Assembly: GCF_000316625.1 (NCBI RefSeq)
Contig: NC_019676.1
Coordinates: forward strand, 4,358,501 to 4,422,500
DNA length: 64,000 nt
Source of the DNA: Nostoc sp. PCC 7107
Lineage (GTDB): Bacteria > Cyanobacteriota > Cyanobacteriia > Cyanobacteriales > Nostocaceae
Direction: 5' to 3'
How positions within the stretch are numbered: position 1 is the first letter of the stretch; every line of letters starts with the position of its first letter. The position numbers were made by a program, and so were the translations under genes. Below the pieces are notes generated by a model that was not told where the DNA came from, did no database searches, and saw only the letters and a program-made list of their open reading frames with translations. Shown here piece by piece: positions 1 through 64,000 of this stretch.

Positions 1-196
1 GTTTAAAATAGTTCAAAGCATCTGAGTAATTCCGCTGACGGGTAGCACTGTAACCCATCTGCATATATTGATTGTAGTTCGACTGAGCTTGAGCTAAGTA
101 AGCAGGCAGGGCTACAACTTTATCTGCGCTAACAGGTAAGAGAGAGCCAAGCATTAAAGTTACACAGACGCATCTCATCAGGAAAAACGGTTTCAT
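1..196 (-). CDS. Secreted TPR-like protein, N-terminal part only
   Basis: The gene reads leftwards off the window edge, so only about 65 residues are visible. The start ATG is at 196. It opens with a signal peptide (basic MKPFF, a hydrophobic stretch, then an Ala/Ser-rich exit near VSADKVVALPAYLAQAQ). The mature part begins NYNQYMQMGYSATRQRNY followed by SDALNYFK, which has the spacing of the first helix pair of a tetratricopeptide repeat. Such proteins usually act as periplasmic or membrane-side scaffolds. Partners cannot be judged because the rest is outside the window. Confidence 0.6.
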   Translation of the reverse strand, partial: MKPFFLMRCVCVTLMLGSLLPVSADKVVALPAYLAQAQSNYNQYMQMGYSATRQRNYSDALNYFK

Positions 197-965
197 AGTC
201 AATCCCTTCACTTGGGCTTTACTGTATGTTCATACATCATAGATAGGTTGGATTTCGCAGATATATGCAAAATTTTATCTAGTTTTGTTGACAATTTTCA
301 GTGTTATCTGTGAAACTCTCCAGTTAATTGAATTAGTTAATTATGTGTCTCCTGCTGCGAAAGCCTATAAATAAAATATCTTGTCAATAATCAACTACAG
401 ATGTTAGACGTTAATTTTACGTAGAAATTTCTAGTAGTGTTTTCTTCCGTAAAACTACTATAATCTAGTGGCAACTTGCTTGTACATATTTTCATTTTCA
501 AGATTAGTAACAAATACGTAAGATATTTATCCTAACTTTTTGTTAACTTTACAGCCCAGTTGATTAGGGTTGACTTAGCTGCTTTAGGACTTACGCAAAA
601 CACCTCTCAAACTCTCATTTCTCCGTGACCTCTGCGTCTTTGTGGTTCGATTTTCCGTAGCCTGTGCGTAAGTCCTGTGCTTAAAGCACCTAAATTTTTC
701 TGTAAATACTCATATAAAATTAAAAGCTGGCTAATAGCCCAATTAGGAGTTGCATCAATGTGGGATGAATTCAGATTAACCATAATTAAAGATTGATTCT
801 TCGCGCCAGGGCGCATTCGCCGTCAGGCGTTCTCGCAGAGTAGACGCAAAACAAATTTCATCCAATTAATCAGCTATGCACCCAATTAACCGTAGTGAGC
901 AACAGTGAGTAATTACGAAAACAACTCGCTACAATTGGGATGCGTTAGGAAAGCATTGTTAAAGT
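197..965. other. Intergenic region, 769 bp
   Basis: AT-rich spacer between a leftward and a rightward gene, so it should hold both promoters. It contains one inverted-repeat element (586-676) and a GC-rich HIP1-like patch near 806-850 of the kind scattered through Nostoc genomes. Open frames here lack recognisable protein features. Confidence 0.6.
586..676. repeat. MITE-like element, GGACTTACGCA family, copy 1
   Basis: The 12-bp end AGGACTTACGCA (586-597) is repeated in exact inverted form as TGCGTAAGTCCT (665-676). The 91-bp element carries no gene. A second element with the same ends, one mismatch, lies at 23466-23577. The shared ends and unrelated interiors suggest a non-autonomous mobile element family. 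Confidence 0.6.
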
Positions 966-2537
966 ATGAGATTGATTTCTGAACCACCAATTCCTGTAAA
1001 AATTCAAAAAATGAAGGAGAGGGTACGGTGGAGACATAGCACTATGCTCCAGCGAGGCATCGATCAAACCAGTATGTTAATTGACGATGGCAAAGATGAG
1101 AACCCCGAATTTTCGTTTTTGGTAATTGGAGATAGTGGTACAAAATCTCATTACGGACACCACCCGCAACGCGAAGTAGCTAAATTAATGCTGACGCATA
1201 AAGATGATTGCCGTTTTGTGCTACACACTGGTGATGTGATTTATGTGGTAGGTTCCCATGAATATTACCCAGCCAACTTTATTGAACCTTACCGAGAATT
1301 TTTAGTGGGTGGCGAGAACCCCAACAACATTGCCTACGATCGCATGACCTTTAACTTACCGTTTTTACCAGTTCTCGGCAACCACGATTATTATGATGTC
1401 CCTTTTGTCTACCGTTGGTTAACGGGTAGCACACTCAGGTTGCGGCGGATGCTGCGTTACAAAGATTTTGAAATTGGTTGGCATGGTTCTAATCAAGGAG
1501 ATGCTTATTCACGCGCCTTTTTAGATTATCTAGCCGCTTTAACTTCTGCGGAAGAATTACACCACCATTTAGACCAAAATTATACAGGGAAAACAGACAC
1601 TGGTCGTTGTTTGCGTTACATACCAGGAGAATTTACCCGTATACCCAATCGTTATTACACATTTAGGTATGGTGGTATAGATTTTTTTGCCTTGGATTCT
1701 AATACATTTAATATGCCATCGCCTTTACCGACAACTCAAGCCGGAGAAATTTACCGCCGGGAATTGCAAAAGCGCCGCCAGGAAATAGACAAAGAAGAAG
1801 AACAGATTTTGGCAATGAGCGATCGCCTCAATCCCGATAACCCAAATGATGCGGAACAACTCGACGACCTCAGTGCCAAATTAGACCAAATTAACGAAGT
1901 CAAAATCGACATTGAGAAACAATTATCATCTCACCAGTCGCCAGCAATTGATTTTGAACAACTAGAATGGTTGCGCGACAGACTTATTGAATCTTGGCAT
2001 ACTTCAGAAGTTCGCGGTCGGATTCTCTTTTTTCACCATCCTCCCTACGTCACCGAAGCCACAAAATGGAGTCAAGCACAAACTTTAGCTGTGCGTCATC
2101 GGTTACGTTGGGTGTTGGAACAAGTCAAAGAAAATCTTGGTTCCCTCACACAAGGCCGACCCATAGTTGATTTAATATTTAACGGTCATGCTCACTGTTT
2201 AGAGTATCTCCGCATAGCCAATACAGGATATGCCGATTCCCATATTCCTTGTATTGTCTCCGGTGGTAGTGGTCGCCGTCCTCGCCGTCAGCGCAGCGAG
2301 GGAACGGAATTGTTAGAGAGTTTTACTGAACTTTCTGGTAGTCCGATTCGTAAAGTTGCAGACTCCCTACTTTATGTCGGTCGCTATGGTTACGGTTCTC
2401 AAACACGCTTACCTTATTCCTGCGTGCGAGTTGATGTCCAAGATGGTTATCCACTTAAGTTTATTGTTCGACCTTTAGTCGCTGAACGCGTTGACCAACA
2501 ATGGTATCAGCATGAAATGGAACCGTTGGAAGTGTGA
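966..2537 (+). CDS. Calcineurin-like metallophosphoesterase
   Basis: Probable cytoplasmic phosphoesterase of 523 aa. The metal-binding signature of the family is complete: GDSG (D56), HTGDVIY (D90), LGNHDYYD (N139-H140-D141), FFHHPPY near residue 355 and NGHAH near 410. Between the core motifs, residues about 260-320 form a charged coiled coil (many Lys/Glu, RRELQKRRQEIDKEEE), an insertion not needed for catalysis. A basic patch, RRPRRQRSEG, near residue 440 is encoded by GC-rich DNA resembling interspersed Nostoc repeats. No signal peptide is visible. The substrate cannot be told from sequence; the family includes protein phosphatases, phosphodiesterases and nucleotidases. Confidence 0.85.
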   Translation: MRLISEPPIPVKIQKMKERVRWRHSTMLQRGIDQTSMLIDDGKDENPEFSFLVIGDSGTKSHYGHHPQREVAKLMLTHKDDCRFVLHTGDVIYVVGSHEYYPANFIEPYREFLVGGENPNNIAYDRMTFNLPFLPVLGNHDYYDVPFVYRWLTGSTLRLRRMLRYKDFEIGWHGSNQGDAYSRAFLDYLAALTSAEELHHHLDQNYTGKTDTGRCLRYIPGEFTRIPNRYYTFRYGGIDFFALDSNTFNMPSPLPTTQAGEIYRRELQKRRQEIDKEEEQILAMSDRLNPDNPNDAEQLDDLSAKLDQINEVKIDIEKQLSSHQSPAIDFEQLEWLRDRLIESWHTSEVRGRILFFHHPPYVTEATKWSQAQTLAVRHRLRWVLEQVKENLGSLTQGRPIVDLIFNGHAHCLEYLRIANTGYADSHIPCIVSGGSGRRPRRQRSEGTELLESFTELSGSPIRKVADSLLYVGRYGYGSQTRLPYSCVRVDVQDGYPLKFIVRPLVAERVDQQWYQHEMEPLEV

Positions 2538-2634
2538 AGTATAAAGTTTTATCTTTCATACTTTATGCTTTCTACTTTTCCCAAACTACAAATATTTTCA
2601 ACGACCTACTTACGGAGTCAAAGATTTACCAGAT

Positions 2635-2817
2635 TTACCACAATATAATTGGTAATCCTGCAATCAAAGAAGCAATACTTGTCCAAAGAGTAAAGCGCTC
2701 AAGATTTCCTTCATCTAAAGCAAGACTCATTTGCTTAATTGCTGATAATAGTGATGCTAATAGTAGTACAAAGAATGCAAAATATTTCCAAGCAATCATA
2801 CTTTGCCCTACTTTCAT
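2635..2817 (-). CDS. Small two-helix membrane protein, hypothetical
   Basis: A 60-aa product with two hydrophobic segments (about residues 10-25 and 43-60) separated by a charged loop with DEGNLERF. It faces the phosphoesterase gene tail to tail. The opposite strand has a longer frame (2534-2851), but that one has low-complexity composition and no start signal. The hydrophobic pattern makes the minus-strand frame the better candidate. No family was recognised, and it may not be expressed. Confidence 0.4.
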   Translation of the reverse strand: MKVGQSMIAWKYFAFFVLLLASLLSAIKQMSLALDEGNLERFTLWTSIASLIAGLPIILW

Positions 2818-2982
2818 GAAAAGTAAACATATTAGGTTTTTAACAGGTTAAACTATGTTTTTTTGTTCCCTATTTAGCAATTAGGAGCCTAATTTATTGA
2901 ATAAATAAGAAATATCTATAGGACTAATATTTGATGTTTGAAATACACCTAGTGGCGTGGCAAGGTTAAAATGTTGCAATAA

Positions 2983-3186
2983 AAAATCCGTCTTATCCTT
3001 CCAGCAAAACCAGAACGGTTGCTGTACTGGCTGCAAACCCATTGCTGTCTGGTAATTCTCAAGAATCAAAAATGGGCGGCGATCGCATTTCTGGAACAAC
3101 TGATGCAAATTTGGGAGCTGCAAATCGGTGAAACTGTGCAAACTTTAAGTAGGCATCTTTCCTGGAAAGGCATAAATATTACTTGA
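2983..3186 (+). pseudogene. Possible remnant of an NB-ARC/WD40-type protein
   Basis: A 67-codon frame without its own start codon. Its middle reads PERLLYWLQTHCCLVIL, similar to the kinase-2 region of STAND (NB-ARC/NACHT) ATPases, and further on LMQIWELQIGETVQTLSRH, which has the rhythm of a WD40 strand (x-I-W-D-x-x-T-G-x-x-x-x-T-L-x-G-H). Such NTPase-WD40 fusions are common in Nostocales. The stretch joins two parts that are normally far apart, so if real it is an internally deleted relic. The minus-strand frame over the same DNA has no recognisable features. Confidence 0.3.
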
Positions 3187-3311
3187 TTGACAGGGATTTC
3201 CGAAGGATAAAAAGCCAAACTCAAAGTGTTGGGAGCGATCGGAAAGTAAAAACTATAGCTTTAAAATTAGGAATTTATCACAAACATGGCACTTATGGAG
3301 ATTCCAGTTAG

Positions 3312-3349
3312 AAAAGTAGAGACGTGCGATATTGCACGTCTCTACTTTT
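3312..3349. repeat. Perfect palindromic repeat, possible terminator
   Basis: Two 16-bp arms (3312-3327 and 3334-3349) containing GTAGAGACGTGC and its exact complement flank a 6-bp loop. It ends one base before the stop codon of the phycobilin lyase gene, so it can serve as its terminator. A related hairpin (GACGTGC core) follows the DUF2237 gene at 44415-44447, suggesting an interspersed palindrome family. Confidence 0.7.
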
Positions 3350-3913
3350 CTATGAAGCTGAATTACTAACTTCAGCGGCTTTAGCGGCCGCAGAACTACC
3401 ACCCATACGAATTTCTGAAGTAAAGGAAGCCATACTAAAACCGCCAAAGCGCTTGAGAATACTAACACGCATTCTTAAATTGGGACTAGCAAACCACAAG
3501 CGTTCTTCTGACCACATGGTTTCGTACTCTGTGGTTAAGGTCAATGCGTCATCGCTACCCATCTTATAGCGCCCAGCAACAGGGGCTTTTTCCGCATAAC
3601 CCATTTCTCGTAGTAACTTACCTTCACTGGGATTATCAGCATCCGGTACAGTAACTAACACAGTCGAACCTGTGTGTTTCTCTTCATCCCATTCCATTGT
3701 GCCGTTCCAGGTGACTCTTGCACCACAAGAAGCTTCACTGGGGTTAACTTCGTACTGTTGACATAGTTGGATCACTTCGGGATGATCTGCTGCCAACATC
3801 TCAATGACAATGTCTGACTTACCATCTTCAGACTGTTTAAATGCTAAATGGTGGCTAGTACGGTGAGAAAACCATTTACCAGCACTTAACTCAAAAAACT
3901 CTTCAATATTCAT
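3350..3913 (-). CDS. cpcS: Phycobilin lyase, CpcS/CpeS family
   Basis: This 187-aa protein belongs to the CpcS/CpeS lyases, which attach phycocyanobilin to cysteine 84-type sites of phycobiliprotein subunits. It starts [23 protein letters not shown], the family's characteristic opening, and continues with a lipocalin-like run of beta strands ([50 protein letters not shown]). Length matches the family. The Ala/Ser-rich tail after [15 protein letters not shown] looks flexible. It would act in the cytoplasm during phycobilisome assembly. The next gene downstream of its promoter side (3985-4665) encodes a HEAT-repeat protein of the kind linked to phycobilisome handling, and both face the same way. 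Confidence 0.9.
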
Positions 3914-3984
3914 AAATGAAATTACCCTGCATCAAAATACTAAAAGTCCCTCTTATTATTAAAAGGTAGCAGGAGAAGGAAATT

Positions 3985-4665
3985 TTATGCTTGCTTGCCT
4001 TTTTCCTCAATTCGCTTGAGGCAGATTCTTGCAGCTTCAGAAACGTTGGGATGGCTATCTTTCTCTAAATATTTTAAAGCCGAGATACTCTTAGGTGTAG
4101 GCAGATTTCCCAGGGCTTCTACCAGCCTTTGTCTGACTAGCCAATCATCCGATTGAGCAAATTTGAGAATACTATCAACTGCTGCTAAGTCACCAATTTC
4201 CCCTAGTGCAGAAATTGCAGCTTCTTGTAAAACCGCTTCCTTACTATCCAAAGCCTGTAAGAGAATTTCACTAGCGCGTGGGTCTTTAAGATTACCTAAA
4301 GCCACAGCAGCACTAAATCGGACTAACCAATCAGTATCTTCATAAAATGCTCTAGCTAGTGCCTCAAAAGCTCTGATATCACCTAAATATCCCAATGCAC
4401 CAGCAGCATCTGCACGAATACCATAGTCGGGGTCTGTTTGCAAAATTCTGACTAAGATTGCATAACATTCATCAGTTTGCTTGATTCCCAAGGCAAAGAT
4501 GGCCATAGAGCGCAGTTGCAAAGAATCATCATCCAACACCTTTTTAATTAAAGGTACTGCATCTTCAGGCGGGACATCGCGCAGACTGGCCAGTGCAACC
4601 ATGCGATCGCGTAAATTTGAACTTTCTAACTGAGCAGAAATTTCCTGTAAGGGTAGAGCTGCCAT
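3985..4665 (-). CDS. HEAT-repeat protein, phycobilisome lyase/NblB-like
   Basis: A 226-aa all-helical protein made of about six HEAT repeats: MVALASLRDVPPEDAVPLIKKVL, LRSMAIFALG, IRADAAGALGYLGD, VRFSAAVALGNLKDPRA, LQEAAISALGEIGD and VRQRLVEALGNLP. Cyanobacterial proteins of this size and pattern include NblB, which takes part in phycobilisome breakdown, and CpcE/F-like lyase subunits. It lies 71 bp upstream of the phycobilin lyase gene in the same direction, so co-transcription is plausible and fits a phycobilisome role. The HEAT fold alone does not prove this. Confidence 0.75.
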   Translation of the reverse strand: MAALPLQEISAQLESSNLRDRMVALASLRDVPPEDAVPLIKKVLDDDSLQLRSMAIFALGIKQTDECYAILVRILQTDPDYGIRADAAGALGYLGDIRAFEALARAFYEDTDWLVRFSAAVALGNLKDPRASEILLQALDSKEAVLQEAAISALGEIGDLAAVDSILKFAQSDDWLVRQRLVEALGNLPTPKSISALKYLEKDSHPNVSEAARICLKRIEEKGKQA

Positions 4666-4979
4666 TTATGATTAACGCGCTTTCTTTACTTATCTTTACT
4701 TTACCTGATTTACCAATTAGACGGCGGCCAAACTCAGATGCAATTTTGGCGTAATTTCCGAATTTTCCCATATCCTCAGAATTGGTGTAATACCGGGTTA
4801 ATTTAAGTTTGATCCAAATAGGTTGTAGGGGGGCAGGGAGAACAAATTTACTTTCGCTATGTCCGACGCATCTCAGTAATACAAATAATTTATTATACTT
4901 GACTTATTGCATATCTATCAGGGTGACACGTTGTAAAAAATACAATATATATAGAAGCTATGCAGTAATTGTGAAACAC
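4666..4979. other. Intergenic region, about 310 bp
   Basis: Divergent promoter space between the HEAT-repeat gene and the CAP-domain gene. An open frame extends upstream of the CAP start, but it reads through a stretch with no signal-peptide or domain character, so I treat it as non-coding. No repeat or RNA fold stands out. Confidence 0.4.
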
Positions 4980-5720
4980 ATGAATTTAGCAGTATTGATC
5001 ATCAGCATATTAGTTACTATTTGTTATCAACAAATTTTTCAATATAGTTCATTTTTAGCCAAGCCTATTCTAATTTTGGATGAAAAATCTAGTTTATATT
5101 TAGTAGCAAAAATAAATTATCTTTCATTTATAGAACAAGAAGTAATTAAGGAAACTAATAAAGTTAGACAAAATCCCAAGGCATATATTGCAATTTTAGA
5201 AAGTTATAAAAAACGGTTTCAGGGTAAAAATGTGAGACTGTCACAAAATTCCTTCTTAATTACTCAAGAAGGAAGTAAAGCTGTTGATGAGGCGATCAAA
5301 TTTCTCAAAACAGCACCTCCTGTCGGAGCATTAAGTGTATCTAGAGGGATGTCTTTAGCCGCAAAAGCTCATGTGAAAGACCAAGGTAGTAAAGGAAATA
5401 CAGGTCATTATGGTAGTGATAGTAGCAATCCTTTTGATCGCATTAATCGCTATGGAAAATGGCAGATAACTGCGGCTGAAAATATTAGCTATGGCCCAAA
5501 TACAGCACAAGATATAGTCATGCAATTAATTATTGATGATGGAATCCCATCACGCGGACATCGAACAAATATCTTTAACTCTGCATTTAAAGTTAGTGGT
5601 GTTGCTTATGGAAGTCATAAAACTTACAAAACTATCTGCGTAATTAACTATGCTGGTGATTTTCAAGAAAAAACAACTGAGATTGGTAAACCTCTCTCAA
5701 AGATGTTACTAAAAAATTAG
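4980..5720 (+). CDS. Secreted or membrane-anchored CAP (SCP/PR1) domain protein
   Basis: The chosen ATG at 4980 begins [18 protein letters not shown], a signal peptide or N-terminal anchor; a GTG nine bases earlier is also possible. About 247 aa. The CAP domain occupies residues 55-235: an opening helix [16 protein letters not shown], then [44 protein letters not shown] and GVAYGSH. The His of GHYG, the Glu of AEN and the His of GHRTN are the conserved cleft residues. In bacteria such proteins are exported and poorly understood. The gene is distinctly richer in AT than its neighbours, which might mean lateral acquisition. Confidence 0.8.
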
Positions 5721-5986
5721 GTTAAGATTACAGTCAAATATTAATTTATAGTTCAGTGGTTTCACTAAGTTTTTTTTATTATAAGTTTATTTTAATAATG
5801 TGATAAAAAAGCATCTTGAAGTAAGTAAAGTTCGCCTTACTTCATAAAATAAGTATTTACACTGTGTAAAATACTATACGTTTAAATTTATCCTAGATAT
5901 TTGAGAAAGGATTAAACTGAGAGCAAGTGACTACAAGTAGGATTTTTCAGCATTCAATCCAGGATATGAGATTTTGAGGAAGAGCA

Positions 5987-8638
5987 ATGCCAGGAAATGA
6001 GTGGGAAAAAATACGTCACCTGTTAGTTGTCCAAGACTTGCAAGGACAAAGAACTATCCCACTTCAAGAAACCACTTATTCCATTGGTCGAGATTCGAGA
6101 AATGCGATCGTGCTGCGTTCTCGTTCAGTATCTAGACAACATGCGATCTTGCTACGGGTCACGCTTCCAGAAACCGACCAGTATAGCTTTCGGATTATTG
6201 ATGGTAACTTCAAGGGTAAATCCAGTACCAATGGCTTATATGTAAATGGGATGAAATGCGTCTCCCATAATCTTCAGCATGGAGATTTAGTTGAGTTTGG
6301 GAATAATCAAGTCCAGGCTAAATACTATGCAGTTTCCTATATTTCCGAAAAGGCTTTTTCAGAAAGTGGGGATATTGAAAACATCTCTGATTTTTTGTTA
6401 GAGCAGGCAAATGTAGCCAACCCTTTTCAAACTTTGATTGTTGATCCTAACTTTGAGGCGGCCAGTGAAACGGCTTTAGCACGCCTAGCATCTTTCCCTG
6501 AACTCATCCCCAACCCAATTATCGAGATGGATTTAGAGGGAACAATCACATATCTCAATCCAGCCGCATCAGTGAAATTTCCGAAGATTCGAGAAATTGG
6601 TAACAAACATCCTGTACTGACAGGATTATTCAATGCGGTAGAGGATCGAAAGATAAATTCTTTTTCCCGCGAAATCACAGTTGATCAGGAAGTTTTTGAG
6701 CAATGTATCCATTACTTACCTGAAAGTGACTTAATTAGAACTTTTATTGTGAGGGATATTACAGCGCAAAAGCAAGCCGAAGCTGAATTACGCCAACGCG
6801 ATCGCCTATTACAAGCAGTAGCCGAAGCCGCAAATTATTTGCTAGTGGAAATGAATTACGAAACTGGCATAGATAAGGCTCTATCTGTTTTAGGAGAAGC
6901 AGCTAAGGCTGATCGCGCCTATTTATTTAAAAACCATCTCCACTTAGATACAGGAGAAATGGCTCTCAGCTTGCAATTTGAATGGACACAAACTAAATTT
7001 ACATCTTCTCGACACAACTGGCAAAATCAGCTTTATCAATCTTCGGAACTGGCGCGTTGGTATGCGACTCTCTCCTGCGGACAATCTATTAGTGGTACTA
7101 TCCAAGAATTTCCCACAGCTGAACAAAAGCTACTGAACAGAGATGGAATTAAATCTTTACTTTTAGTCCCCTTACGACTAGAAGATGAGTTTTGGGGTTG
7201 CCTTGGTTTAGCAGACTGTTCTCAAGAGCGTCTATGGTCAAGACATGAAGAATCAACTTTATTGACAATGGCGGCTAGTATTAGCGGTGCATGGCAACGT
7301 CAACAAGTAGAAGAAAAAATTCGCTATCAAGCACTCCACGATATGCTGACTGGATTACCCAACCGTTTACTATTTAATGAACTGTTGGCTAAAGCTCTAC
7401 CAAACGCAACACGCAATCGTGAAAGTTTAGCAGTGATGTTTCTCGATTTAGATCGCTTCAAAGTGATTAATGATACGTTAGGTCATACATTGGGAGACGA
7501 ATTATTACAAATTGTGGCGCAAAGGCTGAAAGAATCTCTTCGAGAAGGAGATACTGTGGCACGTTGGGGAGGAGATGAATTTACAATCTTGCTTCCACGA
7601 GTTAATTATCTAGATGAGGTAGACCAAGTAGCCCAAAGAATCTTGCAAGCCTTACAAAAGATGTTTTGTTTTGATGGACATGAACTTTATATCAGTGCCA
7701 GCATTGGCATTGCTTTATTTGATGAACACAGCCATGATGCGGAAGTTCTGATTCAACATGCAGATGCAGCTTTATATCACGCCAAAGATTTAGGCAGAAA
7801 TAATTATCAGTTTTATACAACTACCCTCAGTTCCAAAACTCCAGAACTGCTAAATTTAGAGAAAAGTTTGCGCCATGCTGTAGAACGGGAAGAATTAATC
7901 GTATATTACCAGCCCCGTGTAAATATCTTGACCGGAGAAATCACTGGGATGGAGGCTCTGGTACGCTGGCAAAACCCAGAGATGGGACTAATAGCGCCAA
8001 ATGTGTTTATTCCCCTAGCTGAAGAAAGTGGATTGATTATTCCGATTGGTGAATGGGTATTAAGGGCAGCTTGTCTGCAAAATAAAGCTTGGCAACAAGC
8101 AGGATTACCCTCTTTAACTGTAGCTGTGAATCTTTCACCTAAACAATTTCGTCAATCTACATTGGTAGAAGATGTAGCCAGAATTCTGGCAGAGACAGAA
8201 TTAGATGCCAGGTTTTTAGAGTTGGAAATTACGGAATCAACAGTGATCGCCGACTTAGAATTTACCAGAAATGTTTTACATAACTTAGAACAAATGGGTG
8301 TTCACCTTTCCATAGATGACTTTGGGACAGGCCATTCTTCGCTTTCACGCCTGCAACTTCTCCCACTACATAACTTGAAAATTGATCGCTCTTTTATTCA
8401 AGAGTTAACCACAGATGTGCGAGTAGCTCATATTGTGAAGGCAATTGTCACCTTGGGACGTAACTTAGGGCTAAGACTAACGGCTGAAGGTGTAGAAAAG
8501 CAAGAAGAACTAGATTTTTTGAAATCTATTCACTGTGAAGATATCCAAGGTTATTTGTTCTATAAACCGCTTCCTGCGGAAAAAGCTACAGAAGTTCTGC
8601 AAAAAAAACATGCTTCTGCCTTAGAGATAAAAAATTAA
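5987..8638 (+). CDS. FHA-PAS-GAF-GGDEF-EAL cyclic di-GMP protein
   Basis: An 883-aa cytoplasmic signalling protein. Domains in order: FHA (about 20-115; SIGRDSRNAIVL, SVSRQHA, STNGLYVNG), PAS (about 160-270; PNPIIEMDLEGTITYLNP), GAF (about 275-440), GGDEF (about 445-605, with intact GGDEF at 528-532 after RWG) and EAL (about 625-875, with EALVRW near 655, ELEITES and DDFGTGHSS). Catalytic motifs of both cyclase and phosphodiesterase are complete, so it may make and break c-di-GMP. The FHA domain, which binds phosphothreonine, suggests input from a Ser/Thr kinase. It stands alone with its own 270-bp leader, in which a small hairpin (5818-5843) is visible. Confidence 0.93.
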   Translation: MPGNEWEKIRHLLVVQDLQGQRTIPLQETTYSIGRDSRNAIVLRSRSVSRQHAILLRVTLPETDQYSFRIIDGNFKGKSSTNGLYVNGMKCVSHNLQHGDLVEFGNNQVQAKYYAVSYISEKAFSESGDIENISDFLLEQANVANPFQTLIVDPNFEAASETALARLASFPELIPNPIIEMDLEGTITYLNPAASVKFPKIREIGNKHPVLTGLFNAVEDRKINSFSREITVDQEVFEQCIHYLPESDLIRTFIVRDITAQKQAEAELRQRDRLLQAVAEAANYLLVEMNYETGIDKALSVLGEAAKADRAYLFKNHLHLDTGEMALSLQFEWTQTKFTSSRHNWQNQLYQSSELARWYATLSCGQSISGTIQEFPTAEQKLLNRDGIKSLLLVPLRLEDEFWGCLGLADCSQERLWSRHEESTLLTMAASISGAWQRQQVEEKIRYQALHDMLTGLPNRLLFNELLAKALPNATRNRESLAVMFLDLDRFKVINDTLGHTLGDELLQIVAQRLKESLREGDTVARWGGDEFTILLPRVNYLDEVDQVAQRILQALQKMFCFDGHELYISASIGIALFDEHSHDAEVLIQHADAALYHAKDLGRNNYQFYTTTLSSKTPELLNLEKSLRHAVEREELIVYYQPRVNILTGEITGMEALVRWQNPEMGLIAPNVFIPLAEESGLIIPIGEWVLRAACLQNKAWQQAGLPSLTVAVNLSPKQFRQSTLVEDVARILAETELDARFLELEITESTVIADLEFTRNVLHNLEQMGVHLSIDDFGTGHSSLSRLQLLPLHNLKIDRSFIQELTTDVRVAHIVKAIVTLGRNLGLRLTAEGVEKQEELDFLKSIHCEDIQGYLFYKPLPAEKATEVLQKKHASALEIKN

Positions 8639-8755
8639 ATCAGTTATCAGTCCAGACGGCATATACTTCGATAAGCTCAGTCACAGGTGGGGGATTTTGA
8701 CCAGCCACCAACGCTTTCCACCAATTGCTGGGGGAATTAGACCAAAGGATTTAAC

Positions 8756-8788
8756 TGATAACTGTTTACTGTTCACTGTTCACTGTTG
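8756..8788. repeat. Heptanucleotide tandem repeat
   Basis: Several imperfect copies of the unit ACTGTTC/ACTGTTT in a row in the spacer upstream of the GNAT gene. This matches the short tandemly repeated sequences known from heterocystous cyanobacteria. No function is evident. Confidence 0.6.
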
Positions 8789-8880
8789 TGATATTGTTTC
8801 TGCCAGAATAGCGATCTAGTGGGTAAATTGGGATATATATCCAGAAAATTTTTCTGTTTAAACCTAACCCACACATCGGA

Positions 8881-9363
8881 ATGAGAGAACATTATCGAGA
8901 TTTCTTAATTCGTAACTGGGAGAAGGGCGATCGCACCAGAGCGGCCGCAGTCATCAGTTATGTATTATCAGAATACGGTTTGGGTTGGGAACCCAAAGGT
9001 GCTGACCGAGATGTGTTGCAAGTAGAAGAATGTTACTTAGCAACAGGTGGCGAGTTTTGGGTAATTGAACACCAAAGCCAAATAGTAGGTACTGGGGCTT
9101 ATTACCCAATCAGTCGTGGGGAAAAAGCTGTGGAAATCCGCAAAATGTATCTTTTACCAAGTGTCAGAGGTATCGGATTGGGCAAATATTTGTTACAACA
9201 ACTAGAAGCAGCAATTGCTACCCGTGGTTTTCAGCAAATTTGGATTGAAACCGCCAGCATCTTGGTAGAAGCAGTCAAGTTATACGAAAGCAGTGGTTAT
9301 CAACCAGAAATAGGTGTGGAAACTGCACGGTGCGATCGCGTGTATGTTAAATATCTAGGCTAA
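8881..9363 (+). CDS. GNAT-family N-acetyltransferase
   Basis: A 160-aa single-domain acetyltransferase. The acetyl-CoA loop is clear: EIRKMYLLPSVRGIGLGKYLL, with the R-G-x-G-x-G core, followed by the helix LEAAIATRGFQQIWIETA and the C-terminal strand LYESSGYQP. The N-terminal half (FLIRNWEKGDRTRAAAVISYVL) is normal for the family. The acceptor substrate is unknown. It ends 6 bp before the comF start, so the two are probably co-transcribed. Confidence 0.85.
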   Translation: MREHYRDFLIRNWEKGDRTRAAAVISYVLSEYGLGWEPKGADRDVLQVEECYLATGGEFWVIEHQSQIVGTGAYYPISRGEKAVEIRKMYLLPSVRGIGLGKYLLQQLEAAIATRGFQQIWIETASILVEAVKLYESSGYQPEIGVETARCDRVYVKYLG

Positions 9364-9369
9364 TTCTTT

Positions 9370-10071
9370 ATGCCCAGTTGGACTCATAATCTACAAGGTT
9401 TGCTCAACCTATTTTTACAATCTCATTGTCCGTTGTGTCAGCGAAGTACATCCGATATTTTGTGTCAATACTGTGCTAGACAATTACAAAACTGTGGTCA
9501 GAAAAATCCTTGTGCATCATGGCAAGGTGCAGTACCGATTTTTGGTTGGGGTGTATATGGTGGTAGCCTAAAACGAGCGATCGCGGTGATGAAGTATGAA
9601 AATCAGCCAAATATTGCCCGGATATTAGGTGCATGGTTAGGCGAAGCATGGTTATTACACTCACCTCAGCCTCATACTCAAATTTTAGTTGTCCCCATAC
9701 CTATGCACCAGCAAAAGCAAAAGCAACGTGGTTACAATCAAGCGGCGTTAATTGCCGAAAGCTTCTGTCAAACAACTAAGTTAAAATTAAACCTTAACGG
9801 TTTAGAAAGAGTGCGGGAAACTCAAGCGCAATTTGGGTTATCGATGTCTGAACGCGAAAAAAACTTAGCTGAAGCTTTTGTGGTTGGCAAAGAATTCCGC
9901 GATCGCTGTACAAGTACTTCAGTCTTGTTAGTAGATGATATTTACACTACTGGTGCTACCACCAAATCTGCCGTACAAACACTTCATCAGTCGGGAATTA
10001 AAGTTTTGGGGTTAGCCGCAGTTGCGATCGCCATCAAAGACCAACATACTAGTACAACAAAGCAAAAGTAA
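9370..10071 (+). CDS. comF: ComF-family phosphoribosyltransferase-like protein
   Basis: A 233-aa ComFC/GntX-type protein. An N-terminal zinc ribbon (CPLCQRS, then CQYCAR) precedes a phosphoribosyltransferase fold with VVPIPMHQQKQKQRGYNQA and the PRPP-binding loop VLLVDDIYTTGATTKS. ComF proteins support DNA uptake in competent bacteria, including cyanobacteria. The last seven residues, TSTTKQK, and the stop codon lie inside a dispersed repeat (10049-10159), so the C-terminus was rewritten by repeat insertion. The loss affects only a tail beyond the domain. Confidence 0.88.
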   Translation: MPSWTHNLQGLLNLFLQSHCPLCQRSTSDILCQYCARQLQNCGQKNPCASWQGAVPIFGWGVYGGSLKRAIAVMKYENQPNIARILGAWLGEAWLLHSPQPHTQILVVPIPMHQQKQKQRGYNQAALIAESFCQTTKLKLNLNGLERVRETQAQFGLSMSEREKNLAEAFVVGKEFRDRCTSTSVLLVDDIYTTGATTKSAVQTLHQSGIKVLGLAAVAIAIKDQHTSTTKQK

Positions 10072-10159
10072 AAAGTCAAAAGGAAAAAGAAAAAATAGTT
10101 ATACCACAAGCCTTTTAGCAATTCCCGATGGTCTGTTTATTTACGCTGATCTGTACTAT
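10049..10159 (+). repeat. MITE-like element, CTAGTACA family, copy A
   Basis: A 111-bp element beginning CTAGTACA and ending TGTACTAT, close to inverted ends. It matches 38748-38856 read on the other strand over its whole length, with roughly nine bases in ten identical by eye; the shared parts include AAAGTAAAAAGTCAAAAGG and GATGGTCTGTTTATTTACGC. It overlaps the 3' end of comF and supplies its stop codon. Confidence 0.8.
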
Positions 10160-10232
10160 TTCATAGGCGAGTCATCTCTGACAAATCTATAATTAAGCGA
10201 ATACCTTGTGTGTGGCAACACTGCCGGAGATT

Positions 10233-10688
10233 ATGAGTAAAGCTTTTGCAGCAGGTTTAAGAAGATTCATCATTGTTCCTACTACTTTTTTGGCAATTGG
10301 TATCAGTACAACAGCAGCATTAGCTCAAAGTAAGTTGTACAGTCCAATTCCTTTAACTAATCTCACTGAACTTTCTGATACACTTTCAGAAAAAGATATC
10401 CCCACAGGGCAGGGTGGATTCGCCCGTGACTACACAGTTAAGTTGAATAAAGGTGATAATCTGGCAGTTGATTTATCTTCCGAAAACTTTGACTGTATCA
10501 TTACCCTGTTAGCACCAGATGGCTCAACTGTGGCAGAAAATGATGATGGCCCCGATGGTACTAGTAACTCTCTACTATTTACCCGCATCAACGAAACAGG
10601 AATATATATTATTCGTGTTCGGTCTTTTGGGGAAACTGGAGTGGGTAACTTTAAACTGAAGGTGACAAAACTGCAACCAATTAAGTAA
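10233..10688 (+). CDS. Exported protein with bacterial pre-peptidase C-terminal (PPC) domain
   Basis: Start ATG at 10233 follows GGAGA at good spacing; an upstream TTG in frame is unlikely. The 151-aa product has a signal peptide (MSKAFAAGLRRFIIVPTTFL, cut after AALAQ). The mature part is a beta-sandwich of the PPC type: YTVKLNKGDNLAVDLSSENFDCIITLLAPDGSTVAENDDG, with SLLFTRINETGIYIIRVRSF and GNFKLKVTK. PPC domains usually trail secreted proteases, but here the domain is alone. It probably sits in the periplasm or outside the cell. Confidence 0.8.
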   Translation: MSKAFAAGLRRFIIVPTTFLAIGISTTAALAQSKLYSPIPLTNLTELSDTLSEKDIPTGQGGFARDYTVKLNKGDNLAVDLSSENFDCIITLLAPDGSTVAENDDGPDGTSNSLLFTRINETGIYIIRVRSFGETGVGNFKLKVTKLQPIK

Positions 10689-10721
10689 AGTGCTGAGTAG
10701 TTAGATTGCCTCTTTCTCTCA

Positions 10722-11495
10722 CTAAAAGACAGTTAACACACAGAGAAATAAGGCTTCTGTCCACTCGACGACTGCGCCGTATGTGTCACCTGTGTGTCCC
10801 CCTAATTTGTGATTAAACCATAAGCCTGTGAGCCAAGCGATCGCACTGCCAGCAAATATCATTGTTAGTGCGAAAAATAGTCTGTGGCTACTAAATAGCC
10901 ACAGCAAACCACTCAAACTTAACAACAACAGTAGTCCGGGAATGACATCTTTGTAGGAACGAATGGCTTCTTTGTGAAATGCACCTTTACCAGTCGGTTT
11001 CAGGTAAGGATATCGCAATATGGCTAGTTGTTGTCCCCAGCGCCCCCAACCGCAAGCAGCCATGATTATTAACCAACGATGAGCTTCAATTTCTGTCAAG
11101 GCTGCTGTTTTTAATAATACTATGGCGATCGCTGCCATTGCTCCAAATGCTCCTGTGGCACTATCTGCCATGACTTCTAATCGTTTTTCTGGATTCCCTA
11201 CAGCTAAACCATCAGCTGTATCCATTGCGCCATCTAAGTGTAATCCGCCTGTCAAAGCTATCCAAGCACACACAATTAAAGTACTGCGAGTTAATACTGG
11301 TATATTTAGATAAATCATACCAGTGTCACATAGCCCTAAAATTCCCCCAATGACTAACCCAACTATTGGAGCAAAGAGAGAAACTTCCCGAAAATCTAAG
11401 CCATTGATATAAGGCAAAGGAAGAACACTGTAAAATATTACACTAGCTATCAGATTATCCAGGGGTGATTTCCACCACCGAGAAAAATTAGTCAT
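10722..11495 (-). CDS. cobS: Cobalamin synthase CobS (adenosylcobinamide-GDP ribazoletransferase)
   Basis: CobS joins adenosylcobinamide-GDP to alpha-ribazole phosphate at the last steps of cobalamin (in cyanobacteria often pseudocobalamin) synthesis. The protein is a polytopic membrane enzyme of 257 aa from the ATG at 11495 (MTNFSRWW). Hallmarks are [15 protein letters not shown], the Asp-rich metal site, and [13 protein letters not shown], with several hydrophobic helices and a GHTGDTYGA loop near the end. No cobalamin riboswitch was recognised upstream, and no other cob genes are next to it. Confidence 0.92.
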
Positions 11496-11855
11496 TTTAG
11501 TTACATTTATTGAGCAGCTATTTCCGGGATAATAGTGATTACTGTGTACAACCACTAGTAAGAAAGTTTAAAGCTTTGGATAAGATAGCTATTAGTTTAC
11601 AGACTCTCCGGAAAAATTTTGCTATGCTGGACTCGTAAAGCTAAGTTTTTAGCTTGCAATGATAACATAAAAAAATAAGTTCCACAAGTAACACTAGTAC
11701 AAGATTTTGTGTATTCATTAGCTAGTAAATTAGATCGAGAGTATTGAAGCGATCGCACCACAAAATTGATATTTTTTAAATGTAGGGAACTAATTAAGCT
11801 ATTCATTCAATGCTTTTAGCTGTGTTCTCGCCTTTTCTCACTCTTTAATTTTCCT
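11496..11855. other. Divergent intergenic region, 360 bp
   Basis: Lies between cobS (leftward) and the 11856 gene (rightward) and should hold both promoters. A HIP1 octamer occurs near 11749. No protein-like frame, repeat or RNA fold was recognised. Confidence 0.4.
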
Positions 11856-12308
11856 ATGAGTCATCATCTACCCGACACCAGGATACCTGCTCCGTGCATT
11901 GTTGACACGGGCGTGATTGTGAATAAGCTCGACATGCGGCGATTACTTTCTGATTTAGGTCGAGTTCACTACATATACACCCACGGAGACAAGGTAGTGA
12001 GCGAGGGTGAAGGAGATGTCATAGAAGTATTTGCTAATCCGCAACGTTCTACTTTAGTGGCTAACAGTGCGCTTTATTTAAACGTTTATAGTTTTGACTA
12101 CATAGAACTGAAACAGTCATCGCCACAAAAAACCTGTTTCGATTTGATGCAAGAAGGAATGTGCTTACGGCTAGTTCCCCTCACAACCCCCATCCAAGAA
12201 CGGCGAGAAAAAACCTTCAACGTCAGTGCAATTGAAGCGATGATGGAACAAGTTCTTTCAGCGAAATGGGATGCAGAAATTGATGATGACTGCTCTGATT
12301 CGTTTTAA
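11856..12308 (+). CDS. Conserved cyanobacterial hypothetical protein
   Basis: A 150-aa soluble protein of unknown function. It begins MSHHLPDTRIPAPCIVDTGV and contains DMRRLLSDLGRVHYIYTHGDKVVSEGEGDVIEVFANPQRSTLVANSALYLNV, an alpha/beta pattern, and ends in an acidic tail (DAEIDDDCSDSF). Gene-like codon use and a sensible length argue that it is real. It lies 100 bp upstream of tgt in the same direction. No motif allowing a functional call was seen. Confidence 0.65.
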   Translation: MSHHLPDTRIPAPCIVDTGVIVNKLDMRRLLSDLGRVHYIYTHGDKVVSEGEGDVIEVFANPQRSTLVANSALYLNVYSFDYIELKQSSPQKTCFDLMQEGMCLRLVPLTTPIQERREKTFNVSAIEAMMEQVLSAKWDAEIDDDCSDSF

Positions 12309-12388
12309 ATAGAATGGTCAATAGTCAATGGTGATGCAGCACAACGATGAAAGATTGCTATAACCAAGGACAAATGACAAACATTTAG

Positions 12389-13531
<1,143 letters not shown>

Positions 13532-13535
13532 GGTT

Positions 13536-13835
13536 ATGGAACAATTAACACTACCGGATATTCTCACCCTTGAAGAAACCTCTGCATATCTACGACTACC
13601 CATTGAAACAGTTGTGCATCAAGCTACTTTGGGTAATATTCCAGGGCGTAAAATTGAAGATGACTGGAGATTTTTAAAGGTGGCGATTGATGACTGGTTA
13701 CGTTATCAAAGTAGTCGAGCGATTCTTCTGCAACAAGCAGGAAGTTTAGCAGATGATGATTCAATAGCAGAATTGAGAAACACTATTTATCAAGCAAGGG
13801 GACGCTCAGAAGTTGATGCGGAGTCTGAAAGTTGA
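13536..13835 (+). CDS. Antitoxin with excisionase-type helix-turn-helix
   Basis: A 99-aa protein from ATG 13536, with AAGG just upstream overlapping the tgt stop. The N-terminal half, LPDILTLEETSAYLRLPIETVVHQATLGNIPGRKIEDDWRFLKVAIDDWLR, is a MerR/excisionase-like helix-turn-helix. The C-terminal helix (SIAELRNTIYQARGRSEVD) is likely the toxin-binding segment. Its TGA overlaps the ATG of the next gene, the usual toxin-antitoxin coupling. It should neutralise the PIN toxin and repress its own transcription. Confidence 0.8.
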   Translation: MEQLTLPDILTLEETSAYLRLPIETVVHQATLGNIPGRKIEDDWRFLKVAIDDWLRYQSSRAILLQQAGSLADDDSIAELRNTIYQARGRSEVDAESES

Positions 13836-14254
13836 TGTATTTGCTTGATACTGACACACTCACATATCTTTATGCTGGAAATGCTAATGTGGTTGAGCGA
13901 TTAAGGTCTGTAAATGATCCCGAAGTTGGCATTACCATTATTACGAAAGCAGAAGTTTTGCGTGGCAGGATTGAATATCTTTTAAAAGCCAATTCAGGAT
14001 TAGATTTACTCAAGGCGCAATCTCTTCTATTTCGTACAGAAGAACTACTCAGCCAACTTTTGATTGTACCCGTAAGTCAAGCCGCATCAGAACAGTTTGA
14101 GCGTTTACGTATCATCCCGAAATTCCGAAAAATAGGACGAGCCGATTTATTGATTGCTAGTATTGCCCTCTCTAATCAAGCTACGTTAGTAACAAGAAAC
14201 CTTCGCCATTTTAGACAGATTCCTGGTGTACAAGTAGTAAATTGGGTTGACTAG
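13835..14254 (+). CDS. vapC: VapC-type PIN-domain ribonuclease toxin
   Basis: A 139-aa PIN-domain protein; the ATG overlaps the antitoxin stop (TGATG). Acidic residues of the RNase site are visible: LLDTDTLTYL at the start, TKAEVL in the middle, GRADLLIASIAL and then TRNLRHF near the end. VapC toxins cleave tRNA or rRNA when freed from their antitoxin. All key residues are present, so it is probably active. Its stop overlaps the region of the next gene's possible start, meaning the module is embedded within a housekeeping operon. Confidence 0.88.
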   Translation: MYLLDTDTLTYLYAGNANVVERLRSVNDPEVGITIITKAEVLRGRIEYLLKANSGLDLLKAQSLLFRTEELLSQLLIVPVSQAASEQFERLRIIPKFRKIGRADLLIASIALSNQATLVTRNLRHFRQIPGVQVVNWVD

Positions 14255-14255
14255 A

Positions 14256-15089
14256 GTGGGTAAACCTATTTATTGGTACAACGGCAAATTGATTGAAGCT
14301 CAAACCCTGGAATTAGATATTAATGATCCGGGGTTGCTTTATGGTGCGACGGTATTTACTACGCTGCGGGTTTATGAGAATTCCCTCGACAGTAGTTTAA
14401 CTAACTGGCAAGCTCACTGCGATCGCCTGAAGTTGAGTTTACAAGTTTTTGCTTGGCAACAACCAGATTGGCAGCAAATATATCAAGGTGCAGAAATTCT
14501 CATCCAACATTTCCCTGTTCTCAGAATTACCTTATTTCCTGATGGTAGGGAATGGATAATTGGCAGAAATTTACCAGCAGATTTATTAGAAAAACAACAA
14601 AATGGGGTGAAATGCGCCACTGCACAACCAGAATTTTCTCGCAACTTGCCTTCTCATAAAACAGGTAATTATTTAAGTGCGTGGTTAGCGAAAAATAGTG
14701 TACAAGCTTTAGCCGCCGAGGAAGCGATTTTAGTTGATGGGTTGGGGAATTGGCTAGAAACGAGTACTGGTAACCTTTGGGGATGGCGAGATGGTGATTG
14801 GTGGACACCGCCCGAATATGTAGGGATTTTACCCGGAATTAGGCGATCGCAAATTATCCAATGGCTGGAAAATCAACAGATACAAGTGCGACAGGAGGCT
14901 TGGACACCTGAGTTAGTCACCGAATTTGAAGCGATCGCCTACACTAATAGTGTGGTAGAAATTATCCCTATTCATACCGTTGAGCAAGCTTCAGGGTCGC
15001 TACAATATAATCCCCACCATCTCAATTTTCAGCAAATCAGGAGGCTTTTTAGCATGACAACCGTACCATTCTGGTATACCTTAAAATAA
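14256..15089 (+). CDS. Class IV aminotransferase, aminodeoxychorismate lyase-like
   Basis: A PLP enzyme of about 277 aa. I choose GTG at 14256 (reading GKPIYWYNGKL), just after the vapC stop; a TTG at 14247 is also in frame. Fold-type IV features: NDPGLLYGATVFTTLRVY, the phosphate/lysine region SHKTGNYLSAWLA with the Schiff-base Lys, EAILVDGLGNWLETSTGNLW and GILPGIRRS. These fit 4-amino-4-deoxychorismate lyase (folate pathway, PabC) or a D-amino-acid or branched-chain transaminase; PabC is the usual role of stand-alone copies in cyanobacteria. Confidence 0.8.
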   Translation: MGKPIYWYNGKLIEAQTLELDINDPGLLYGATVFTTLRVYENSLDSSLTNWQAHCDRLKLSLQVFAWQQPDWQQIYQGAEILIQHFPVLRITLFPDGREWIIGRNLPADLLEKQQNGVKCATAQPEFSRNLPSHKTGNYLSAWLAKNSVQALAAEEAILVDGLGNWLETSTGNLWGWRDGDWWTPPEYVGILPGIRRSQIIQWLENQQIQVRQEAWTPELVTEFEAIAYTNSVVEIIPIHTVEQASGSLQYNPHHLNFQQIRRLFSMTTVPFWYTLK

Positions 15090-15167
15090 GTTAACATAAT
15101 TCTTAATAATGCCCTCTCATACAGAGACGCTCCGCGAAAGCACAGAATATACAGGAGATAGACCTTA

Positions 15168-17006
15168 GTGAATAAAAGATGGAGAAATGCGGGGCTGTAC
15201 ACGCTACTGTTTATTGTTGTCATTGCTCTGGGAACAGCATTCTTTGACAAACAACCACAAAATACACAAACATGGCGTTACAGTCAATTTATTCAAGAAG
15301 TGAACAACGGTGGAGTTGCACAAGTTAGGCTGAGTGCAGATCGTTCCACAGCCCTTGTCAAGTCTAAGGATGGAACTCAGATTAAGGTGACGTTAGTTAA
15401 CGACCCCGACTTGATCAACACTCTCACCTCAAAAAACGTTGATTTTTCCGTTTTACCTCAAACCGACGAAGGCTTTTGGTTTAAAGCACTGAGCAGCTTA
15501 TTTTTCCCTGTACTACTTTTAGTTGGTTTATTTTTCTTACTCCGCCGCGCTCAAAGTGGACCCGGTAGCCAAGCCATGAACTTTGGTAAATCCAAAGCCA
15601 GAGTGCAAATGGAACCCCAAACCCAGGTAACATTTGGTGATGTTGCTGGGATTGACCAAGCCAAGCTCGAATTAAACGAAGTTGTAGACTTTCTGAAAAA
15701 CGCCGATCGCTTTACCGCAGTCGGTGCAAAAATTCCTAAAGGAGTATTATTAGTTGGGCCTCCAGGTACGGGTAAAACCTTACTGGCTCGTGCTGTAGCT
15801 GGGGAAGCTGGTGTACCTTTCTTCTCAATCTCTGGTTCAGAATTTGTGGAAATGTTTGTGGGTGTGGGTGCTTCCCGTGTCCGTGATTTATTTGAACAAG
15901 CTAAATCTAACGCTCCCTGTATTGTCTTCATCGATGAAATTGATGCAGTTGGTCGTCAACGGGGTGCTGGTTTAGGCGGTGGTAACGATGAACGGGAACA
16001 AACCCTCAACCAGTTACTCACCGAAATGGATGGTTTTGAAGGTAACACTGGGATTATTATTATCGCTGCTACCAACCGTCCCGACGTATTAGACGCAGCG
16101 CTATTACGTCCTGGTCGCTTTGACCGTCAAGTTGTTGTAGACCGTCCCGACTACGCCGGACGTAGCGAAATTCTCAAAGTTCACGCCCGTGGTAAAACCT
16201 TAGCCAAAGATGTGGACTTGGATAAAATCGCCCGTCGTACCCCTGGTTTCACGGGCGCAGATTTATCTAACCTGTTGAATGAAGCGGCAATTTTGGCAGC
16301 CCGTCGCAACTTAACCGAAATTTCGATGGACGAAATTAATGATGCCATCGATCGCGTGTTAGCTGGCCCAGAAAAGAAAGACCGAGTAATGAGCGAAAAA
16401 CGCAAGACCTTGGTAGCTTATCACGAAGCTGGTCACGCCTTAGTTGGTGCATTGATGCCCGACTATGACCCAGTACAAAAGATTAGTATCATTCCTCGCG
16501 GTCGTGCAGGTGGTTTAACTTGGTTCACCCCCAGCGAAGACCGGATGGATACTGGTTTATACAGCCGCGCCTATCTAGAAAATCAGATGGCTGTGGCATT
16601 AGGTGGTCGTTTAGCTGAAGAAATCATCTTTGGTGAAGAAGAAGTTACCACAGGTGCTTCTAACGACCTACAGCAAGTAGCACGTGTAGCCCGTCAGATG
16701 ATCACCCGATTTGGGATGAGCGATCGCTTGGGGCCTGTTGCGCTGGGTCGTCAACAAGGTAATATGTTCCTCGGACGCGATATCATGTCAGAGCGCGACT
16801 TCTCAGAAGAAACCGCTGCGGCCATTGACGAAGAAGTCCGTAAACTAGTGGATACAGCCTACATCCGCGCTAAAGAAGTGTTAGTCAACAACCGCCACGT
16901 TTTAGATCAAATAGCACAAATGCTGGTTGATAAAGAAACAGTAGATGCCGAAGAATTGCAAGAAATATTGGCCAATAATGATGTAAAAACAGCCGCCTTT
17001 GCTTAA
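15168..17006 (+). CDS. ftsH: FtsH ATP-dependent zinc metalloprotease
   Basis: A 612-aa membrane protease that extracts and degrades damaged membrane proteins, in cyanobacteria including photosystem subunits. It starts with GTG at 15168. Two transmembrane helices (about 10-27 and 103-122) flank a lumenal loop; then the AAA+ module with Walker A GPPGTGKT from residue 197, Walker B VFIDEID and the SRH region [20 protein letters not shown]; then the zinc site HEAGH from residue 419. The opening [13 protein letters not shown] resembles the FtsH3-type cyanobacterial paralogue. That paralogue forms hetero-oligomers with other FtsH proteins, though which one is present here is inferred. Confidence 0.96.
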
Positions 17007-17258
17007 TCAACAGCGGTAATAATCTAAAATCTGTATTTGGGGTAGTTCTGAAAAAGAATTGCCCCATTTCTCTTAAAATTGCTGAGTCACCGAGGTTTGC
17101 CCGGAGGGAAACCACGCCACTTGCTACTCTGCGAGAAGCCGGGCAACCCGTCCAACGCAATGACTTCTCCTCGCAACTTCTCGCTGAGTTGAGATTTGGA
17201 TAAAATTAACCGCAGATGTATACGCGATAGCGGCTTCCCGGAGGGTACGCAGATAAAA

Positions 17259-18296
17259 ATGAACTTGACAACTAACCAATCCTCAGAATTTGCCATATAT
17301 GATTCAGGGATGCTGTCAGATTATGTCACAGCATTAGCTTGGTCTCCTGAAGGTGAAATTCTCGCTGCTACTTCTGCGGCTGGCGAGGTGGTGCTATGGA
17401 ATGATGGCAATGTAGTAGAACTAAAAAGTAGTAATGGTAAATCAGTAGACTGTGTGGCTTTTTCGGCTGATGGCAAATTTTTAGCTGTTGGCGGACAAGA
17501 TGGACAAGTTAAAATTTGGCAAGAAAATGAACTCATCGCCACGTTAGAAAATACACCCGCCTGGGTTGACAAGTTGGCTTGGAATCATACTAGTAACCAA
17601 CTAGCTTTTAGTTTGGGGCGTTACGTGCAAGTGTGGGATGCAGATCAGCGCGAGATAGTCGTCACCTTAAATTTTGATAACTCCTCGGTTTTAGGTATAG
17701 ATTGGCGCAGCGATGGAAAGTATTTAGCCATTGCTGGTTATCAAGGAGTCAAGATTTGGGAGAGTCAAAACTGGGATGAAGAACCATTCTTTCTGACTAT
17801 GCCAACTGTAAGTGTAGCTATGGGTTGGTCGCCAGATAGCAAATATTTGGCTTCGGGTAATATGGATCGCAGCGTCACTGTGTTGGACTGGAACAACCCT
17901 GACCCTTGGATTATGCGAGGCTTTCCTGGTAAGATTCGTCAGTTGGCTTGGTCGGAAGCTACTACAGAACTAGGTGCGCCCATACTGGCTTCTTCCAGTG
18001 TTGAAGGCATTGTCGTCTGGGAAAAGTTAGAGGATGAATCTCTGGGTTGGGAAGCGCGAGTGTTAACTAATCATGTAGATGTGATTAATGCGATCGCTTT
18101 TGCACCCCACAGCTTTTTATTAGCCTCCGCCGGCGCTGATGGTTTATTGTGTTTGTGGTCAGCAGCAGCACAAGTATCACAAATTCTCACGGGTGTTAGC
18201 GCCGGGTTCTCCACCTTAGCTTGGCATCCCCAATGTCAATTTCTCGCCGCAGGTGGTGAACAAGGCGAGTTAATTATCTGGTCAAAAGATGTATAA
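17259..18296 (+). CDS. WD40-repeat protein
   Basis: A soluble beta-propeller of 345 aa from the ATG at 17259 (MNLTTNQSSEF). In-frame codons upstream come from a repeat-like patch containing CTTCCCGGAGGGTACGC, so a start at 17196 is unlikely. About seven WD units can be read, for example VTALAWSPEGEILAATSAAGEVVLWND, VDCVAFSADGKFLAVGGQDGQVKIWQE, MGWSPDSKYLASGNMDRSV and INAIAFAPHSFLLASAGADGLLCLWS. It probably scaffolds protein partners. It lies upstream of a metal-binding lipoprotein gene in the same direction, with a Fur-type box and an IS between them. Confidence 0.85.
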   Translation: MNLTTNQSSEFAIYDSGMLSDYVTALAWSPEGEILAATSAAGEVVLWNDGNVVELKSSNGKSVDCVAFSADGKFLAVGGQDGQVKIWQENELIATLENTPAWVDKLAWNHTSNQLAFSLGRYVQVWDADQREIVVTLNFDNSSVLGIDWRSDGKYLAIAGYQGVKIWESQNWDEEPFFLTMPTVSVAMGWSPDSKYLASGNMDRSVTVLDWNNPDPWIMRGFPGKIRQLAWSEATTELGAPILASSSVEGIVVWEKLEDESLGWEARVLTNHVDVINAIAFAPHSFLLASAGADGLLCLWSAAAQVSQILTGVSAGFSTLAWHPQCQFLAAGGEQGELIIWSKDV

Positions 18297-18461
18297 AATT
18301 CCCTCATCTTTTTGTTGAACAATTTTTAATTGATCCTTTTTTAAACGCAAAGTAGCGCTGAGGTAAACGCAGGGTACACAGAGTTTGTGTATCTGTTTTG
18401 CTATGAACTTATGCAATCTGATACTTAGTCCTGAATATCTAACATTTCACTGTTATTGATT

Positions 18462-18480
18462 AATAATGATGATCGTTATA
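18462..18480. promoter_or_regulatory. Fur-family operator (Fur/Zur-type box)
   Basis: AATAATGATGATCGTTATA agrees with the classical 19-bp Fur box GATAATGATAATCATTATC at 15 of 19 positions, and its core TAATGAT-G-ATCGTTA is a 7-1-7 inverted repeat with one mismatched pair. Placed upstream of a zinc-type binding-protein gene, it is more likely a Zur site than an iron box. The IS now separates it from that gene. Confidence 0.6.
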
Positions 18481-18495
18481 TTCAGTCTAGTTACT

Positions 18496-18500
18496 AGGAA
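18496..18500 (+). promoter_or_regulatory. Shine-Dalgarno stranded by IS insertion
   Basis: AGGAA lies 4 bp before the IS left end. If the IS and one 3-bp target duplicate are removed, the sequence reads AGGAATTAATTATG, placing this site six bases before the ATG now at 19419. Confidence 0.7.
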
Positions 18501-18504
18501 TTAA

Positions 18505-19413
18505 GAGGCTATTTATAAAGTAAATCTAAAAGCGAAAAGAAAAGAGTTATGACAACGATAAGATACATTAAACGTAGTGTATTTACATAGTTAGGTATGG
18601 CGCGAAAGTCTTACCCCACAGACTTAACAGATATGGAGTGGGAAATCCTAGCCCCCTTGATTCCACCAGCGAAAGAAGGAGGACACCCGCGCACAACTGA
18701 TATGCGGGAGGTATGCAACGCTATCTACTATCACCTGAAGACAGGATGCCAATGGAATATGCTTCCGGGAGACTTCCCGCCCAGCTCAACTGTATACAAC
18801 TACTACCGCAAATGGCAGCGCAAAGGGGTATGGGAAAAATTAAACCATTCATTACGCGGTCAGGTTCGCTTAAAATTAGGTAAATCAACACAACCCAGCG
18901 CCCTCGCCGCAGACAGTCAGTCAGTTAAAACTGACCAAAAAAGGGGGATGTGTACGGTTTTGATGGCGGTAAAAAGGTAAAAGGGCGAAAGCGACAGACT
19001 TTGGTTGATAGCCTGGGATTATTGTTGAAAGTGGTTGTAAGTGAAGCAAATGCCCCAGAGCGAGTGCTTGCTGCCTATGCTTTGATGGAATTGTTAGAGG
19101 AGCGTCCTGAATTACTTGAGAAAGTTGAAGTTTTATGGGTTGATTCCGGTTATGACGGTGATAAGTTTGCTCTTTGTGTTTGGTTGATGATCCAAGCTCA
19201 TGTTGAAGTCATACGGCGTACCGAGTCAGAATTTCAGGTTTTACCGAAACGTTGGGTAGTCGAAAGAACATTTGGGTGGTTTAACCAATATCATCGTCTC
19301 AGCAAAGATTATGAGCGCCTACCCGAAATGAGTGAAGCTGCTATATATGCTGTTATGACTCGGATTATGTTGCGTCGTCTTGTCGTCTAAAGATTTACTT
19401 TATAAATAGTCTC
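18505..19413 (+). mobile_element. IS5-family (IS427-like) insertion sequence
   Basis: A complete 909-bp element. Its 23-bp ends (18505-18527 and 19391-19413) are inverted copies with one mismatch: GAGGCTATTTATAAAGTA at the left, GAGACTATTTATAAAGTA at the right. A 3-bp direct duplication TAA (18502-18504 and 19414-19416) flanks it. It carries one transposase split over two frames. The intact ends, target duplication and undamaged frames suggest a recent insertion. Confidence 0.92.
18597..19390 (+). CDS. IS5-family DDE transposase made by -1 frameshifting
   Basis: The first frame (18597-18980) begins MARKSYPTDLTDMEWEILAP, the DUF4096 N-terminal domain, and runs to DSQSVKTDQKRG, holding the first catalytic Asp. 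The second frame (ending at 19390) continues DVYGFDGGKKVKGRKR, with LWVDSGYDG (second Asp) and a C-terminal region with WVVERTFGWFNQYHRL (the Glu). The frames meet at six A then five G (18937-18947), a slippery A-AAA-AGG site for a -1 shift; the join QKRG-DVYGFD is seamless. This is the normal expression mode of many IS427-group elements. An accidental frameshift mutation cannot be excluded by eye. Confidence 0.85.
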
Positions 19414-19418
19414 TAATT

Positions 19419-20408
19419 ATGCTAAACAAATTACTATTTAGTCATTCCTTACGCATTGCTTTTATTACCTTATTGATTGGATTGGCTGGTTGTTCAAGAC
19501 AAGCCACTAATACTTCATTTACTCAAACCACAACAGTAGATGAAAATCTTCCTAAAGTTGTCGCTACAACCAGCATATTATGTGACTTAATTAAACAAGT
19601 TGCAGAAAATACAGTGAATATCGCCTGTTTAATTCCTCCAGGTACTGACCCCCATAACTATCAACCAAACACAGCAGACCGTGAAACTATTGACCAAGCG
19701 AATTTGATTTTTTACAATGGCTACAATTTTGAACCGAGTTTGATCAGAATTATTAAATCAACTAGCAATACTGCACCCAAAATAGCTGTAAGTCAGTTAG
19801 CAGTTCCTAAACCACAAAGATTTATTGAAGATAGACAAAGAGTTATAGACCCCCATATTTGGCACAATGCTAAATATGGTATCAAAATGGTGGAAGTAAT
19901 CAGCAATAATCTGAAGAAATTAGAGCCTGATAATGCAGGAATTTATAACAGTAATACCAAACGGATTAAAAGTGAACTAACTCAGTTAGATAGTTGGATA
20001 AAAACCAAAATAGCTACTATTCCTCGTGAGAAACGTAAATTAGTTACAACCCATAATGCACTGGCTTATTATACTAAAGCATATAATATTCCATTAGCAG
20101 GAGTTTTAGCTGGTATTAACCCAAATGACAAACCAACAGATGGACAGATCAACAATTTAGTTAATGAAATCCAGCAAGCTAAAGTACCAACTATTTTTGC
20201 TGAAACATATATTAATCCTAAATTAATTAAATCAGTAGCACAAGCAGCAGAAGTCAAAGTTTCTGAACGAGGGCTTTATACTGATAGTCTTGGAGATACC
20301 AATAGTGATGCTAATAGTTATCAAAAAATGTTGGAGGCAAATACCCGTACAATTGTAGAAGGTTTAGGAGGAACTTATTTAATATTTCAACCAAAAACTA
20401 GTAATTAG
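19419..20408 (+). CDS. Zinc-type metal-binding lipoprotein (ZnuA-like, cluster A-I)
   Basis: A 329-aa solute-binding lipoprotein of metal ABC importers. The signal peptide ends in the lipobox LAGC (Cys25). Metal-site residues are readable: H79 in DPHNYQP, H146 in DPHIWHN, H212 in TTHNALAYY and acidic residues in FAET and YTDSLGD. His at the third position is typical of zinc binders, while manganese binders have Glu there. No His-rich loop is present. The ATG is only 5 bp from the IS, so its own operator and Shine-Dalgarno are 0.9 kb away; expression may now depend on the IS. No ATPase or permease gene is adjacent. Confidence 0.85.
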   Translation: MLNKLLFSHSLRIAFITLLIGLAGCSRQATNTSFTQTTTVDENLPKVVATTSILCDLIKQVAENTVNIACLIPPGTDPHNYQPNTADRETIDQANLIFYNGYNFEPSLIRIIKSTSNTAPKIAVSQLAVPKPQRFIEDRQRVIDPHIWHNAKYGIKMVEVISNNLKKLEPDNAGIYNSNTKRIKSELTQLDSWIKTKIATIPREKRKLVTTHNALAYYTKAYNIPLAGVLAGINPNDKPTDGQINNLVNEIQQAKVPTIFAETYINPKLIKSVAQAAEVKVSERGLYTDSLGDTNSDANSYQKMLEANTRTIVEGLGGTYLIFQPKTSN

Positions 20409-20465
20409 TAGGATTTAATAAGTTGCTGGTTTATGTGTTTTGGTATCAGCATTTCAGCATAACTA

Positions 20466-21407
20466 TTAGTCCGGTTTCCATACCTCGATAGTTTGCTGAT
20501 TTTGAGCATTTCTAGCAAAACCTACTAATATTTGACTATCATTACTCATTGCTAGATCAATAATGTGATTTTTTTCCTTAAGTGTTCCTACATTTTTGCC
20601 AGTCTTCACATCCCAAATTTGAATTAAGCCATCGCTACCTGAACTAAATAAGGTTTGATTATCAAAGTTGAATATCACATTCCCGACATGATTAAGATGC
20701 TTATGGAACTGAACATTTTTAAATTTATCAACTCTTTGAATTTGTTCTCCTGTCTCAAAATTCCAAATTTTAATACCATCATCGCCACTTCCCGCTACTA
20801 ATTTTCCATCTTGACTAAAAGAAAGTTTGCGTACTGCGATCGCACCTTGATTATCTAATACAAGTAGTTCTTTTCCTGTAATTAAATCCCAGACCTTGAT
20901 TTTGCCATCAAAGCCATCTTCGCCAACCACGGTTTTACTATTTGGGCTAATAACCCACATTACAGTATATGTTCCAAGATATCTGCGAATTTTCTTACCA
21001 CTTTGTAAATTCCAAATTATCTTACCAGCACTTCCTTGAGTAAGTAAAATTTCACTGTCAGAACTAATGTTTATATAGAATGTCCAACCGCTACTTCTAA
21101 ATATACGGATTCGTTTTCCAGTTGCTAAATCCCAAGTTTGGAGAATATGTCCACCAGTCAATAGAGTTTTTCCATTTGGAGTGATTGCTACAGCATCAAG
21201 ACTTTTTGTCAAAATAATAGGTTTGGAAGATTCAGTTAGCCAAGAGTTTATGATAAGTCAAGTTTGGATATCCCAAACTTGAATTTTGAAATCTTCACTT
21301 TGATAAGTTACTAATATTTTTCCATCATAGCTTAGGGCTTTTGAAGCAAAATTTGAGTTTAGGTAAAAAGTGGATTGATGTTTAAAAAAATTGGGTCTAT
21401 ATTCCAT
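20466..21407 (-). pseudogene. WD40-repeat protein gene with an in-frame stop codon
   Basis: Reading leftwards from ATG 21407, 49 codons end in KIQVWDIQT at a TGA (21260-21258). The same frame continues LIINSWLTESSKPI and onward to 20466 with four or five clear WD units (LQTWDLATGKRIRIF, IKVWDLITGKELLVL, IKIWNFETGEQIQRV, IQIWDVKTGKNVGTL). WD repeats have Gly right after DxxT, so TGA most simply replaces GGA. The downstream part could still be translated from an internal TTG at 21212 as 248 aa. It is either a recent nonsense pseudogene or a shortened gene. Confidence 0.8.
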
Positions 21408-21439
21408 CAAATTGCCACCTTGGTAAAGATTTATATCTG

Positions 21440-21970
21440 CTAACCATGTTTATTTTGCTGCAATTCTCGCCAGATCAAAGCTTTTTGTTCCATCTCTTTG
21501 ATAAAACTATCTTTGCCATCCATGTAGCCATTTATATCGTTAGGGTACTGCTTGGCTAATTGACGCTTCAATTCACTATATTTTTGTGCCGCTTCAGGAT
21601 GAGCAATCATGTAATCACGAAATGCCAAATGTCTAATTATTTCCGGCGAATTCACCCCAAAAGTGTGAACATTATGTGTTCTGATATTTTCCTTCTCTTT
21701 GCGAAAGTAACGACGGCCTGGGATGCCAAACTCACCCATGACTTCATAGCCTAATGCTTCCATCACTGAACTTTGCTCATCTACCTTGGTGATATCTTTG
21801 ACTTCTATCAAAAAATCAATAATTGGTTTGGCATAGATATTGGGAATTGACGTACTACCAATATGATGAATAGTAACTACATTCTCGCCAAACGCCAGCG
21901 CAATCTGCTTAGATTCATTTTCAAATTGACTACGCCAGTTAGGATTATGGGGTACAACTTCTACCTTCAT
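21440..21970 (-). CDS. GrpB/UPF0157 family protein (nucleotidyltransferase fold)
   Basis: A 176-aa member of the GrpB family, small proteins with a nucleotidyltransferase fold, not related to the GrpE chaperone factor. Signatures: VVPHNPNWRSQFENES, HHIGSTSIPNIYAKPIIDFLIEV (the G-S-T-S and D residues of the nucleotidyltransferase site), GRRYFRKE, HNVHTFGVNSPEIIRHLAFRDYMIAHPE and DINGYMDGKDSFIKEME. Length is normal. The physiological substrate is not established for most members. Confidence 0.9.
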   Translation of the reverse strand: MKVEVVPHNPNWRSQFENESKQIALAFGENVVTIHHIGSTSIPNIYAKPIIDFLIEVKDITKVDEQSSVMEALGYEVMGEFGIPGRRYFRKEKENIRTHNVHTFGVNSPEIIRHLAFRDYMIAHPEAAQKYSELKRQLAKQYPNDINGYMDGKDSFIKEMEQKALIWRELQQNKHG

Positions 21971-22110
21971 AGCTATTTGAAATGCCCAGAATATAGAGTA
22001 TCTTCTAAAAGAATAGGAAATTCAGCAATGTTTACCAAAAAATACCATTGGGAACAGGTAGTACATTTACAGATGTCTTACCTTTAGAACCCAAAAAATA
22101 GGTGCATCGG

Positions 22111-22779
22111 ATGAATCGAATTCTTATTGCTGAGGATGAACCCAGAATAGCGGCGTTTATTGAGAAAGGATTGCGTTCTCACGGTTTTACAACCTCTGTA
22201 GCGGTTGATGCACACTCAGCTACGGAAATGGCGTTAGGTAGTGCTTTTGACTTGATGATTTTAGATTTAGGGCTTCCAGGTAAAGACGGCTTAGATGTTT
22301 TGGAAGAATTACGCGGACAAGGTGAAAATTTTCCTGTAATTATTTTGACTGCGCGTGATGACATTCAAGATAAAGTTGCAGGATTTGAAGCAGGTGCAGA
22401 TGACTATATTACTAAGCCTTTTCGATTTGAAGAATTGTTAGTACGGGTAAAGGCGAGATTGCGTAACAGTGTTAGCAGCCAAGCTAGTGATGAGATGGTA
22501 CTGAAGATTGGCAATATAATTTTGGATTTGCGATCGCGTAAAGTAAAAGTTGGTAACAAAACACTAGAACTACCAGCACGGGAATTTACCCTCGCCGAAA
22601 CCTTCTTTCGCCATCCTGGCCAAGTTTTGAGTCGTGAACAATTGTTAGATAGGGTATGGGGTTACGACTATGATCCAGGTTCTAATATTGTTGATGTTTA
22701 TGTTGGTTACTTGCGTAAAAAATTAGGCAATAACCTGATTGAAACTGTTCGAGGTATGGGTTATCGTTTGCGAACATGA
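22111..22779 (+). CDS. OmpR/PhoB-family response regulator
   Basis: A 222-aa two-domain regulator from ATG 22111. Receiver: acidic pocket AEDE, phosphoacceptor D52 in MILDLGLPG, switch residue in ILTARDD and Lys in ITKPFRF. The winged-helix output domain spans about 130-222 (LELPAREFTLAETFFRHPGQVLSREQLLDRVWGYDYDPGSNIVDVYVGYLRKKLG). Two receiver-only paralogues with nearly the same opening (RIAxFIEKGLR) lie at 23031 and 27718. The likely partner kinase is at 23609. A palindrome overlaps its stop codon and may be a control site. Confidence 0.92.
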   Translation: MNRILIAEDEPRIAAFIEKGLRSHGFTTSVAVDAHSATEMALGSAFDLMILDLGLPGKDGLDVLEELRGQGENFPVIILTARDDIQDKVAGFEAGADDYITKPFRFEELLVRVKARLRNSVSSQASDEMVLKIGNIILDLRSRKVKVGNKTLELPAREFTLAETFFRHPGQVLSREQLLDRVWGYDYDPGSNIVDVYVGYLRKKLGNNLIETVRGMGYRLRT

Positions 22780-22791
22780 GAATTTTCTCAT
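22776..22791. promoter_or_regulatory. Palindrome ATGAGAA-TT-TTCTCAT, candidate operator
   Basis: A perfect 7-2-7 inverted repeat overlapping the stop of the OmpR-type gene, 240 bp upstream of the first receiver-only gene. The same arms recur at 25727-25742 in front of the porin gene. A looser version lies at 30808-30823. A role as binding site of a local regulator is inference. Confidence 0.5.
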
Positions 22792-23030
22792 CAAATTTTC
22801 ATCTTTTTCTTATCTTAGAGAAATACGATAATCAAAAGGTGAATTATGAACTTGCAAGTTTGATATTTATAGTAATCAGCTAATGATGGTCAGAATGCGA
22901 CAGGCAACATTTCTACTAGTAGTTCATCTGTCGCATTCTTTTTTGATTAGTAAAAATTAATAGATAAACAAGTCTGGTTTTTATTCCCTGACTTTATGAG
23001 TAGTTGATAAACCAAACAGAATTTTTATCA

Positions 23031-23393
23031 ATGAATAAAATATTAATAGCAGAAGATGAAGTACGTATAGCTACTTTTATAGAAAAAGGTCTACGTAAAA
23101 ATGGTTTTTTAACGGCAGTTGCATCGGATGGAAAACAGGCATTACAAATGGCTTCCAATAAAGAGTTTACATTATTATTGCTTGACTTAGGCCTACCAAT
23201 AAAAGATGGGTGGTCTGTTTTACAAGAACTGCGTAGCCAAGATAAAGTATTACCAATCATTCTCTTAACTGCAATGAATGATGAGCGTCATTGTACAATT
23301 GCGTTTAATTTAGGTGCTAATGCTTATGTAAATAAGCCATTTCGATTTAGTGATTTATTAGAGAAAATTAACCTATATCTAGAAAATACATAA
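23031..23393 (+). CDS. Receiver-only response regulator
   Basis: A 120-aa stand-alone receiver from ATG 23031: AEDE pocket, D52 in LLLDLGLPI, T in ILLTAMND and K in VNKPFRF. It closely resembles the receiver of the upstream OmpR-type protein (LIAEDE.RIA.FIEKGLR..GF) but stops where the DNA-binding domain would begin. This suggests partial gene duplication. It lies between that regulator and the kinase and could act as a phosphate sink or relay. Confidence 0.85.
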   Translation: MNKILIAEDEVRIATFIEKGLRKNGFLTAVASDGKQALQMASNKEFTLLLLDLGLPIKDGWSVLQELRSQDKVLPIILLTAMNDERHCTIAFNLGANAYVNKPFRFSDLLEKINLYLENT

Positions 23394-23465
23394 CTAGAAA
23401 TCATCAAAAATACTGCAATAATGTATAGAGTAGATATTCTAAACAGATGTGAAGTATTTTAAACC

Positions 23466-23577
23466 AGAACTTACGCAAAAATTCCCAAGAAGTTTAATTT
23501 ATTAAACCGCCAAGTCGCTTTTGTGCAGAGTCTCATAGAGAATAATACCAAGAAATCGTAGAGTCTGCGTAAGTCCT
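23466..23577. repeat. MITE-like element, GGACTTACGCA family, copy 2
   Basis: Ends AGAACTTACGCA (23466-23477) and TGCGTAAGTCCT (23566-23577) are inverted with one mismatch and match the ends of 586-676. The element is 112 bp, has no gene, and sits just upstream of the histidine kinase gene, where it may affect its promoter. Confidence 0.6.
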
Positions 23578-23608
23578 ATAAACATGAAAAATTTATTTTT
23601 TCCTAAAA

Positions 23609-25153
23609 ATGCGGAGAAATCAAAATCAACAAGCAAAAGAAAGCTGCTTAAAGTACATTAAAAGTTTGTTTTGGGCTACACGCACCCAGATTTTTTTTTG
23701 GTATTTTCTCATTTTATGCTTTATTTTTATTTTTTTTGTGCCAGTATTTCGTTATTTTTTATATGCCCAAGTTGAGAGGCGTGTTCATAAAGAAATTAAC
23801 GAAAAAATGGATATTTTTCTCGAATTAGTTAACGGGAATCCTAAATTATTTGATTATCTGGAAAATGGCGAACAAGACGATACAATTAATCTACTTAAGG
23901 AGGCAGATAATCGCTTAATTAAACCGCCAAAATCGTTAGAAGAGTTAAAAGATTTTTTTGATGCTTTTTTGGTAAATCAAATTCCCGAAGACGACACATT
24001 TTTAATTGCTTTAACAGAAGAAAAATTTTACAAATCCAGCCCTAGAGGTAGACCAAAAGAACTGAGCAGAGACTCATCACTCATGCGATATTGGTCAAAA
24101 TTAACTCAACCAGAGGAAGGAGAAAGGAGGCTTCCTGGTAGTAGTGTGGAAAATATTATTTATCTTGCTCAACCTGTAAAAATTCAGGGTGAAATTATAG
24201 GGGTGTTTGTAATTGCACATACTACGGCTGGGGAACACGGAGAAGTAGTAGAAGCTATCAGAGTTATTATCCCTGTGAGTGCAGGAATTTTAGTTTTAGC
24301 TTTAGTTTTAGCTTGGTTCGCTTCAGGCAAAATTCTTGCACCTTTACGCTTGCTAACTCAAACTGTGCGTAATATTAGCGAATCAGATTTAAATCAGCGC
24401 CTCTCTATCCCTGGGGAGGGTGAACTTGCAGAACTAGCAGCTACTTTTAATGAAATGATGGATAGGCTACAAGCTGCTTTCATCAGCCAGCGAGACTTCA
24501 TTAACGATGCTGGCCATGAATTACGCACGCCTATTACAATTATTCGTGGTCATTTAGAATTGATGGGTGATGACCCGCAAGAAATCCAAGAAACTCTAGC
24601 GTTAGTAATGGATGAGCTAGAACGGATGAACCGATTTGTGAATGACTTAAGTTTACTAGCAAAGGCGGAACGTCCTGATTTTTTGTATTTAGAAACAGTC
24701 GATATTAGCGCCCTCACCGAAGAATTATTTGTGAAAGTTCAAGCTTTAGGCGATCGCAACTGGCAACTGAAGACTACTGCTAAAGGTAGAATTGTTGCAG
24801 ATCGCCAGCGTTTGACTCAGGCTGTAATGAATTTAGTGCAAAATGCTACTCAGCATACAAAAACTACTGATACAATCACCCTGGGTTCAGCTATTAATCG
24901 AGGTAAACTTAGGTTTTGGGTAAGTGACACTGGCGAAGGTATTGCACAAGTTGATCAACAAAGAATTTTCCAGCGTTTTGCGCGTGCTGCAAATAGTCGT
25001 CGTCGTTCCGAAGGAGCCGGGTTAGGATTATCGATAGTTCAAGTCATTGTAGAGGCTCACGGTGGACAAGTTACTCTTGAAAGTAAATTGGGAACAGGAG
25101 CCACATTCACAATTACATTACCTTTAGAAACACCTCAAGATAAAAATCTTTAA
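23609..25153 (+). CDS. Membrane histidine kinase (HAMP-HisKA-HATPase)
   Basis: A 514-aa sensor kinase. N-terminal helix about 22-50 (very Phe-rich), an extracytoplasmic domain to about 210, second helix about 212-235 (VSAGILVLALVLAWFASG), HAMP (ILAPLRLLTQTVRNISESDLNQRLSIPGEGELAELAATFNEM), then HisKA with H303 in NDAGHELRTPI and the ATPase with N-box MNLVQNATQHTK, DTGEGI and GLGLSI. All catalytic boxes are intact. The probable partner is the OmpR-type regulator at 22111. The signal is unknown; linkage to a lipoprotein and a porin suggests an envelope or ion cue. Confidence 0.93.
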   Translation: MRRNQNQQAKESCLKYIKSLFWATRTQIFFWYFLILCFIFIFFVPVFRYFLYAQVERRVHKEINEKMDIFLELVNGNPKLFDYLENGEQDDTINLLKEADNRLIKPPKSLEELKDFFDAFLVNQIPEDDTFLIALTEEKFYKSSPRGRPKELSRDSSLMRYWSKLTQPEEGERRLPGSSVENIIYLAQPVKIQGEIIGVFVIAHTTAGEHGEVVEAIRVIIPVSAGILVLALVLAWFASGKILAPLRLLTQTVRNISESDLNQRLSIPGEGELAELAATFNEMMDRLQAAFISQRDFINDAGHELRTPITIIRGHLELMGDDPQEIQETLALVMDELERMNRFVNDLSLLAKAERPDFLYLETVDISALTEELFVKVQALGDRNWQLKTTAKGRIVADRQRLTQAVMNLVQNATQHTKTTDTITLGSAINRGKLRFWVSDTGEGIAQVDQQRIFQRFARAANSRRRSEGAGLGLSIVQVIVEAHGGQVTLESKLGTGATFTITLPLETPQDKNL

Positions 25154-25258
25154 AAGACCTATTAATAAAGCAAAAATAAGATTTCTCTGAATGTCTGAGT
25201 TGGGTTAAACTGCGTTAAAAGCTACGGCAATTAACAGCATTTAGCTTGACATGATTTT

Positions 25259-25717
25259 ATGTACATACAAAAAATTATATTTGGCACTTTTAGTACTTGG
25301 CTCATTTTATTTCTCCCGGCCTGCAATGGTTCACAAACTCAAAACAACCTGATAAAAGTACCTGAGATTGTAGACGCAGCATTTACAGAAAAATATTCTC
25401 ATATTCCTCGTGTTTGGGAAAAGACTCACTACGGTTATGAGGCGACTTATATTCAAAATAATATCAAATATGAAGCTGAGTTTTCCGATACAGGTGAATG
25501 GTTGGAAACTGAATACTATGTCACCTCAAAAGAATTTCCTGATATTGTATTAAAACGCATCCAAGAAGAATATCCTAACTTTAAAATTACAAAATATGAA
25601 ATTGAAATTACACCTGAAGGTAACTTCTATGAGGTGGATATTACTGATGGAGAAATTGAATATGAGTTATATTTTGATGGAGACGGTAATAGGCAATTAG
25701 ATTTATATGAAGACTAA
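25259..25717 (+). CDS. PepSY-like lipoprotein
   Basis: A 152-aa exported lipoprotein: signal peptide with lipobox LPAC (Cys22), then two similar halves, FTEKYSHIPRVWEKTHYGYEATYIQNNIKYEAEFSDTGEWLETEYYV and IQEEYPNFKITKYEIEITPEGNFYEVDITDGEIEYELYFDGDG. This duplication of a short alpha-beta unit is typical of the PepSY-like (DUF2874) putative periplasmic proteins. It follows the histidine kinase gene by about 105 bp in the same direction. Such proteins are suspected envelope sensors or inhibitors. Confidence 0.75.
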   Translation: MYIQKIIFGTFSTWLILFLPACNGSQTQNNLIKVPEIVDAAFTEKYSHIPRVWEKTHYGYEATYIQNNIKYEAEFSDTGEWLETEYYVTSKEFPDIVLKRIQEEYPNFKITKYEIEITPEGNFYEVDITDGEIEYELYFDGDGNRQLDLYED

Positions 25718-25726
25718 TATTTAATC

Positions 25727-25742
25727 ATGAGAACTTTCTCAT
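25727..25742. promoter_or_regulatory. Palindrome ATGAGAA-CT-TTCTCAT, candidate operator of the porin gene
   Basis: A perfect 7-2-7 inverted repeat 76 bp before the porin start codon and just after the lipoprotein stop. Both arms are identical to those at 22776-22791, differing only in the 2-bp centre. Confidence 0.55.
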
Positions 25743-25817
25743 ATTTTGCTACATATTTTGATGCTAATTTATTATGTATACTCCACTACATATTTATAAT
25801 TAATCATTGCATTGAAA

Positions 25818-27356
25818 ATGCCTAGTTTGTATCAAAATATCATTTTTACATCGAACTTTATATTCGCTACATCACTAGTTGCTATACCAACATTTGCCTT
25901 AGAAAATCAGCCAGAGAATCTTCCATCAGACATTTCACAATTAACATCAGTTTCTCAACTTTCTGACATTCAACCTACAGATTGGGCATTTCTAGCTTTA
26001 CAATCACTGATAGAAAGATACGGTTGTATTGCTGGTTATTCTAATGGTACATTTCGTGGGAATCGCGCTATGTCACGCCATGAGTTTGCAGCGAGTTTAA
26101 ATACTTGTTTGGCAAAACTTCAAGAACTAACTACTACAACAAAAGATAGCTTAATAACTAAACAAGATTTAGATTTAATTCAAAAAATCCAATCAGAATT
26201 TTCCATAGAATTAGCAACTATCAGCAATCGGGTAGATGCTGTAGAAAATCAAACTGCTGAGTTAGCAGCAAATCAATTTGCTACTACAATAAAACTAGAA
26301 GCGGAAGCAATCATGACTGTTGCTAGTGTTTTTGGTGAAAATATTGCTGATAATAATCTTGCATTTGCTCAACGGGTGCGCTTAAATTTTGTCACTAGCT
26401 TTACGGGAAAAGATGAATTAAACCTCCGCTTAGAGTCAGGGAATATTCCAGAATTTGATGAAAATATTACTGGAACAGGAATGACTCGTTTAGGATTTGA
26501 TGAAGATACAGGTAACAATGTTGGTCTAGATGAAGTATATTATGCTTTTCCCATCGGTGATAGAATTAAAACCACACTAGCGATCGCCGAACTGGAATTA
26601 AACGATATTGCAGAACCAATCAATCCTTTAGCCAGTAGTGGGAGTGGCGCAGTTTCGCGCTTTGGTAGATATAACCCGATTGTCCGCGGTATGGATGGAA
26701 CAGGATTAGGGCTAAACTATCAACTCAATCAAAACACTAATCTTGGCTTTGCTTACATGACTAATGATGCAGCATTAGCAACAGCAAAAAATAATTTATT
26801 TAATGGTAACTTTGCTGCATTAGGACATTTGAATTATCAACCAGTTGCAAATTTAGGCATTGCTTTTACCTATATTCATGCTTACTATGCAGGCGGTGGA
26901 GAAAGCGGCGTAAATTTGACAGGTAGTACGGGTAGTTTAACAGCACGTAGTCCTTTTGGTAATGTTGCAACTACAGCAAATTCCTTTGGTTTAGAAACTA
27001 GCTGGCGAATCAATCCAAAATTTATTGTTTCTGGTTGGGTTGGTTATACAAAAGCAGAGTCACCAGTCACCAGTGATGATGCTGATATTTTAAATTATGC
27101 GGTGAGTTTAGCATTTCCTGATTTGGGAAGTGAAGGTAATTTAGCTGGTTTAGTTATCGGAATGCCACCAAAAGTTATAAGTAGTAGTTTAGTTGCTGAT
27201 AGGGATACTTCCTTACATATAGAAGGGTTTTATCGCTTGCGGGTGACAGACAATATTTCCATTACACCGGGAGTTTTTCTCATTACAAATCCGGAACATA
27301 ACACCAATAACGAAGGTCTTTTTGTAGGTACTATCCGCACCACCTGGAAATTTTAA
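25818..27356 (+). CDS. SLH-domain outer-membrane porin (OprB/iron-uptake-porin type)
   Basis: A 512-aa protein from ATG 25818. Signal peptide to about residue 30, an SLH domain about 50-105 (DIQPTDWAFLALQSLIERYGCIAGYSNGTFRGNRAMSRHEFAASL), a coiled-coil spacer, then a beta barrel from about residue 155 that ends in the terminal aromatic signature IRTTWKF. This is the standard cyanobacterial porin plan, the SLH domain gripping peptidoglycan-linked polysaccharide. Related proteins carry inorganic ions. Its place between the two-component genes and the upstream palindrome suggest it is a target of that system. Confidence 0.92.
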   Translation: MPSLYQNIIFTSNFIFATSLVAIPTFALENQPENLPSDISQLTSVSQLSDIQPTDWAFLALQSLIERYGCIAGYSNGTFRGNRAMSRHEFAASLNTCLAKLQELTTTTKDSLITKQDLDLIQKIQSEFSIELATISNRVDAVENQTAELAANQFATTIKLEAEAIMTVASVFGENIADNNLAFAQRVRLNFVTSFTGKDELNLRLESGNIPEFDENITGTGMTRLGFDEDTGNNVGLDEVYYAFPIGDRIKTTLAIAELELNDIAEPINPLASSGSGAVSRFGRYNPIVRGMDGTGLGLNYQLNQNTNLGFAYMTNDAALATAKNNLFNGNFAALGHLNYQPVANLGIAFTYIHAYYAGGGESGVNLTGSTGSLTARSPFGNVATTANSFGLETSWRINPKFIVSGWVGYTKAESPVTSDDADILNYAVSLAFPDLGSEGNLAGLVIGMPPKVISSSLVADRDTSLHIEGFYRLRVTDNISITPGVFLITNPEHNTNNEGLFVGTIRTTWKF

Positions 27357-27718
27357 TTATTTTTAGATAAGTGAGTGCGGATGCTGTTTAATAAATCAGT
27401 AAATTTAAATGGTTTGCTGATATAAGGAAAAGTTTTATTTGCCGATTGCGGGATTTGTTTTAGTACATCATGATTGGCGCTAACTATAATTGTCGGAATT
27501 AGCATATTGTGAGCGCGAAGTTCAGTTAATACAGTTAAACCATCCTTCACAGGTAAGTTAACATCTAACAGCAACAAGTCAAACTTAGCTGTAGTCAACA
27601 TTTCTAAAGCTTGTTCTCCATTATTAGCGATCGCAGTATTAAAGCCATTTTTACGCAAGCCTTTCTCAATAAAAGCCGCAATGCGAATTTCATCATCAAC
27701 AATCAAAATATTCTGCAT
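27353..27718 (-). CDS. Receiver-only response regulator, convergent with porin gene
   Basis: A 121-aa stand-alone receiver: VDDE pocket, D52 in LLLDVNLPV, Ser instead of Thr in IIVSANHD, Lys in ISKPFKF. It is a third relative of the regulators at 22111 and 23031 (RIAAFIEKGLRKNGF). Its stop overlaps the last codons of the porin gene by 4 bp on the opposite strand. No output domain is present. Confidence 0.85.
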   Translation of the reverse strand: MQNILIVDDEIRIAAFIEKGLRKNGFNTAIANNGEQALEMLTTAKFDLLLLDVNLPVKDGLTVLTELRAHNMLIPTIIVSANHDVLKQIPQSANKTFPYISKPFKFTDLLNSIRTHLSKNN

Positions 27719-27749
27719 AACTATTCCTAAAATCTAGACATTCAAAAAT

Positions 27750-27784
27750 CCCCAAAACAACCTGATAAATAGTAGATTTTGGGG
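27750..27784 (-). terminator. Rho-independent terminator of the glycerate kinase unit
   Basis: Arms CCCCAAAA (27750-27757) and TTTTGGGG (27777-27784) form an 8-bp stem. Read leftwards the stem is followed by a T-rich run. It is about 85 bp past the glycerate kinase stop. Confidence 0.6.
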
Positions 27785-27867
27785 AAAATTTTAATTAACT
27801 CTAGCTATAAACTAACGTAGAAGTTTCGAGAGGAGTTGTTTAGATCCGTCGAACTCACGTTAAATTA

Positions 27868-29130
27868 CTAACCTCTATTTTTATAGCCAGAACTGACTAA
27901 ATAACTTTCTGCAACGCTTCTTTCTCTTCGCCCTCTCTGGTTCGATTTTTCCTTACCTTGACGTAAATCTTGATAGCGCCTAATTTGCTTACCAACTAAC
28001 AACAACCGCGCAACTTGTTCAGCCGCATTAGTTAACAAAGTTGCAGTTTGCGAAATCGCCTCATGCAATTGACAGGGATGGGTCAAAATACTATTGAAAT
28101 AATCAATCCCTTGCTGAAAATTAATTTCTGCACCCTCGCCAATCGTACCCACCAATGCAATCACTGGTAATTGATAACGCTTGGCACGTTTAGCAACTTC
28201 AGCCGGAATTTTCCCCCGTGAGGTTTGAAAATCAATGCAACCTTCCGCCGTAATGACTAAATCAGCTTGAGGAATCAAACTATCTAATTCTAAATAGTCC
28301 ATGACAATATCGTAGCGTGGGTGTAATTTAGCGCCAATTAACGCTTGTAAACCAGTACCCAAACCACCAGAAGCACCACTACCCGGCATTTCTCGCATAT
28401 CAATACCTAAATCTGCTTGGATAACCGCGGCGTAGTGTTCTAATGCTAAAGCCATTTTTTCTACTGTTTCTGGGGATGCGCCTTTTTGCGGGCCGAAAAC
28501 TCTCGCCACACCCTTCTCACCACACAAAAGATTATGCCAATTGCAAGCTACATCAATCTGAACTTGATTTAAACGAGAGTCTTTTTGTGAGAAATCAAGG
28601 CGTTTAAGTTTAATTAATTCACTGCAACCTAAACCTAACTCATTGCCATTTTCATCTAGCAACTTCACACCCAAAGCTTGCGCCATTCCCGCACCACCAT
28701 CGTTAGTGCCAGAATCACCGCAACCCACTAAAATACGTTCAGCACCCGCATCTAAAGCCGCTTTAATTAACTCACCTACCCCGTAGGTTGTAGTAATCAT
28801 CGGATTTCGCATATTCGTAGGTACAAGCCGCAAACCAGCCGCCGCCGCCATTTCCAACACAGCTGTCTTTTTAGTAGTTCCACCCAAAAAGCCAAAGTGA
28901 GATTGTACCTTTTGTCCCACGGGGCCAGTTACTTCCAAGTGATGCAAAGTACCACCTGTGGCTGCTACTAGAGTTTTGGTAAAGCCTTCACCACCATCTA
29001 CTAAAGGTGCTTTGCAAATATTTACATCAGATAAAACCCTGGTGATACCTGTAGCAATACAATCAGCTACTTGTTCCGCGTCAAGACTTTCTTTAAATCC
29101 AGAAGGAGCGATTAAAATGTTTAGTGTCAT
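27868..29130 (-). CDS. glxK: Glycerate kinase (GlxK/GarK type)
   Basis: Phosphorylates D-glycerate, the closing step of photorespiratory glycolate salvage in cyanobacteria. Family marks: APSGFKESLDAEQVADCIATGI, PLVDGGEGFTKTLV, VLEMAAAAGL, ILVGCGDSGTNDGGAGMAQALG, GSGASGGLGTGL and VITAEGCIDFQTSRGKIPAEV. At 420 aa it is about 40 residues longer than usual. The extra tail (after LVGKQIRRYQDLRQGKEK) is encoded by DNA similar to the interspersed patch near 601-665 (GGTTCGATTTTTCC core), so a repeat probably extended the reading frame. It lies 70 bp downstream of a transporter gene that may bring in an organic acid. Confidence 0.92.
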   Translation of the reverse strand: MTLNILIAPSGFKESLDAEQVADCIATGITRVLSDVNICKAPLVDGGEGFTKTLVAATGGTLHHLEVTGPVGQKVQSHFGFLGGTTKKTAVLEMAAAAGLRLVPTNMRNPMITTTYGVGELIKAALDAGAERILVGCGDSGTNDGGAGMAQALGVKLLDENGNELGLGCSELIKLKRLDFSQKDSRLNQVQIDVACNWHNLLCGEKGVARVFGPQKGASPETVEKMALALEHYAAVIQADLGIDMREMPGSGASGGLGTGLQALIGAKLHPRYDIVMDYLELDSLIPQADLVITAEGCIDFQTSRGKIPAEVAKRAKRYQLPVIALVGTIGEGAEINFQQGIDYFNSILTHPCQLHEAISQTATLLTNAAEQVARLLLVGKQIRRYQDLRQGKEKSNQRGRRERSVAESYLVSSGYKNRG

Positions 29131-29200
29131 TATTAATTTCCTGCGGCAATCCAGCCGCTTTTTTTGTCGTTAAATTGGAAAATGCACAGATGGGTAAAAA

Positions 29201-30664
29201 TTACAGAGATAACCCTACCCAACGCCACCAGGTAAAGTAAAACAACAGAATTAAAGCAAAGTGAATCACAATCATCACTGAACTTAGGCGGAGTAAATCT
29301 GTTGGCTTAAAGCCTTCGTCTGCATCTTGGTAAACCATCAGTGCTTTAGAACTGACAGGCAAGGTGAGACAATAGTCCATACCTAAAGTGCTGAGAAACA
29401 ACACAGCGACAGGATTGATATTTAAACTACTAGCAAGGTAAAGCAGCGGCGGAACTAAAGCCGCGGCTCTAGCGGTGTGAGAAGTCATATATATGTGGGA
29501 AGTTAGAGAAATAATTGTAATGAGTAGGAGAATCAAAAAATGGGATTTGGCGCTGTTGATGTTACTAAATTGAAAAATATTATTAATCAACCATCCCGAA
29601 GCGCCAGAACTGATTAACGCCCGTCCTAACACTAAAGTTGCACCAACAAAAATAATCAGATTCCAAGAAACAGCCTTGACTGCATCTTTCCATTTAATAA
29701 CGCCAAAATTAGGCGCGGTGAGAATCATTGCACCAATGACTGTGACGGTAGCAATTTCTAAACCATGCCATTGTTCAGTTATCCAAAGTGCCAACATTAA
29801 CAAAACAATCAACAATGTTTTGCGTTCTGGTGCAGATAAAGGCGCTGATTGCAAATATTCCACATTTAGTTTTTGTTGCAAGCGTTTTTTATCTAAAAAT
29901 AGCCGCATAATTACCCAGCAAGAGGCGTAACTAGCAACAACTCCAAAAGGTAAGCCGTAAAGTAACCACTGACTAAAAGAAATACTTCTACCGGAAATTT
30001 CTTGTAATAAATCTTGGGCGACTAAATGTGAACCGGCTCCAGTTAATGAAACAATCGTAGATACAAGAATAATAGTTGGCATTAACAATGCTAGAGCGCG
30101 ACGAGTCCGTTCATCTTCCGTAGCGTGGGCGACGCTACGAAAAATTGGATGGGTAACAGCAGCGCGTCCAGAAGTAGAGGGAATTAAAAATGACAGAGGA
30201 ATTAAAACTGTAGTTAACAGCCAAAATAAACTGCTGACATTGTGCGCCTTCGCCGCAACTATTTGAGTCAGCCGTGTGGCTAAACCAGTTTGCTTAACTG
30301 CGCCACCTAAAATAAATGCACCTATCATTAACCAGACAACATCCGAACCCAAAGACTCAAAAAATTGTTCTTGAGAAATGCTTCCAGTCAACAGCAGCAA
30401 CAGCACCGAAACCATCGCCACATAACCAGCATTAATTGAGGTGGTTGACCACAAAATTACTGCGAGGAGAAATACAAATATTGTCAACCGTCCCTGTGGA
30501 GATAAACCATTCAGTAAAAATACTACGACTCCAGAGAGAGAAGTTAAAAATAATGCTAGAAGGGATCTGAACTGCCAACGGGTTGAAGTCTGAAAAAATG
30601 CCCCTAATCTTTTTATCAATGTATTTATAGAAATATCCTTGTATTTATCTACAGATAGTTTCAT
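29201..30664 (-). CDS. SLC13/DASS-family anion transporter
   Basis: A 487-aa membrane protein with about 12 hydrophobic helices, resembling sodium:dicarboxylate or sulfate symporters of the DASS/CitT group. Signatures: WLMIGAFILGGAVKQTGLATRL, PSTSGRAAVTHPIF, the matching half NLIIFVGATLVLGRALISSGASGWL, and MTSHTARAAALVPPLLYL. The pairs of Ser/Thr-rich loops are the ion and substrate sites. A cytoplasmic loop (RSVAHATEDERT) is encoded by a perfect palindrome (30119-30139) of an interspersed repeat kind. Transcription with the glycerate kinase gene 70 bp downstream suggests an organic acid substrate, but this is inference. Confidence 0.88.
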   Translation of the reverse strand: MKLSVDKYKDISINTLIKRLGAFFQTSTRWQFRSLLALFLTSLSGVVVFLLNGLSPQGRLTIFVFLLAVILWSTTSINAGYVAMVSVLLLLLTGSISQEQFFESLGSDVVWLMIGAFILGGAVKQTGLATRLTQIVAAKAHNVSSLFWLLTTVLIPLSFLIPSTSGRAAVTHPIFRSVAHATEDERTRRALALLMPTIILVSTIVSLTGAGSHLVAQDLLQEISGRSISFSQWLLYGLPFGVVASYASCWVIMRLFLDKKRLQQKLNVEYLQSAPLSAPERKTLLIVLLMLALWITEQWHGLEIATVTVIGAMILTAPNFGVIKWKDAVKAVSWNLIIFVGATLVLGRALISSGASGWLINNIFQFSNINSAKSHFLILLLITIISLTSHIYMTSHTARAAALVPPLLYLASSLNINPVAVLFLSTLGMDYCLTLPVSSKALMVYQDADEGFKPTDLLRLSSVMIVIHFALILLFYFTWWRWVGLSL

Positions 30665-31345
30665 TGGTTTGTTTTTACTTTCCTTTACTCAGCCAAGCTT
30701 GATTATGGATGTGCCTCCTGACTGTAAGTACAGCCTCTATGATTTGTGTTTAACTTGGACTTAATCTAAATTTAATTAGACCTTGATGAGAAGATAATTA
30801 AGATAGTGTGAGAAAAGTCTCATGAAACAATCAGCAGTTGACTAACGTCAGAAATCTGATATTCATCTGCATCCAGATCCCCGACTGCTCAAAAAATCGG
30901 GTATCTAGGCAAAAGTAAAGTTTAGTATCAAAGCCTATTCTGTTTATTTAGCTGTGATAAATTAATAATTGAAGTTGAAAAGCTTCCCTGGCAGATTAAC
31001 AGCCAATGTGCAAATTAGTTAAGAGGTAAAAACGCTGTTTGATTTCAATCTGTCTCGTCCTAACAACAACACCCAACTCGAACACTAATATTTCCTCTGC
31101 TTGGTAAACTGAGGCGTTGTAACTGATGATTGAAGATATATCAGTAACAGCCTAAAGTAAGTGATGAATGTGAGGAAATCGCTAAGTGAGTAGATGCTTG
31201 GGTGTTGTTGTTTTAAGTATTGATAGTAGGAAGAAGGTGATAGGTGACAGGTGACAGCATTTTGATTATTTCAACTCAGCACTCACACTTCGACTACTTC
31301 GGCTGCGCTCAGTACAAGTTCGCTCAGTGTACAGCACTCAGAAAC
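30665..31345. other. Intergenic region, 681 bp
   Basis: Holds the promoter of the DASS-type transporter, including an imperfect copy of the ATGAGAA palindrome at 30808-30823 (GTGAGAA-AA-GTCTCAT), a 151-bp fold-back element (31062-31212), a stretch of GGTGATAGGTGACAGGTGAC direct repeats near 31228-31256, and a CTTCGGCTGCGCTCAG repeat motif near 31301. No convincing gene. Confidence 0.6.
31062..31212. repeat. 151-bp imperfect fold-back element
   Basis: Outer arms AACAACAACACCCAA (31062-31076) and TTGGGTGTTGTTGTT (31198-31212) are exact inverted copies. Inside them ATTTCCTC (31090-31097) pairs with GAGGAAAT (31172-31179), and AACTGAT (31121-31127) with ATCAGT (31140-31145). The nested pairing means the whole element can fold into one long hairpin. 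It could be a small mobile element or a structured RNA. Confidence 0.6.
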
Positions 31346-31843
31346 TCACCATCCCCAAGTACCTGGCCCGCCTTTAAATGGCCCGACAATATCACTTGTA
31401 ACCCAACCACCATAAAAGTTTCCTGGTTGTGGTTGAACTTTTTCACCATCTACATAGCAAGCATCCATGAGATGACAATAGAAAGCGACATGATCTTGAA
31501 TGGATGCAAAAGCTGATGTCGGGCTGGGGTAATACCAAGCAGCGTTTTGGGCTTCTTTATCCTCAACACGGATGGTGTAATAACCTGCGCGTCCTTTCCA
31601 CTCGCAAAAACTCGATTGGGGTACTGATACCAAATATTCCATTTTGATATCTTCAGGGGGGATGTAGTAAGAAGGCGGATGGCTGGTTTCTAAAACACGT
31701 TTGGCGTTGTGGGTATCTGCAATGGTTACGCCATTAAAAATTATCTGGATATGTTTGTTGGTAGGTTCTAAGCGAGGCGGACGGGGATAATCCCATACTG
31801 ATTCTTGTCCGGGCGCAGGTTCGATGCGTTGAGGGGAAAACAT
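31346..31843 (-). CDS. DUF427 domain protein
   Basis: A 165-aa protein from ATG 31843 (MFSPQRIEPAPGQESVWDYPRPPRLE); the frame extends upstream into HIP1-rich DNA that looks non-coding. DUF427 features: IQIIFNGVTIADTHNAKRVLETSHPPSYYIPPEDIKMEYL, SFCEWKGRAGYYTI, AAWYYPSP and the VAFYCHLMDACYVDGE strand. The family is a small beta fold of unknown reaction. The gene precedes no obvious operon partner; it lies about 85 bp downstream of the HlyD gene in the same direction. Confidence 0.88.
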   Translation of the reverse strand: MFSPQRIEPAPGQESVWDYPRPPRLEPTNKHIQIIFNGVTIADTHNAKRVLETSHPPSYYIPPEDIKMEYLVSVPQSSFCEWKGRAGYYTIRVEDKEAQNAAWYYPSPTSAFASIQDHVAFYCHLMDACYVDGEKVQPQPGNFYGGWVTSDIVGPFKGGPGTWGW

Positions 31844-31928
31844 ACAAATAGGTAAAAATAAATATGCGATCGCCTCCACTTTAACGTAAATGCGATCGCC
31901 TATCACCCAACACTCAAAAATGGTAGAT

Positions 31929-33512
31929 TTAGCGGACTTCTTTCAAACTGTCAATTTGTTTGGTAAACATCTCCGTAAACAGACTCATCACTGTTCTTTC
32001 TTCCCGCACCTTCACATTGGCTGTGATTGACATCCCTGATTGCAATGGTAGTTGTTTACCGTTGAAATTTAGTGCTTGTTTATCTAAAGATATTTTGGCT
32101 GGAAAACGATAAAATTTATGCGTTTCATCCGGTGGTAAAGCATCAGAACCAATCGAAATTAACTCTCCTTTGATATCACCAAATTCGCTGAAAGGAAAGG
32201 AATCAATTCTCACATCAGCCTTCATTCCTTCCCGCACAAAACCAATATCTTGATTAGTAATGAATACCTCAGCAATATAGTTATCGTTCGGGACTATTTG
32301 CAGAAGTTTTTGTGTAGCGTTAGCTACAAAGCCAGGGTTTTTAACTTGCGAATCGAAAACTACACCGCTGACTGGGGCGCGTAGTTCCTGATATCTGAGA
32401 TTGAGTTGAGCTTGCGAAAGTTTGCTGCTAATATCGGCCAAACGCTGTTCATTTTCCAGGACAATTTTGATAAACTGGCTATCGATATCTGCGATTCTTT
32501 GTTTATTTTCTGAAATTTTTTCTAAAACATTTTTACCAGAAACAGCAACAGTATTAGTTAATTCTTGCCGCCCTTTTTCTATGTCATATTTGAGACGTTT
32601 TTCTTCTTCTTGTAATTGGGCGACTTCTGCTTGCAGTGTTTGGACTTGTTGTTGTTGATTGAGATATTGTAGCTGAGAAATACCACCTTGTTCAGCTAGG
32701 GTTTTTAGTTTAGCGAAAATCTGCTGTTGAATAGCTAAACTAGATTGTGTATCTGCGATTTTAACTTGATTTTGGGTAAGTTGTTTTTTAGTTTTTTCAA
32801 CTTCTAATTGGGCTGCATTCGCACGAGTCGCTAATTCTAATTTAGATACTCGCAAACGTTGTTGTTCATCGACTCCCAGTCCTTGAGTGTTTGTGGAATT
32901 TCTTAATTCTTTCCGCAACAATTCATTTTCGCCGACTAATGCTGCGCGACTTTTCAATAAAAAGACTGCATCTGTGGGTAATCTACTCCTTAAAAATTCC
33001 AGTTCTGAGCCGACAGTATAGCTAGAAGTCATTAAACGGCGATAAATTTGGTTTTCCCTAATCAGGCTATTACGAACTTGAATTAATGAATTAAATTCTG
33101 CTAAAGTTGCCACAGTTTCAAAGGTCAGTAGTAACTCTCCTTTGTTAACTGTTTGTCCGTCTTTGACATAGATTTCTTTGACTACGCCATTGACTGGCGC
33201 TTGCACATCTTTGACGGTTCCTTGGGGTTTTAATTGACCTGTAGCAGGTACAACTTGTTCAATCTTGGCAAAATAAGCCCAAACAATGCCAAAACAAGCT
33301 AATACTATTAAGGTCAACATAATTGTACGTGACCAAATTGGAGATTGACGCAATACAACAGATTGCTCAAAGTTATCAAATTTTTGATTAATTAAAGGCT
33401 GTGGCGAAACTTTATCTGCCGATGTTAATAAAGGTGATTCTGTTGTCGTTTCTGAATGATGTTTACCGTTACCATTATTGCCATTGAGACGATTACCATT
33501 TACTTGAGTCAT
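31929..33512 (-). CDS. HlyD-family membrane fusion protein of a type I exporter
   Basis: A 527-aa periplasmic adaptor. After a disordered Asn/Gly-rich start, one transmembrane helix (about 63-84, TIMLTLIVLACFGIVWAYFA), a lipoyl-type half (QAPVNGVVKEIYVKDGQTVNKGELLLTFE), a long coiled-coil hairpin (about 175-355), the matching half LRAPVSGVVFDSQVKNPGFV and a beta-barrel end. It links the inner-membrane ABC exporter encoded 46 bp upstream (33559-36555) to an outer-membrane TolC-like channel, which is not in this window. Confidence 0.93.
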   Translation of the reverse strand: MTQVNGNRLNGNNGNGKHHSETTTESPLLTSADKVSPQPLINQKFDNFEQSVVLRQSPIWSRTIMLTLIVLACFGIVWAYFAKIEQVVPATGQLKPQGTVKDVQAPVNGVVKEIYVKDGQTVNKGELLLTFETVATLAEFNSLIQVRNSLIRENQIYRRLMTSSYTVGSELEFLRSRLPTDAVFLLKSRAALVGENELLRKELRNSTNTQGLGVDEQQRLRVSKLELATRANAAQLEVEKTKKQLTQNQVKIADTQSSLAIQQQIFAKLKTLAEQGGISQLQYLNQQQQVQTLQAEVAQLQEEEKRLKYDIEKGRQELTNTVAVSGKNVLEKISENKQRIADIDSQFIKIVLENEQRLADISSKLSQAQLNLRYQELRAPVSGVVFDSQVKNPGFVANATQKLLQIVPNDNYIAEVFITNQDIGFVREGMKADVRIDSFPFSEFGDIKGELISIGSDALPPDETHKFYRFPAKISLDKQALNFNGKQLPLQSGMSITANVKVREERTVMSLFTEMFTKQIDSLKEVR

Positions 33513-33558
33513 AGTAGTTTTACCCTTAATGAATAATGAGTGATTAAACCTTGAGCAA

Positions 33559-36555
33559 TTACAAATTAACTTCTTGCTGTTGATAAAGGTAATAATAATG
33601 GCCTTTAGCAGCCATTAATTCTTGATGACTTCCTTGTTCTATGACTCGGCTTGCGTCCATGACAACGATAGTATCTGCATGGCTGACAGTATTCAAACGA
33701 TGGGTAATGAAAAATACTGTGCTACCTTGAAAGGCTTTGGCTAAGTTGAGACAAACTTGGCGTTCTGTGGGGTAATCTAAGGCACTGGTGGCCTCATCTA
33801 AGACTAACAGTTTTGGTCGTTGGAGTACAGAACGAGCGATCGCAATTCTTTGGCGTTGTCCCCCAGAAAGTGCAGCGCCTCTTTCGCCAACGCGGGTATT
33901 GTAACCGTTGGGTAAGCCCATAATAAACTCATGGGCGCAAGCCACACGCGCTGCTTCAATAATTTCTTCGGTACTTGCTTCGGGGTTAGTTAAAGCAATA
34001 TTTTCTTGCACTGTCCCATCAAATAACAGTGTTTCTTGAGGGACTACACCTATCTGTCTTCTTAAAGAGTAAAGTTCGACTTTGGCAATATCATAACCAT
34101 CAATTAAAATTCTGCCTGACTCCACATCATAAAGCCGCAGCAGTAATTTCATCATCGTACTTTTACCTGAGCCACTCTGCCCAACAATACCGACAAATTG
34201 TCCGGCAGTAAATTCAATGCTGATATTAGAAAGTTGCAACGGGCCGCTAGGGGTAAATCGAAAGGAAACGTTATCAAATTTAACTGCACCGTCAATTGCT
34301 GGTAAGGGAATATTACCTCTGTCAGCTTCCCCTTCTTCTGGCGTATCAACAATATCACTCAAGCGTTCTAAAGATAAGGCAGTTTCTTGGAAGTTTTGCC
34401 AGAGTTGCGCTAACCGTAAGATTGGGCCAGTCACATAACCTGAGATAATCCTAAAAGCGATTAATTCCCCTAATGTCAGTTCGCCTTGTAAAACTAAATA
34501 AGCACCCACCCATAAAACGAGTAAACTACTGAGTTTATTGAGAAAGCTACTAGTAGAATTAGCTAAGGTAGAAGTGACAACAGTTTTAAATCCAGCCCCC
34601 ACATAACGAGCATAGCGCTCTTGCCAAGAAAAGCGCGATCGCAATTCGATATTTTGGGCTTTCACTGTTTGAATACCAGACATCACCTCAACTAAATAAG
34701 ATTGAGTTTCGGCGTTGCGTTCGGCTTTGTTGCGTAACTGTTTACTGATGGTGGGGGAGGCAATTAAAGTAATCACAACAAATATCGGAATTGTCCCTAA
34801 ACCGACTAAAGTAAGTTGCCAACTGTAAAACAGCATAACAACAATATAAACCACAGAAAATAACGCATCTAAACCGACAGTTAACGCTGTCCCTGTGAGA
34901 AATTGCCGAATATTTTCTAACTCGTTAATTCTAGTTGATAATTCCCCCACTGGCCGCCGTTCAAAATAGCGTAGTGGTAGCCGTAATAAATGGTCAATAA
35001 TTTGCGAACCTAAACCCATATCAATGCGATTAGTCGTATCAACAAATAGGTAAGTTCGCAAAGTACTAATTACTGCTTCAAATAATCCCACGACTAACAG
35101 TAATACGCCTAAAACATTCAGAGTACTAATACTATTTTGAACAATTACTTTGTCGATAATCAACTGAATGACAAGGGGGTTAGCCAGTTGTGCTAATTGG
35201 ACAAAGAAGGAAGCAATAAAGACTTCAATCAGAACTCGACGGTAGCGCGATAAATAAGGTAAAAACCACGATACACCAAATCTTTCTTGTGGTGTTTCCT
35301 TGGTAGCACTCAGCAGTAATACCCGCATTTGTGGCTGATAGTTACTTTCTTCAAGTTCTAAATGTGCCAGCAATTCTTTTGGCTTACAGCGTACTATACC
35401 TTGGGATGGTACACCAACAACAACATGATGTGAGTCTGCTGCATATAACACAGCAAAATTGTTGCGGTAACGAATGAGTGCTGGTGTAGGAAGACGTTCA
35501 AGGGTGTTAATTGGTAAATCTACTAACTGCGCTTTTAATCCAATTAATTCTGCTAAATAAGCACAAGCTGGAAAAGAGATACTACCTTGACGTTTAATTT
35601 GCTCAGATAAAATGCGACGTACTACTTCTTTCCGCAAGGGAATTTGTAAATGCTGGGACAACATTTGAAAACAAGCAAAGGTCGCATTTACTTCTCCGTT
35701 ACCGCGAACGAAGGGATATTTTAAATGCTTTTGTTTCTTTGATGTTGGATAGTCTGCTGGAGTAATTTCGTCGGGTGCGTAGGGAATATCTAACTCGTCT
35801 GTAATCGTTAGTTGCGTATCATTAATAGCAAGTTCTTCAGACTGACTATAGTTATCAAGAAATGATAAATCTTCTGGATCAAAACCAATTAACCTTGCGG
35901 GAATTCTACCAGAAACTTCAATTGAATCATCAATTAATTCGACGCGATCGCCCGGAAGAAAATTTTTAATTTCGCCGCCACTAACAAACCAAATATTGTT
36001 GCTATCTAGTTTGTGATATGCAGTTTTACCAGGGGATAAGTAATGTATTTTAGCGCTGAATAAAGCTTGTTGGGATACCTCTTGAAAATTCGCCACATTA
36101 TTAGCTTGCTTGGCTACTTGTACTCCCAAAACACTGAAAACTTCTGAGATGTTGCTGCGATTTTGGCGAGCGTTAGCAAATTCTGGATATTCTGATAACA
36201 GGCGGGAATATTCTTCCAGGTTTAACGCTAAACATATCACTTCTGTTGAGGCGATCGCAATTTCACAAGGAACTTGACGCAAGAAACTAATTTCCCCAAT
36301 AATTGCGCCTGGTTTGAGCAATTTTAAAGTAATTGCTGTTTGTGTTTGGGGTTCGTATCCCAATAGACGTACTTGCCCTTCATAAAGAAAGATGACTTTT
36401 TGTACTAGGCTTTCGTTACCAATAACTTTCTGTCCAATACGATAGCGCCAAGCTTCTAGTTTTTCAGAAATACTCACAATTACTTCTAACGGTAATTGGT
36501 CGAATCCTTCTAAAGTGGCAATAAATTCTTGAAAGGCACTTTTAATATATGTCAT
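33559..36555 (-). CDS. HetC-like ABC exporter with cyclic-nucleotide-binding and C39-like domains
   Basis: A 998-aa protein. Domains: cNMP-binding fold about 15-135 (FLYEGQVRLLGYEP, PGAIIGEISFLRQVPCEIAIAST), a second linker region, a peptidase C39-like domain about 275-400, six transmembrane helices about 425-700, and an ABC ATPase about 745-990 with Walker A GQSGSGKST (from 792), LSGGQRQRIAIARS near 894, LVLDEATSALD and the switch His in FFITHRLNT. In the C39-like domain the expected Asp-Cys-Gly active-site segment is replaced by NATFAC, while a His (SHHVVVGV) remains, so it is probably a substrate-docking domain as in HlyB rather than a protease. Layout matches HetC-type exporters of Nostocales. 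Confidence 0.92.
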   Translation of the reverse strand: MTYIKSAFQEFIATLEGFDQLPLEVIVSISEKLEAWRYRIGQKVIGNESLVQKVIFLYEGQVRLLGYEPQTQTAITLKLLKPGAIIGEISFLRQVPCEIAIASTEVICLALNLEEYSRLLSEYPEFANARQNRSNISEVFSVLGVQVAKQANNVANFQEVSQQALFSAKIHYLSPGKTAYHKLDSNNIWFVSGGEIKNFLPGDRVELIDDSIEVSGRIPARLIGFDPEDLSFLDNYSQSEELAINDTQLTITDELDIPYAPDEITPADYPTSKKQKHLKYPFVRGNGEVNATFACFQMLSQHLQIPLRKEVVRRILSEQIKRQGSISFPACAYLAELIGLKAQLVDLPINTLERLPTPALIRYRNNFAVLYAADSHHVVVGVPSQGIVRCKPKELLAHLELEESNYQPQMRVLLLSATKETPQERFGVSWFLPYLSRYRRVLIEVFIASFFVQLAQLANPLVIQLIIDKVIVQNSISTLNVLGVLLLVVGLFEAVISTLRTYLFVDTTNRIDMGLGSQIIDHLLRLPLRYFERRPVGELSTRINELENIRQFLTGTALTVGLDALFSVVYIVVMLFYSWQLTLVGLGTIPIFVVITLIASPTISKQLRNKAERNAETQSYLVEVMSGIQTVKAQNIELRSRFSWQERYARYVGAGFKTVVTSTLANSTSSFLNKLSSLLVLWVGAYLVLQGELTLGELIAFRIISGYVTGPILRLAQLWQNFQETALSLERLSDIVDTPEEGEADRGNIPLPAIDGAVKFDNVSFRFTPSGPLQLSNISIEFTAGQFVGIVGQSGSGKSTMMKLLLRLYDVESGRILIDGYDIAKVELYSLRRQIGVVPQETLLFDGTVQENIALTNPEASTEEIIEAARVACAHEFIMGLPNGYNTRVGERGAALSGGQRQRIAIARSVLQRPKLLVLDEATSALDYPTERQVCLNLAKAFQGSTVFFITHRLNTVSHADTIVVMDASRVIEQGSHQELMAAKGHYYYLYQQQEVNL

Positions 36556-36991
36556 ACTTTAAATTTGATTTATTCTCATCTTTATTGATAGTAAGAACTG
36601 CTTAAATTTTGACCTTCATCAAGATAATCAAAAAAAAATTAATTTATATTATGGTTAGGTTAAATAGCTATATTAGCTAGGAATTAGCTATACCTCTAAC
36701 TCCTTGATGCTCTGACTTGCTTATTTGAAATTGGGGGTTCATCTTAATTTATATTCTCTCGGCAATAAATAATAAAATTGCTAACTATGCTAAAGAAGGT
36801 AGTGTTTTTATAAAATATAAAATATCACAACCTTATATATAAAAATCGTAAATTATTGGTTAAAAATTTTAAGTATTTATGGGGTAGCATAAACTCCGTA
36901 TCAATACTGAGCTTATTGGTAAGAAGTGGTGACAGTTGTTTTATCGATACTGTGTTTTACCACAAAACCTGTAGACTGACGATAAAACAGA
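36556..36991. other. Intergenic region, 436 bp
   Basis: Very AT-rich leader of the exporter operon. I looked for a small peptide with a double-glycine leader that the exporter could carry and saw none. No repeat or hairpin stands out. Confidence 0.4.
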
Positions 36992-37663
36992 TTATCTGTT
37001 GATGAAGAGTGATTGAGTAACCTTTTCTAATACTTTTAACCCTTGTAAAGAGCCACGAATTAACCGAGTAGCGGCTATAGGTTGACGAATTAAGCCCCAT
37101 GCTAAGGGTAAAGTTTGCAGTGAACCATCAGCACTAATAGCCTCTGTCAGGTCAGGAATATCGTGTTGACAGTCATCACTAACCACACGTAATACAGTAA
37201 CAGCTACCCCCATTTGCTGAAAAAATTGCAAAGCAGCGAAACTTTCCATATCGACAACATCACTATCGGATGTTCGACCTAAATGAGATTTTTCTGTAGC
37301 AGACCAGATGACGCGATCGCTTGTCAAGCCTTTCACCAGAGATAGTTGTTGATGTAAAGGAGAATACAACTGAGTAGTGAAAGTGCGATCGCATTCTTGC
37401 ACCTGTCCTTGATAAGTACAATGTTGATACAGCACTACATCCCCAACAGCATAGCGCTGGCGCAAGCTCCCACACAAACCCATCACCAACACTTTTGATG
37501 GCGACACCTGCTGTTTATCCCATTGTTGCAAGTATGTAGTCAAAGGCTGCATCCCCACTGGTATCGATAAAACCGTTGATACTGTCCCTGTATTTTTACG
37601 CAAGCCTCGGCATACAGCTTGATACTCCGCACCCTGCGGTACTAAAATCACTGTGTTAATCAT
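36992..37663 (-). CDS. Phosphorylase/nucleosidase-family protein, candidate HpnG
   Basis: A 223-aa protein of the purine phosphorylase/MTA-SAH nucleosidase superfamily, from ATG 37663 (MINTVILVPQGAEYQAV). Marks: VLVMGLCGSLRQRYAVGDVVLYQHC, DVVDMESFAALQFFQQMGV and VLRVVSDDC, holding the Glu and Asp that contact ribose and base. It lies next to HpnA and HpnH genes. HpnG is the nucleosidase that removes adenine from adenosylhopane made by HpnH, so that role fits best by context. A general nucleosidase is the alternative. Confidence 0.75.
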   Translation of the reverse strand: MINTVILVPQGAEYQAVCRGLRKNTGTVSTVLSIPVGMQPLTTYLQQWDKQQVSPSKVLVMGLCGSLRQRYAVGDVVLYQHCTYQGQVQECDRTFTTQLYSPLHQQLSLVKGLTSDRVIWSATEKSHLGRTSDSDVVDMESFAALQFFQQMGVAVTVLRVVSDDCQHDIPDLTEAISADGSLQTLPLAWGLIRQPIAATRLIRGSLQGLKVLEKVTQSLFINR

Positions 37664-37730
37664 TATCTTTGTGTTGAGTATGAAGAATGAAAAGGGTATA
37701 GGGTAGAGAAATTCAAATATGATAATTGAG

Positions 37731-37815
37731 CCTCCCACACCCCATACCTTACAACCTCATACTCTTACATACCTACACCCCCATACCCCCACACCCTTAA
37801 ACCCTTACACCCTCC
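37731..37815. repeat. CCCTTACACC-type degenerate short tandem repeat
   Basis: About 85 bp of cytosine-rich units such as CCCATACCTTACAACC, CCCCCATACCCCCACACCC and CCCTTACACCC. The opposite-strand form GGTGTAAGGGTGTAAG recurs near 43838-43870 and 49239-49254. Here it covers the last codons (GVRV and stop) of the ferritin-like gene. Confidence 0.6.
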
Positions 37816-38648
37816 CCAAAAGTTTTACGTTTTGGTAGTAACTGGAGAGTACTCAAAGCTATGCTGGCGAGTCGAGGTAGCAGTTGCGGTTGCAATATCT
37901 GCGAGTCAAACTTACTCATTCGCCGTTGGTTTTCTTGAATGCACACTTTAAGGAATTTTTCAAGTGTTAAATCTTGCCTAAACACACTGGCTCCGCTGGC
38001 GGTGAACCCAGCGCCATTGGGGTCAGCGTCACCAAAAGCTTTAATGACGCTGCTCAAAGCTCTGCCGTAGTACCAGAAAGTTTTGACACTTCGCAGTGGT
38101 AAAAACCCATGACCACGTTGAATTTGCAAATCAGTGAACCAGTTGACAAAAAATACAATATGCCGCACCTCTTCATCAACAATTGAGTCAAAGATTGTGA
38201 AGATTTGCTCAGGAAAAACTCTAGCTTCACGGGCAATTTCAAATAAGCCAAAGGCAAAAAAAGAATCGAGACATTCTTCAAAACCAAATTCAATGAATGT
38301 CTGCTCAAGGTTAGCGGGAATTTCTATAGGTGGACAGGCAGGCATCGGGATGTCATAACGCTCAATAAACACTTTCAGTAACCGAGCGTGACGAGATTCT
38401 TCTTCACCTTGGAGAGCGATCGCCTCTTGTAAAATGCCATTATCTAAAGTCTTGGCGTATTGACTGACGATAACTCCAGCTTGACGCTCTTTATTCAAAG
38501 CCTGACCCCAGAAAGGTATGCCGCGCAAAATTTCCAAGGCTGCACCATCTAGATCAGGCCAAGGGAGATGCTCAGGCTCATATCCCCTGTAGCTCTCCAT
38601 AAAACTACGACAGAATAATTCCTTATGATCAACAGAACCAATTTTCAT
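37797..38648 (-). CDS. Ferritin-like (di-iron type) protein
   Basis: A 283-aa helical protein. Metal-ligand pairs of a ferritin-like four-helix bundle can be read: EAIALQGEEESRHARLLKVF (E-x-x-x-H type), ECLDSFFAFGLFEIAREA and IVDEEVRHIVFFVNWF (E-x-x-H). The N-terminal helices begin SVDHKELFCRSFMES. Similar proteins of unknown substrate occur in cyanobacteria. It lies between the nucleosidase gene and, divergently, the RND/HpnA/HpnH group, so an oxidative step on a hopanoid or other lipid is possible but unproven. The final residues (EGVRV) are encoded by a tandem repeat. Confidence 0.7.
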   Translation of the reverse strand: MKIGSVDHKELFCRSFMESYRGYEPEHLPWPDLDGAALEILRGIPFWGQALNKERQAGVIVSQYAKTLDNGILQEAIALQGEEESRHARLLKVFIERYDIPMPACPPIEIPANLEQTFIEFGFEECLDSFFAFGLFEIAREARVFPEQIFTIFDSIVDEEVRHIVFFVNWFTDLQIQRGHGFLPLRSVKTFWYYGRALSSVIKAFGDADPNGAGFTASGASVFRQDLTLEKFLKVCIQENQRRMSKFDSQILQPQLLPRLASIALSTLQLLPKRKTFGEGVRV

Positions 38649-39040
38649 AAGTAAAGTTATGTGTGTTTAAAATTGCAGTCAGATCCAGGATGATGTAGTA
38701 AGTAACACAAGTTGGTTTTCAGCATAGAGTAATACATTACTGATTACCTAGTGCAGTTCGGCGTAAATAAACAGACCATCTGGAATTGCGAAAAGGCTTA
38801 GTATCACTATTCTTTCTTTTTCCTTTTGACTTTTTACTTTTGCCTTGTTGTACTAGTGCTGCGTGCTAAGTATTAATTATTAAGTGTTTAAGTAGGAGAA
38901 ATTTTTTTACCGTTTATCCTTTATGCTTTTTTAAGAAACCCATTAAGTAAAATTGCCCACCTAAAGAAACTAAACCACCCAAACTTGAGACGATTAATGT
39001 AGCATGACAATTAATTGGGACACCAGCACAATTTTCCAAG
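38649..39040. other. Divergent intergenic region with MITE copy B
   Basis: About 390 bp between the ferritin-like and RND genes, with the element at 38748-38856. On the minus strand, 38914-39040 reads as protein-like codons (CHATLIVSSLGGLVSLGG, then FYLMGFLKKHKG and stop), which may be the end of a lost gene or a tiny membrane protein without a clear start. Confidence 0.5.
38748..38856 (-). repeat. MITE-like element, CTAGTACA family, copy B
   Basis: A 109-bp element with inverted ends CTAGTGCA and TGTACTAG (one mismatch). Read on the minus strand it aligns end to end with 10049-10159. It sits in the shared promoter region of two divergent genes. Confidence 0.8.
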
Positions 39041-41737
39041 ATGGTAAAGCTTAGTAGCGCAAAATCTGCACGAGAACGCTTCAATATTTCCAAATTGGCA
39101 ATTGACTTCTCGTGGTTAACAGTGAGTTTCTGGATTGCTGTAACGGTAGCTGGGCTTTTGGCTTTCAGTTCCCTCAAATATGCTTTGTTTCCAGATATTA
39201 CTTTCCCTGTGGTGGTAGTCAGCGCCACAGCACCACTGACAACAGCAATTGATACAGAAGCCAAGCTCACTAAACCAATCGAAGAGCGCCTACGCTCTGT
39301 GGAAGGACTAGATGTTCTGCGTTCATCTGCCTATCCTGGTCAAACTGCCGTTAGTTTAGCTTTTGCAGTCGGTACTGATTTAGAAAAATCCACCAGCAAT
39401 GTAGAAACTGCGCTTAAGCAATTAAGTCTGCCCCAGGGCGCAAATTACAAAATTATTCCCCTGAACCTGAACGAATCAGCAGCCGTTAGCTACACCCTAG
39501 AGAGTTCCTCGCAGAATCTCACAGAATTGACTAAGGTAGCAGAAGACCAAATTATCCCAGTCATTGCCAAAGTGCCGGGAGTCTTGAAAGTCAATTTGTT
39601 GGGAGCGCCCAGCCCTAAGCCAGCATTGCCCACAGCCCAAAATGCAGCCGCATTAACCCAAGGTGGAGCCACATTAGTGCGGTTTAATGGGCAAGATGCG
39701 CTGGCTTTTCAAGTCATCAAACGGGGTAAAGCCAACACCTTAGAAGTGGTGAGTCGCGTAGAAAAAGAAGTTCAAAAGCTCACAACTAACCTCAAGGATG
39801 TCAAGCTCACCCTAGCTGCTACCCAAGCCGAGTATATTCGTCATGCCACCAAATCAACCATTGACGCGCTGATTGAAGCAATCGTGTTGGCTATTGTCGT
39901 GATCTTTCCTTTCTTGTGGAACTGGCGAGCCACCTTAATTTCCGCATTGGCGATTCCGACTTCTTTGTTGGCGACGTTTATCGTCATGGCAATTTTCGGC
40001 TTCAACTTAGAAACAATTACATTGTTAGCTTTGGCATTAGTCATTGGTAGCGTGATTGATGATGCCATCATCGATGTCGAAAATATTATGCGGCATATTG
40101 AGGAAGGAGAAAGCCCTCGTCAAGCCGCTTTCTCCGCCACTCGTGAAATCGGGTTAACCGTTGTCGCCACCACAGCTACAGCAGTGGCGGTGTTTTTACC
40201 GATTGGTTTGATGGGTGGTGTTGTTGGGCAGTTCTTCAAGCCCTTTGGGATTACAGTTTCTGCTTCTTATATTGCTTCTACCTTAGTAGCCCGTACACTG
40301 TCACCAGTGTTAGCTACTTACTGGCTTAAACCAATCTCTACCAATGCTCCTCCAAAGGAAGGAAAGCTGTGGTCAGGTTTTGCCCAAGTCTACCGTAACC
40401 TGCTGTATTGGTCGTTAAATCACCGCAAAACAGTAGTTTTATTAGCTGTTATCAGCTTTGTAGTCGGTATTGCCCTAGTGCCATTCATTCCCAAAGGATT
40501 TATCCCAAAACTAGACCGGGGCGAATTTAATATTACTTATACTGCTCCCTTGCCACAAATACCTGATTTAGCCGCTTTACAAAAACAGGCGGCACAGGCA
40601 GCACAAGCGGGAATTCCCTTGTCATCTCAACCCCCTATTTCCCTGCCTAACCCGCTAAATGAATCTCTGGAAGTTGCCAAGAAACTAGAAGCGGTGGTGA
40701 GAAAATCGCCAGCAGTGGAAACAGTATTTACTACTGTGGGTTCCCGCGAAGGCGAACCAAATAAAGGTACGCTTTACGTCAAGCTAAAGGAAGAGCGAGA
40801 CCTGAAGACGGCGGAAGTACAAGACCAGATACGCGCTCAGTTGCCTAATTTGCCCGGTGTAACTACCAGTGTGGAAGACATTCAATTTATCGATACTGGT
40901 GGACAAAAACCTCTACAGGTATCATTGCAGGGAGAGAATCTGCAAGAACTGAATAAAGCAGCCCAAGCGATTAAAGAACGCATCGCCAAAATACCGGGAT
41001 TCGCTGATGTGACGGTAACAGGTGACACGAAGAACCAGGGGGGAATTTTTCAAATTGAGCGACTGAATAATCAACGAGTAGCTTATATCAGTGCCAATCT
41101 AGGGCAGGATTTATCTTTGGGTAATGCTACAGACAAAATCGTCGCCGAAGCCAAAGAAGTGTTACCCGCTGGTGTAACTTTAGACTTAGGGGGTGACTCT
41201 GCCCGCCAAAACGAAGTATTTAGCAGTTTTGCTTCTACTTTGGTGCTATCGGCACTTTGCATCATTGTCGTACTGATTTTGTTGTTCCGAAGTTGGATAG
41301 ACCCCGTAGTTATTGGTGTTTCATTGCCTTTATCAATTATCGGAGCCATGATGGCTTTACTCTTGACAAAGAGTGATTTTGGCATGATTTCCTTAATTGG
41401 CTTTGTATTTTTGTTGGGGCTAGCAAACAAAAATGCGATCGTTTTGGTGGATTACATCAATCAACTGCGTCAAGCTGGTTTGAGCCGCAAAGAAGCCATC
41501 TTAAAGGCTGGGCCAGTGCGCCTTAGACCAATTATGATGACCACTGTTTCCACACTGTTAGGCATGTTACCCATTGCTTTGGGACTTGGTGCTGGTTCAG
41601 AATTGCGATCGCCTATGGCTGTGGCTATTGCTGGAGGCTTGATCAGTTCCACAATCCTCAGCTTAATTGTTGTACCCGTAGTTTACGCCATCTTAGATGA
41701 CTGGTTTCCGCGGTTTCGTCAGGAGGCAAAAAATTAA
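39041..41737 (+). CDS. RND-family transporter, short AcrB-like
   Basis: An 898-aa inner-membrane RND protein. Helix 1 about 27-46; first periplasmic loop; helix block with LALALVIGSVIDDAIIDVENI (proton-relay Asp 340-341) and RQAAFSATREIGLTVVATT; second loop with ETVFTTVGSREG and DIQFIDTGGQKPLQVSLQG; second block with PLSIIGAMMALLLTKSDFG and LRPIMMTTVSTLLGMLPIALG. It is about 150 residues shorter than AcrB, with reduced periplasmic loops. The stop overlaps the hpnA start (TAATG), so it is co-expressed with hopanoid genes and might move hopanoids or export drugs; no adaptor gene is adjacent. Confidence 0.92.
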   Translation: MVKLSSAKSARERFNISKLAIDFSWLTVSFWIAVTVAGLLAFSSLKYALFPDITFPVVVVSATAPLTTAIDTEAKLTKPIEERLRSVEGLDVLRSSAYPGQTAVSLAFAVGTDLEKSTSNVETALKQLSLPQGANYKIIPLNLNESAAVSYTLESSSQNLTELTKVAEDQIIPVIAKVPGVLKVNLLGAPSPKPALPTAQNAAALTQGGATLVRFNGQDALAFQVIKRGKANTLEVVSRVEKEVQKLTTNLKDVKLTLAATQAEYIRHATKSTIDALIEAIVLAIVVIFPFLWNWRATLISALAIPTSLLATFIVMAIFGFNLETITLLALALVIGSVIDDAIIDVENIMRHIEEGESPRQAAFSATREIGLTVVATTATAVAVFLPIGLMGGVVGQFFKPFGITVSASYIASTLVARTLSPVLATYWLKPISTNAPPKEGKLWSGFAQVYRNLLYWSLNHRKTVVLLAVISFVVGIALVPFIPKGFIPKLDRGEFNITYTAPLPQIPDLAALQKQAAQAAQAGIPLSSQPPISLPNPLNESLEVAKKLEAVVRKSPAVETVFTTVGSREGEPNKGTLYVKLKEERDLKTAEVQDQIRAQLPNLPGVTTSVEDIQFIDTGGQKPLQVSLQGENLQELNKAAQAIKERIAKIPGFADVTVTGDTKNQGGIFQIERLNNQRVAYISANLGQDLSLGNATDKIVAEAKEVLPAGVTLDLGGDSARQNEVFSSFASTLVLSALCIIVVLILLFRSWIDPVVIGVSLPLSIIGAMMALLLTKSDFGMISLIGFVFLLGLANKNAIVLVDYINQLRQAGLSRKEAILKAGPVRLRPIMMTTVSTLLGMLPIALGLGAGSELRSPMAVAIAGGLISSTILSLIVVPVVYAILDDWFPRFRQEAKN

Positions 41738-42720
41738 TGCAGGCCTTTGTCACAGGGGGAACCGGTTTTGTCGGTTCTCATTTGGTGCGGTTGTTACTGC
41801 AACAAGGATACAAAGTCACGGCGTTGGTGCGTCCTAGCAGCAATCTTGACAATTTGCGCGGCTTGGATGTGGAACTTGTCAAAGGCGATTTGACTGATCC
41901 TGATATTTGGCAACAAATGCAGGGTTGTCAATACTTGTTTCATGTCGCCGCCCATTATTCTCTGTGGCAAGTAGATAGACAACTACTGTATCGTTACAAC
42001 GTCATCGGTACACGCAATGTCCTCGAAGCCGCCCGCAAAGCCGACATTGAACGCACTGTTTATACCAGTTCAGTATCAGCTATAGGAGTTGGCTTAGGAG
42101 GTAAACCTGTCGATGAAACTTATCAAAGTCCAGTAGAAAAACTGATTGGTAGTTACAAACAGTCAAAATTTCTCGCCGAACAAGAAGCTAAACAAGCTGC
42201 CGCTAGAGGGCAAGATGTCGTAATTGTCAACCCTAGTAGCCCAATTGGTTCTTTAGATATCAAACCCACACCCACCGGAGATATTATCCTGCGGTTTTTG
42301 CGGCGAGAAATGCCCTTTTATCTAGACACTGGGTTGAATTTTATCGATGTGCGGGATGTGGCTTGGGGACATTTACTCGCGTTGCAAAAAGGTAAAGCAG
42401 GCGATCGCTATATCTTAGGACACCAAAACCTCAGCCTCAAGCAACTACTAGAACAACTTGCCGAAATCACTAATCTACCCGCCCCTCAGCGCACTATCCC
42501 CCCTTGGATACCCTTGAGTGTCGCTTGGATTGATGAGACAATTCTCGCACCGCTAGGAAAAACGCCTTCAGTCCCCATCGATGGTGTCCGTATGGCTCAA
42601 CAACACATGTATTATGACGCTAGTAAAGCTGTCCGAGAGTTGGGGCTACCCCAGTCTCCCTTAAAAGCAGCCCTAAAAGATGCTGTGGATTGGTTCATCG
42701 CTGAGGGTTATGTCAAATGA
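41737..42720 (+). CDS. hpnA: Hopanoid-associated NAD-dependent sugar epimerase HpnA
   Basis: A 327-aa extended short-chain dehydrogenase. Rossmann start MQAFVTGGTGFVGSHLVRLL (G-x-x-G-x-x-G), VELVKGDLTD, VAAHYSLW, YTSSVSAIG, the catalytic Tyr-Lys in SYKQSKFLAEQEA, and NPSSPIGSLDIKPTPTGDII. The combination AHYSLW and PSSPIG with DIKPTPTG is characteristic of HpnA, found next to hopanoid genes. Its exact reaction is unsettled; modification of the hopanoid side chain sugar is supposed. It overlaps the RND gene and precedes hpnH by 85 bp. Confidence 0.93.
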   Translation: MQAFVTGGTGFVGSHLVRLLLQQGYKVTALVRPSSNLDNLRGLDVELVKGDLTDPDIWQQMQGCQYLFHVAAHYSLWQVDRQLLYRYNVIGTRNVLEAARKADIERTVYTSSVSAIGVGLGGKPVDETYQSPVEKLIGSYKQSKFLAEQEAKQAAARGQDVVIVNPSSPIGSLDIKPTPTGDIILRFLRREMPFYLDTGLNFIDVRDVAWGHLLALQKGKAGDRYILGHQNLSLKQLLEQLAEITNLPAPQRTIPPWIPLSVAWIDETILAPLGKTPSVPIDGVRMAQQHMYYDASKAVRELGLPQSPLKAALKDAVDWFIAEGYVK

Positions 42721-42739
42721 AGTGTGAAGTATGAATTAT

Positions 42740-42767
42740 GAAGTATGAAACGTAAATTTCATACTTC
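42740..42767 (+). repeat. Hairpin between hpnA and hpnH
   Basis: An 11-bp perfect stem, GAAGTATGAAA with TTTCATACTTC, around a 6-base loop. A related AAGTAT-rich sequence with a CTTTCATACTT segment follows the phosphoesterase gene at 2535-2570. It may attenuate or process the operon mRNA. Confidence 0.5.
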
Positions 42768-42805
42768 AGACTTTTATGTACTTATAAGAGAGGAGTAATA
42801 AAAAA

Positions 42806-43825
42806 GTGGGAATTAATCTACAACAAGCTATGGATATTGGGAAGTATCTGGTGACTCAGCGCTTCTTAGGACGCAAACGCTTCCCTTTGATATTGATGTT
42901 AGAACCTCTATTTCGCTGTAATCTGGCTTGTTCTGGTTGTGGTAAAATTCAGCATCCCGTGGAAGTTCTCAAACGTAATTTGACTCCTGAAGAATGCTTT
43001 ACAGCTGTGGAAGAGTGTGGCGCACCTGTAGTTTCCATTCCTGGAGGAGAACCGCTACTCCATCCCCAAATTGATGAAATTGTGCGCGGGTTAGTAGAAC
43101 GCAAGAAATATGTTTACTTGTGTACCAATGGGTTGTTACTAGAAAAAAGCCTCGATAAATTTCAACCTTCTCCTTACTTTACTTTCAGCGTCCACCTAGA
43201 TGGAATGCGTGAATGGCATGATAAATGTGTCGATCGCAAAGGCGTGTTTGATACTGCCGTACAAGCCATTCGTGCAGCCAAAGCCAAAGGTTTTCGCGTC
43301 ACCACCAATACAACAATCTTTGAAGGTGCAGATATCAAAGAAATGCAAGAATTCTTTGATTTTCTCGATAGCCTGAACATTGATGGGATGATGATTTCCC
43401 CTGGCTATAGCTATGAATGGGCCCCAGATCAAGATCATTTCCTCCAGCGCGAACAAACCCGCGCCCTCTTCCGGGAAATTCTCACTCCCTACACATCAGG
43501 TAAGAAAAACTGGAACTTCAACCATAATCCTTTGTTCCTAGACTTTTTGATTGGGGAAAAAGACTACGAATGTACACCTTGGGGAAGTCCCAGTTATAGT
43601 GTTCTTGGTTGGCAAAAACCCTGTTATTTGTTGAACGAAGGGCATTACACCAGTTTTAAAGAATTGCTAGACAAAACAGACTGGAGTAAATACGGCCGCG
43701 CCAGTGGTAATCCCCAATGCGCTGATTGTATGGTTCACTGCGGTTACGAACCAACTGCCGCGATGGATGCGATGCAACCGCAAAACATCGCCCGTTCCCT
43801 GAGTACGGTGTTTGGTAAGAGTTAG
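42806..43825 (+). CDS. hpnH: Adenosyl-hopene transferase HpnH (radical SAM)
   Basis: HpnH adds an adenosyl group to diploptene, the first step in making C35 hopanoids. The 339-aa product starts with GTG at 42806 (reading [21 protein letters not shown]) after GAGGAG. The iron-sulfur site is CNLACSGC (C38, C42, C45), followed by [20 protein letters not shown] and [13 protein letters not shown]. The C-terminal end holds further cysteines ([16 protein letters not shown]). Sequence and neighbourhood agree. The squalene-hopene cyclase gene is not in this window. Confidence 0.96.
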
Positions 43826-43963
43826 GTTAAGAAGAAAAGGGTGTAAGGTTGTAAGGGTGTAGGGGTTGAAGGTGGGTTGGAACACCTTAACTCTTATACC
43901 CTTAAATATTTATTTGCTTCCAAGCATTAATTTTTACTTTTATTGAAATATAAGGAATAGAAA

Positions 43964-44335
43964 ATGGCAGAAGCTAAAAATGTACTCGGCACAGATTTAG
44001 AAGTCTGTTGTACTTCACCGATGACTGGTTATTACCGTGATGGTTACTGTAGTACAGGTGGGCAAGATTTGGGGATGCACGTTGTCTGCGCCCAAGTAAC
44101 AGCAGAATTTTTGGAGTTTACCAAATCACGGGGTAATGATTTGAGTACACCAATGCCACAATATAATTTTCCCGGATTACGGCCTGGCGATCGCTGGTGT
44201 TTGTGTGCCGCACGTTGGCAAGAAGCAATGGATGCTGGTGTTGCACCACCTGTAGCTCTGGAAGCCACTCACGCTAGAGCCGTGGAAGCCTGTTCGTTAG
44301 TAGATTTAAAAAAATACGCTCTTTCTGCGTCCTAA
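43964..44335 (+). CDS. DUF2237 family protein
   Basis: A 123-aa small protein: NVLGTDLEVCCTSPMTGYYRDGYCSTGGQDLGMHVVCAQVTAEFLEFTKSRGNDLSTPMP, then GLRPGDRWCLCAARWQEAMDAGVAPPVALEATH. The repeated Cys and His residues and GDRWCLCA are family hallmarks. Function is unknown. It follows hpnH by 140 bp in the same direction, with a GGTGTAAGGG tandem repeat between, and may be part of the same locus by position only. Confidence 0.88.
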   Translation: MAEAKNVLGTDLEVCCTSPMTGYYRDGYCSTGGQDLGMHVVCAQVTAEFLEFTKSRGNDLSTPMPQYNFPGLRPGDRWCLCAARWQEAMDAGVAPPVALEATHARAVEACSLVDLKKYALSAS

Positions 44336-44414
44336 AACGGCAAGTTTTCGATGAATTATATAGCTGTTATAACTGCGGAATTACTAAATTTTCACCATGC
44401 TGTAATTGATTTTG

Positions 44415-44451
44415 AAATACAGACGTGCATTAAGCACATCTGTATTTTCTG
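44415..44451 (+). terminator. Hairpin terminator after the DUF2237 gene
   Basis: Arms AAATACAGACGTGC (44415-44428) and GCACATCTGTATTT (44434-44447) pair with one mismatch around ATTAA, followed by further T residues. The GACGTGC core recalls the palindrome at 3312-3349. Confidence 0.6.
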
Positions 44452-44565
44452 GTTACTTGCTTTTTAGATTTACGACGTAATTAAAAATTTGGGTTAACAA
44501 ATAAAATACACCACAATCTAAAATCAGTACTATTAAACTGAATCAATCGTACTGAATCAAAGTTA

Positions 44566-45396
44566 TTAACTGGCTTTGACATTTACAGCATTTAATTGCT
44601 CAAGCAAGGCAATGACATCGCTGCGGCTGAGTTTTTCTTTACCATTGGCTAGAGCATCAATCGTACCATGTGCCAAAGTTAAGGGAATTTGACAAAAGTT
44701 TAAAGCAGGGCCAGTAGGCAAAGCTTTAGTATAAGCATCTGCTAACGCTAAGTTGCGTAGGGCATACTCTTGCATTTCTGTTACTGTCCAACCTTCTGGA
44801 AAGAAGTCTACACCACGTCCCATATCTTCAATATGGTTGCGGAGAATGTTCACAGATTGTAAGCCACGACCAAAGCCAATTGCTAGAGTGCGGTTGGTTT
44901 GTGTACCATCGTACCAAGTCCATAAATCAGAAAGTAATAATCCAACTGCGCCTGCAACCCCAAAGGTGTAACGATCTAAATCAGACTCTGTTTCAATTTT
45001 CCAGTTTCTGTCTGCCCAATAAGCCATCCGATCGGCCATTGCTGCGGTTGCATCCCAAATTCGTGGTGCAATAGTCTCAGGGGCTAATAATGACCATTCC
45101 CTGACTCTCAGAGTTACTTCTGCTAAAACATCCTCGTAGCCACTAAATCCTACTGAGAAAGCATCAACTGCAAAGCCATCAACTCCTGCTTGTAATGTCA
45201 AACTAATCTTGTGTAACAGTTGTGCCTTTGTAGAATTATCCAGTTCTGGATGATCTTCAATTTCATCAATGGCACGCATACACAAATATGCTGATGCAAC
45301 GGCTTCTTGCAATCCTGACGGTAAAATACTAATTGGAATATAAAAAGTTCGACTAGTTTCTTTAAGGATTTGCAAGGCATCACCACGTAAATCCAT
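44566..45396 (-). CDS. Squalene/phytoene synthase-family protein
   Basis: A 276-aa head-to-head prenyl synthase-like protein. The ATG at 45396 (MDLRGDALQILKETSRTFYIPI) follows GGGGAG at good spacing. First Asp-rich motif: YLCMRAIDEIEDHPEL. Second region: QSVNILRNHIEDMGRGVDFFPEGW, in which Asn stands where the usual first Asp of D-x-x-E-D occurs. The family joins two C15 or C20 diphosphates. Near hopanoid genes a squalene-forming role (HpnC/HpnD-like) is attractive, but the altered motif leaves activity and product open. It is convergent with the HpnH unit. Confidence 0.8.
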   Translation of the reverse strand: MDLRGDALQILKETSRTFYIPISILPSGLQEAVASAYLCMRAIDEIEDHPELDNSTKAQLLHKISLTLQAGVDGFAVDAFSVGFSGYEDVLAEVTLRVREWSLLAPETIAPRIWDATAAMADRMAYWADRNWKIETESDLDRYTFGVAGAVGLLLSDLWTWYDGTQTNRTLAIGFGRGLQSVNILRNHIEDMGRGVDFFPEGWTVTEMQEYALRNLALADAYTKALPTGPALNFCQIPLTLAHGTIDALANGKEKLSRSDVIALLEQLNAVNVKAS

Positions 45397-46352
45397 GTTG
45401 TCACTCCCCTCTGAGTTTTTACACCACATGCAGTTGAAAGTTGTTTGATGATCCGGGATATACTTTTTACTCAATCTGAAAATCTTGAGATGCGTTAGTA
45501 TTTCATCTAAAGATTAATAGTCTTTGTATCATAATTAACGAAAAATTCAAACCTATTAAATTCATGTCTAGTATATAGGACTTTGGTTACTGAAATTTGT
45601 TCTGTGTGATTTGATATATTGAGCAAGCATAATTTTTTGCTGTAAATATAAACAACTATGCTAAAATTCGGCAAATTATATAATTTAGTTGTTCCGTAGC
45701 GATGCGCCAATTGATACGAGCAGATGCCCCCAGTCTGAAGACATCATAGCAATGCTAGATCAGATTTCTGCATTGTAGAAATATTCTAAAAAACAGAATA
45801 AAATCTCTCAAAAAATGCGTATGCCTGTAGATGTCAATAAATAGCTGACTGTAAACTGCCGGAAAACTTTAATGTAAAAATTCAGGAGTCAGAAGTCAGA
45901 ATACAGAATGACTGGTACATCAATGTTTTGCTAGACTGAGATTCTCATAGTTCCAAACTATGAGTCATCAAACTGTGATCACTTGTGATTTCTGTATTCT
46001 GTATTCTGTATTCTGAATACTTACACTTTAACTACCGACCAAATAGCTTTGCGAAATGCAATATTGTTACTAGACAAAAAATCTTCAAATCAAATTTAGA
46101 AGATGAATCTGACTAGATAGAGGAAAATACTTTCAACGAACTCCCTAACTTCAAGATAATTGGTACTTACAGCATATTTTAAATGATTGAAGTACACGAT
46201 TTAAATCTCAAAACTAGGTAGATAGCTTGCTCTTATTCAAAAATCAGAGTTATGAATTTTGCTATCAATATTTTTTGAATCTTTTTACGCCAAAACCCCT
46301 AATACACTATAGTGTATTAGGGGTTTTGATAATTAAAATCTGAGGTCACTTA
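45397..46352. other. Intergenic region, about 950 bp, repeat-rich
   Basis: The longest gene-free stretch. Two copies of a CAGAATACAGAAT motif in inverted orientation (45881-45910 and 45991-46020, the latter as tandem ATTCTGT units) bracket about 80 bp. The first 300 bp are AT-rich, likely the promoter of the squalene/phytoene synthase-family gene. It ends with the terminator at 46291-46328. No protein or tRNA was recognised. Confidence 0.5.
46291..46328 (-). terminator. Perfect 38-bp palindromic terminator
   Basis: A self-complementary sequence beginning CAAAACCCCTAATACACT and ending with its exact complement, 25 bp past the stop of the aminotransferase gene. Read leftwards the stem ends in TTTTG followed by T-containing DNA. 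Confidence 0.75.
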
Positions 46353-47564
46353 TTAAAGTGGCACAGAAACTAATGTTTCAGATTGATATGAGATTCCAGC
46401 TTGCTTAAACCGATGCAAGGCTTCACCCAAGCGATCGCAATCTGCAATCAAACTAATCCGCACATACCCTTCACCCGCTACCCCAAAAGCGTTACCGGGA
46501 GTCACCACAACGCCTGTTTGTTGTAATACATTCAAGGCAAAATCTGTGGAACTATTACCCACAGGGCATTTTACCCAGAGATACATAGTAGCCTTGGTTT
46601 TGGGAATGTCCCAACCCAACTCACCTAACCCTTTGATCAAAAAGTCGCGACGGGTGCGGTAACGCTGTTGGACTTCGTGCAAATATACATCTGGCAGTTG
46701 CAAAGCCGTCTCAGCAGCTGTTTGCAATGCTGCAAAAATCCCGTAATCCAAATTAGTTTTTAACGTCCGCAAACCTTGGATAATTTGACTGTTGCCGACG
46801 ACAAAACCTACTCGCCAACCAGCCATGTTGTAAGTTTTAGATAAAGTATGAAACTCCACACTAATTTCTTTTGCACCCGGAATTTCTAACAAACTGGTGG
46901 GTTGATAGCCATCAAAAGCTAACTCGGCATAACACAAGTCATGCACCAGCATAATTTCGTATTTACGGGCAAAGGCGACAATTTCCTCAAAAAATTCCCG
47001 CGGTGCAGTGGCTGCGGTGGGATTACTGGGATAATTGAAATAAAGAATCTTGGCTTTTTGGGCTACTTCTTCGGGAATTGCGGCTAAATCGATCAACCAG
47101 TCGTTCTCTGGTTTGAGAATCAAATTATGGACTTGCGCCCCAGCAATTACAGGCCCACGAAAATGAGCCGGATAAGCCGGAGAAGGCACTAAAACTACAT
47201 CACCTGGGTTGATATAGGCCATTGCCAAATGTCCTAATCCCTCTTTAGAACCGAGTAGCGGTAAGGCTTCGCTATCGGGATCAAGTACTACACCATAGCG
47301 ACGATTGTACCAATTGGTGATGGCGCGACGAAAACTAGCAGTACCTTCAAAGGGCGGATAACCGTGATTTGCCGGATTTTGCAAAGCCGCGATCGCGGCT
47401 TCTACTACAGGTTGTGGTGTGGGGCCATCTGGGTTCCCCATACCTAAATCAATTAAATCCAGTCCTTGTTCCCGTGCTTTTGCTTTCAGTTCATCTAAAC
47501 GAGCAAATACATAAGGAGGCAGTTTCTGTATGCGTTCTGCTGGGGCAATCCAATTCAGTGTCAT
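46353..47564 (-). CDS. Class I/II PLP aminotransferase (aspartate/alanine type)
   Basis: A 403-aa fold-type I aminotransferase: GLDLIDLGMGNPDGPTPQPV, GYPPFEGTASFRRAI, PLLGSKEGLGHLA, FNYPSNPTAA, VHDLCYAEL (cofactor Asp and Tyr), the Schiff-base lysine in TLSKTYNMAGWRVGF, and EGYVRISLI with the carboxylate-binding Arg. This subgroup includes aspartate and LL-diaminopimelate-type transaminases; the exact amino acid pair cannot be fixed by eye. A strong palindromic terminator follows. Confidence 0.92.
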   Translation of the reverse strand: MTLNWIAPAERIQKLPPYVFARLDELKAKAREQGLDLIDLGMGNPDGPTPQPVVEAAIAALQNPANHGYPPFEGTASFRRAITNWYNRRYGVVLDPDSEALPLLGSKEGLGHLAMAYINPGDVVLVPSPAYPAHFRGPVIAGAQVHNLILKPENDWLIDLAAIPEEVAQKAKILYFNYPSNPTAATAPREFFEEIVAFARKYEIMLVHDLCYAELAFDGYQPTSLLEIPGAKEISVEFHTLSKTYNMAGWRVGFVVGNSQIIQGLRTLKTNLDYGIFAALQTAAETALQLPDVYLHEVQQRYRTRRDFLIKGLGELGWDIPKTKATMYLWVKCPVGNSSTDFALNVLQQTGVVVTPGNAFGVAGEGYVRISLIADCDRLGEALHRFKQAGISYQSETLVSVPL

Positions 47565-47756
47565 TGATGTACCACTTCTTGATACAGTTGATTTGTGAGT
47601 GAAATTTCTCTCAGATATTACAGTTGGTGGCTGTGGATAAATTTGAGAAAATTATGAGTTAGCAAAATCTGACTTTGATAAAAATTTTTGGTCTGGGTAA
47701 TATATTTGGCAAAAAATCAAGCATAAAATTTCATCCTGCAAGCTGCTGGAAATTAT

Positions 47757-48944
47757 TTACTCCTGAATTTGCTCTTCAATTGCCCTAGCAGCAACCCGAT
47801 TGCTACATTCTCTACTGTCGGTTGGTGCAGTGGTAGAAACCATTGCGGCCATCAGTTGTTCTATCCCCACCTTGAAAGGTAAGCGATGAATGTCCGAATT
47901 AGGTGCGAGAGAAATTTCCGCCGCTGTTTTTAACTCGCTTAATTTGACATTGCCTAAGCCCAAATCATCTAATTTTTGGGGCAAGCCAATCTCTGCGTAA
48001 AACTTCAACAACTGTTGGCGTGCAGTGGTGGCTAACTGATTACCCAAAATCATTTCTTCTAAACGTAGTTGCACCAAGATGCCGAATGCAACTTTTTCGC
48101 CGTGAATGCTGCTGTGTCCGGCAATGTGAGTTAAGCCGTTGTGTACAGCATGGGCAGCCACAGTGCGACACTGCGCCCCACCCAGTCCGCCAATGACTCC
48201 CGCTAATAAAACGGTAGCATCGACAACTTCTTGCCAAACTTCACTGCCTGGTTTTTGTAGCGCAGCGGCTGATTTTTGGAATAAAATATCGCGTAAAACT
48301 CTGGCTTGTTGGACTGCGGCAATAATTAAAGTCTGCTGCAAATGTCCACTACTCACAGAAGCTTCGTACCATTTAGCGATCGCATCACCAATCCCGGCGA
48401 CTAATGTGTGTTGTGGTGCTGTTTGAATCAAGTCGTAGTCCAGAATTAATAAATCGGGACAGCGAGACAACGCCACATCATATAAAAAAGCCCCTGTCTC
48501 AGAATACACATTAGAAAGGGCTGTCCAAGCTGCACAGGTAGCTGCGGAAGTGGGAATTGTCACCACTGGTAACTGCAACTGATGGGCAACTAATTTAGCT
48601 GTATCCAAGGCTTTACCGCCACCAACACCAATAATTAAATCAGCTTTGTGTTCCTTTGCTGCCTTCTTTAATGATTTCAAACTGGCTTCCGAACAATCGG
48701 CACCATAGGATGCTTGAGCAGTATGCAGCTGCTGTTGTTCTAAAATTGGTTGTAAAGCATCTTGAGTGAGGGCTATAGTTTGATTGCCTGCAACTATTAA
48801 AGGACGACTGCCTAAAAGCGCAATCTCTGCTAATGCTGCTGGCAATACTCCAGATCCTCGGATGACTTTTGCCGGAGCGATCGCCAGTGCCGGTAGTGAA
48901 TTAGATGTTTGAGTAGACAAGGTAGTAGTTGATTGATGGGGCAT
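47757..48944 (-). CDS. Iron-containing alcohol dehydrogenase family, GldA-like
   Basis: A 395-aa NAD-dependent polyol dehydrogenase-like protein. Marks: GSRPLIVAGNQ, ADLIIGVGGGKALDTAKLVA (dinucleotide-binding GGG), VVTIPTSAATCAAWTALS, GIGDAIAKWYEA (metal Asp) and AHAVHNGLTHIAGHSSIHGEKVAFGIL, with His residues for the divalent metal. The fold matches glycerol dehydrogenase and glycerol-1-phosphate dehydrogenase. It lies about 190 bp upstream of the aminotransferase gene in the same direction. The substrate is uncertain. Confidence 0.88.
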   Translation of the reverse strand: MPHQSTTTLSTQTSNSLPALAIAPAKVIRGSGVLPAALAEIALLGSRPLIVAGNQTIALTQDALQPILEQQQLHTAQASYGADCSEASLKSLKKAAKEHKADLIIGVGGGKALDTAKLVAHQLQLPVVTIPTSAATCAAWTALSNVYSETGAFLYDVALSRCPDLLILDYDLIQTAPQHTLVAGIGDAIAKWYEASVSSGHLQQTLIIAAVQQARVLRDILFQKSAAALQKPGSEVWQEVVDATVLLAGVIGGLGGAQCRTVAAHAVHNGLTHIAGHSSIHGEKVAFGILVQLRLEEMILGNQLATTARQQLLKFYAEIGLPQKLDDLGLGNVKLSELKTAAEISLAPNSDIHRLPFKVGIEQLMAAMVSTTAPTDSRECSNRVAARAIEEQIQE

Positions 48945-49350
48945 ATAACTAGTTAGGCAAAACCTGAATTTGTATTGATGCTAGTAGGATTACATAATAT
49001 TTCCAGAAGGCTGCCGCCTATCAACAAAACTCACCATCATTTACGACCAGCACCTACTAAAAATTTTTCCATTGATGGAATTGGTAAGTATTATCTTAAT
49101 CTAAAAATAATCCTTATTGTATAGTCAAATACAAAAAAAATTAATGTCTTTTTAAACACAAAATTATGAATTTGCTGATAGAGAATATACTTATAAATTA
49201 GACTAAAACAGCAACAATCTAAAAGATGTAATACTTTTGGGTGTAAGGGTGTAAGTGAAAAAACTAACAAGTATTATCAATATCCGAGCTAGTTAACACA
49301 TTATCCATAACCCCTACACCTTTCTACATCTGCGTAACTCTTGAGCTTGG
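48945..49350. other. Intergenic region, about 400 bp
   Basis: AT-rich. It contains a GGGTGTAAGGGTGTAAG repeat (about 49238-49254) and a related ACCCCTACACC piece near 49310, both of the degenerate tandem family seen at 37731 and 43838. No gene recognised. Confidence 0.4.
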
Positions 49351-49872
49351 TTAAGCAGTAGGTTTTGGCAATTGAGCAAATTTATCTGTATAAATTTCAA
49401 CTGCTATCTCCGCATCTTCCCGTGAATCTAGAGATTGTTTGAGTTGACCAAGATAAAGTGGTACAGAAAGCCCAGGTTCTGGGTGTATAAGAGTACGGGC
49501 GCGAACAGTCAGATAATTGTCACTTCGCTTACCCAAACGCCCATAGGTATATAAATTACTAGCAGCTTGACGTAAGGTAGCCTCTAACGCAGATGGCGAA
49601 ATTGTTGGTGAAATGGCAATGACAGCTTGTGTCGCACCATTATCATAAACCAGCGTAAATTTTCCGGCTCCGGGAATCACTGTCCGACTTAACGGTACAA
49701 CAGAAAGTGCAAATAACCCGCCTGTTAGCACCAGCATAAAGCCAGTTGTACCTACCAGCCGAAAGCGAATGCCCCACTTAAAAACAAAAGACAGTACTGC
49801 TAAGACAGCAAATACTAATGTGGCAATACCCGACCATTGAGTATATTGAAGAAAATCAGCTGTTGAGAACAT
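49351..49872 (-). CDS. ycf51: Ycf51 family membrane protein
   Basis: A 173-aa conserved protein of cyanobacteria and some plastids. Two transmembrane helices (about 14-30 and 38-58) in FSTADFLQYTQWSGIATLVFAVLAVLSF and RFRLVGTTGFMLVLTGGLFALSVVPL precede a soluble domain: FTLVYDNGATQAVIAISPTISPSALEATLRQAASNLYTYGRLG, then VRARTLIHPEPGLSVPLYLGQL. The opening FSTADFLQYTQWSGI is typical. Function is not known. It stands alone in a repeat-containing spacer. Confidence 0.88.
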   Translation of the reverse strand: MFSTADFLQYTQWSGIATLVFAVLAVLSFVFKWGIRFRLVGTTGFMLVLTGGLFALSVVPLSRTVIPGAGKFTLVYDNGATQAVIAISPTISPSALEATLRQAASNLYTYGRLGKRSDNYLTVRARTLIHPEPGLSVPLYLGQLKQSLDSREDAEIAVEIYTDKFAQLPKPTA

Positions 49873-49989
49873 ACAGATTGGCTAGTTGGGTTTCTTGACA
49901 TTATTTACAGACACACCTATTTTACCGAGTACTTACACTCGTGCTGTTATTTCTTCTCTAGTTATTCTGCAACTCTATTCGGCAGAATC

Positions 49990-50379
49990 TTAGGAGGGTG
50001 TACAAGTAATGGAGACAACACCCTTATCTGAGACTGCTAATTTTACCCTATATTCTGCCGGACAAGTCTCGACTAAATTACCGTTTCTAATTTGAATTTT
50101 TTCTGAAAGTTCACAGCTAGTAAACTGTCCTTTTTCATCAAACAGAATATAACTTTTGGCTTTGCAAGGAAAATTAGATGTTCCCGCAACAGGACTGGAA
50201 ACTTGAACATTCATATCCTGAGCAAGTAAACAAGTTGCCAAGGAATTATTTGGATGATAAATAACGGTACCTGGCTCACATGAAATTGCCGCTTGAGCAG
50301 GTAATGAAATACCAAAATTAATAGTCAGTAAACTTGATGCGATCGTTAATAATGCAAATCCCCGAAAAGGTAATTTCAT
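49990..50379 (-). CDS. Small secreted cysteine-rich protein, hypothetical
   Basis: A 129-aa exported protein. The signal peptide MKLPFRGFALLTIASSLLTI continues to the cleavage site PAQA-AIS. The mature part has six cysteines (CEPG, TCLL, FPCK, SCEL, ETCPA, ITCT), an even number suggesting three disulfides, within a beta-rich sequence that repeats the idea Y-x-x-x-G-x-x-x-x-C. No family was recognised. It lies downstream of a probable small RNA. Confidence 0.7.
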   Translation of the reverse strand: MKLPFRGFALLTIASSLLTINFGISLPAQAAISCEPGTVIYHPNNSLATCLLAQDMNVQVSSPVAGTSNFPCKAKSYILFDEKGQFTSCELSEKIQIRNGNLVETCPAEYRVKLAVSDKGVVSITCTPS

Positions 50380-50432
50380 ATAATATTTTCTATCTTAAAA
50401 AATAATGCTTAACTTATAGAAAATAAAACATA

Positions 50433-50505
50433 CAAAAGGGCATCTAAAGATTAGATGCCCGTCATGTAGGAAACCCCCAAAAGGGTTGTCCTTACACCTT
50501 CCCAA
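50433..50505 (-). ncRNA. Putative small RNA with two stable stem-loops
   Basis: Read leftwards, 50495-50466 folds as a stem of GTAaGGAcAACCC with GGGTTTCCTAC (two single-base bulges). It is followed within six bases by a perfect 10-bp stem, GGGCATCTAA / TTAGATGCCC with a 3-base loop (50460-50438), then TTTTG. This is the usual build of a cyanobacterial small RNA ending in a rho-independent terminator. A near match to the NtcA box (GTTAATAAAATTAC on this strand, 50574-50561) lies upstream, but no -10 at the standard distance was seen. It also could be only the terminator region of the O-antigen ligase gene. Confidence 0.5.
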
Positions 50506-50747
50506 CTATCAGCAACAGTGGTTTATCTGTGAGTGATTCACAAATTAACCACACTTACCTGTAATTTTATTAACTAATAATTACTAATGCCGACAGTGTA
50601 ACCACGGAAAATAAATCAAGCAATTAAATGCTATTTTTGAGCAAAATTGCTTATGTAGATAGTAAAGTAAGGCGTAAATGAAGCATCCATTATAAATAGG
50701 CTAGACAAGTGCATTCATTTCACCCTTCAAACTTCAACCTTTTTGTA

Positions 50748-52061
50748 CTATTTTTCATTTGCCGAAAGCTTGTGATTTTGATAAGAGTGAAATACAACTC
50801 CACAAATAGCTGATAAAAATAACCAGGAGAGCGTATTCACTCGAAAATCAAATAAAGTGACATCCACTGTATTGAATAGTATCCATTGCCCAAATACCAA
50901 AAGATAACTAAAGAAGATTAACTTATCGGTTTTAGGTAAATAATTAGATTGGCGCAAAAATTGAATGCCTGCAATTAATATCCAAGCCAGTAAACCACAA
51001 AACACAAGAGTAGTAGGAAATCCCGTTTCCGCAGATAGCATCAAAAACAAGTTATGGGGATGGCCTAAATCAATGTGCATATTGGCTTTGTAGAGTGCAG
51101 AAAAACTACGTAAACCCCAACCAGTGAAAGGATGCTGTTGTGCCAAAGACCAAGCAAACTCCCATTGAGTTTTTCGCATTAAAGCAACTGGTCGATCTGG
51201 GTACATTTCATCATTTAACCGCGCCCAAAAGAAAGCCGGGACAACTCGGCGAAAAATTTGGGCAATGGGGGAAGGGGCAAAAGCTGCCAAAAGAATAGTA
51301 GTTACAACCGCAACCACGCTACCAACCAAGATGCGCCAACCTTGATAAAGTGCGTAAGCTAAACAGGCAGTTATGGCGATCGCCCATCCGTTGCGCGAGT
51401 TAGTTAAAATTAAGGCGGAAAAACTGGCAATTACAGTCAGGGTGAGAAAATACAGTTGGGAATTTTTTTTCTTTCTTGATTGCCATTGTTCTAGCAATAG
51501 CCCCAACCCTACAGTAAAGACGATCGCTAGATAAGCAGCCAACAGGTTAGCGTGCATAAATAAAGCGGCCATCCGCCCTGGTGGTTCTCCTCCAGGTGCG
51601 ATCGCCCAATCTAAAACAATCCACAAAAACTGTAATTTTAAAGCCCAAGCTAAAAACAATTGTCCAAAGCCCATAATGATCACTGGTACAGCACCAATTA
51701 CCAAAATCCAAGCTAGGTGGCGCAATTGGGCAATTGTCTGAATTAAAGTATTTAAGCCAGCAAAAACAAAAAAGTAAGGTACTAAATTAAATAGACCTAA
51801 AAAAGCATCAGTTTTATTTGTCGCAAATCCTGACGTAATTACCAGGAATAAAGTAAAAAGGGCAAATCCCCGATTAATCGGGCGGCGAATAATTGTGCGG
51901 TATTCTTGCAGCCAAGTGATTAAAGCTGCCAAAGCCATCGCCACAAACCCTAAAAACGGCGCTAGGGGAAAAATCAATAGCCCAATTTGGCAAGAATTCC
52001 AAGCAAATTGGCTTTGCGGGTTGGGATGATCAAAAGCGAGTTTCAAGCTGGCTCCCAACAT
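50748..52061 (-). CDS. O-antigen ligase/polymerase family (Wzy_C) membrane protein
   Basis: A 437-aa polytopic membrane protein with about 11 hydrophobic helices. The periplasmic loop signature is present: QHPFTGWGLRSFSALY followed by GHPHNLFLMLSAETG, typical of the O-antigen ligase superfamily, which links or polymerises polysaccharide on lipid carriers. TNSRNGW matches the family's short Arg-containing motif. Its start overlaps the end of the YaaW-like gene by 19 bp, indicating one transcript. Substrate is unknown. Confidence 0.9.
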   Translation of the reverse strand: MLGASLKLAFDHPNPQSQFAWNSCQIGLLIFPLAPFLGFVAMALAALITWLQEYRTIIRRPINRGFALFTLFLVITSGFATNKTDAFLGLFNLVPYFFVFAGLNTLIQTIAQLRHLAWILVIGAVPVIIMGFGQLFLAWALKLQFLWIVLDWAIAPGGEPPGRMAALFMHANLLAAYLAIVFTVGLGLLLEQWQSRKKKNSQLYFLTLTVIASFSALILTNSRNGWAIAITACLAYALYQGWRILVGSVVAVVTTILLAAFAPSPIAQIFRRVVPAFFWARLNDEMYPDRPVALMRKTQWEFAWSLAQQHPFTGWGLRSFSALYKANMHIDLGHPHNLFLMLSAETGFPTTLVFCGLLAWILIAGIQFLRQSNYLPKTDKLIFFSYLLVFGQWILFNTVDVTLFDFRVNTLSWLFLSAICGVVFHSYQNHKLSANEK

Positions 52062-52885
52062 TCTGTGCGAGTGAGGCGAATTTGTGCTAAGGCAAAAATA
52101 GTCGGGATAATGCGACCATAATTAGTGGCGATCGCTCTCCAACCTAAATCTGCCAAAAACCAAGTCCACATAGCTGGGCCGACAAAGGCAAACATTGTGC
52201 GAACTGCGCCATAACGTGCTGCACTCAACGTCATACCTCGCCGCGCCATTTGCAGGGCGAAATATGTTTCAAACTGGGTTTTTGCTACTGTTGAACCTGT
52301 AATTGCAGCTTGTTTCGCTACTTGATAGGTAGCAAAGTGCAGAGCAAATTGTTGAGCAATTTGTTTGAGAATAAATGGTTGAATAACAGAAGTCACAGCT
52401 AAAGCACTACCACCCTTAAAAATTAATCCCAAAGGGTCACGCTGCAACATGATTGGTAGGGGTTCTTTAAGTTCTGTTTTTACCAGATGACGCTGTACTT
52501 TGACAGTCAATTTTTGTTTTTCTTTTTCCGGGAGTTTTTTCCATACCTGCCCTAGCAGATGTAAAAATACTTCTGCTTCTAAATCGACAGTTGTTAACTG
52601 ATCAGAGTAAGGAATTTTTAAGTATTTACAAACTTGAATTAGCGCTTGGCGGTAAGTTACTTGGTTTGTACGTCCCCGTAAGACTGTTACTCCATCTGCT
52701 GCCAAAAACCGAAAACGCTCTTCTAATGAGTCTAACCAAGCTTGGCGGCTCTGGCTTTGAATTTCGATAGGTTCAGGTGTCTGAACATAATCTAGGGGAT
52801 TGAACTTTCGACTAAATAAAATTGCAGTTAAATCTTGCAATTCATCATCTGTTGCTAGTTCTAAGGCCGCCCTGAGTTCATCCAA
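52043..52885 (-). CDS. YaaW-like (DUF3944) protein
   Basis: A 280-aa protein. It opens MDELRAALELATDDELQDLTAILFSRKFNPLDYV, the DUF3944-like start, then FRFLAADGVTVLRGRTNQVTYRQALIQVCKYLKIPYS, and a later hydrophobic region with GLIFKGGSALAVTSVIQPFILKQIAQQFALHFATYQVAKQAA and TMFAFVGPAMWTWFLADLGWRAIATNYGRIIPTIFALAQIRL, which may enter the membrane. This plan matches YaaW-type proteins. Function is unknown; its 19-bp overlap with the O-antigen ligase gene suggests a shared task in the envelope. Confidence 0.82.
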   Translation of the reverse strand: MDELRAALELATDDELQDLTAILFSRKFNPLDYVQTPEPIEIQSQSRQAWLDSLEERFRFLAADGVTVLRGRTNQVTYRQALIQVCKYLKIPYSDQLTTVDLEAEVFLHLLGQVWKKLPEKEKQKLTVKVQRHLVKTELKEPLPIMLQRDPLGLIFKGGSALAVTSVIQPFILKQIAQQFALHFATYQVAKQAAITGSTVAKTQFETYFALQMARRGMTLSAARYGAVRTMFAFVGPAMWTWFLADLGWRAIATNYGRIIPTIFALAQIRLTRTECWEPA

Positions 52886-53030
52886 TGTTCTTTCCTCCCT
52901 TCCGTGCAGCTTGTCTGTACTTTATTCTACTATTAGCTTTTGGCGGTCTTGAGTAGTCTTTTTATCTTTCGCCATCTGTATTTTGTCATTGGATAATAAC
53001 CAAAGACTCAAGATTTAGGACTATTAACTA

Positions 53031-54065
53031 ATGATAGATGTTGCAGTGATTGGTGCTGGCATAGCGGGCTTAGTTTGCGCCCAGCAGTTAAAGCAAGTAG
53101 GATATGCGGTGTTAGTTGTGGAAAAGTCCCGTGGTTTGGGAGGAAGAATGGCGACACGCCGTTTACATGACACTTGGGCAGATCATGGCACTTGTTACCT
53201 CAAACCCAAAGGTGAATTTTTCCGAGAGTTTGTCGATTTATTGTGCGATCGCCAAATTATCACAGTTTGGAATCGTGACGAACTGCCAAACGCTGCACCG
53301 CGTTATATTGCACCTGCGGGGATGAGTGCGATCGCTAAATTTCTGGCTCAAGGTTTGGATGTGTTACTGAATCAACGGGTGATTGCGATTTATCCCACTC
53401 CCGAAAACACTTGGCGGTTAATTCTCGAATCTAGCAATGAAGAAATCACAGCCAAGGCGATTGTGCTGGCGATTCCTGCACCCCAAGCTGTAATGTTATT
53501 AGAACCATTGGGAGAAGAGTTACTCGGAACAGACTTTTTAAATAACCTGCGGGCGGTGGAATTTACGCCCTGTATCAGTGCGATCGCAGGTTATCCGGCT
53601 GATTCCCAACTTTTACCCAATTGGCAATCTCAAAGTTTTGCCGATGATCCTGTTTTGGGATGGATTGGTTTAGATAGTAGCAAGCGTCCCCAACCAAAAC
53701 AACCTGTATTTGTTGTCCAAAGCAGTGGCAAATTTGCCCAACTGCATCTAGAAACTACAGATTTACAACCTGTAGGACAAGAAATGTTGCAGCAAGCCGC
53801 CCAAACTCTGGCGCTTCCTTGGTTAGAGACACCGGAATGGCTGCAAGTACATCGTTGGCGTTATGCCTTTCCCAGTCATCCTTGCCCAGAAACTGTTTTA
53901 TCTGCCAATACTTCCCTACCTTTGGTTTGTTGTGGTGATTGGTGCGGCGGTAATCTTGTTGAAGGTGCAATGCTTTCTGGACTGGCCGCGTCCGTTGCAA
54001 TTAATCATCATCTGCATCAATTAACTCTCACTAGTGTGAACTTTTTCAAAATTTTTACCTTTTAA
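53031..54065 (+). CDS. FAD-dependent amine oxidase/renalase-like oxidoreductase
   Basis: A 344-aa flavoprotein. The FAD-binding start is clear: DVAVIGAGIAGLVCAQQLKQVGYAVLVVEKSRGLGGRMATRR (G-x-G-x-x-G, ribose-binding Glu, then GGRMATRR). The substrate half is WADHGTCYLKP in the middle and CCGDWCGGNLVEGAMLSGLAAS near the end, the second flavin contact. Such proteins oxidise reduced or mis-reduced nicotinamides or amines. It is divergent from the YaaW-like gene and followed by a terminator at 54080. Confidence 0.88.
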   Translation: MIDVAVIGAGIAGLVCAQQLKQVGYAVLVVEKSRGLGGRMATRRLHDTWADHGTCYLKPKGEFFREFVDLLCDRQIITVWNRDELPNAAPRYIAPAGMSAIAKFLAQGLDVLLNQRVIAIYPTPENTWRLILESSNEEITAKAIVLAIPAPQAVMLLEPLGEELLGTDFLNNLRAVEFTPCISAIAGYPADSQLLPNWQSQSFADDPVLGWIGLDSSKRPQPKQPVFVVQSSGKFAQLHLETTDLQPVGQEMLQQAAQTLALPWLETPEWLQVHRWRYAFPSHPCPETVLSANTSLPLVCCGDWCGGNLVEGAMLSGLAASVAINHHLHQLTLTSVNFFKIFTF

Positions 54066-54610
54066 TTACATCTATCGTTAGACTGGTTGCTCTGCGTAGC
54101 CAGGTCTTTTTTTCAGGATTTGCTACACTTCTACCTCAGTAATTTGTTTTTTTAATACATAGAGTTAAATAAAAAATTATTTAGAGACAATAGGTAATCA
54201 ATCAATAAGTAATGTAAATTACTTAGCAAGTTTTACTTCCTTGAATATTTCCGTCTCAAGGATGTTGTTAATAAAAAATTAAAATTGATCCCCTAATGAT
54301 TATGATGCGTTTTGTGTAGATTTTCGCCAAAAAATAGAAATTTGAAATAATTAGCATTGTGGATATAAAGTTTCGGTACTGTACTATTTAGTGGGAATTT
54401 ATCGACATAGGTCAGAGCTTAAAAGTATAAAATTTAACTTAAATGACTCTAACTAAATGTCAAATTTTGTACCGATATAAAAGCAAAAATTCGGGTATAA
54501 AAACCAATTTAGGCTAAGTAGTTTTGGCTGATAAGCAAAATTCAGTGAGTCATTCAAGAATCAATTCTTTCAAAGAAGACTCAACCGTATTTAAAAGGAG
54601 ATAAAAACTT
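54066..54610. other. Intergenic region, 545 bp
   Basis: After the terminator at 54080-54113 the stretch is strongly AT-rich with no repeat or frame of interest. It ends in AAAGGAG (54593-54599), a strong ribosome-binding site for the 54611 gene, whose promoter must lie here. Confidence 0.4.
54080..54113 (+). terminator. Rho-independent terminator after the oxidoreductase gene
   Basis: AGACTGG pairs with CCAGGTCT (one bulge) around about 13 bases and is followed by seven T. Confidence 0.65.
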
Positions 54611-54988
54611 ATGAAAACAGTAGTCAATTTAACACGCGAATCAGTAGTCAGAGAAATTGGCAGTGTATTAGACACATACTCATATCATCCTTATCAAGAA
54701 ACCTTTTTAATTCCTGAATTACGTCAAGAACTGATTAATTTCGTGATTAGCCGCATTCCCTGTTTTTATAATGAGGAATTTGACCGAGAATTTCCGCTAC
54801 AAAATATCATCAAAGATTGTCCAATAGAGCAAAAATTTCCCCGTAGTCCATTAGAGCATAAACTACATTTACAAAACTTAATTCATCAAGGCATTTTTGC
54901 AATTATGCAAGATAAATCAGCTTGGATTAATCATCATTTAAGTGGTACAGTTGAGCCTGGTTGTGAACCTTCTCAATGGTTTGGTTGA
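54611..54988 (+). CDS. Conserved cyanobacterial hypothetical, possibly ComFB-like
   Basis: A 125-aa soluble helical protein: VVREIGSVLDTYSYHPYQETFLIPELRQELINFVISRIPCFYNEEFD, then RSPLEHKLHLQNLIHQGIFAIMQDKSAWINHHLSG. The segment ELIxFVxSRIPxxY followed by LxxxxxxxxLIHQGIxxIM resembles cyanobacterial ComFB-like proteins, a group with c-di-GMP-binding members, but I cannot confirm the match by eye. It has a strong AAAGGAG site and its own strong terminator (55062-55104), so it forms a separate unit from the Hsp70-like operon. Confidence 0.65.
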   Translation: MKTVVNLTRESVVREIGSVLDTYSYHPYQETFLIPELRQELINFVISRIPCFYNEEFDREFPLQNIIKDCPIEQKFPRSPLEHKLHLQNLIHQGIFAIMQDKSAWINHHLSGTVEPGCEPSQWFG

Positions 54989-55061
54989 ATATGATTTTTA
55001 CACTTTGTCTTAGTTGTTAACCTTGAAACATAAGTTCTGATAATCTATAAATAGTTAAAAG

Positions 55062-55104
55062 GCTAAAAGTAAGGAGTAGCAATAACTCCTTACTTTTAGC
55101 TTTT
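55062..55104 (+). terminator. Strong rho-independent terminator
   Basis: Perfect 16-bp stem: GCTAAAAGTAAGGAGT (55062-55077) with its complement (55085-55100), 7-base loop, then TTTT. It separates the 54611 gene from the Hsp70-like operon. Confidence 0.85.
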
Positions 55105-55223
55105 AGCTGTTCACGGATATATCCTTTCTATATCTATTCATCGGGAGTTAATTTTTCTGGCAATCAGGGAATCACTATAAGCTAAATTTATAAAGGGTGA
55201 AGTGCGATTAGTAAACTTAACCA

Positions 55224-56120
55224 ATGAAAACTATAACTACACTGTTTAACGCAGAACGTAATCAACTACAGATAGAGATTGATAATATAACTAGTATTGA
55301 ACAAATAGTTAAGCTCGTTCAAAATCGGCTTGATAATTTAGAAAGAATTTATATTAGCGAGCTAAATTTAACTCAAGTACGTTTAGCATCCTTTTTTGTG
55401 GAGATGCTACGACAGTCAGTCGGTAATTTGACTGTGGTTAATCAGTCTCTAGTTGAGTCACAAGAGCAAAAGCAAATTAGTATTTTAACTACAAATGTTT
55501 CCCCTAAAAGATTAATCCTAAAACTGCTTAAGGCGCTGATTTATGTCGGCATTTTAGGTTCTTTATTTTCCTTAACTAAAATTACCCTGAGTGCTTGGAT
55601 GGGTATCTTGCTAACTTCATTGCTTCTCGGTTTAGAAGTTGTGTTGCAACTGGATAAAAGTAATGTTACCTCCACAGAATTGTTAGAGATACCCCAACCA
55701 GTGCTGCGAGTGGATAGCAAACTGCTTTTAGATAACTTCGCTGATGCGCTGAATACTATTGATATAGCAGTGGCTAGGTTTGTCGAAGGAAACAAATTAG
55801 AAGACGATCGCACTTTAGAAGAATTACCAGAGTTATTAAATTTCCTCCAAAAGCTGATGGGTGCGTCATTTCTCGAACAGCCGCAAATGGCGATCGCTTT
55901 AACAAAACTCCTCCCCCAAATTTTAATGTCTCAAGGAATTCGCGCTCAACTTTACCACCAGCAAGCACCGCAAAATGAGCGAGAATATTTCGACTTTGAA
56001 CCCAGTATTGACCCAAATACCAAAGATTACGTTACCATCACACCTGCCTTGTTAAAAGGCGATCGCTTACTTCGGCGTGGTCGAGTGATTGAACCAGCGT
56101 ACTCTGAGGTGAAAGAATAG
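55224..56120 (+). CDS. Membrane protein with GrpE-like C-terminal half
   Basis: A 298-aa protein in three parts. The N-terminus (1-95) is a soluble alpha/beta segment, IEQIVKLVQNRLDNLERIYISELN. Two transmembrane helices follow (about 102-150, LIYVGILGSLFSLTKI and MGILLTSLLLGLEVVLQL). The C-terminus (about 170-298) has the order of GrpE, the Hsp70 nucleotide-exchange factor: a helix FADALNTIDIAVARFVEG, LLPQILMSQGIRAQLYH, FDFEPSIDPNTKDY, and a closing LLKGDRLLRRGRVIEPAYSEV, which recalls the GrpE ending K-G-Y-x-L-x-x-R-V-(L/I)-R-P-A-x-V. The Hsp70-like gene starts 14 bp downstream. A membrane-bound exchange factor for that ATPase is my inference. Confidence 0.6.
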   Translation: MKTITTLFNAERNQLQIEIDNITSIEQIVKLVQNRLDNLERIYISELNLTQVRLASFFVEMLRQSVGNLTVVNQSLVESQEQKQISILTTNVSPKRLILKLLKALIYVGILGSLFSLTKITLSAWMGILLTSLLLGLEVVLQLDKSNVTSTELLEIPQPVLRVDSKLLLDNFADALNTIDIAVARFVEGNKLEDDRTLEELPELLNFLQKLMGASFLEQPQMAIALTKLLPQILMSQGIRAQLYHQQAPQNEREYFDFEPSIDPNTKDYVTITPALLKGDRLLRRGRVIEPAYSEVKE

Positions 56121-56134
56121 CAGACAATAAAAGT

Positions 56135-58057
56135 ATGAAAATTTCAGAAACAATTGGTTTTGATTTGGGACATGGTGAGACAGCCGTAGCCAAAGCGATA
56201 GTTGAAAGCATCGAACCGCCCCAAATGTTGGAAATTAATAATAAAAAAAATCAAATTACTGCTTTAGGTTGGCATCCCAAACTTGGTTATTTGGTAGGAG
56301 AACAAGCTTTAATTCAAGCTGGTGTTACTCAACTGACAATCTCATTCAAGCAAAAACCCAACCATGATGCCAATTACAGAAAAACAATATCAACTTTTCT
56401 CGCTACTTATTATCACAAACTGCAAGAAAGCAAACAAATAGAAGGCGGTGAAAGTAGTTATTTTTACATTGGTTGCCCTTCGGGATGGTCAGTGAGCGAT
56501 CGCCAAGCATATCAAAAACTACTGCAAGAGGCTGGTATTCCCCACCTGAATGTCATCCCTGAATCCCGTGCGGCTTTTATGCAGGCCAAAGAAGCCGGAA
56601 AATTGGAGTATGAGAAACTCCTCGCATCAGTGCTAATTGTCGATATTGGCTCTTCCACTACAGATTTTACACTAGTAAAAAGCTTACATGAAATCCCCTT
56701 AGATTTCGGTAGTAATACTTTAGGTGCATCCTTAATAGACAAAGCGATTTTTGCCCGAACTCTGGCTAAACATGAGCAAAAAACCTTACTCGAAAAAGTA
56801 TTTCAAGAATATCCTCATCACCAAGCCCGTTGTGAATTAGCCTGTCGCAAAGCCAAAGAAGATTATTTTTCTAACGAACAGCTATATAATGACCCGCAAT
56901 CTTTCGCCCGTGGATTTGAGTCAATCAACGAACAGATTTATTTTATTCCCCAAGTCAACAAATTGATGATGGAGGAAATTCTGCACCAACCTTTACCCGA
57001 ACTAGGAAATAAAAGTTGGCTTCAGGCTTTTCATGATGCTGTCAGCGAAGCCAAAGCCAAACTACAACAACTTGATACAGTCCCAAAATTAGTGCTGATG
57101 ACTGGTGGTGCATCCCGAATGAAATTTACCCACCAAATTTGTCAGCAAATGTTTCCCGAACCAGAAAGCCAACTGCGCCCCGATCCCGAACCGGAACGCT
57201 GCATTGCGCTGGGTTTAGCGCGAGTCGGAAGATGGGATTTACGGGCGACGGCTTTTCAACAAGAAGTTAATCAACTATTAGATTCCCAAAAACTCAAACA
57301 ATTAATTGAGAGACATATTCCAGATTTAATTGAATTGTTAACTCAACCATTAGCCGAAAATTTGATTGATCACGCCGTCAGACCAGGAGTAAAAGAATGG
57401 CAAAAAAATAAAATTCGCACTCTGGCTGATTTGGAAACATCAATGAGAAATCGCGCAGAAGAGTGGTTGAAAGGTAATATCGCCCAACAGATAATTAACA
57501 ATCAATGTATTCTTTGGTTCAACAACAAAATTCAACCAGACTTAGCCGCAGAAACCGACCCAATTTGCCGCAAATTTCAAATACCCAGAAGTAGTTTAAG
57601 GTTTGAAGATAGCATTGAACCAGCTTTTGTTAACCCAGAATTACGAATTGGTGATGCAATTTTAGCTGATACTGTGGCGTTTATTGTGAATGTCGTCATT
57701 GGTGGCGGTACTGTAGCGAGTCTGATTACTCTCATTCTCACAGGACATTTGACTTGGCCGATCGCATTAGTCTACGGTGCGTCTGTGATGGCAGCAGGTA
57801 TGGAACTTAATCGTAAAACCGTCCAAGAAACAATCAAGAAAAATTTCGATATCCCCAGTTGGATTCGTCCTAATTTAATGAACGATCAGAAAATTGCAGA
57901 TATGTGCATTCAAATCAAACCAGAATTAGAAAACGTCTTTCGAGAACAATTAACTAATAATCAAGTAGCTTTTGAACAACTCACACAAAAAGTTGAACAA
58001 GGATTGCAAAAAGCCCTTTCTACGAAAGTTCAAGAGGCGATTATTTTAATTCAATAA
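56135..58057 (+). CDS. Hsp70/actin-fold ATPase with C-terminal membrane hairpin
   Basis: A 640-aa protein. The ATPase half is intact: phosphate-1 IGFDLGHGETAVAKA (residues 7-21), IPESRAAFMQAKEAG near 140 (as in Hsp70 EPTAAA), phosphate-2 VLIVDIGSSTTDFTLVK around 170, and adenosine site VLMTGGASRM near 323. There is no canonical Hsp70 peptide-binding domain. Instead residues about 370-500 are helical (LADLETSMRNRAEEWLKGNI), about 512-555 hold two hydrophobic helices (VAFIVNVVIGGGTVASLITLIL, LTWPIALVYGASVMAAG), and a helical tail follows to 640. The helix-membrane hairpin-helix plan recalls dynamin-like proteins. It forms an operon with the GrpE-like membrane protein. The role is unknown. Confidence 0.8.
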   Translation: MKISETIGFDLGHGETAVAKAIVESIEPPQMLEINNKKNQITALGWHPKLGYLVGEQALIQAGVTQLTISFKQKPNHDANYRKTISTFLATYYHKLQESKQIEGGESSYFYIGCPSGWSVSDRQAYQKLLQEAGIPHLNVIPESRAAFMQAKEAGKLEYEKLLASVLIVDIGSSTTDFTLVKSLHEIPLDFGSNTLGASLIDKAIFARTLAKHEQKTLLEKVFQEYPHHQARCELACRKAKEDYFSNEQLYNDPQSFARGFESINEQIYFIPQVNKLMMEEILHQPLPELGNKSWLQAFHDAVSEAKAKLQQLDTVPKLVLMTGGASRMKFTHQICQQMFPEPESQLRPDPEPERCIALGLARVGRWDLRATAFQQEVNQLLDSQKLKQLIERHIPDLIELLTQPLAENLIDHAVRPGVKEWQKNKIRTLADLETSMRNRAEEWLKGNIAQQIINNQCILWFNNKIQPDLAAETDPICRKFQIPRSSLRFEDSIEPAFVNPELRIGDAILADTVAFIVNVVIGGGTVASLITLILTGHLTWPIALVYGASVMAAGMELNRKTVQETIKKNFDIPSWIRPNLMNDQKIADMCIQIKPELENVFREQLTNNQVAFEQLTQKVEQGLQKALSTKVQEAIILIQ

Positions 58058-58097
58058 GAAAGTAAAAATACGGAATGAATTTGTTTCACGCAGAGGA

Positions 58098-58138
58098 GCC
58101 AGTGCGTTGCGCGGGTTCCCCGCGTTGTAGCAACTGGC
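58098..58138. repeat. Interspersed palindromic repeat
   Basis: GCCAGTGCGTTGC and a GTAGCAACTGGC arm surround GCGGGTTCCCCGC, giving a long imperfect hairpin. GC-rich units of this kind recur in Nostoc spacers. It lies 40 bp after the Hsp70-like stop and could end its transcript. Confidence 0.6.
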
Positions 58139-58300
58139 GTAGCGCAGAGGCGCGGAGAGGAGAAGGAGTTTAATTTTATTGCATTTTTTTAAGTAGGGCG
58201 TGCTGATTGATAGTTCAGCAATCAAATCGTATTACTATAGCGGTAGTCAGATATGTTGGGATAATTTGAAATCTTGAACGCTAGGAATAGTAAGACTTTT

Positions 58301-58337
58301 CCTCCTGCCTTCTGCCTCCTGCCTCCTGCCTTCTGCT
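58301..58337. repeat. Heptanucleotide tandem repeat (CTGCCTC/CTGCCTT)
   Basis: About five imperfect units in a row in the leader of the topoisomerase gene. Together with the palindrome at 58098 it fills most of the 319-bp spacer 58058-58376. No gene seen there. Confidence 0.7.
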
Positions 58338-58376
58338 AAATATCAAAGACTAGAATCTCTGTGATCAAAAGCATCT

Positions 58377-60542
58377 ATGCCGAAACGCCTTCTAGTTGTT
58401 GAATCTCCTGGGAAAGTCAAAAAGCTCAGTCAGATTTTGGGTGCTGATTGGATTGTCCGAGCTAGTTGCGGTCACATCCGCGAACTCAGCGATACAGGCG
58501 AAGATTCGTTGGGTTTTGTCATTGATGATGATCATGTCAAATGCAACTATGTACCGCGTGACCAACGCTCTAAAGAAACTATCCAGCAGCTAAAGGCAGT
58601 TAGCAAGCAGGTTGATGAAGTTGTTCTCGCCACAGACCCAGATAGAGAAGGGGAAACAATTGCTTGGCATCTCAAAGAAGTGCTGGGATTACGGGAACCG
58701 AAACGAGTTATCTACAGTGAAATTACCGCCTCTGCGGTGCAAAGTGCGATCGCAAATCCTCGCAAACTCGATTCTAACTTGGTTGGTGCTGGACTTTGCC
58801 GCGATTGTCTCGATAAGCTTGTAGGCTACAAAGGTAGTCCCTTAGTTTGGGCGTTAAATAATGGTGCGAAGAGTGTCGGTCGAGTACAAAGTGCGACTTT
58901 GCACCTAATATGTCAGCGAGAACGAGAAATTGTCACCTTTGTACCCCAAGACTATTGGAGTGTGTGGGTAGACTACGCCGAAGGATTCCGGGCTTTTTAT
59001 AAAGGCACAGCCAATTCTCCCACAGATGCGCCAGAATCAGAAACAGAAGCCCATGACGATGCAGCAGATAATAGCACAAAAGCGCCAGAGTCAAAACGGG
59101 TTCTTTCGGAAGCAGAAGCCATACGTTTAGTCGAAGAAGCTCGTCAGCATCCCCATCAAGTGATACAAGTTGAAGGTAAAACTGTATATCGTCAACCACC
59201 GCCACCATTTATTACTTCCACACTGCAACAAGCCGCCGGTTCCAAGCTAAAATTAGCCCCAGACAAAACAATGGTTTTAGCCCAAAAGCTGTATGAAGCT
59301 GGGTTAATTACATATATGCGGACAGATTCAGTAATGTTAAGCCCTGAATTCTGCACTGCGGCTCGTCAATGGTTGGAAGAACATGATCCGCAGAATGTAC
59401 CACAGCAAGTTGCCAAACATCGCAGTGCGAAAACAGCCCAAGAAGCACATGAAGCGATTCGCCCTACCGATGTATTTCGTCCATCAGTCCAGCTACGGCA
59501 AGAATTACCTGCTGATGAATTTGACTTGTATGTGATGATTTGGAAAAGAGCGATCGCCTCTCAATGTCGGGCTGCTCAACTCCGCAAAACTCAGATTATC
59601 ACTCAGTCGGGTTCTTTGTTGTGGCAAGCTAGAGGCCAAGTAATCGAATTTTACGGTTACGCTCGCTATTGGAATAACCTCAGCAAAGATAGTGTGTTAA
59701 CTGTGGTGCAACAGGGACAAGCCTTAACTCTAGACAATGCTAATTCAGAGAAAAAACAGACTCAGCCGCCACCTCGTTACAGTGAACCGAAATTAGTCCA
59801 ACTCATGGAGCGTAAAGGTATCGGTCGTCCGAGTACATTCGCGCCCACGGTTGCTACCCTCAAGAAACGAAGTTATGTGCAGTTAATCAAGGGAAATCTT
59901 CAACCCACAACGTTAGGGCTAGAAGTTGATGATTTTTTGCAGAAAGCTTTGCCAGATTTACTAGAAGCAGAGTTCACCGCCAAAATGGAAAGCGCCCTCG
60001 ATGCGATCGCCGCAGGCAAACAAGGCTGGCAGCAATACTTAACAACTTGGAATAAAAATTACTTCGTTCCAGCCTTAGCAAAAGCCAAAACTGTTGTTAT
60101 CATACCTTCAAATACGAAAACCTCAGTATCTGAAAGCAAATATGATACTTCTAAAACTCGCTGTCCTGAGTGTAATAATTTTCTCGCTAAAATTCCCAGC
60201 AGCAAAGTCAAGAAAAAATATTTCCTCAAATGCAACAGTGGCTGTGCAAATATAGTCCTATTTTGGAGTGACTTTAACAAATCTTGGCAACCACCACGCG
60301 CCCAAGAAACCAAGCCAGAAAATCGCTCCCAATCACCTGCGAAATTAAGCTCGTATCCCTGTCCAGTCTGCAAAAAACCTCTAGAAGAGTATAGCTATAC
60401 CAAAGACGGACAGAGCAAAACCATGCTGCGTTGTTCTGCTGCGTCTCGTCAAGATAAAAAGCATAAAGATGTGGCTTATTTTAGTACAGCCAAAGGTTGG
60501 TGGAGTCCTAAATTTGGCGAGTTGAATTCAGAGAGAAAATAA
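58377..60542 (+). CDS. topA: DNA topoisomerase I (type IA)
   Basis: Relaxes negative supercoils by cutting one strand through a tyrosine. The 721-aa protein shows a Toprim start (KRLLVVESPGKVKKLSQIL, ATDPDREGETIAWHLKEVL), DKLVGYKGSPLVW, SVGRVQSATLHLI, the catalytic Y313 in LITYMRTDSVMLS, AHEAIRPTD and LMERKGIGRPSTFAPTVATL. Two C-terminal Cys-rich parts follow (CPECNNFL and CNSGC; CPVCKKPL). It is shorter than the main TopA with its many zinc ribbons, and an acidic insert (SETEAHDDAAD) sits near residue 225, so it may be a second paralogue. Confidence 0.94.
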   Translation: MPKRLLVVESPGKVKKLSQILGADWIVRASCGHIRELSDTGEDSLGFVIDDDHVKCNYVPRDQRSKETIQQLKAVSKQVDEVVLATDPDREGETIAWHLKEVLGLREPKRVIYSEITASAVQSAIANPRKLDSNLVGAGLCRDCLDKLVGYKGSPLVWALNNGAKSVGRVQSATLHLICQREREIVTFVPQDYWSVWVDYAEGFRAFYKGTANSPTDAPESETEAHDDAADNSTKAPESKRVLSEAEAIRLVEEARQHPHQVIQVEGKTVYRQPPPPFITSTLQQAAGSKLKLAPDKTMVLAQKLYEAGLITYMRTDSVMLSPEFCTAARQWLEEHDPQNVPQQVAKHRSAKTAQEAHEAIRPTDVFRPSVQLRQELPADEFDLYVMIWKRAIASQCRAAQLRKTQIITQSGSLLWQARGQVIEFYGYARYWNNLSKDSVLTVVQQGQALTLDNANSEKKQTQPPPRYSEPKLVQLMERKGIGRPSTFAPTVATLKKRSYVQLIKGNLQPTTLGLEVDDFLQKALPDLLEAEFTAKMESALDAIAAGKQGWQQYLTTWNKNYFVPALAKAKTVVIIPSNTKTSVSESKYDTSKTRCPECNNFLAKIPSSKVKKKYFLKCNSGCANIVLFWSDFNKSWQPPRAQETKPENRSQSPAKLSSYPCPVCKKPLEEYSYTKDGQSKTMLRCSAASRQDKKHKDVAYFSTAKGWWSPKFGELNSERK

Positions 60543-61202
60543 TTTGTCTGGTGGGGTGACAAAGCATCTGAAGAAAAGTCAGTAGAGGAGTGTGACCGTT
60601 TTTAGATCAAAAAAGATAGGTTAGGTATTATCAATAATAGTTATTAAATGATAATAATATCTACATTCTACAAAACATAATTGGCTTAATAATATAATAT
60701 CTGCCACTATCCAGTAGTGGTCACTATCTTGTAATCTTATTTCTGACAGTGATGGTATCTTTCATCCAAAATACCACTCATATCCTTTCTTCCCTGGGAA
60801 ATGTCGGCATTAAGAACCTAGTAATTGAACACTTTAGTACGCAGTCTTCCTTAGAGGTTGTTTGAAAAGTCCTTAGTGATGTATCAAATACTTTCATATC
60901 TCTCTAAGTCGCCCTTTTTAAGGGAGACTTAGGCAGGGTGGTTTCATACGAAAAAAGAAAAATCCATAAGTCCTGATTTCTCATTTTGTGGCAGAGATTA
61001 TGACCCCTCTCCAAACCTATTTCCCACGAAGGGGAGAGGCTTTGAAATACAGTTATGTTTTTATCTGAATGTATGAAAATACCTTGCTTTTTAAGCGAAA
61101 CTTAGGGGGATCAGTGAGTACCTAAAGTTACAACCAACCACTTTTCAAACATCCTCTTAATTAACATCAATCCCACTGTATCTACAGGTACAACGAGGTC
61201 TT
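60543..61202. other. Intergenic region, 660 bp
   Basis: Nearly half is the MITE at 60854-61156. The first 300 bp are AT-rich spacer after topA with no gene recognised. The last 46 bp before 61203 hold the peroxidase leader, with GAGG just before its start. Confidence 0.5.
60854..61156. mobile_element. MITE, 303 bp, with GAGGTTGTTTGAAAAGT ends
   Basis: Ends of 17 bp at 60854-60870 and 61140-61156 are inverted copies with one mismatch (GAGGTTGTTTGAAAAGT against GAGGATGTTTGAAAAGT), flanked by a TTA duplication (60851-60853 and 61157-61159). The interior has no transposase and contains two partly similar patches (CCCTTTTTAAGGGAGACTTA and TGCTTTTTAAGCGAAACTTA) in the same orientation. The 3-bp duplication and GAGG ends suggest mobilisation by an IS5-like transposase. 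Confidence 0.8.
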
Positions 61203-63308
61203 ATGATACATTCAAGTGGTACATTAGCAATCTTGCTGATGATATTTGTGATGCTTTTTTGGATTTATTTAGCGTTTAAATCCAGAAAATTATCAAGATA
61301 TTCACGCCCTCTGACAATTTTCCTCATAGTTTCACTAGCGATCGCTAGTGGAGGTGTCGTATCGGCACAATTAACCCTAAACCCTGCTCCCTTAAATGCC
61401 ATAACTAGTCTTCCACCAGCTACAGTGGGAGACCCTACCCCAACAAACCCACCACTCCTGACAGCAGTGGCTGAACCAAGTAATCTTGGAGACTTTGTTC
61501 GGGACAACACAGCCCTACTCCAGCTAGGAAAAGCCCTATTCTGGGATATGCAGGTTGGTAGTGACGGCATTCAGTCCTGTGCTAGTTGTCACTTTCATGC
61601 CGGAGCAGACAATAGATCAAAAAATCAAATCAGTCCTGGTCTTTTACTATCACTCAAAGATATAACTTTCCAGGTTGGTGGTAGTCCAAACTATCAACTC
61701 ACAGCAGCAGATTTTCCATTCCACAAACTTGCAGATCCGAATAATCGAACCAGTACAGTTCTTTCTGATGTTAACGATGTCGCCTCTTCCCAAGGCGTAT
61801 TTCATAGCGTTCTCGTAGCAACCGTCCCAGGTCAAGCAGTTGATAATGTTATATCTACGCCAGATCCAGACGGTTTTCAAATTAATGGTATCAATGTACG
61901 CCGAGTTGAACCACGTAATGCCCCAACAGTAATTGATGCCATCTTCAATAAAATCCAGTTTTGGGATGGTCGTGCCAAAGAAACTTTCAATGGGGTGAAT
62001 GGAAATGGAGCAGCAGACCTGAATGCTAAAGTTTTCATAGCTTCAGGGCTAACCCAAATAACTCCAGTTTCCATTTCACTCAACAATTCCTCAATAGCTT
62101 CCCTAGTAACTGGCCCACCATTGAGTCCATTTGAGATGTCTGCTGATGGTCGTACTTTACCTGAAGTCGGTGCTAAGTTTCTGCGAAGAAGAGGTCAGAA
62201 GCTCAAAAGTCTTAGACCGTTAGGTAAACAAGTTGTACATCCGCAAGACAGTGTTTTAGGAGCTTTTAGTCGCTTCCCCAATAAAGGTCTGTCAATCGTA
62301 GCTTATGATCGGTTGATTATCAAAGCCTTTAAGCCGCAATGGTGGAGATCAAGGTCTCTCATTCAAGTTAATAGTGATGGAACAATCACAATCCTCCCCG
62401 AAGCTTTGGCTACAACTACTAGTTCTTTGACTAGTACTGATGAGGCTATCACTACTGATGAAGCTATCACTACTGATGCGTCTTTCAGTATTAACGCTTT
62501 GGCTACCACTGCTGATAGTGAAGAAAGAGTGACTTTACCTGCAAATCAGTTTACGCTCAGAGACTGGAATTTCTCCTTATTTGCTGGATTAGCAATGCAA
62601 AAGTATATGTCTACTCTTGTATCTAGCCAGACACCCTTTGATAAATTCCAGGCGGGAGATACCAATGCTCTCACCACTCAAGAAAAAAGCGGTCTAGCTT
62701 TGTTTGTTAATAGTACGGCTAATGGTGGTGCAAATTGTAACGTTTGCCATGCGATTCCCGAATTCACTATGGGTTCGGTAAGAAGAACCACAGGAATAGC
62801 TTCAACTGATTCCGGCAATCCACTGATTAATAATTTTGCTAATGGCTTCATTCCTAACTACGGTGTTAGACCAGCTTCCGAAGACCCAGGAGCCGGAAAC
62901 TCTACTACATCAAGATTCAAAATCCCTGGTCTCCGTAACATCGCCTTGACAGCACCATATATGCACAACGGTGGTATGGCAACTCTAGAGCAAGTTGTTG
63001 ACTTTTACAATCGTGGTCGAGGTGACGATGGGGGAGCAGGTGTAGCGCCATTGAACTTAAACTCACAGCAAAAAGCTGATTTGGTCACTTTTATGAGAAC
63101 CGGACTGACTGATCAGCGAGTCCTTCTCGAAAAAGCACCCTTTGACCATCCACAATTGTTCATTCCCAATGGACATCCAGGTAATCAATTTTCAGTGACT
63201 TCCAGCGGTAATACTAATGGAACTCCTACTGCTACAGATCAGCTAGTGGAAGTACCTGCTGTTGGTAGTAATGGTATTACTACTCCCCGGCCAAATTTCT
63301 TAGATTAA
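61203..63308 (+). CDS. Large di-heme cytochrome c peroxidase/MauG-like protein
   Basis: A 701-aa exported protein, anchored by a hydrophobic N-terminus (LAILLMIFVMLFWIYLAF) plus a second segment (about 38-55). Heme sites: CASCH (C126-H130) and CNVCH (C512-H516). Around them lie LGKALFWDMQVGSDG, NAPTVIDAIFNKIQFWDGRA, FKIPGLRNIALTAPYMHNGGMATLEQVVDFYNRG and LVTFMRTGLTD, the usual peroxidase frame. It is about twice the normal length; the extra part between the hemes (about 300-460) includes a tandem peptide TDEAITTDEAITTD. It would act in the periplasm on H2O2 or as a modifying oxidase. Confidence 0.88.
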   Translation: MIHSSGTLAILLMIFVMLFWIYLAFKSRKLSRYSRPLTIFLIVSLAIASGGVVSAQLTLNPAPLNAITSLPPATVGDPTPTNPPLLTAVAEPSNLGDFVRDNTALLQLGKALFWDMQVGSDGIQSCASCHFHAGADNRSKNQISPGLLLSLKDITFQVGGSPNYQLTAADFPFHKLADPNNRTSTVLSDVNDVASSQGVFHSVLVATVPGQAVDNVISTPDPDGFQINGINVRRVEPRNAPTVIDAIFNKIQFWDGRAKETFNGVNGNGAADLNAKVFIASGLTQITPVSISLNNSSIASLVTGPPLSPFEMSADGRTLPEVGAKFLRRRGQKLKSLRPLGKQVVHPQDSVLGAFSRFPNKGLSIVAYDRLIIKAFKPQWWRSRSLIQVNSDGTITILPEALATTTSSLTSTDEAITTDEAITTDASFSINALATTADSEERVTLPANQFTLRDWNFSLFAGLAMQKYMSTLVSSQTPFDKFQAGDTNALTTQEKSGLALFVNSTANGGANCNVCHAIPEFTMGSVRRTTGIASTDSGNPLINNFANGFIPNYGVRPASEDPGAGNSTTSRFKIPGLRNIALTAPYMHNGGMATLEQVVDFYNRGRGDDGGAGVAPLNLNSQQKADLVTFMRTGLTDQRVLLEKAPFDHPQLFIPNGHPGNQFSVTSSGNTNGTPTATDQLVEVPAVGSNGITTPRPNFLD

Positions 63309-63718
63309 GTAAGACTTTGGACTGGGTTTAATACCAGTTAACTTTTGGGCATTGCGGAATAGAGATAATTCTTGTAGGGTGGGCATTTTACCCGCCCTAG
63401 CAAGCTTTAATATCATAGGAATTACGCAAATACTCTCTACTCCCCATGTTTCTTAAAAATGAGTCAATATTGCAAACTACAATTTGTTTACCTGGCGTAG
63501 TACAATAGTGTCTTGTTGCTAATTTATGGTGTAAGTGATGACACCTTCATTTAAATACAAGACTCTTATTTCTTTTAAGAGTTCAAAAATTTTACGCCTC
63601 TACACCCAGTCTTAACAGATAATCTTTATGTTTAAGCCCTGTTAAAAAATGAATATTATTAGCAAATCTTGACAAGAATTCTAGAGTTAGACTAGGGAAA
63701 GCTACGAAAACATTAGTA
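63309..63718. other. Intergenic region, 410 bp
   Basis: A GC-rich hairpin, AGGGTGGG with CCCGCCCT (63376-63398, loop of seven), follows the peroxidase gene and may end its transcript, although no T-run follows. The rest is AT-rich leader of the deacetylase gene; no frame of interest. Confidence 0.5.
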
Positions 63719-64000
63719 ATGCAGTTTGCTCCCTTTTTTCCTTTGATTTATCGGATTCTTCAACCGAGTTTTCCTGATTGTCTTTGGTGTGGCGATCGCA
63801 ATTCTCAGGCGATCTCCCTAACTTTTGACGATGGACCTCATCCACAATACACTCACCAAGTGTTGCAAGTTTTAGACCGCTACAATATTAAAGCCAGTTT
63901 TTTTTGGTTGGGTGCTTGTGTCAACCGTTCACCAGAGGTTGCTAAAGCAGTCTGCGACAGCGGCCATTGGATTGGCTTACATGGTTACGATCATCGTTCT
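63719..64000 (+). CDS. Polysaccharide deacetylase (NodB homology), N-terminal part
   Basis: Starts at ATG 63719 and runs off the window after 94 codons. Reads MQFAPFFPLIYRILQPSF, then SLTFDDGPHPQYT (the metal-binding Asp-Asp motif 1 of carbohydrate esterase family 4), ASFFWLGACV and SGHWIGLHGYDHRS, in which H-x-x-x-H of motif 2 is visible. Such enzymes remove acetyl groups from chitin-like or peptidoglycan sugars. There is no obvious signal peptide; the first residues may be a membrane-associated helix. Confidence 0.9.
   Translation, partial: MQFAPFFPLIYRILQPSFPDCLWCGDRNSQAISLTFDDGPHPQYTHQVLQVLDRYNIKASFFWLGACVNRSPEVAKAVCDSGHWIGLHGYDHRS

Follow-up and report, generated by a model that had tools for sequence, protein, structure and literature searches.

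Few chaperones have been studied as thoroughly as Hsp70 and GrpE, and the head of DnaK acts through its substrate-binding domain. According to the available text of Kaur (2020; PMC7159879), Hsp70, GrpE and an Hsp70 that lacks the peptide-binding domain occur together in GAP1-N2 conflict neighbourhoods, and a DnaK1/DnaJ3/GrpE system has been described at the type IV pili of N. punctiforme, for which a single annotated GrpE is reported (PMC9239167). The gene pair studied here seems to combine similar parts in a different manner. It lies in a window of 64,000 nucleotides, by which we mean the whole stretch of Nostoc sp. PCC 7107 DNA that was analysed (NC_019676.1, positions 4,358,501 to 4,422,500), and no description of it was found in the titles and abstract beginnings of the literature that we searched.

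The gene pair and its distribution

Two open reading frames on the forward strand constitute the pair, the first encoding a partner protein of 298 aa (P1; 55224..56120) and the second an Hsp70-type ATPase of 640 aa with a helical membrane body (P2; 56135..58057). The initial annotation had described exactly this arrangement, and both frames are indeed present, with 14 bases between the stop codon of P1 and the start codon of P2. On the upstream side, the pair is preceded by a flavoprotein gene of the amine-oxidase type (53031-54065; Amino_oxidase in Pfam, 1.2e-25) and by a frame of 125 aa with no Pfam match at E≤0.001, and the gene for a type I DNA topoisomerase follows downstream (58377-60542). 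Homologues are plentiful, 696 for P1 (E≤1e-3) and at least 893 for P2 (E≤1e-5, with the 7993 candidates that share the largest number of words scored). Neither protein falls into a named family: Pfam gives P1 no match under E 0.2, and nothing near the cut-offs was recovered from NCBIfam for either protein.

Among 60 related genomes, P1 is present in 25 and P2 in 28, and all 25 genomes with P1 are among the 28 with P2. Three genomes have a P2 match and no P1. In one of them (G012, locus L090), P2 appears on visual inspection to be interrupted by a transposase-like gene. The P2 matches in the other two, G042 and G044, are weak (1e-6 and 2e-4), and that in G042 is probably the DnaK of this genome, as it sits about 570 bases from its GrpE. 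Across the phylum, a P1 profile matched 16 of 386 genomes at E≤0.01, 13 of them at 9e-12 or better, and a profile of the P2 body matched 81 of 388 genomes of the order at the same threshold, 77 of them below 1e-7. A pattern scan of 84,980 species genomes yielded 161 P2 relatives; by title, the 80 best are all cyanobacterial. One P2 is encoded on a plasmid record, predicted to be conjugative, from Calothrix brevissima NIES-22; the phage records gave no match.

Pairing was counted at 89 loci, comprising the window, the best 80 of the 161 relatives and eight divergent loci. P1 lies upstream of P2 on the same strand at 86 of them and is directly adjacent in 84. Between the two genes lie 14 bases in 35 of these 86 loci, and 51 or fewer in 58. 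Because these loci were fetched by P2, the count reports how often P2 is accompanied by P1 and not the reverse. The strict pairing proposed initially is thereby borne out, and the opposite situation, in which the ATPases would mostly be found without this partner, is not what we observed. Three loci deviate: L157 has no convincing P1 in the 2.4 kb of upstream DNA, P2 of L196 starts 218 bases from a contig end, and L090 retains a C-terminal remnant of P1 (E 5e-11). Divergent loci collected later, outside the 89, are more varied. P1 precedes P2 in L223, L263 and L265, the order is reversed in L261 and L262, and no P1 was found in L264, L266, L267 and L268; the P2 of L266 is truncated, and L268 encodes a 323-aa body without a head. 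No third gene is commonly found beside the pair, since the next best neighbour occurs at 23 of the 89 loci and the best one downstream of P2 at 20, and there is therefore no conserved J-domain partner gene next to it.

The Hsp70-type head and its putative GrpE-like partner

The head of P2 (residues 1-363; 56135..57223, forward strand) is an Hsp70-type nucleotide-binding domain. Besides weaker hits, Pfam places matches to MreB_Mbl (1.8e-6) and HSP70 (5.2e-6) within residues 6-362, and this near tie means that sequence by itself cannot tell Hsp70 from MreB. Comparison with the A3 profile leans toward the latter, an MreB chain being its sole PDB match, and some P2 homologues among the matches listed carry the source name ParM. 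It is the structure model (mean pLDDT 72) that speaks for the assignment made initially: its head, approximately residues 3-363, matches nucleotide-binding domains of the Hsp70/Hsp110 type, and these proteins lead the structural matches. The reported loss of the peptide-binding domain holds as well, given that the HSP70 match stops at residue 362 and that residues 367-639 are modelled as helical, without a beta-sandwich; beyond residue 362, the best Pfam match reaches an E of only 0.29.

Residues D10, K72, E143, D170, G324 and G325 are identical in all 51 aligned P2 proteins, and E143 and D170 align with Hsc70 motifs. We take K72 to correspond to K71 of Hsc70, and the conserved positions presumably form the active site, contributing the phosphate 1 Asp, the Lys, the Glu, the phosphate 2 Asp and the adenosine GG. 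P2 is predicted to hydrolyse ATP.

P1 consists of N-terminal helices (residues 4-78), a hydrophobic hairpin (about 94-144), further helices (165-236) and a putative GrpE-like C-terminal domain (approximately 225-291). The coding DNA for residues 225-291 (55896..56096, forward strand) corresponds to the part matched, in the alignment, to the beta-domain of GrpE and the last helix of its bundle; the sequence string KGDRLLRRGRVIEPAYSEV, quoted in the initial annotation as GrpE-like, was located near the C-terminal end. The model of P1 has a mean pLDDT of 61, with residues 248-298 below 50. An STAS-like domain at the N-terminus was considered and dropped, as the model shows only helices there.

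The proposal that P1 is related to GrpE was assessed against a set of 28 GrpE sequences, 19 canonical and nine divergent cyanobacterial ones, from which four non-GrpE frames had been excluded. Several of the divergent cyanobacterial GrpEs appear, by eye, to possess a helix-turn-helix. When the last 136 columns of the P1 profile were aligned with this set, hhalign returned a score of 20.5 that none of 300 column shuffles reached, at a probability of 3.4%, against 15.8 for the reversed profile and 13.9-17.7 for three unrelated profiles. Splitting P1 into two separate clades gave alignments with the 28 GrpEs in almost one register: nine window-like sequences scored 20.3 (1 of 100 shuffles, with P1 columns 31-127 placed on GrpE 58-162), and 11 divergent ones scored 21.8 (0 of 100, with P1 columns 31-129 placed on GrpE 65-164). 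One clade test, that of the 11 divergent P1s with the nine divergent GrpEs, lost to the reversed profile (16.1 versus 20.0). The signal depends on the C-terminal strands, because it weakens once the last 20 columns are removed (2-10 of 100 shuffles); with just the first 66 columns, 2-5 of 100 shuffles reached the score.

Against the 19 canonical GrpEs alone, the alignments are unconvincing: across six variants, 2-13 of 100 shuffles reached the score, and stretches other than this one were aligned as well. In an earlier alignment with canonical GrpEs, 3 of 60 shuffles reached the score in local mode and 17 of 60 in global mode, and the first sets used gave no signal. P1 does not match GrpE (PF01025) at E≤1, a search of the organism's genome with this profile at the same threshold gave no match at P1, and GrpE is absent among the 25 of 41 Pfam families listed for 16 P1 members. 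This part of the initial annotation is weakly supported: two clades align concordantly with the 28 GrpEs, but the Pfam match is missing and the hhalign probability is 5.4% at most. On balance, the C-terminal domain of P1 is probably a very divergent GrpE-type domain, and P1 may promote nucleotide exchange.

The C-terminal body, its hydrophobic hairpins and its relatives

The C-terminal body of P2 (residues 365-640; 57227..58054, forward strand) is modelled as long helices flanking a hydrophobic hairpin, and the window sequence of the body has no library match better than E 0.06. By hydropathy, the hydrophobic stretches cover residues 96-144 of P1 and residues 504-546 of P2. The hairpins postulated initially are thereby supported as hydrophobic stretches in both proteins of the pair; membrane insertion is unequally clear across the relatives, because a 19-residue window at threshold is absent in three of the eight P1 proteins tested (L085, L223 and L261) and in one of the nine P2 proteins tested (L223). 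When P1 was compared with the P2 body, hhalign aligned 11 columns at a probability of 3.6%, and none of 60 shuffles reached the score.

The suggestion of a dynamin-like body could not be established. Dynamin_N, the GTPase domain, is not matched in P1 or P2 by Pfam at E≤1. P1 and the P2 body were compared with two dynamin-body families drawn from relatives (16 and 6 sequences), and all four tests beat 60 of 60 column shuffles. For P1, the scores were 39.0 and 37.9, with 32.6 and 39.0 for the reversed profile, and they dropped to 17.2 and 14.4 once the hairpin was masked; the score is hence that of the hairpin only, and homology of P1 with dynamin bodies was rejected. The P2 body scored 36.7 against the larger family (reversed, 31.5) and kept a small excess with the hairpin masked (26.0 versus 22.4; 0 of 60 shuffles). 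The part preceding the hairpin alone reached 26.5 (0 of 60 shuffles) and the hairpin alone 17.0. The aligned stretches move between tests so that the register is inconsistent, and with the hairpin masked the score against the smaller family is 16.1 (11 of 60 shuffles). The divergent P1 of L126 matches LeoB in PADLOC at 2.5e-5, which may also reflect the hairpin. Two dynamin-family GTPases are encoded further along in L261.

The P2 body is a module common to proteins with a quite different head, a judgement made by sequence comparison. In a genome of the same genus (G009), a 552-aa protein (L091:4326-5984) matches residues 358-629 of P2 with 25% identity (E 1.6e-9), and a caspase domain (PF00656, 1.5e-20) that carries the motifs SGHG and DSC makes up its N-terminal half. 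At least three such caspase-headed proteins with a P2 body exist (L091, P0242 and P0243), as judged from the 7998 candidates sharing the largest number of words, which were the ones scored. The bodies of the fusions are 17-22% identical to that of P2 over their full length, hairpin included. The L091 protein (P0241) is named 'caspase, EACC1-associated type [Nostoc sp. FACHB-280]' by NCBI, and this strain encodes the P1-P2 pair as well as the caspase fusion. A first body alignment (A1) matched 33 of 386 genomes, with at least 11 real body matches when up to three candidates per genome were scored; its matches are mostly caspase heads because one full-length caspase had been included, and alignment A7 was used in its place.

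Other relatives carry more than one head. L126 encodes two P2-type heads in tandem followed by one body (1078 aa), and L262 a canonical HSP70 head (5.1e-38) placed in front of a head and body of the P2 type (1123 aa in all); L261 appears by eye to be the end of an L262-type fusion cut by the contig. A HerA/DUF87-like ATPase gene lies beside P2 at seven divergent loci (L126, L127, L223 and L263-L266), five of which also have a zinc-peptidase-like gene (PF15890, 1.7e-5, just under its cut-off), and it occurs in none of the 80 best loci, 56 of which have both 6-kb flanks. The caspase-fused bodies, the tandem heads and the HerA/DUF87 ATPases all add to the initial annotation, which taken as a whole is supported in part. 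The double-headed P2 of L126 also matches PDC-M61B of PADLOC at 1.2e-5. Collectively, the reuse of the body by caspases and the company of HerA and peptidase genes point towards roles in stress, conflict or cell death for part of the family.

Possible functions and comparison with known systems

The data lend themselves to a model in which P1 and P2 would form a membrane-embedded ATP switch made of Hsp70-system parts. We give this model an even chance, and no simpler account makes use of all the parts. The head of P2 would bind and hydrolyse ATP as the nucleotide-binding domain of Hsp70 does, and its opening and closing, with the substrate-binding domain gone, would work on the helical body joined to it and on the hairpin in the membrane. 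P1, anchored alongside and contacting P2, would either speed the release of ADP or hold the nucleotide-free state through its GrpE-like C-terminal domain. As tandem heads occur in relatives, we infer that two P2 heads act together; they probably cooperate and may dimerise. As the output, the C-terminal body of P2 would assemble differently or change its insertion into the membrane. Several observations count against such a switch: the GrpE similarity is weak, the head is ambiguous between Hsp70 and MreB by sequence, no J-domain gene is conserved, some divergent relatives have only weakly hydrophobic hairpins, and P2 has no detected P1 in L157, L264, L266 and L267. Should the head indeed drive a membrane body with a membrane-held GrpE-like partner, the cycle of ATPase and exchange would be a portable switch for membranes. 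We regard it as unlikely that this Hsp70 ATPase cycle has been rewired as a membrane execution switch, with the body as an output module that is found on caspase-like proteases as well. If it were true, one and the same membrane assembly would be the target of a caspase and of an Hsp70-type ATPase. Filamentous cyanobacteria have been reported to undergo programmed cell death.

Quality control of membrane proteins, as raised in the initial annotation, would make the pair a true chaperone, with clients retained at the membrane by the body or by P1 and released by the ATPase cycle. We consider this explanation doubtful. An Hsp70-type head and a GrpE-like partner are parts of a folding machine; however, P2 has no substrate-binding domain, the pair lacks a conserved third gene and hence a J-domain gene beside it, and its patchy presence (25 of 60 relatives) is unlike that of a housekeeping function.

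A regulated cell-death or defence switch, in which the body would be a membrane effector restrained by the ATPase and P1 until a trigger arrives and the caspase-headed relatives would be alternative effectors, we judge to be similarly improbable. It draws on the body shared with caspase-family proteases that carry the SGHG and DSC motifs, on the HerA/DUF87-like and zinc-peptidase-like genes of divergent loci, on transposase- and resolvase-like genes seen by eye near the L223 pair, and on the Hsp70, GrpE and truncated Hsp70 of GAP1-N2 conflict neighbourhoods, as given in the available text (Kaur, 2020; PMC7159879). Yet, the pair in the window stands alone, without neighbours of these kinds, its genome has no counterpart of the L126 HerA protein at E≤1e-5, and PADLOC returned nothing for P1 and only two matches at E 0.06 for P2. 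Moreover, the caspase fusions look rare (at least three proteins), and the pair is stably kept: at 35 of the 86 loci, exactly 14 bases separate the two genes.

Least probable is an actin-like cytoskeletal pair in which P2 would polymerise on the membrane like MreB or ParM with P1 as anchor or nucleator, for although the MreB_Mbl match, the MreB chain found with A3, the ParM names and the actin-like FcmB/FcmC pair at the membrane of filamentous cyanobacteria (PMC12645912, as far as its available text goes) are in its favour, the structural matches are headed by Hsp70/Hsp110, FcmB comes first and its partner second in the operon, and the P2 of L262 carries a canonical Hsp70 head as a fusion.

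How does the pair, with its proposed ATP switch made of Hsp70-system parts, relate to the described systems? With DnaK/GrpE it shares an Hsp70-type head with conserved active-site positions and a neighbour whose C-terminal domain weakly aligns with GrpE. It differs in that P2 has a helical membrane body in place of the substrate-binding domain, in the hydrophobic hairpin and weak GrpE match of P1, and in the lack of a conserved J-domain gene alongside. The GAP1-N2 systems likewise have, in the available text, an Hsp70 head without a peptide-binding domain in one neighbourhood with Hsp70 and GrpE, but they are reported mainly from actinobacteria and firmicutes beside GAP1-N2 GTPase systems (PMC7159879), whereas P1-P2 is cyanobacterial, mostly stands alone and has hydrophobic hairpins. 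FcmB/FcmC also combines an ATPase of the actin/Hsp70 superfamily with a partner gene in filamentous cyanobacteria; however, FcmB is ParM-like, its partner lies downstream, and the words Hsp70, GrpE and transmembrane are absent from the main text of its description (PMC12645912). Identity with that system was rejected, as the gene order is reversed and no common gene follows P2 (best, 20 of 89). Bacterial dynamin-like proteins and LeoB resemble the pair in the long helices flanking a hydrophobic hairpin, but P1 and P2 have no GTPase domain. The caspase of the EACC1-associated type (P0241) has a protease head and not an ATPase, and no P1 match is present in the L091 neighbourhood; its C-terminal half, however, is the body of P2, and this common body is a direct and testable link from an Hsp70-type ATPase to the cell-death proteases of multicellular cyanobacteria.

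Surroundings of the gene pair

A near-perfect inverted repeat (window 55056-55108) separates the 125-aa frame from the gene for the putative GrpE-like membrane partner P1, and RNA folding of window 55040-55120 yielded -36.1 kcal/mol with a z-score of -9.2. This element could be a terminator, a small mobile repeat or a regulatory hairpin. A 280-aa frame on the minus strand (window 52043-52885), which may resemble YaaW-type proteins, had no Pfam match at E<=0.001.

Related modules in Nostoc genomes

Beside canonical GrpE, the window's genome possesses a second GrpE-type gene (L278; contig C1, about 2953253-2953678, minus strand), whose divergent product carries an apparent helix-turn-helix at its N-terminus. 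In a genome of the same genus that likewise carries P1-P2, the body of the Hsp70-type ATPase P2 forms the C-terminal half of a caspase-domain protein (L091:4326-5984).

Divergent P2 proteins and their neighbours

A HerA/DUF87-like ATPase adjoins P2 at seven divergent loci (L126, L127, L223, L263, L264, L265 and L266), five of which hold a zinc-peptidase-like gene; L127 contains ThiF and DUF697/EcsC-like genes as well. At L267, where P1 was looked for and not found, the divergent P2 (L267:5666-7561) is preceded by an M28-like peptidase, as read by eye, and followed by a helical protein of 377 aa. A canonical Hsp70 head is fused ahead of the P2 head at L262 (7440-10808, minus strand) and, as read by eye from a copy truncated by the contig so that just its end is present, at L261 (25-2553, plus strand), with two dynamin-family GTPases following at L261. 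The P2 of L126 (6774-10007, minus strand) is double-headed, and its second head has a PADLOC match to PDC-M61B (1.2e-5).
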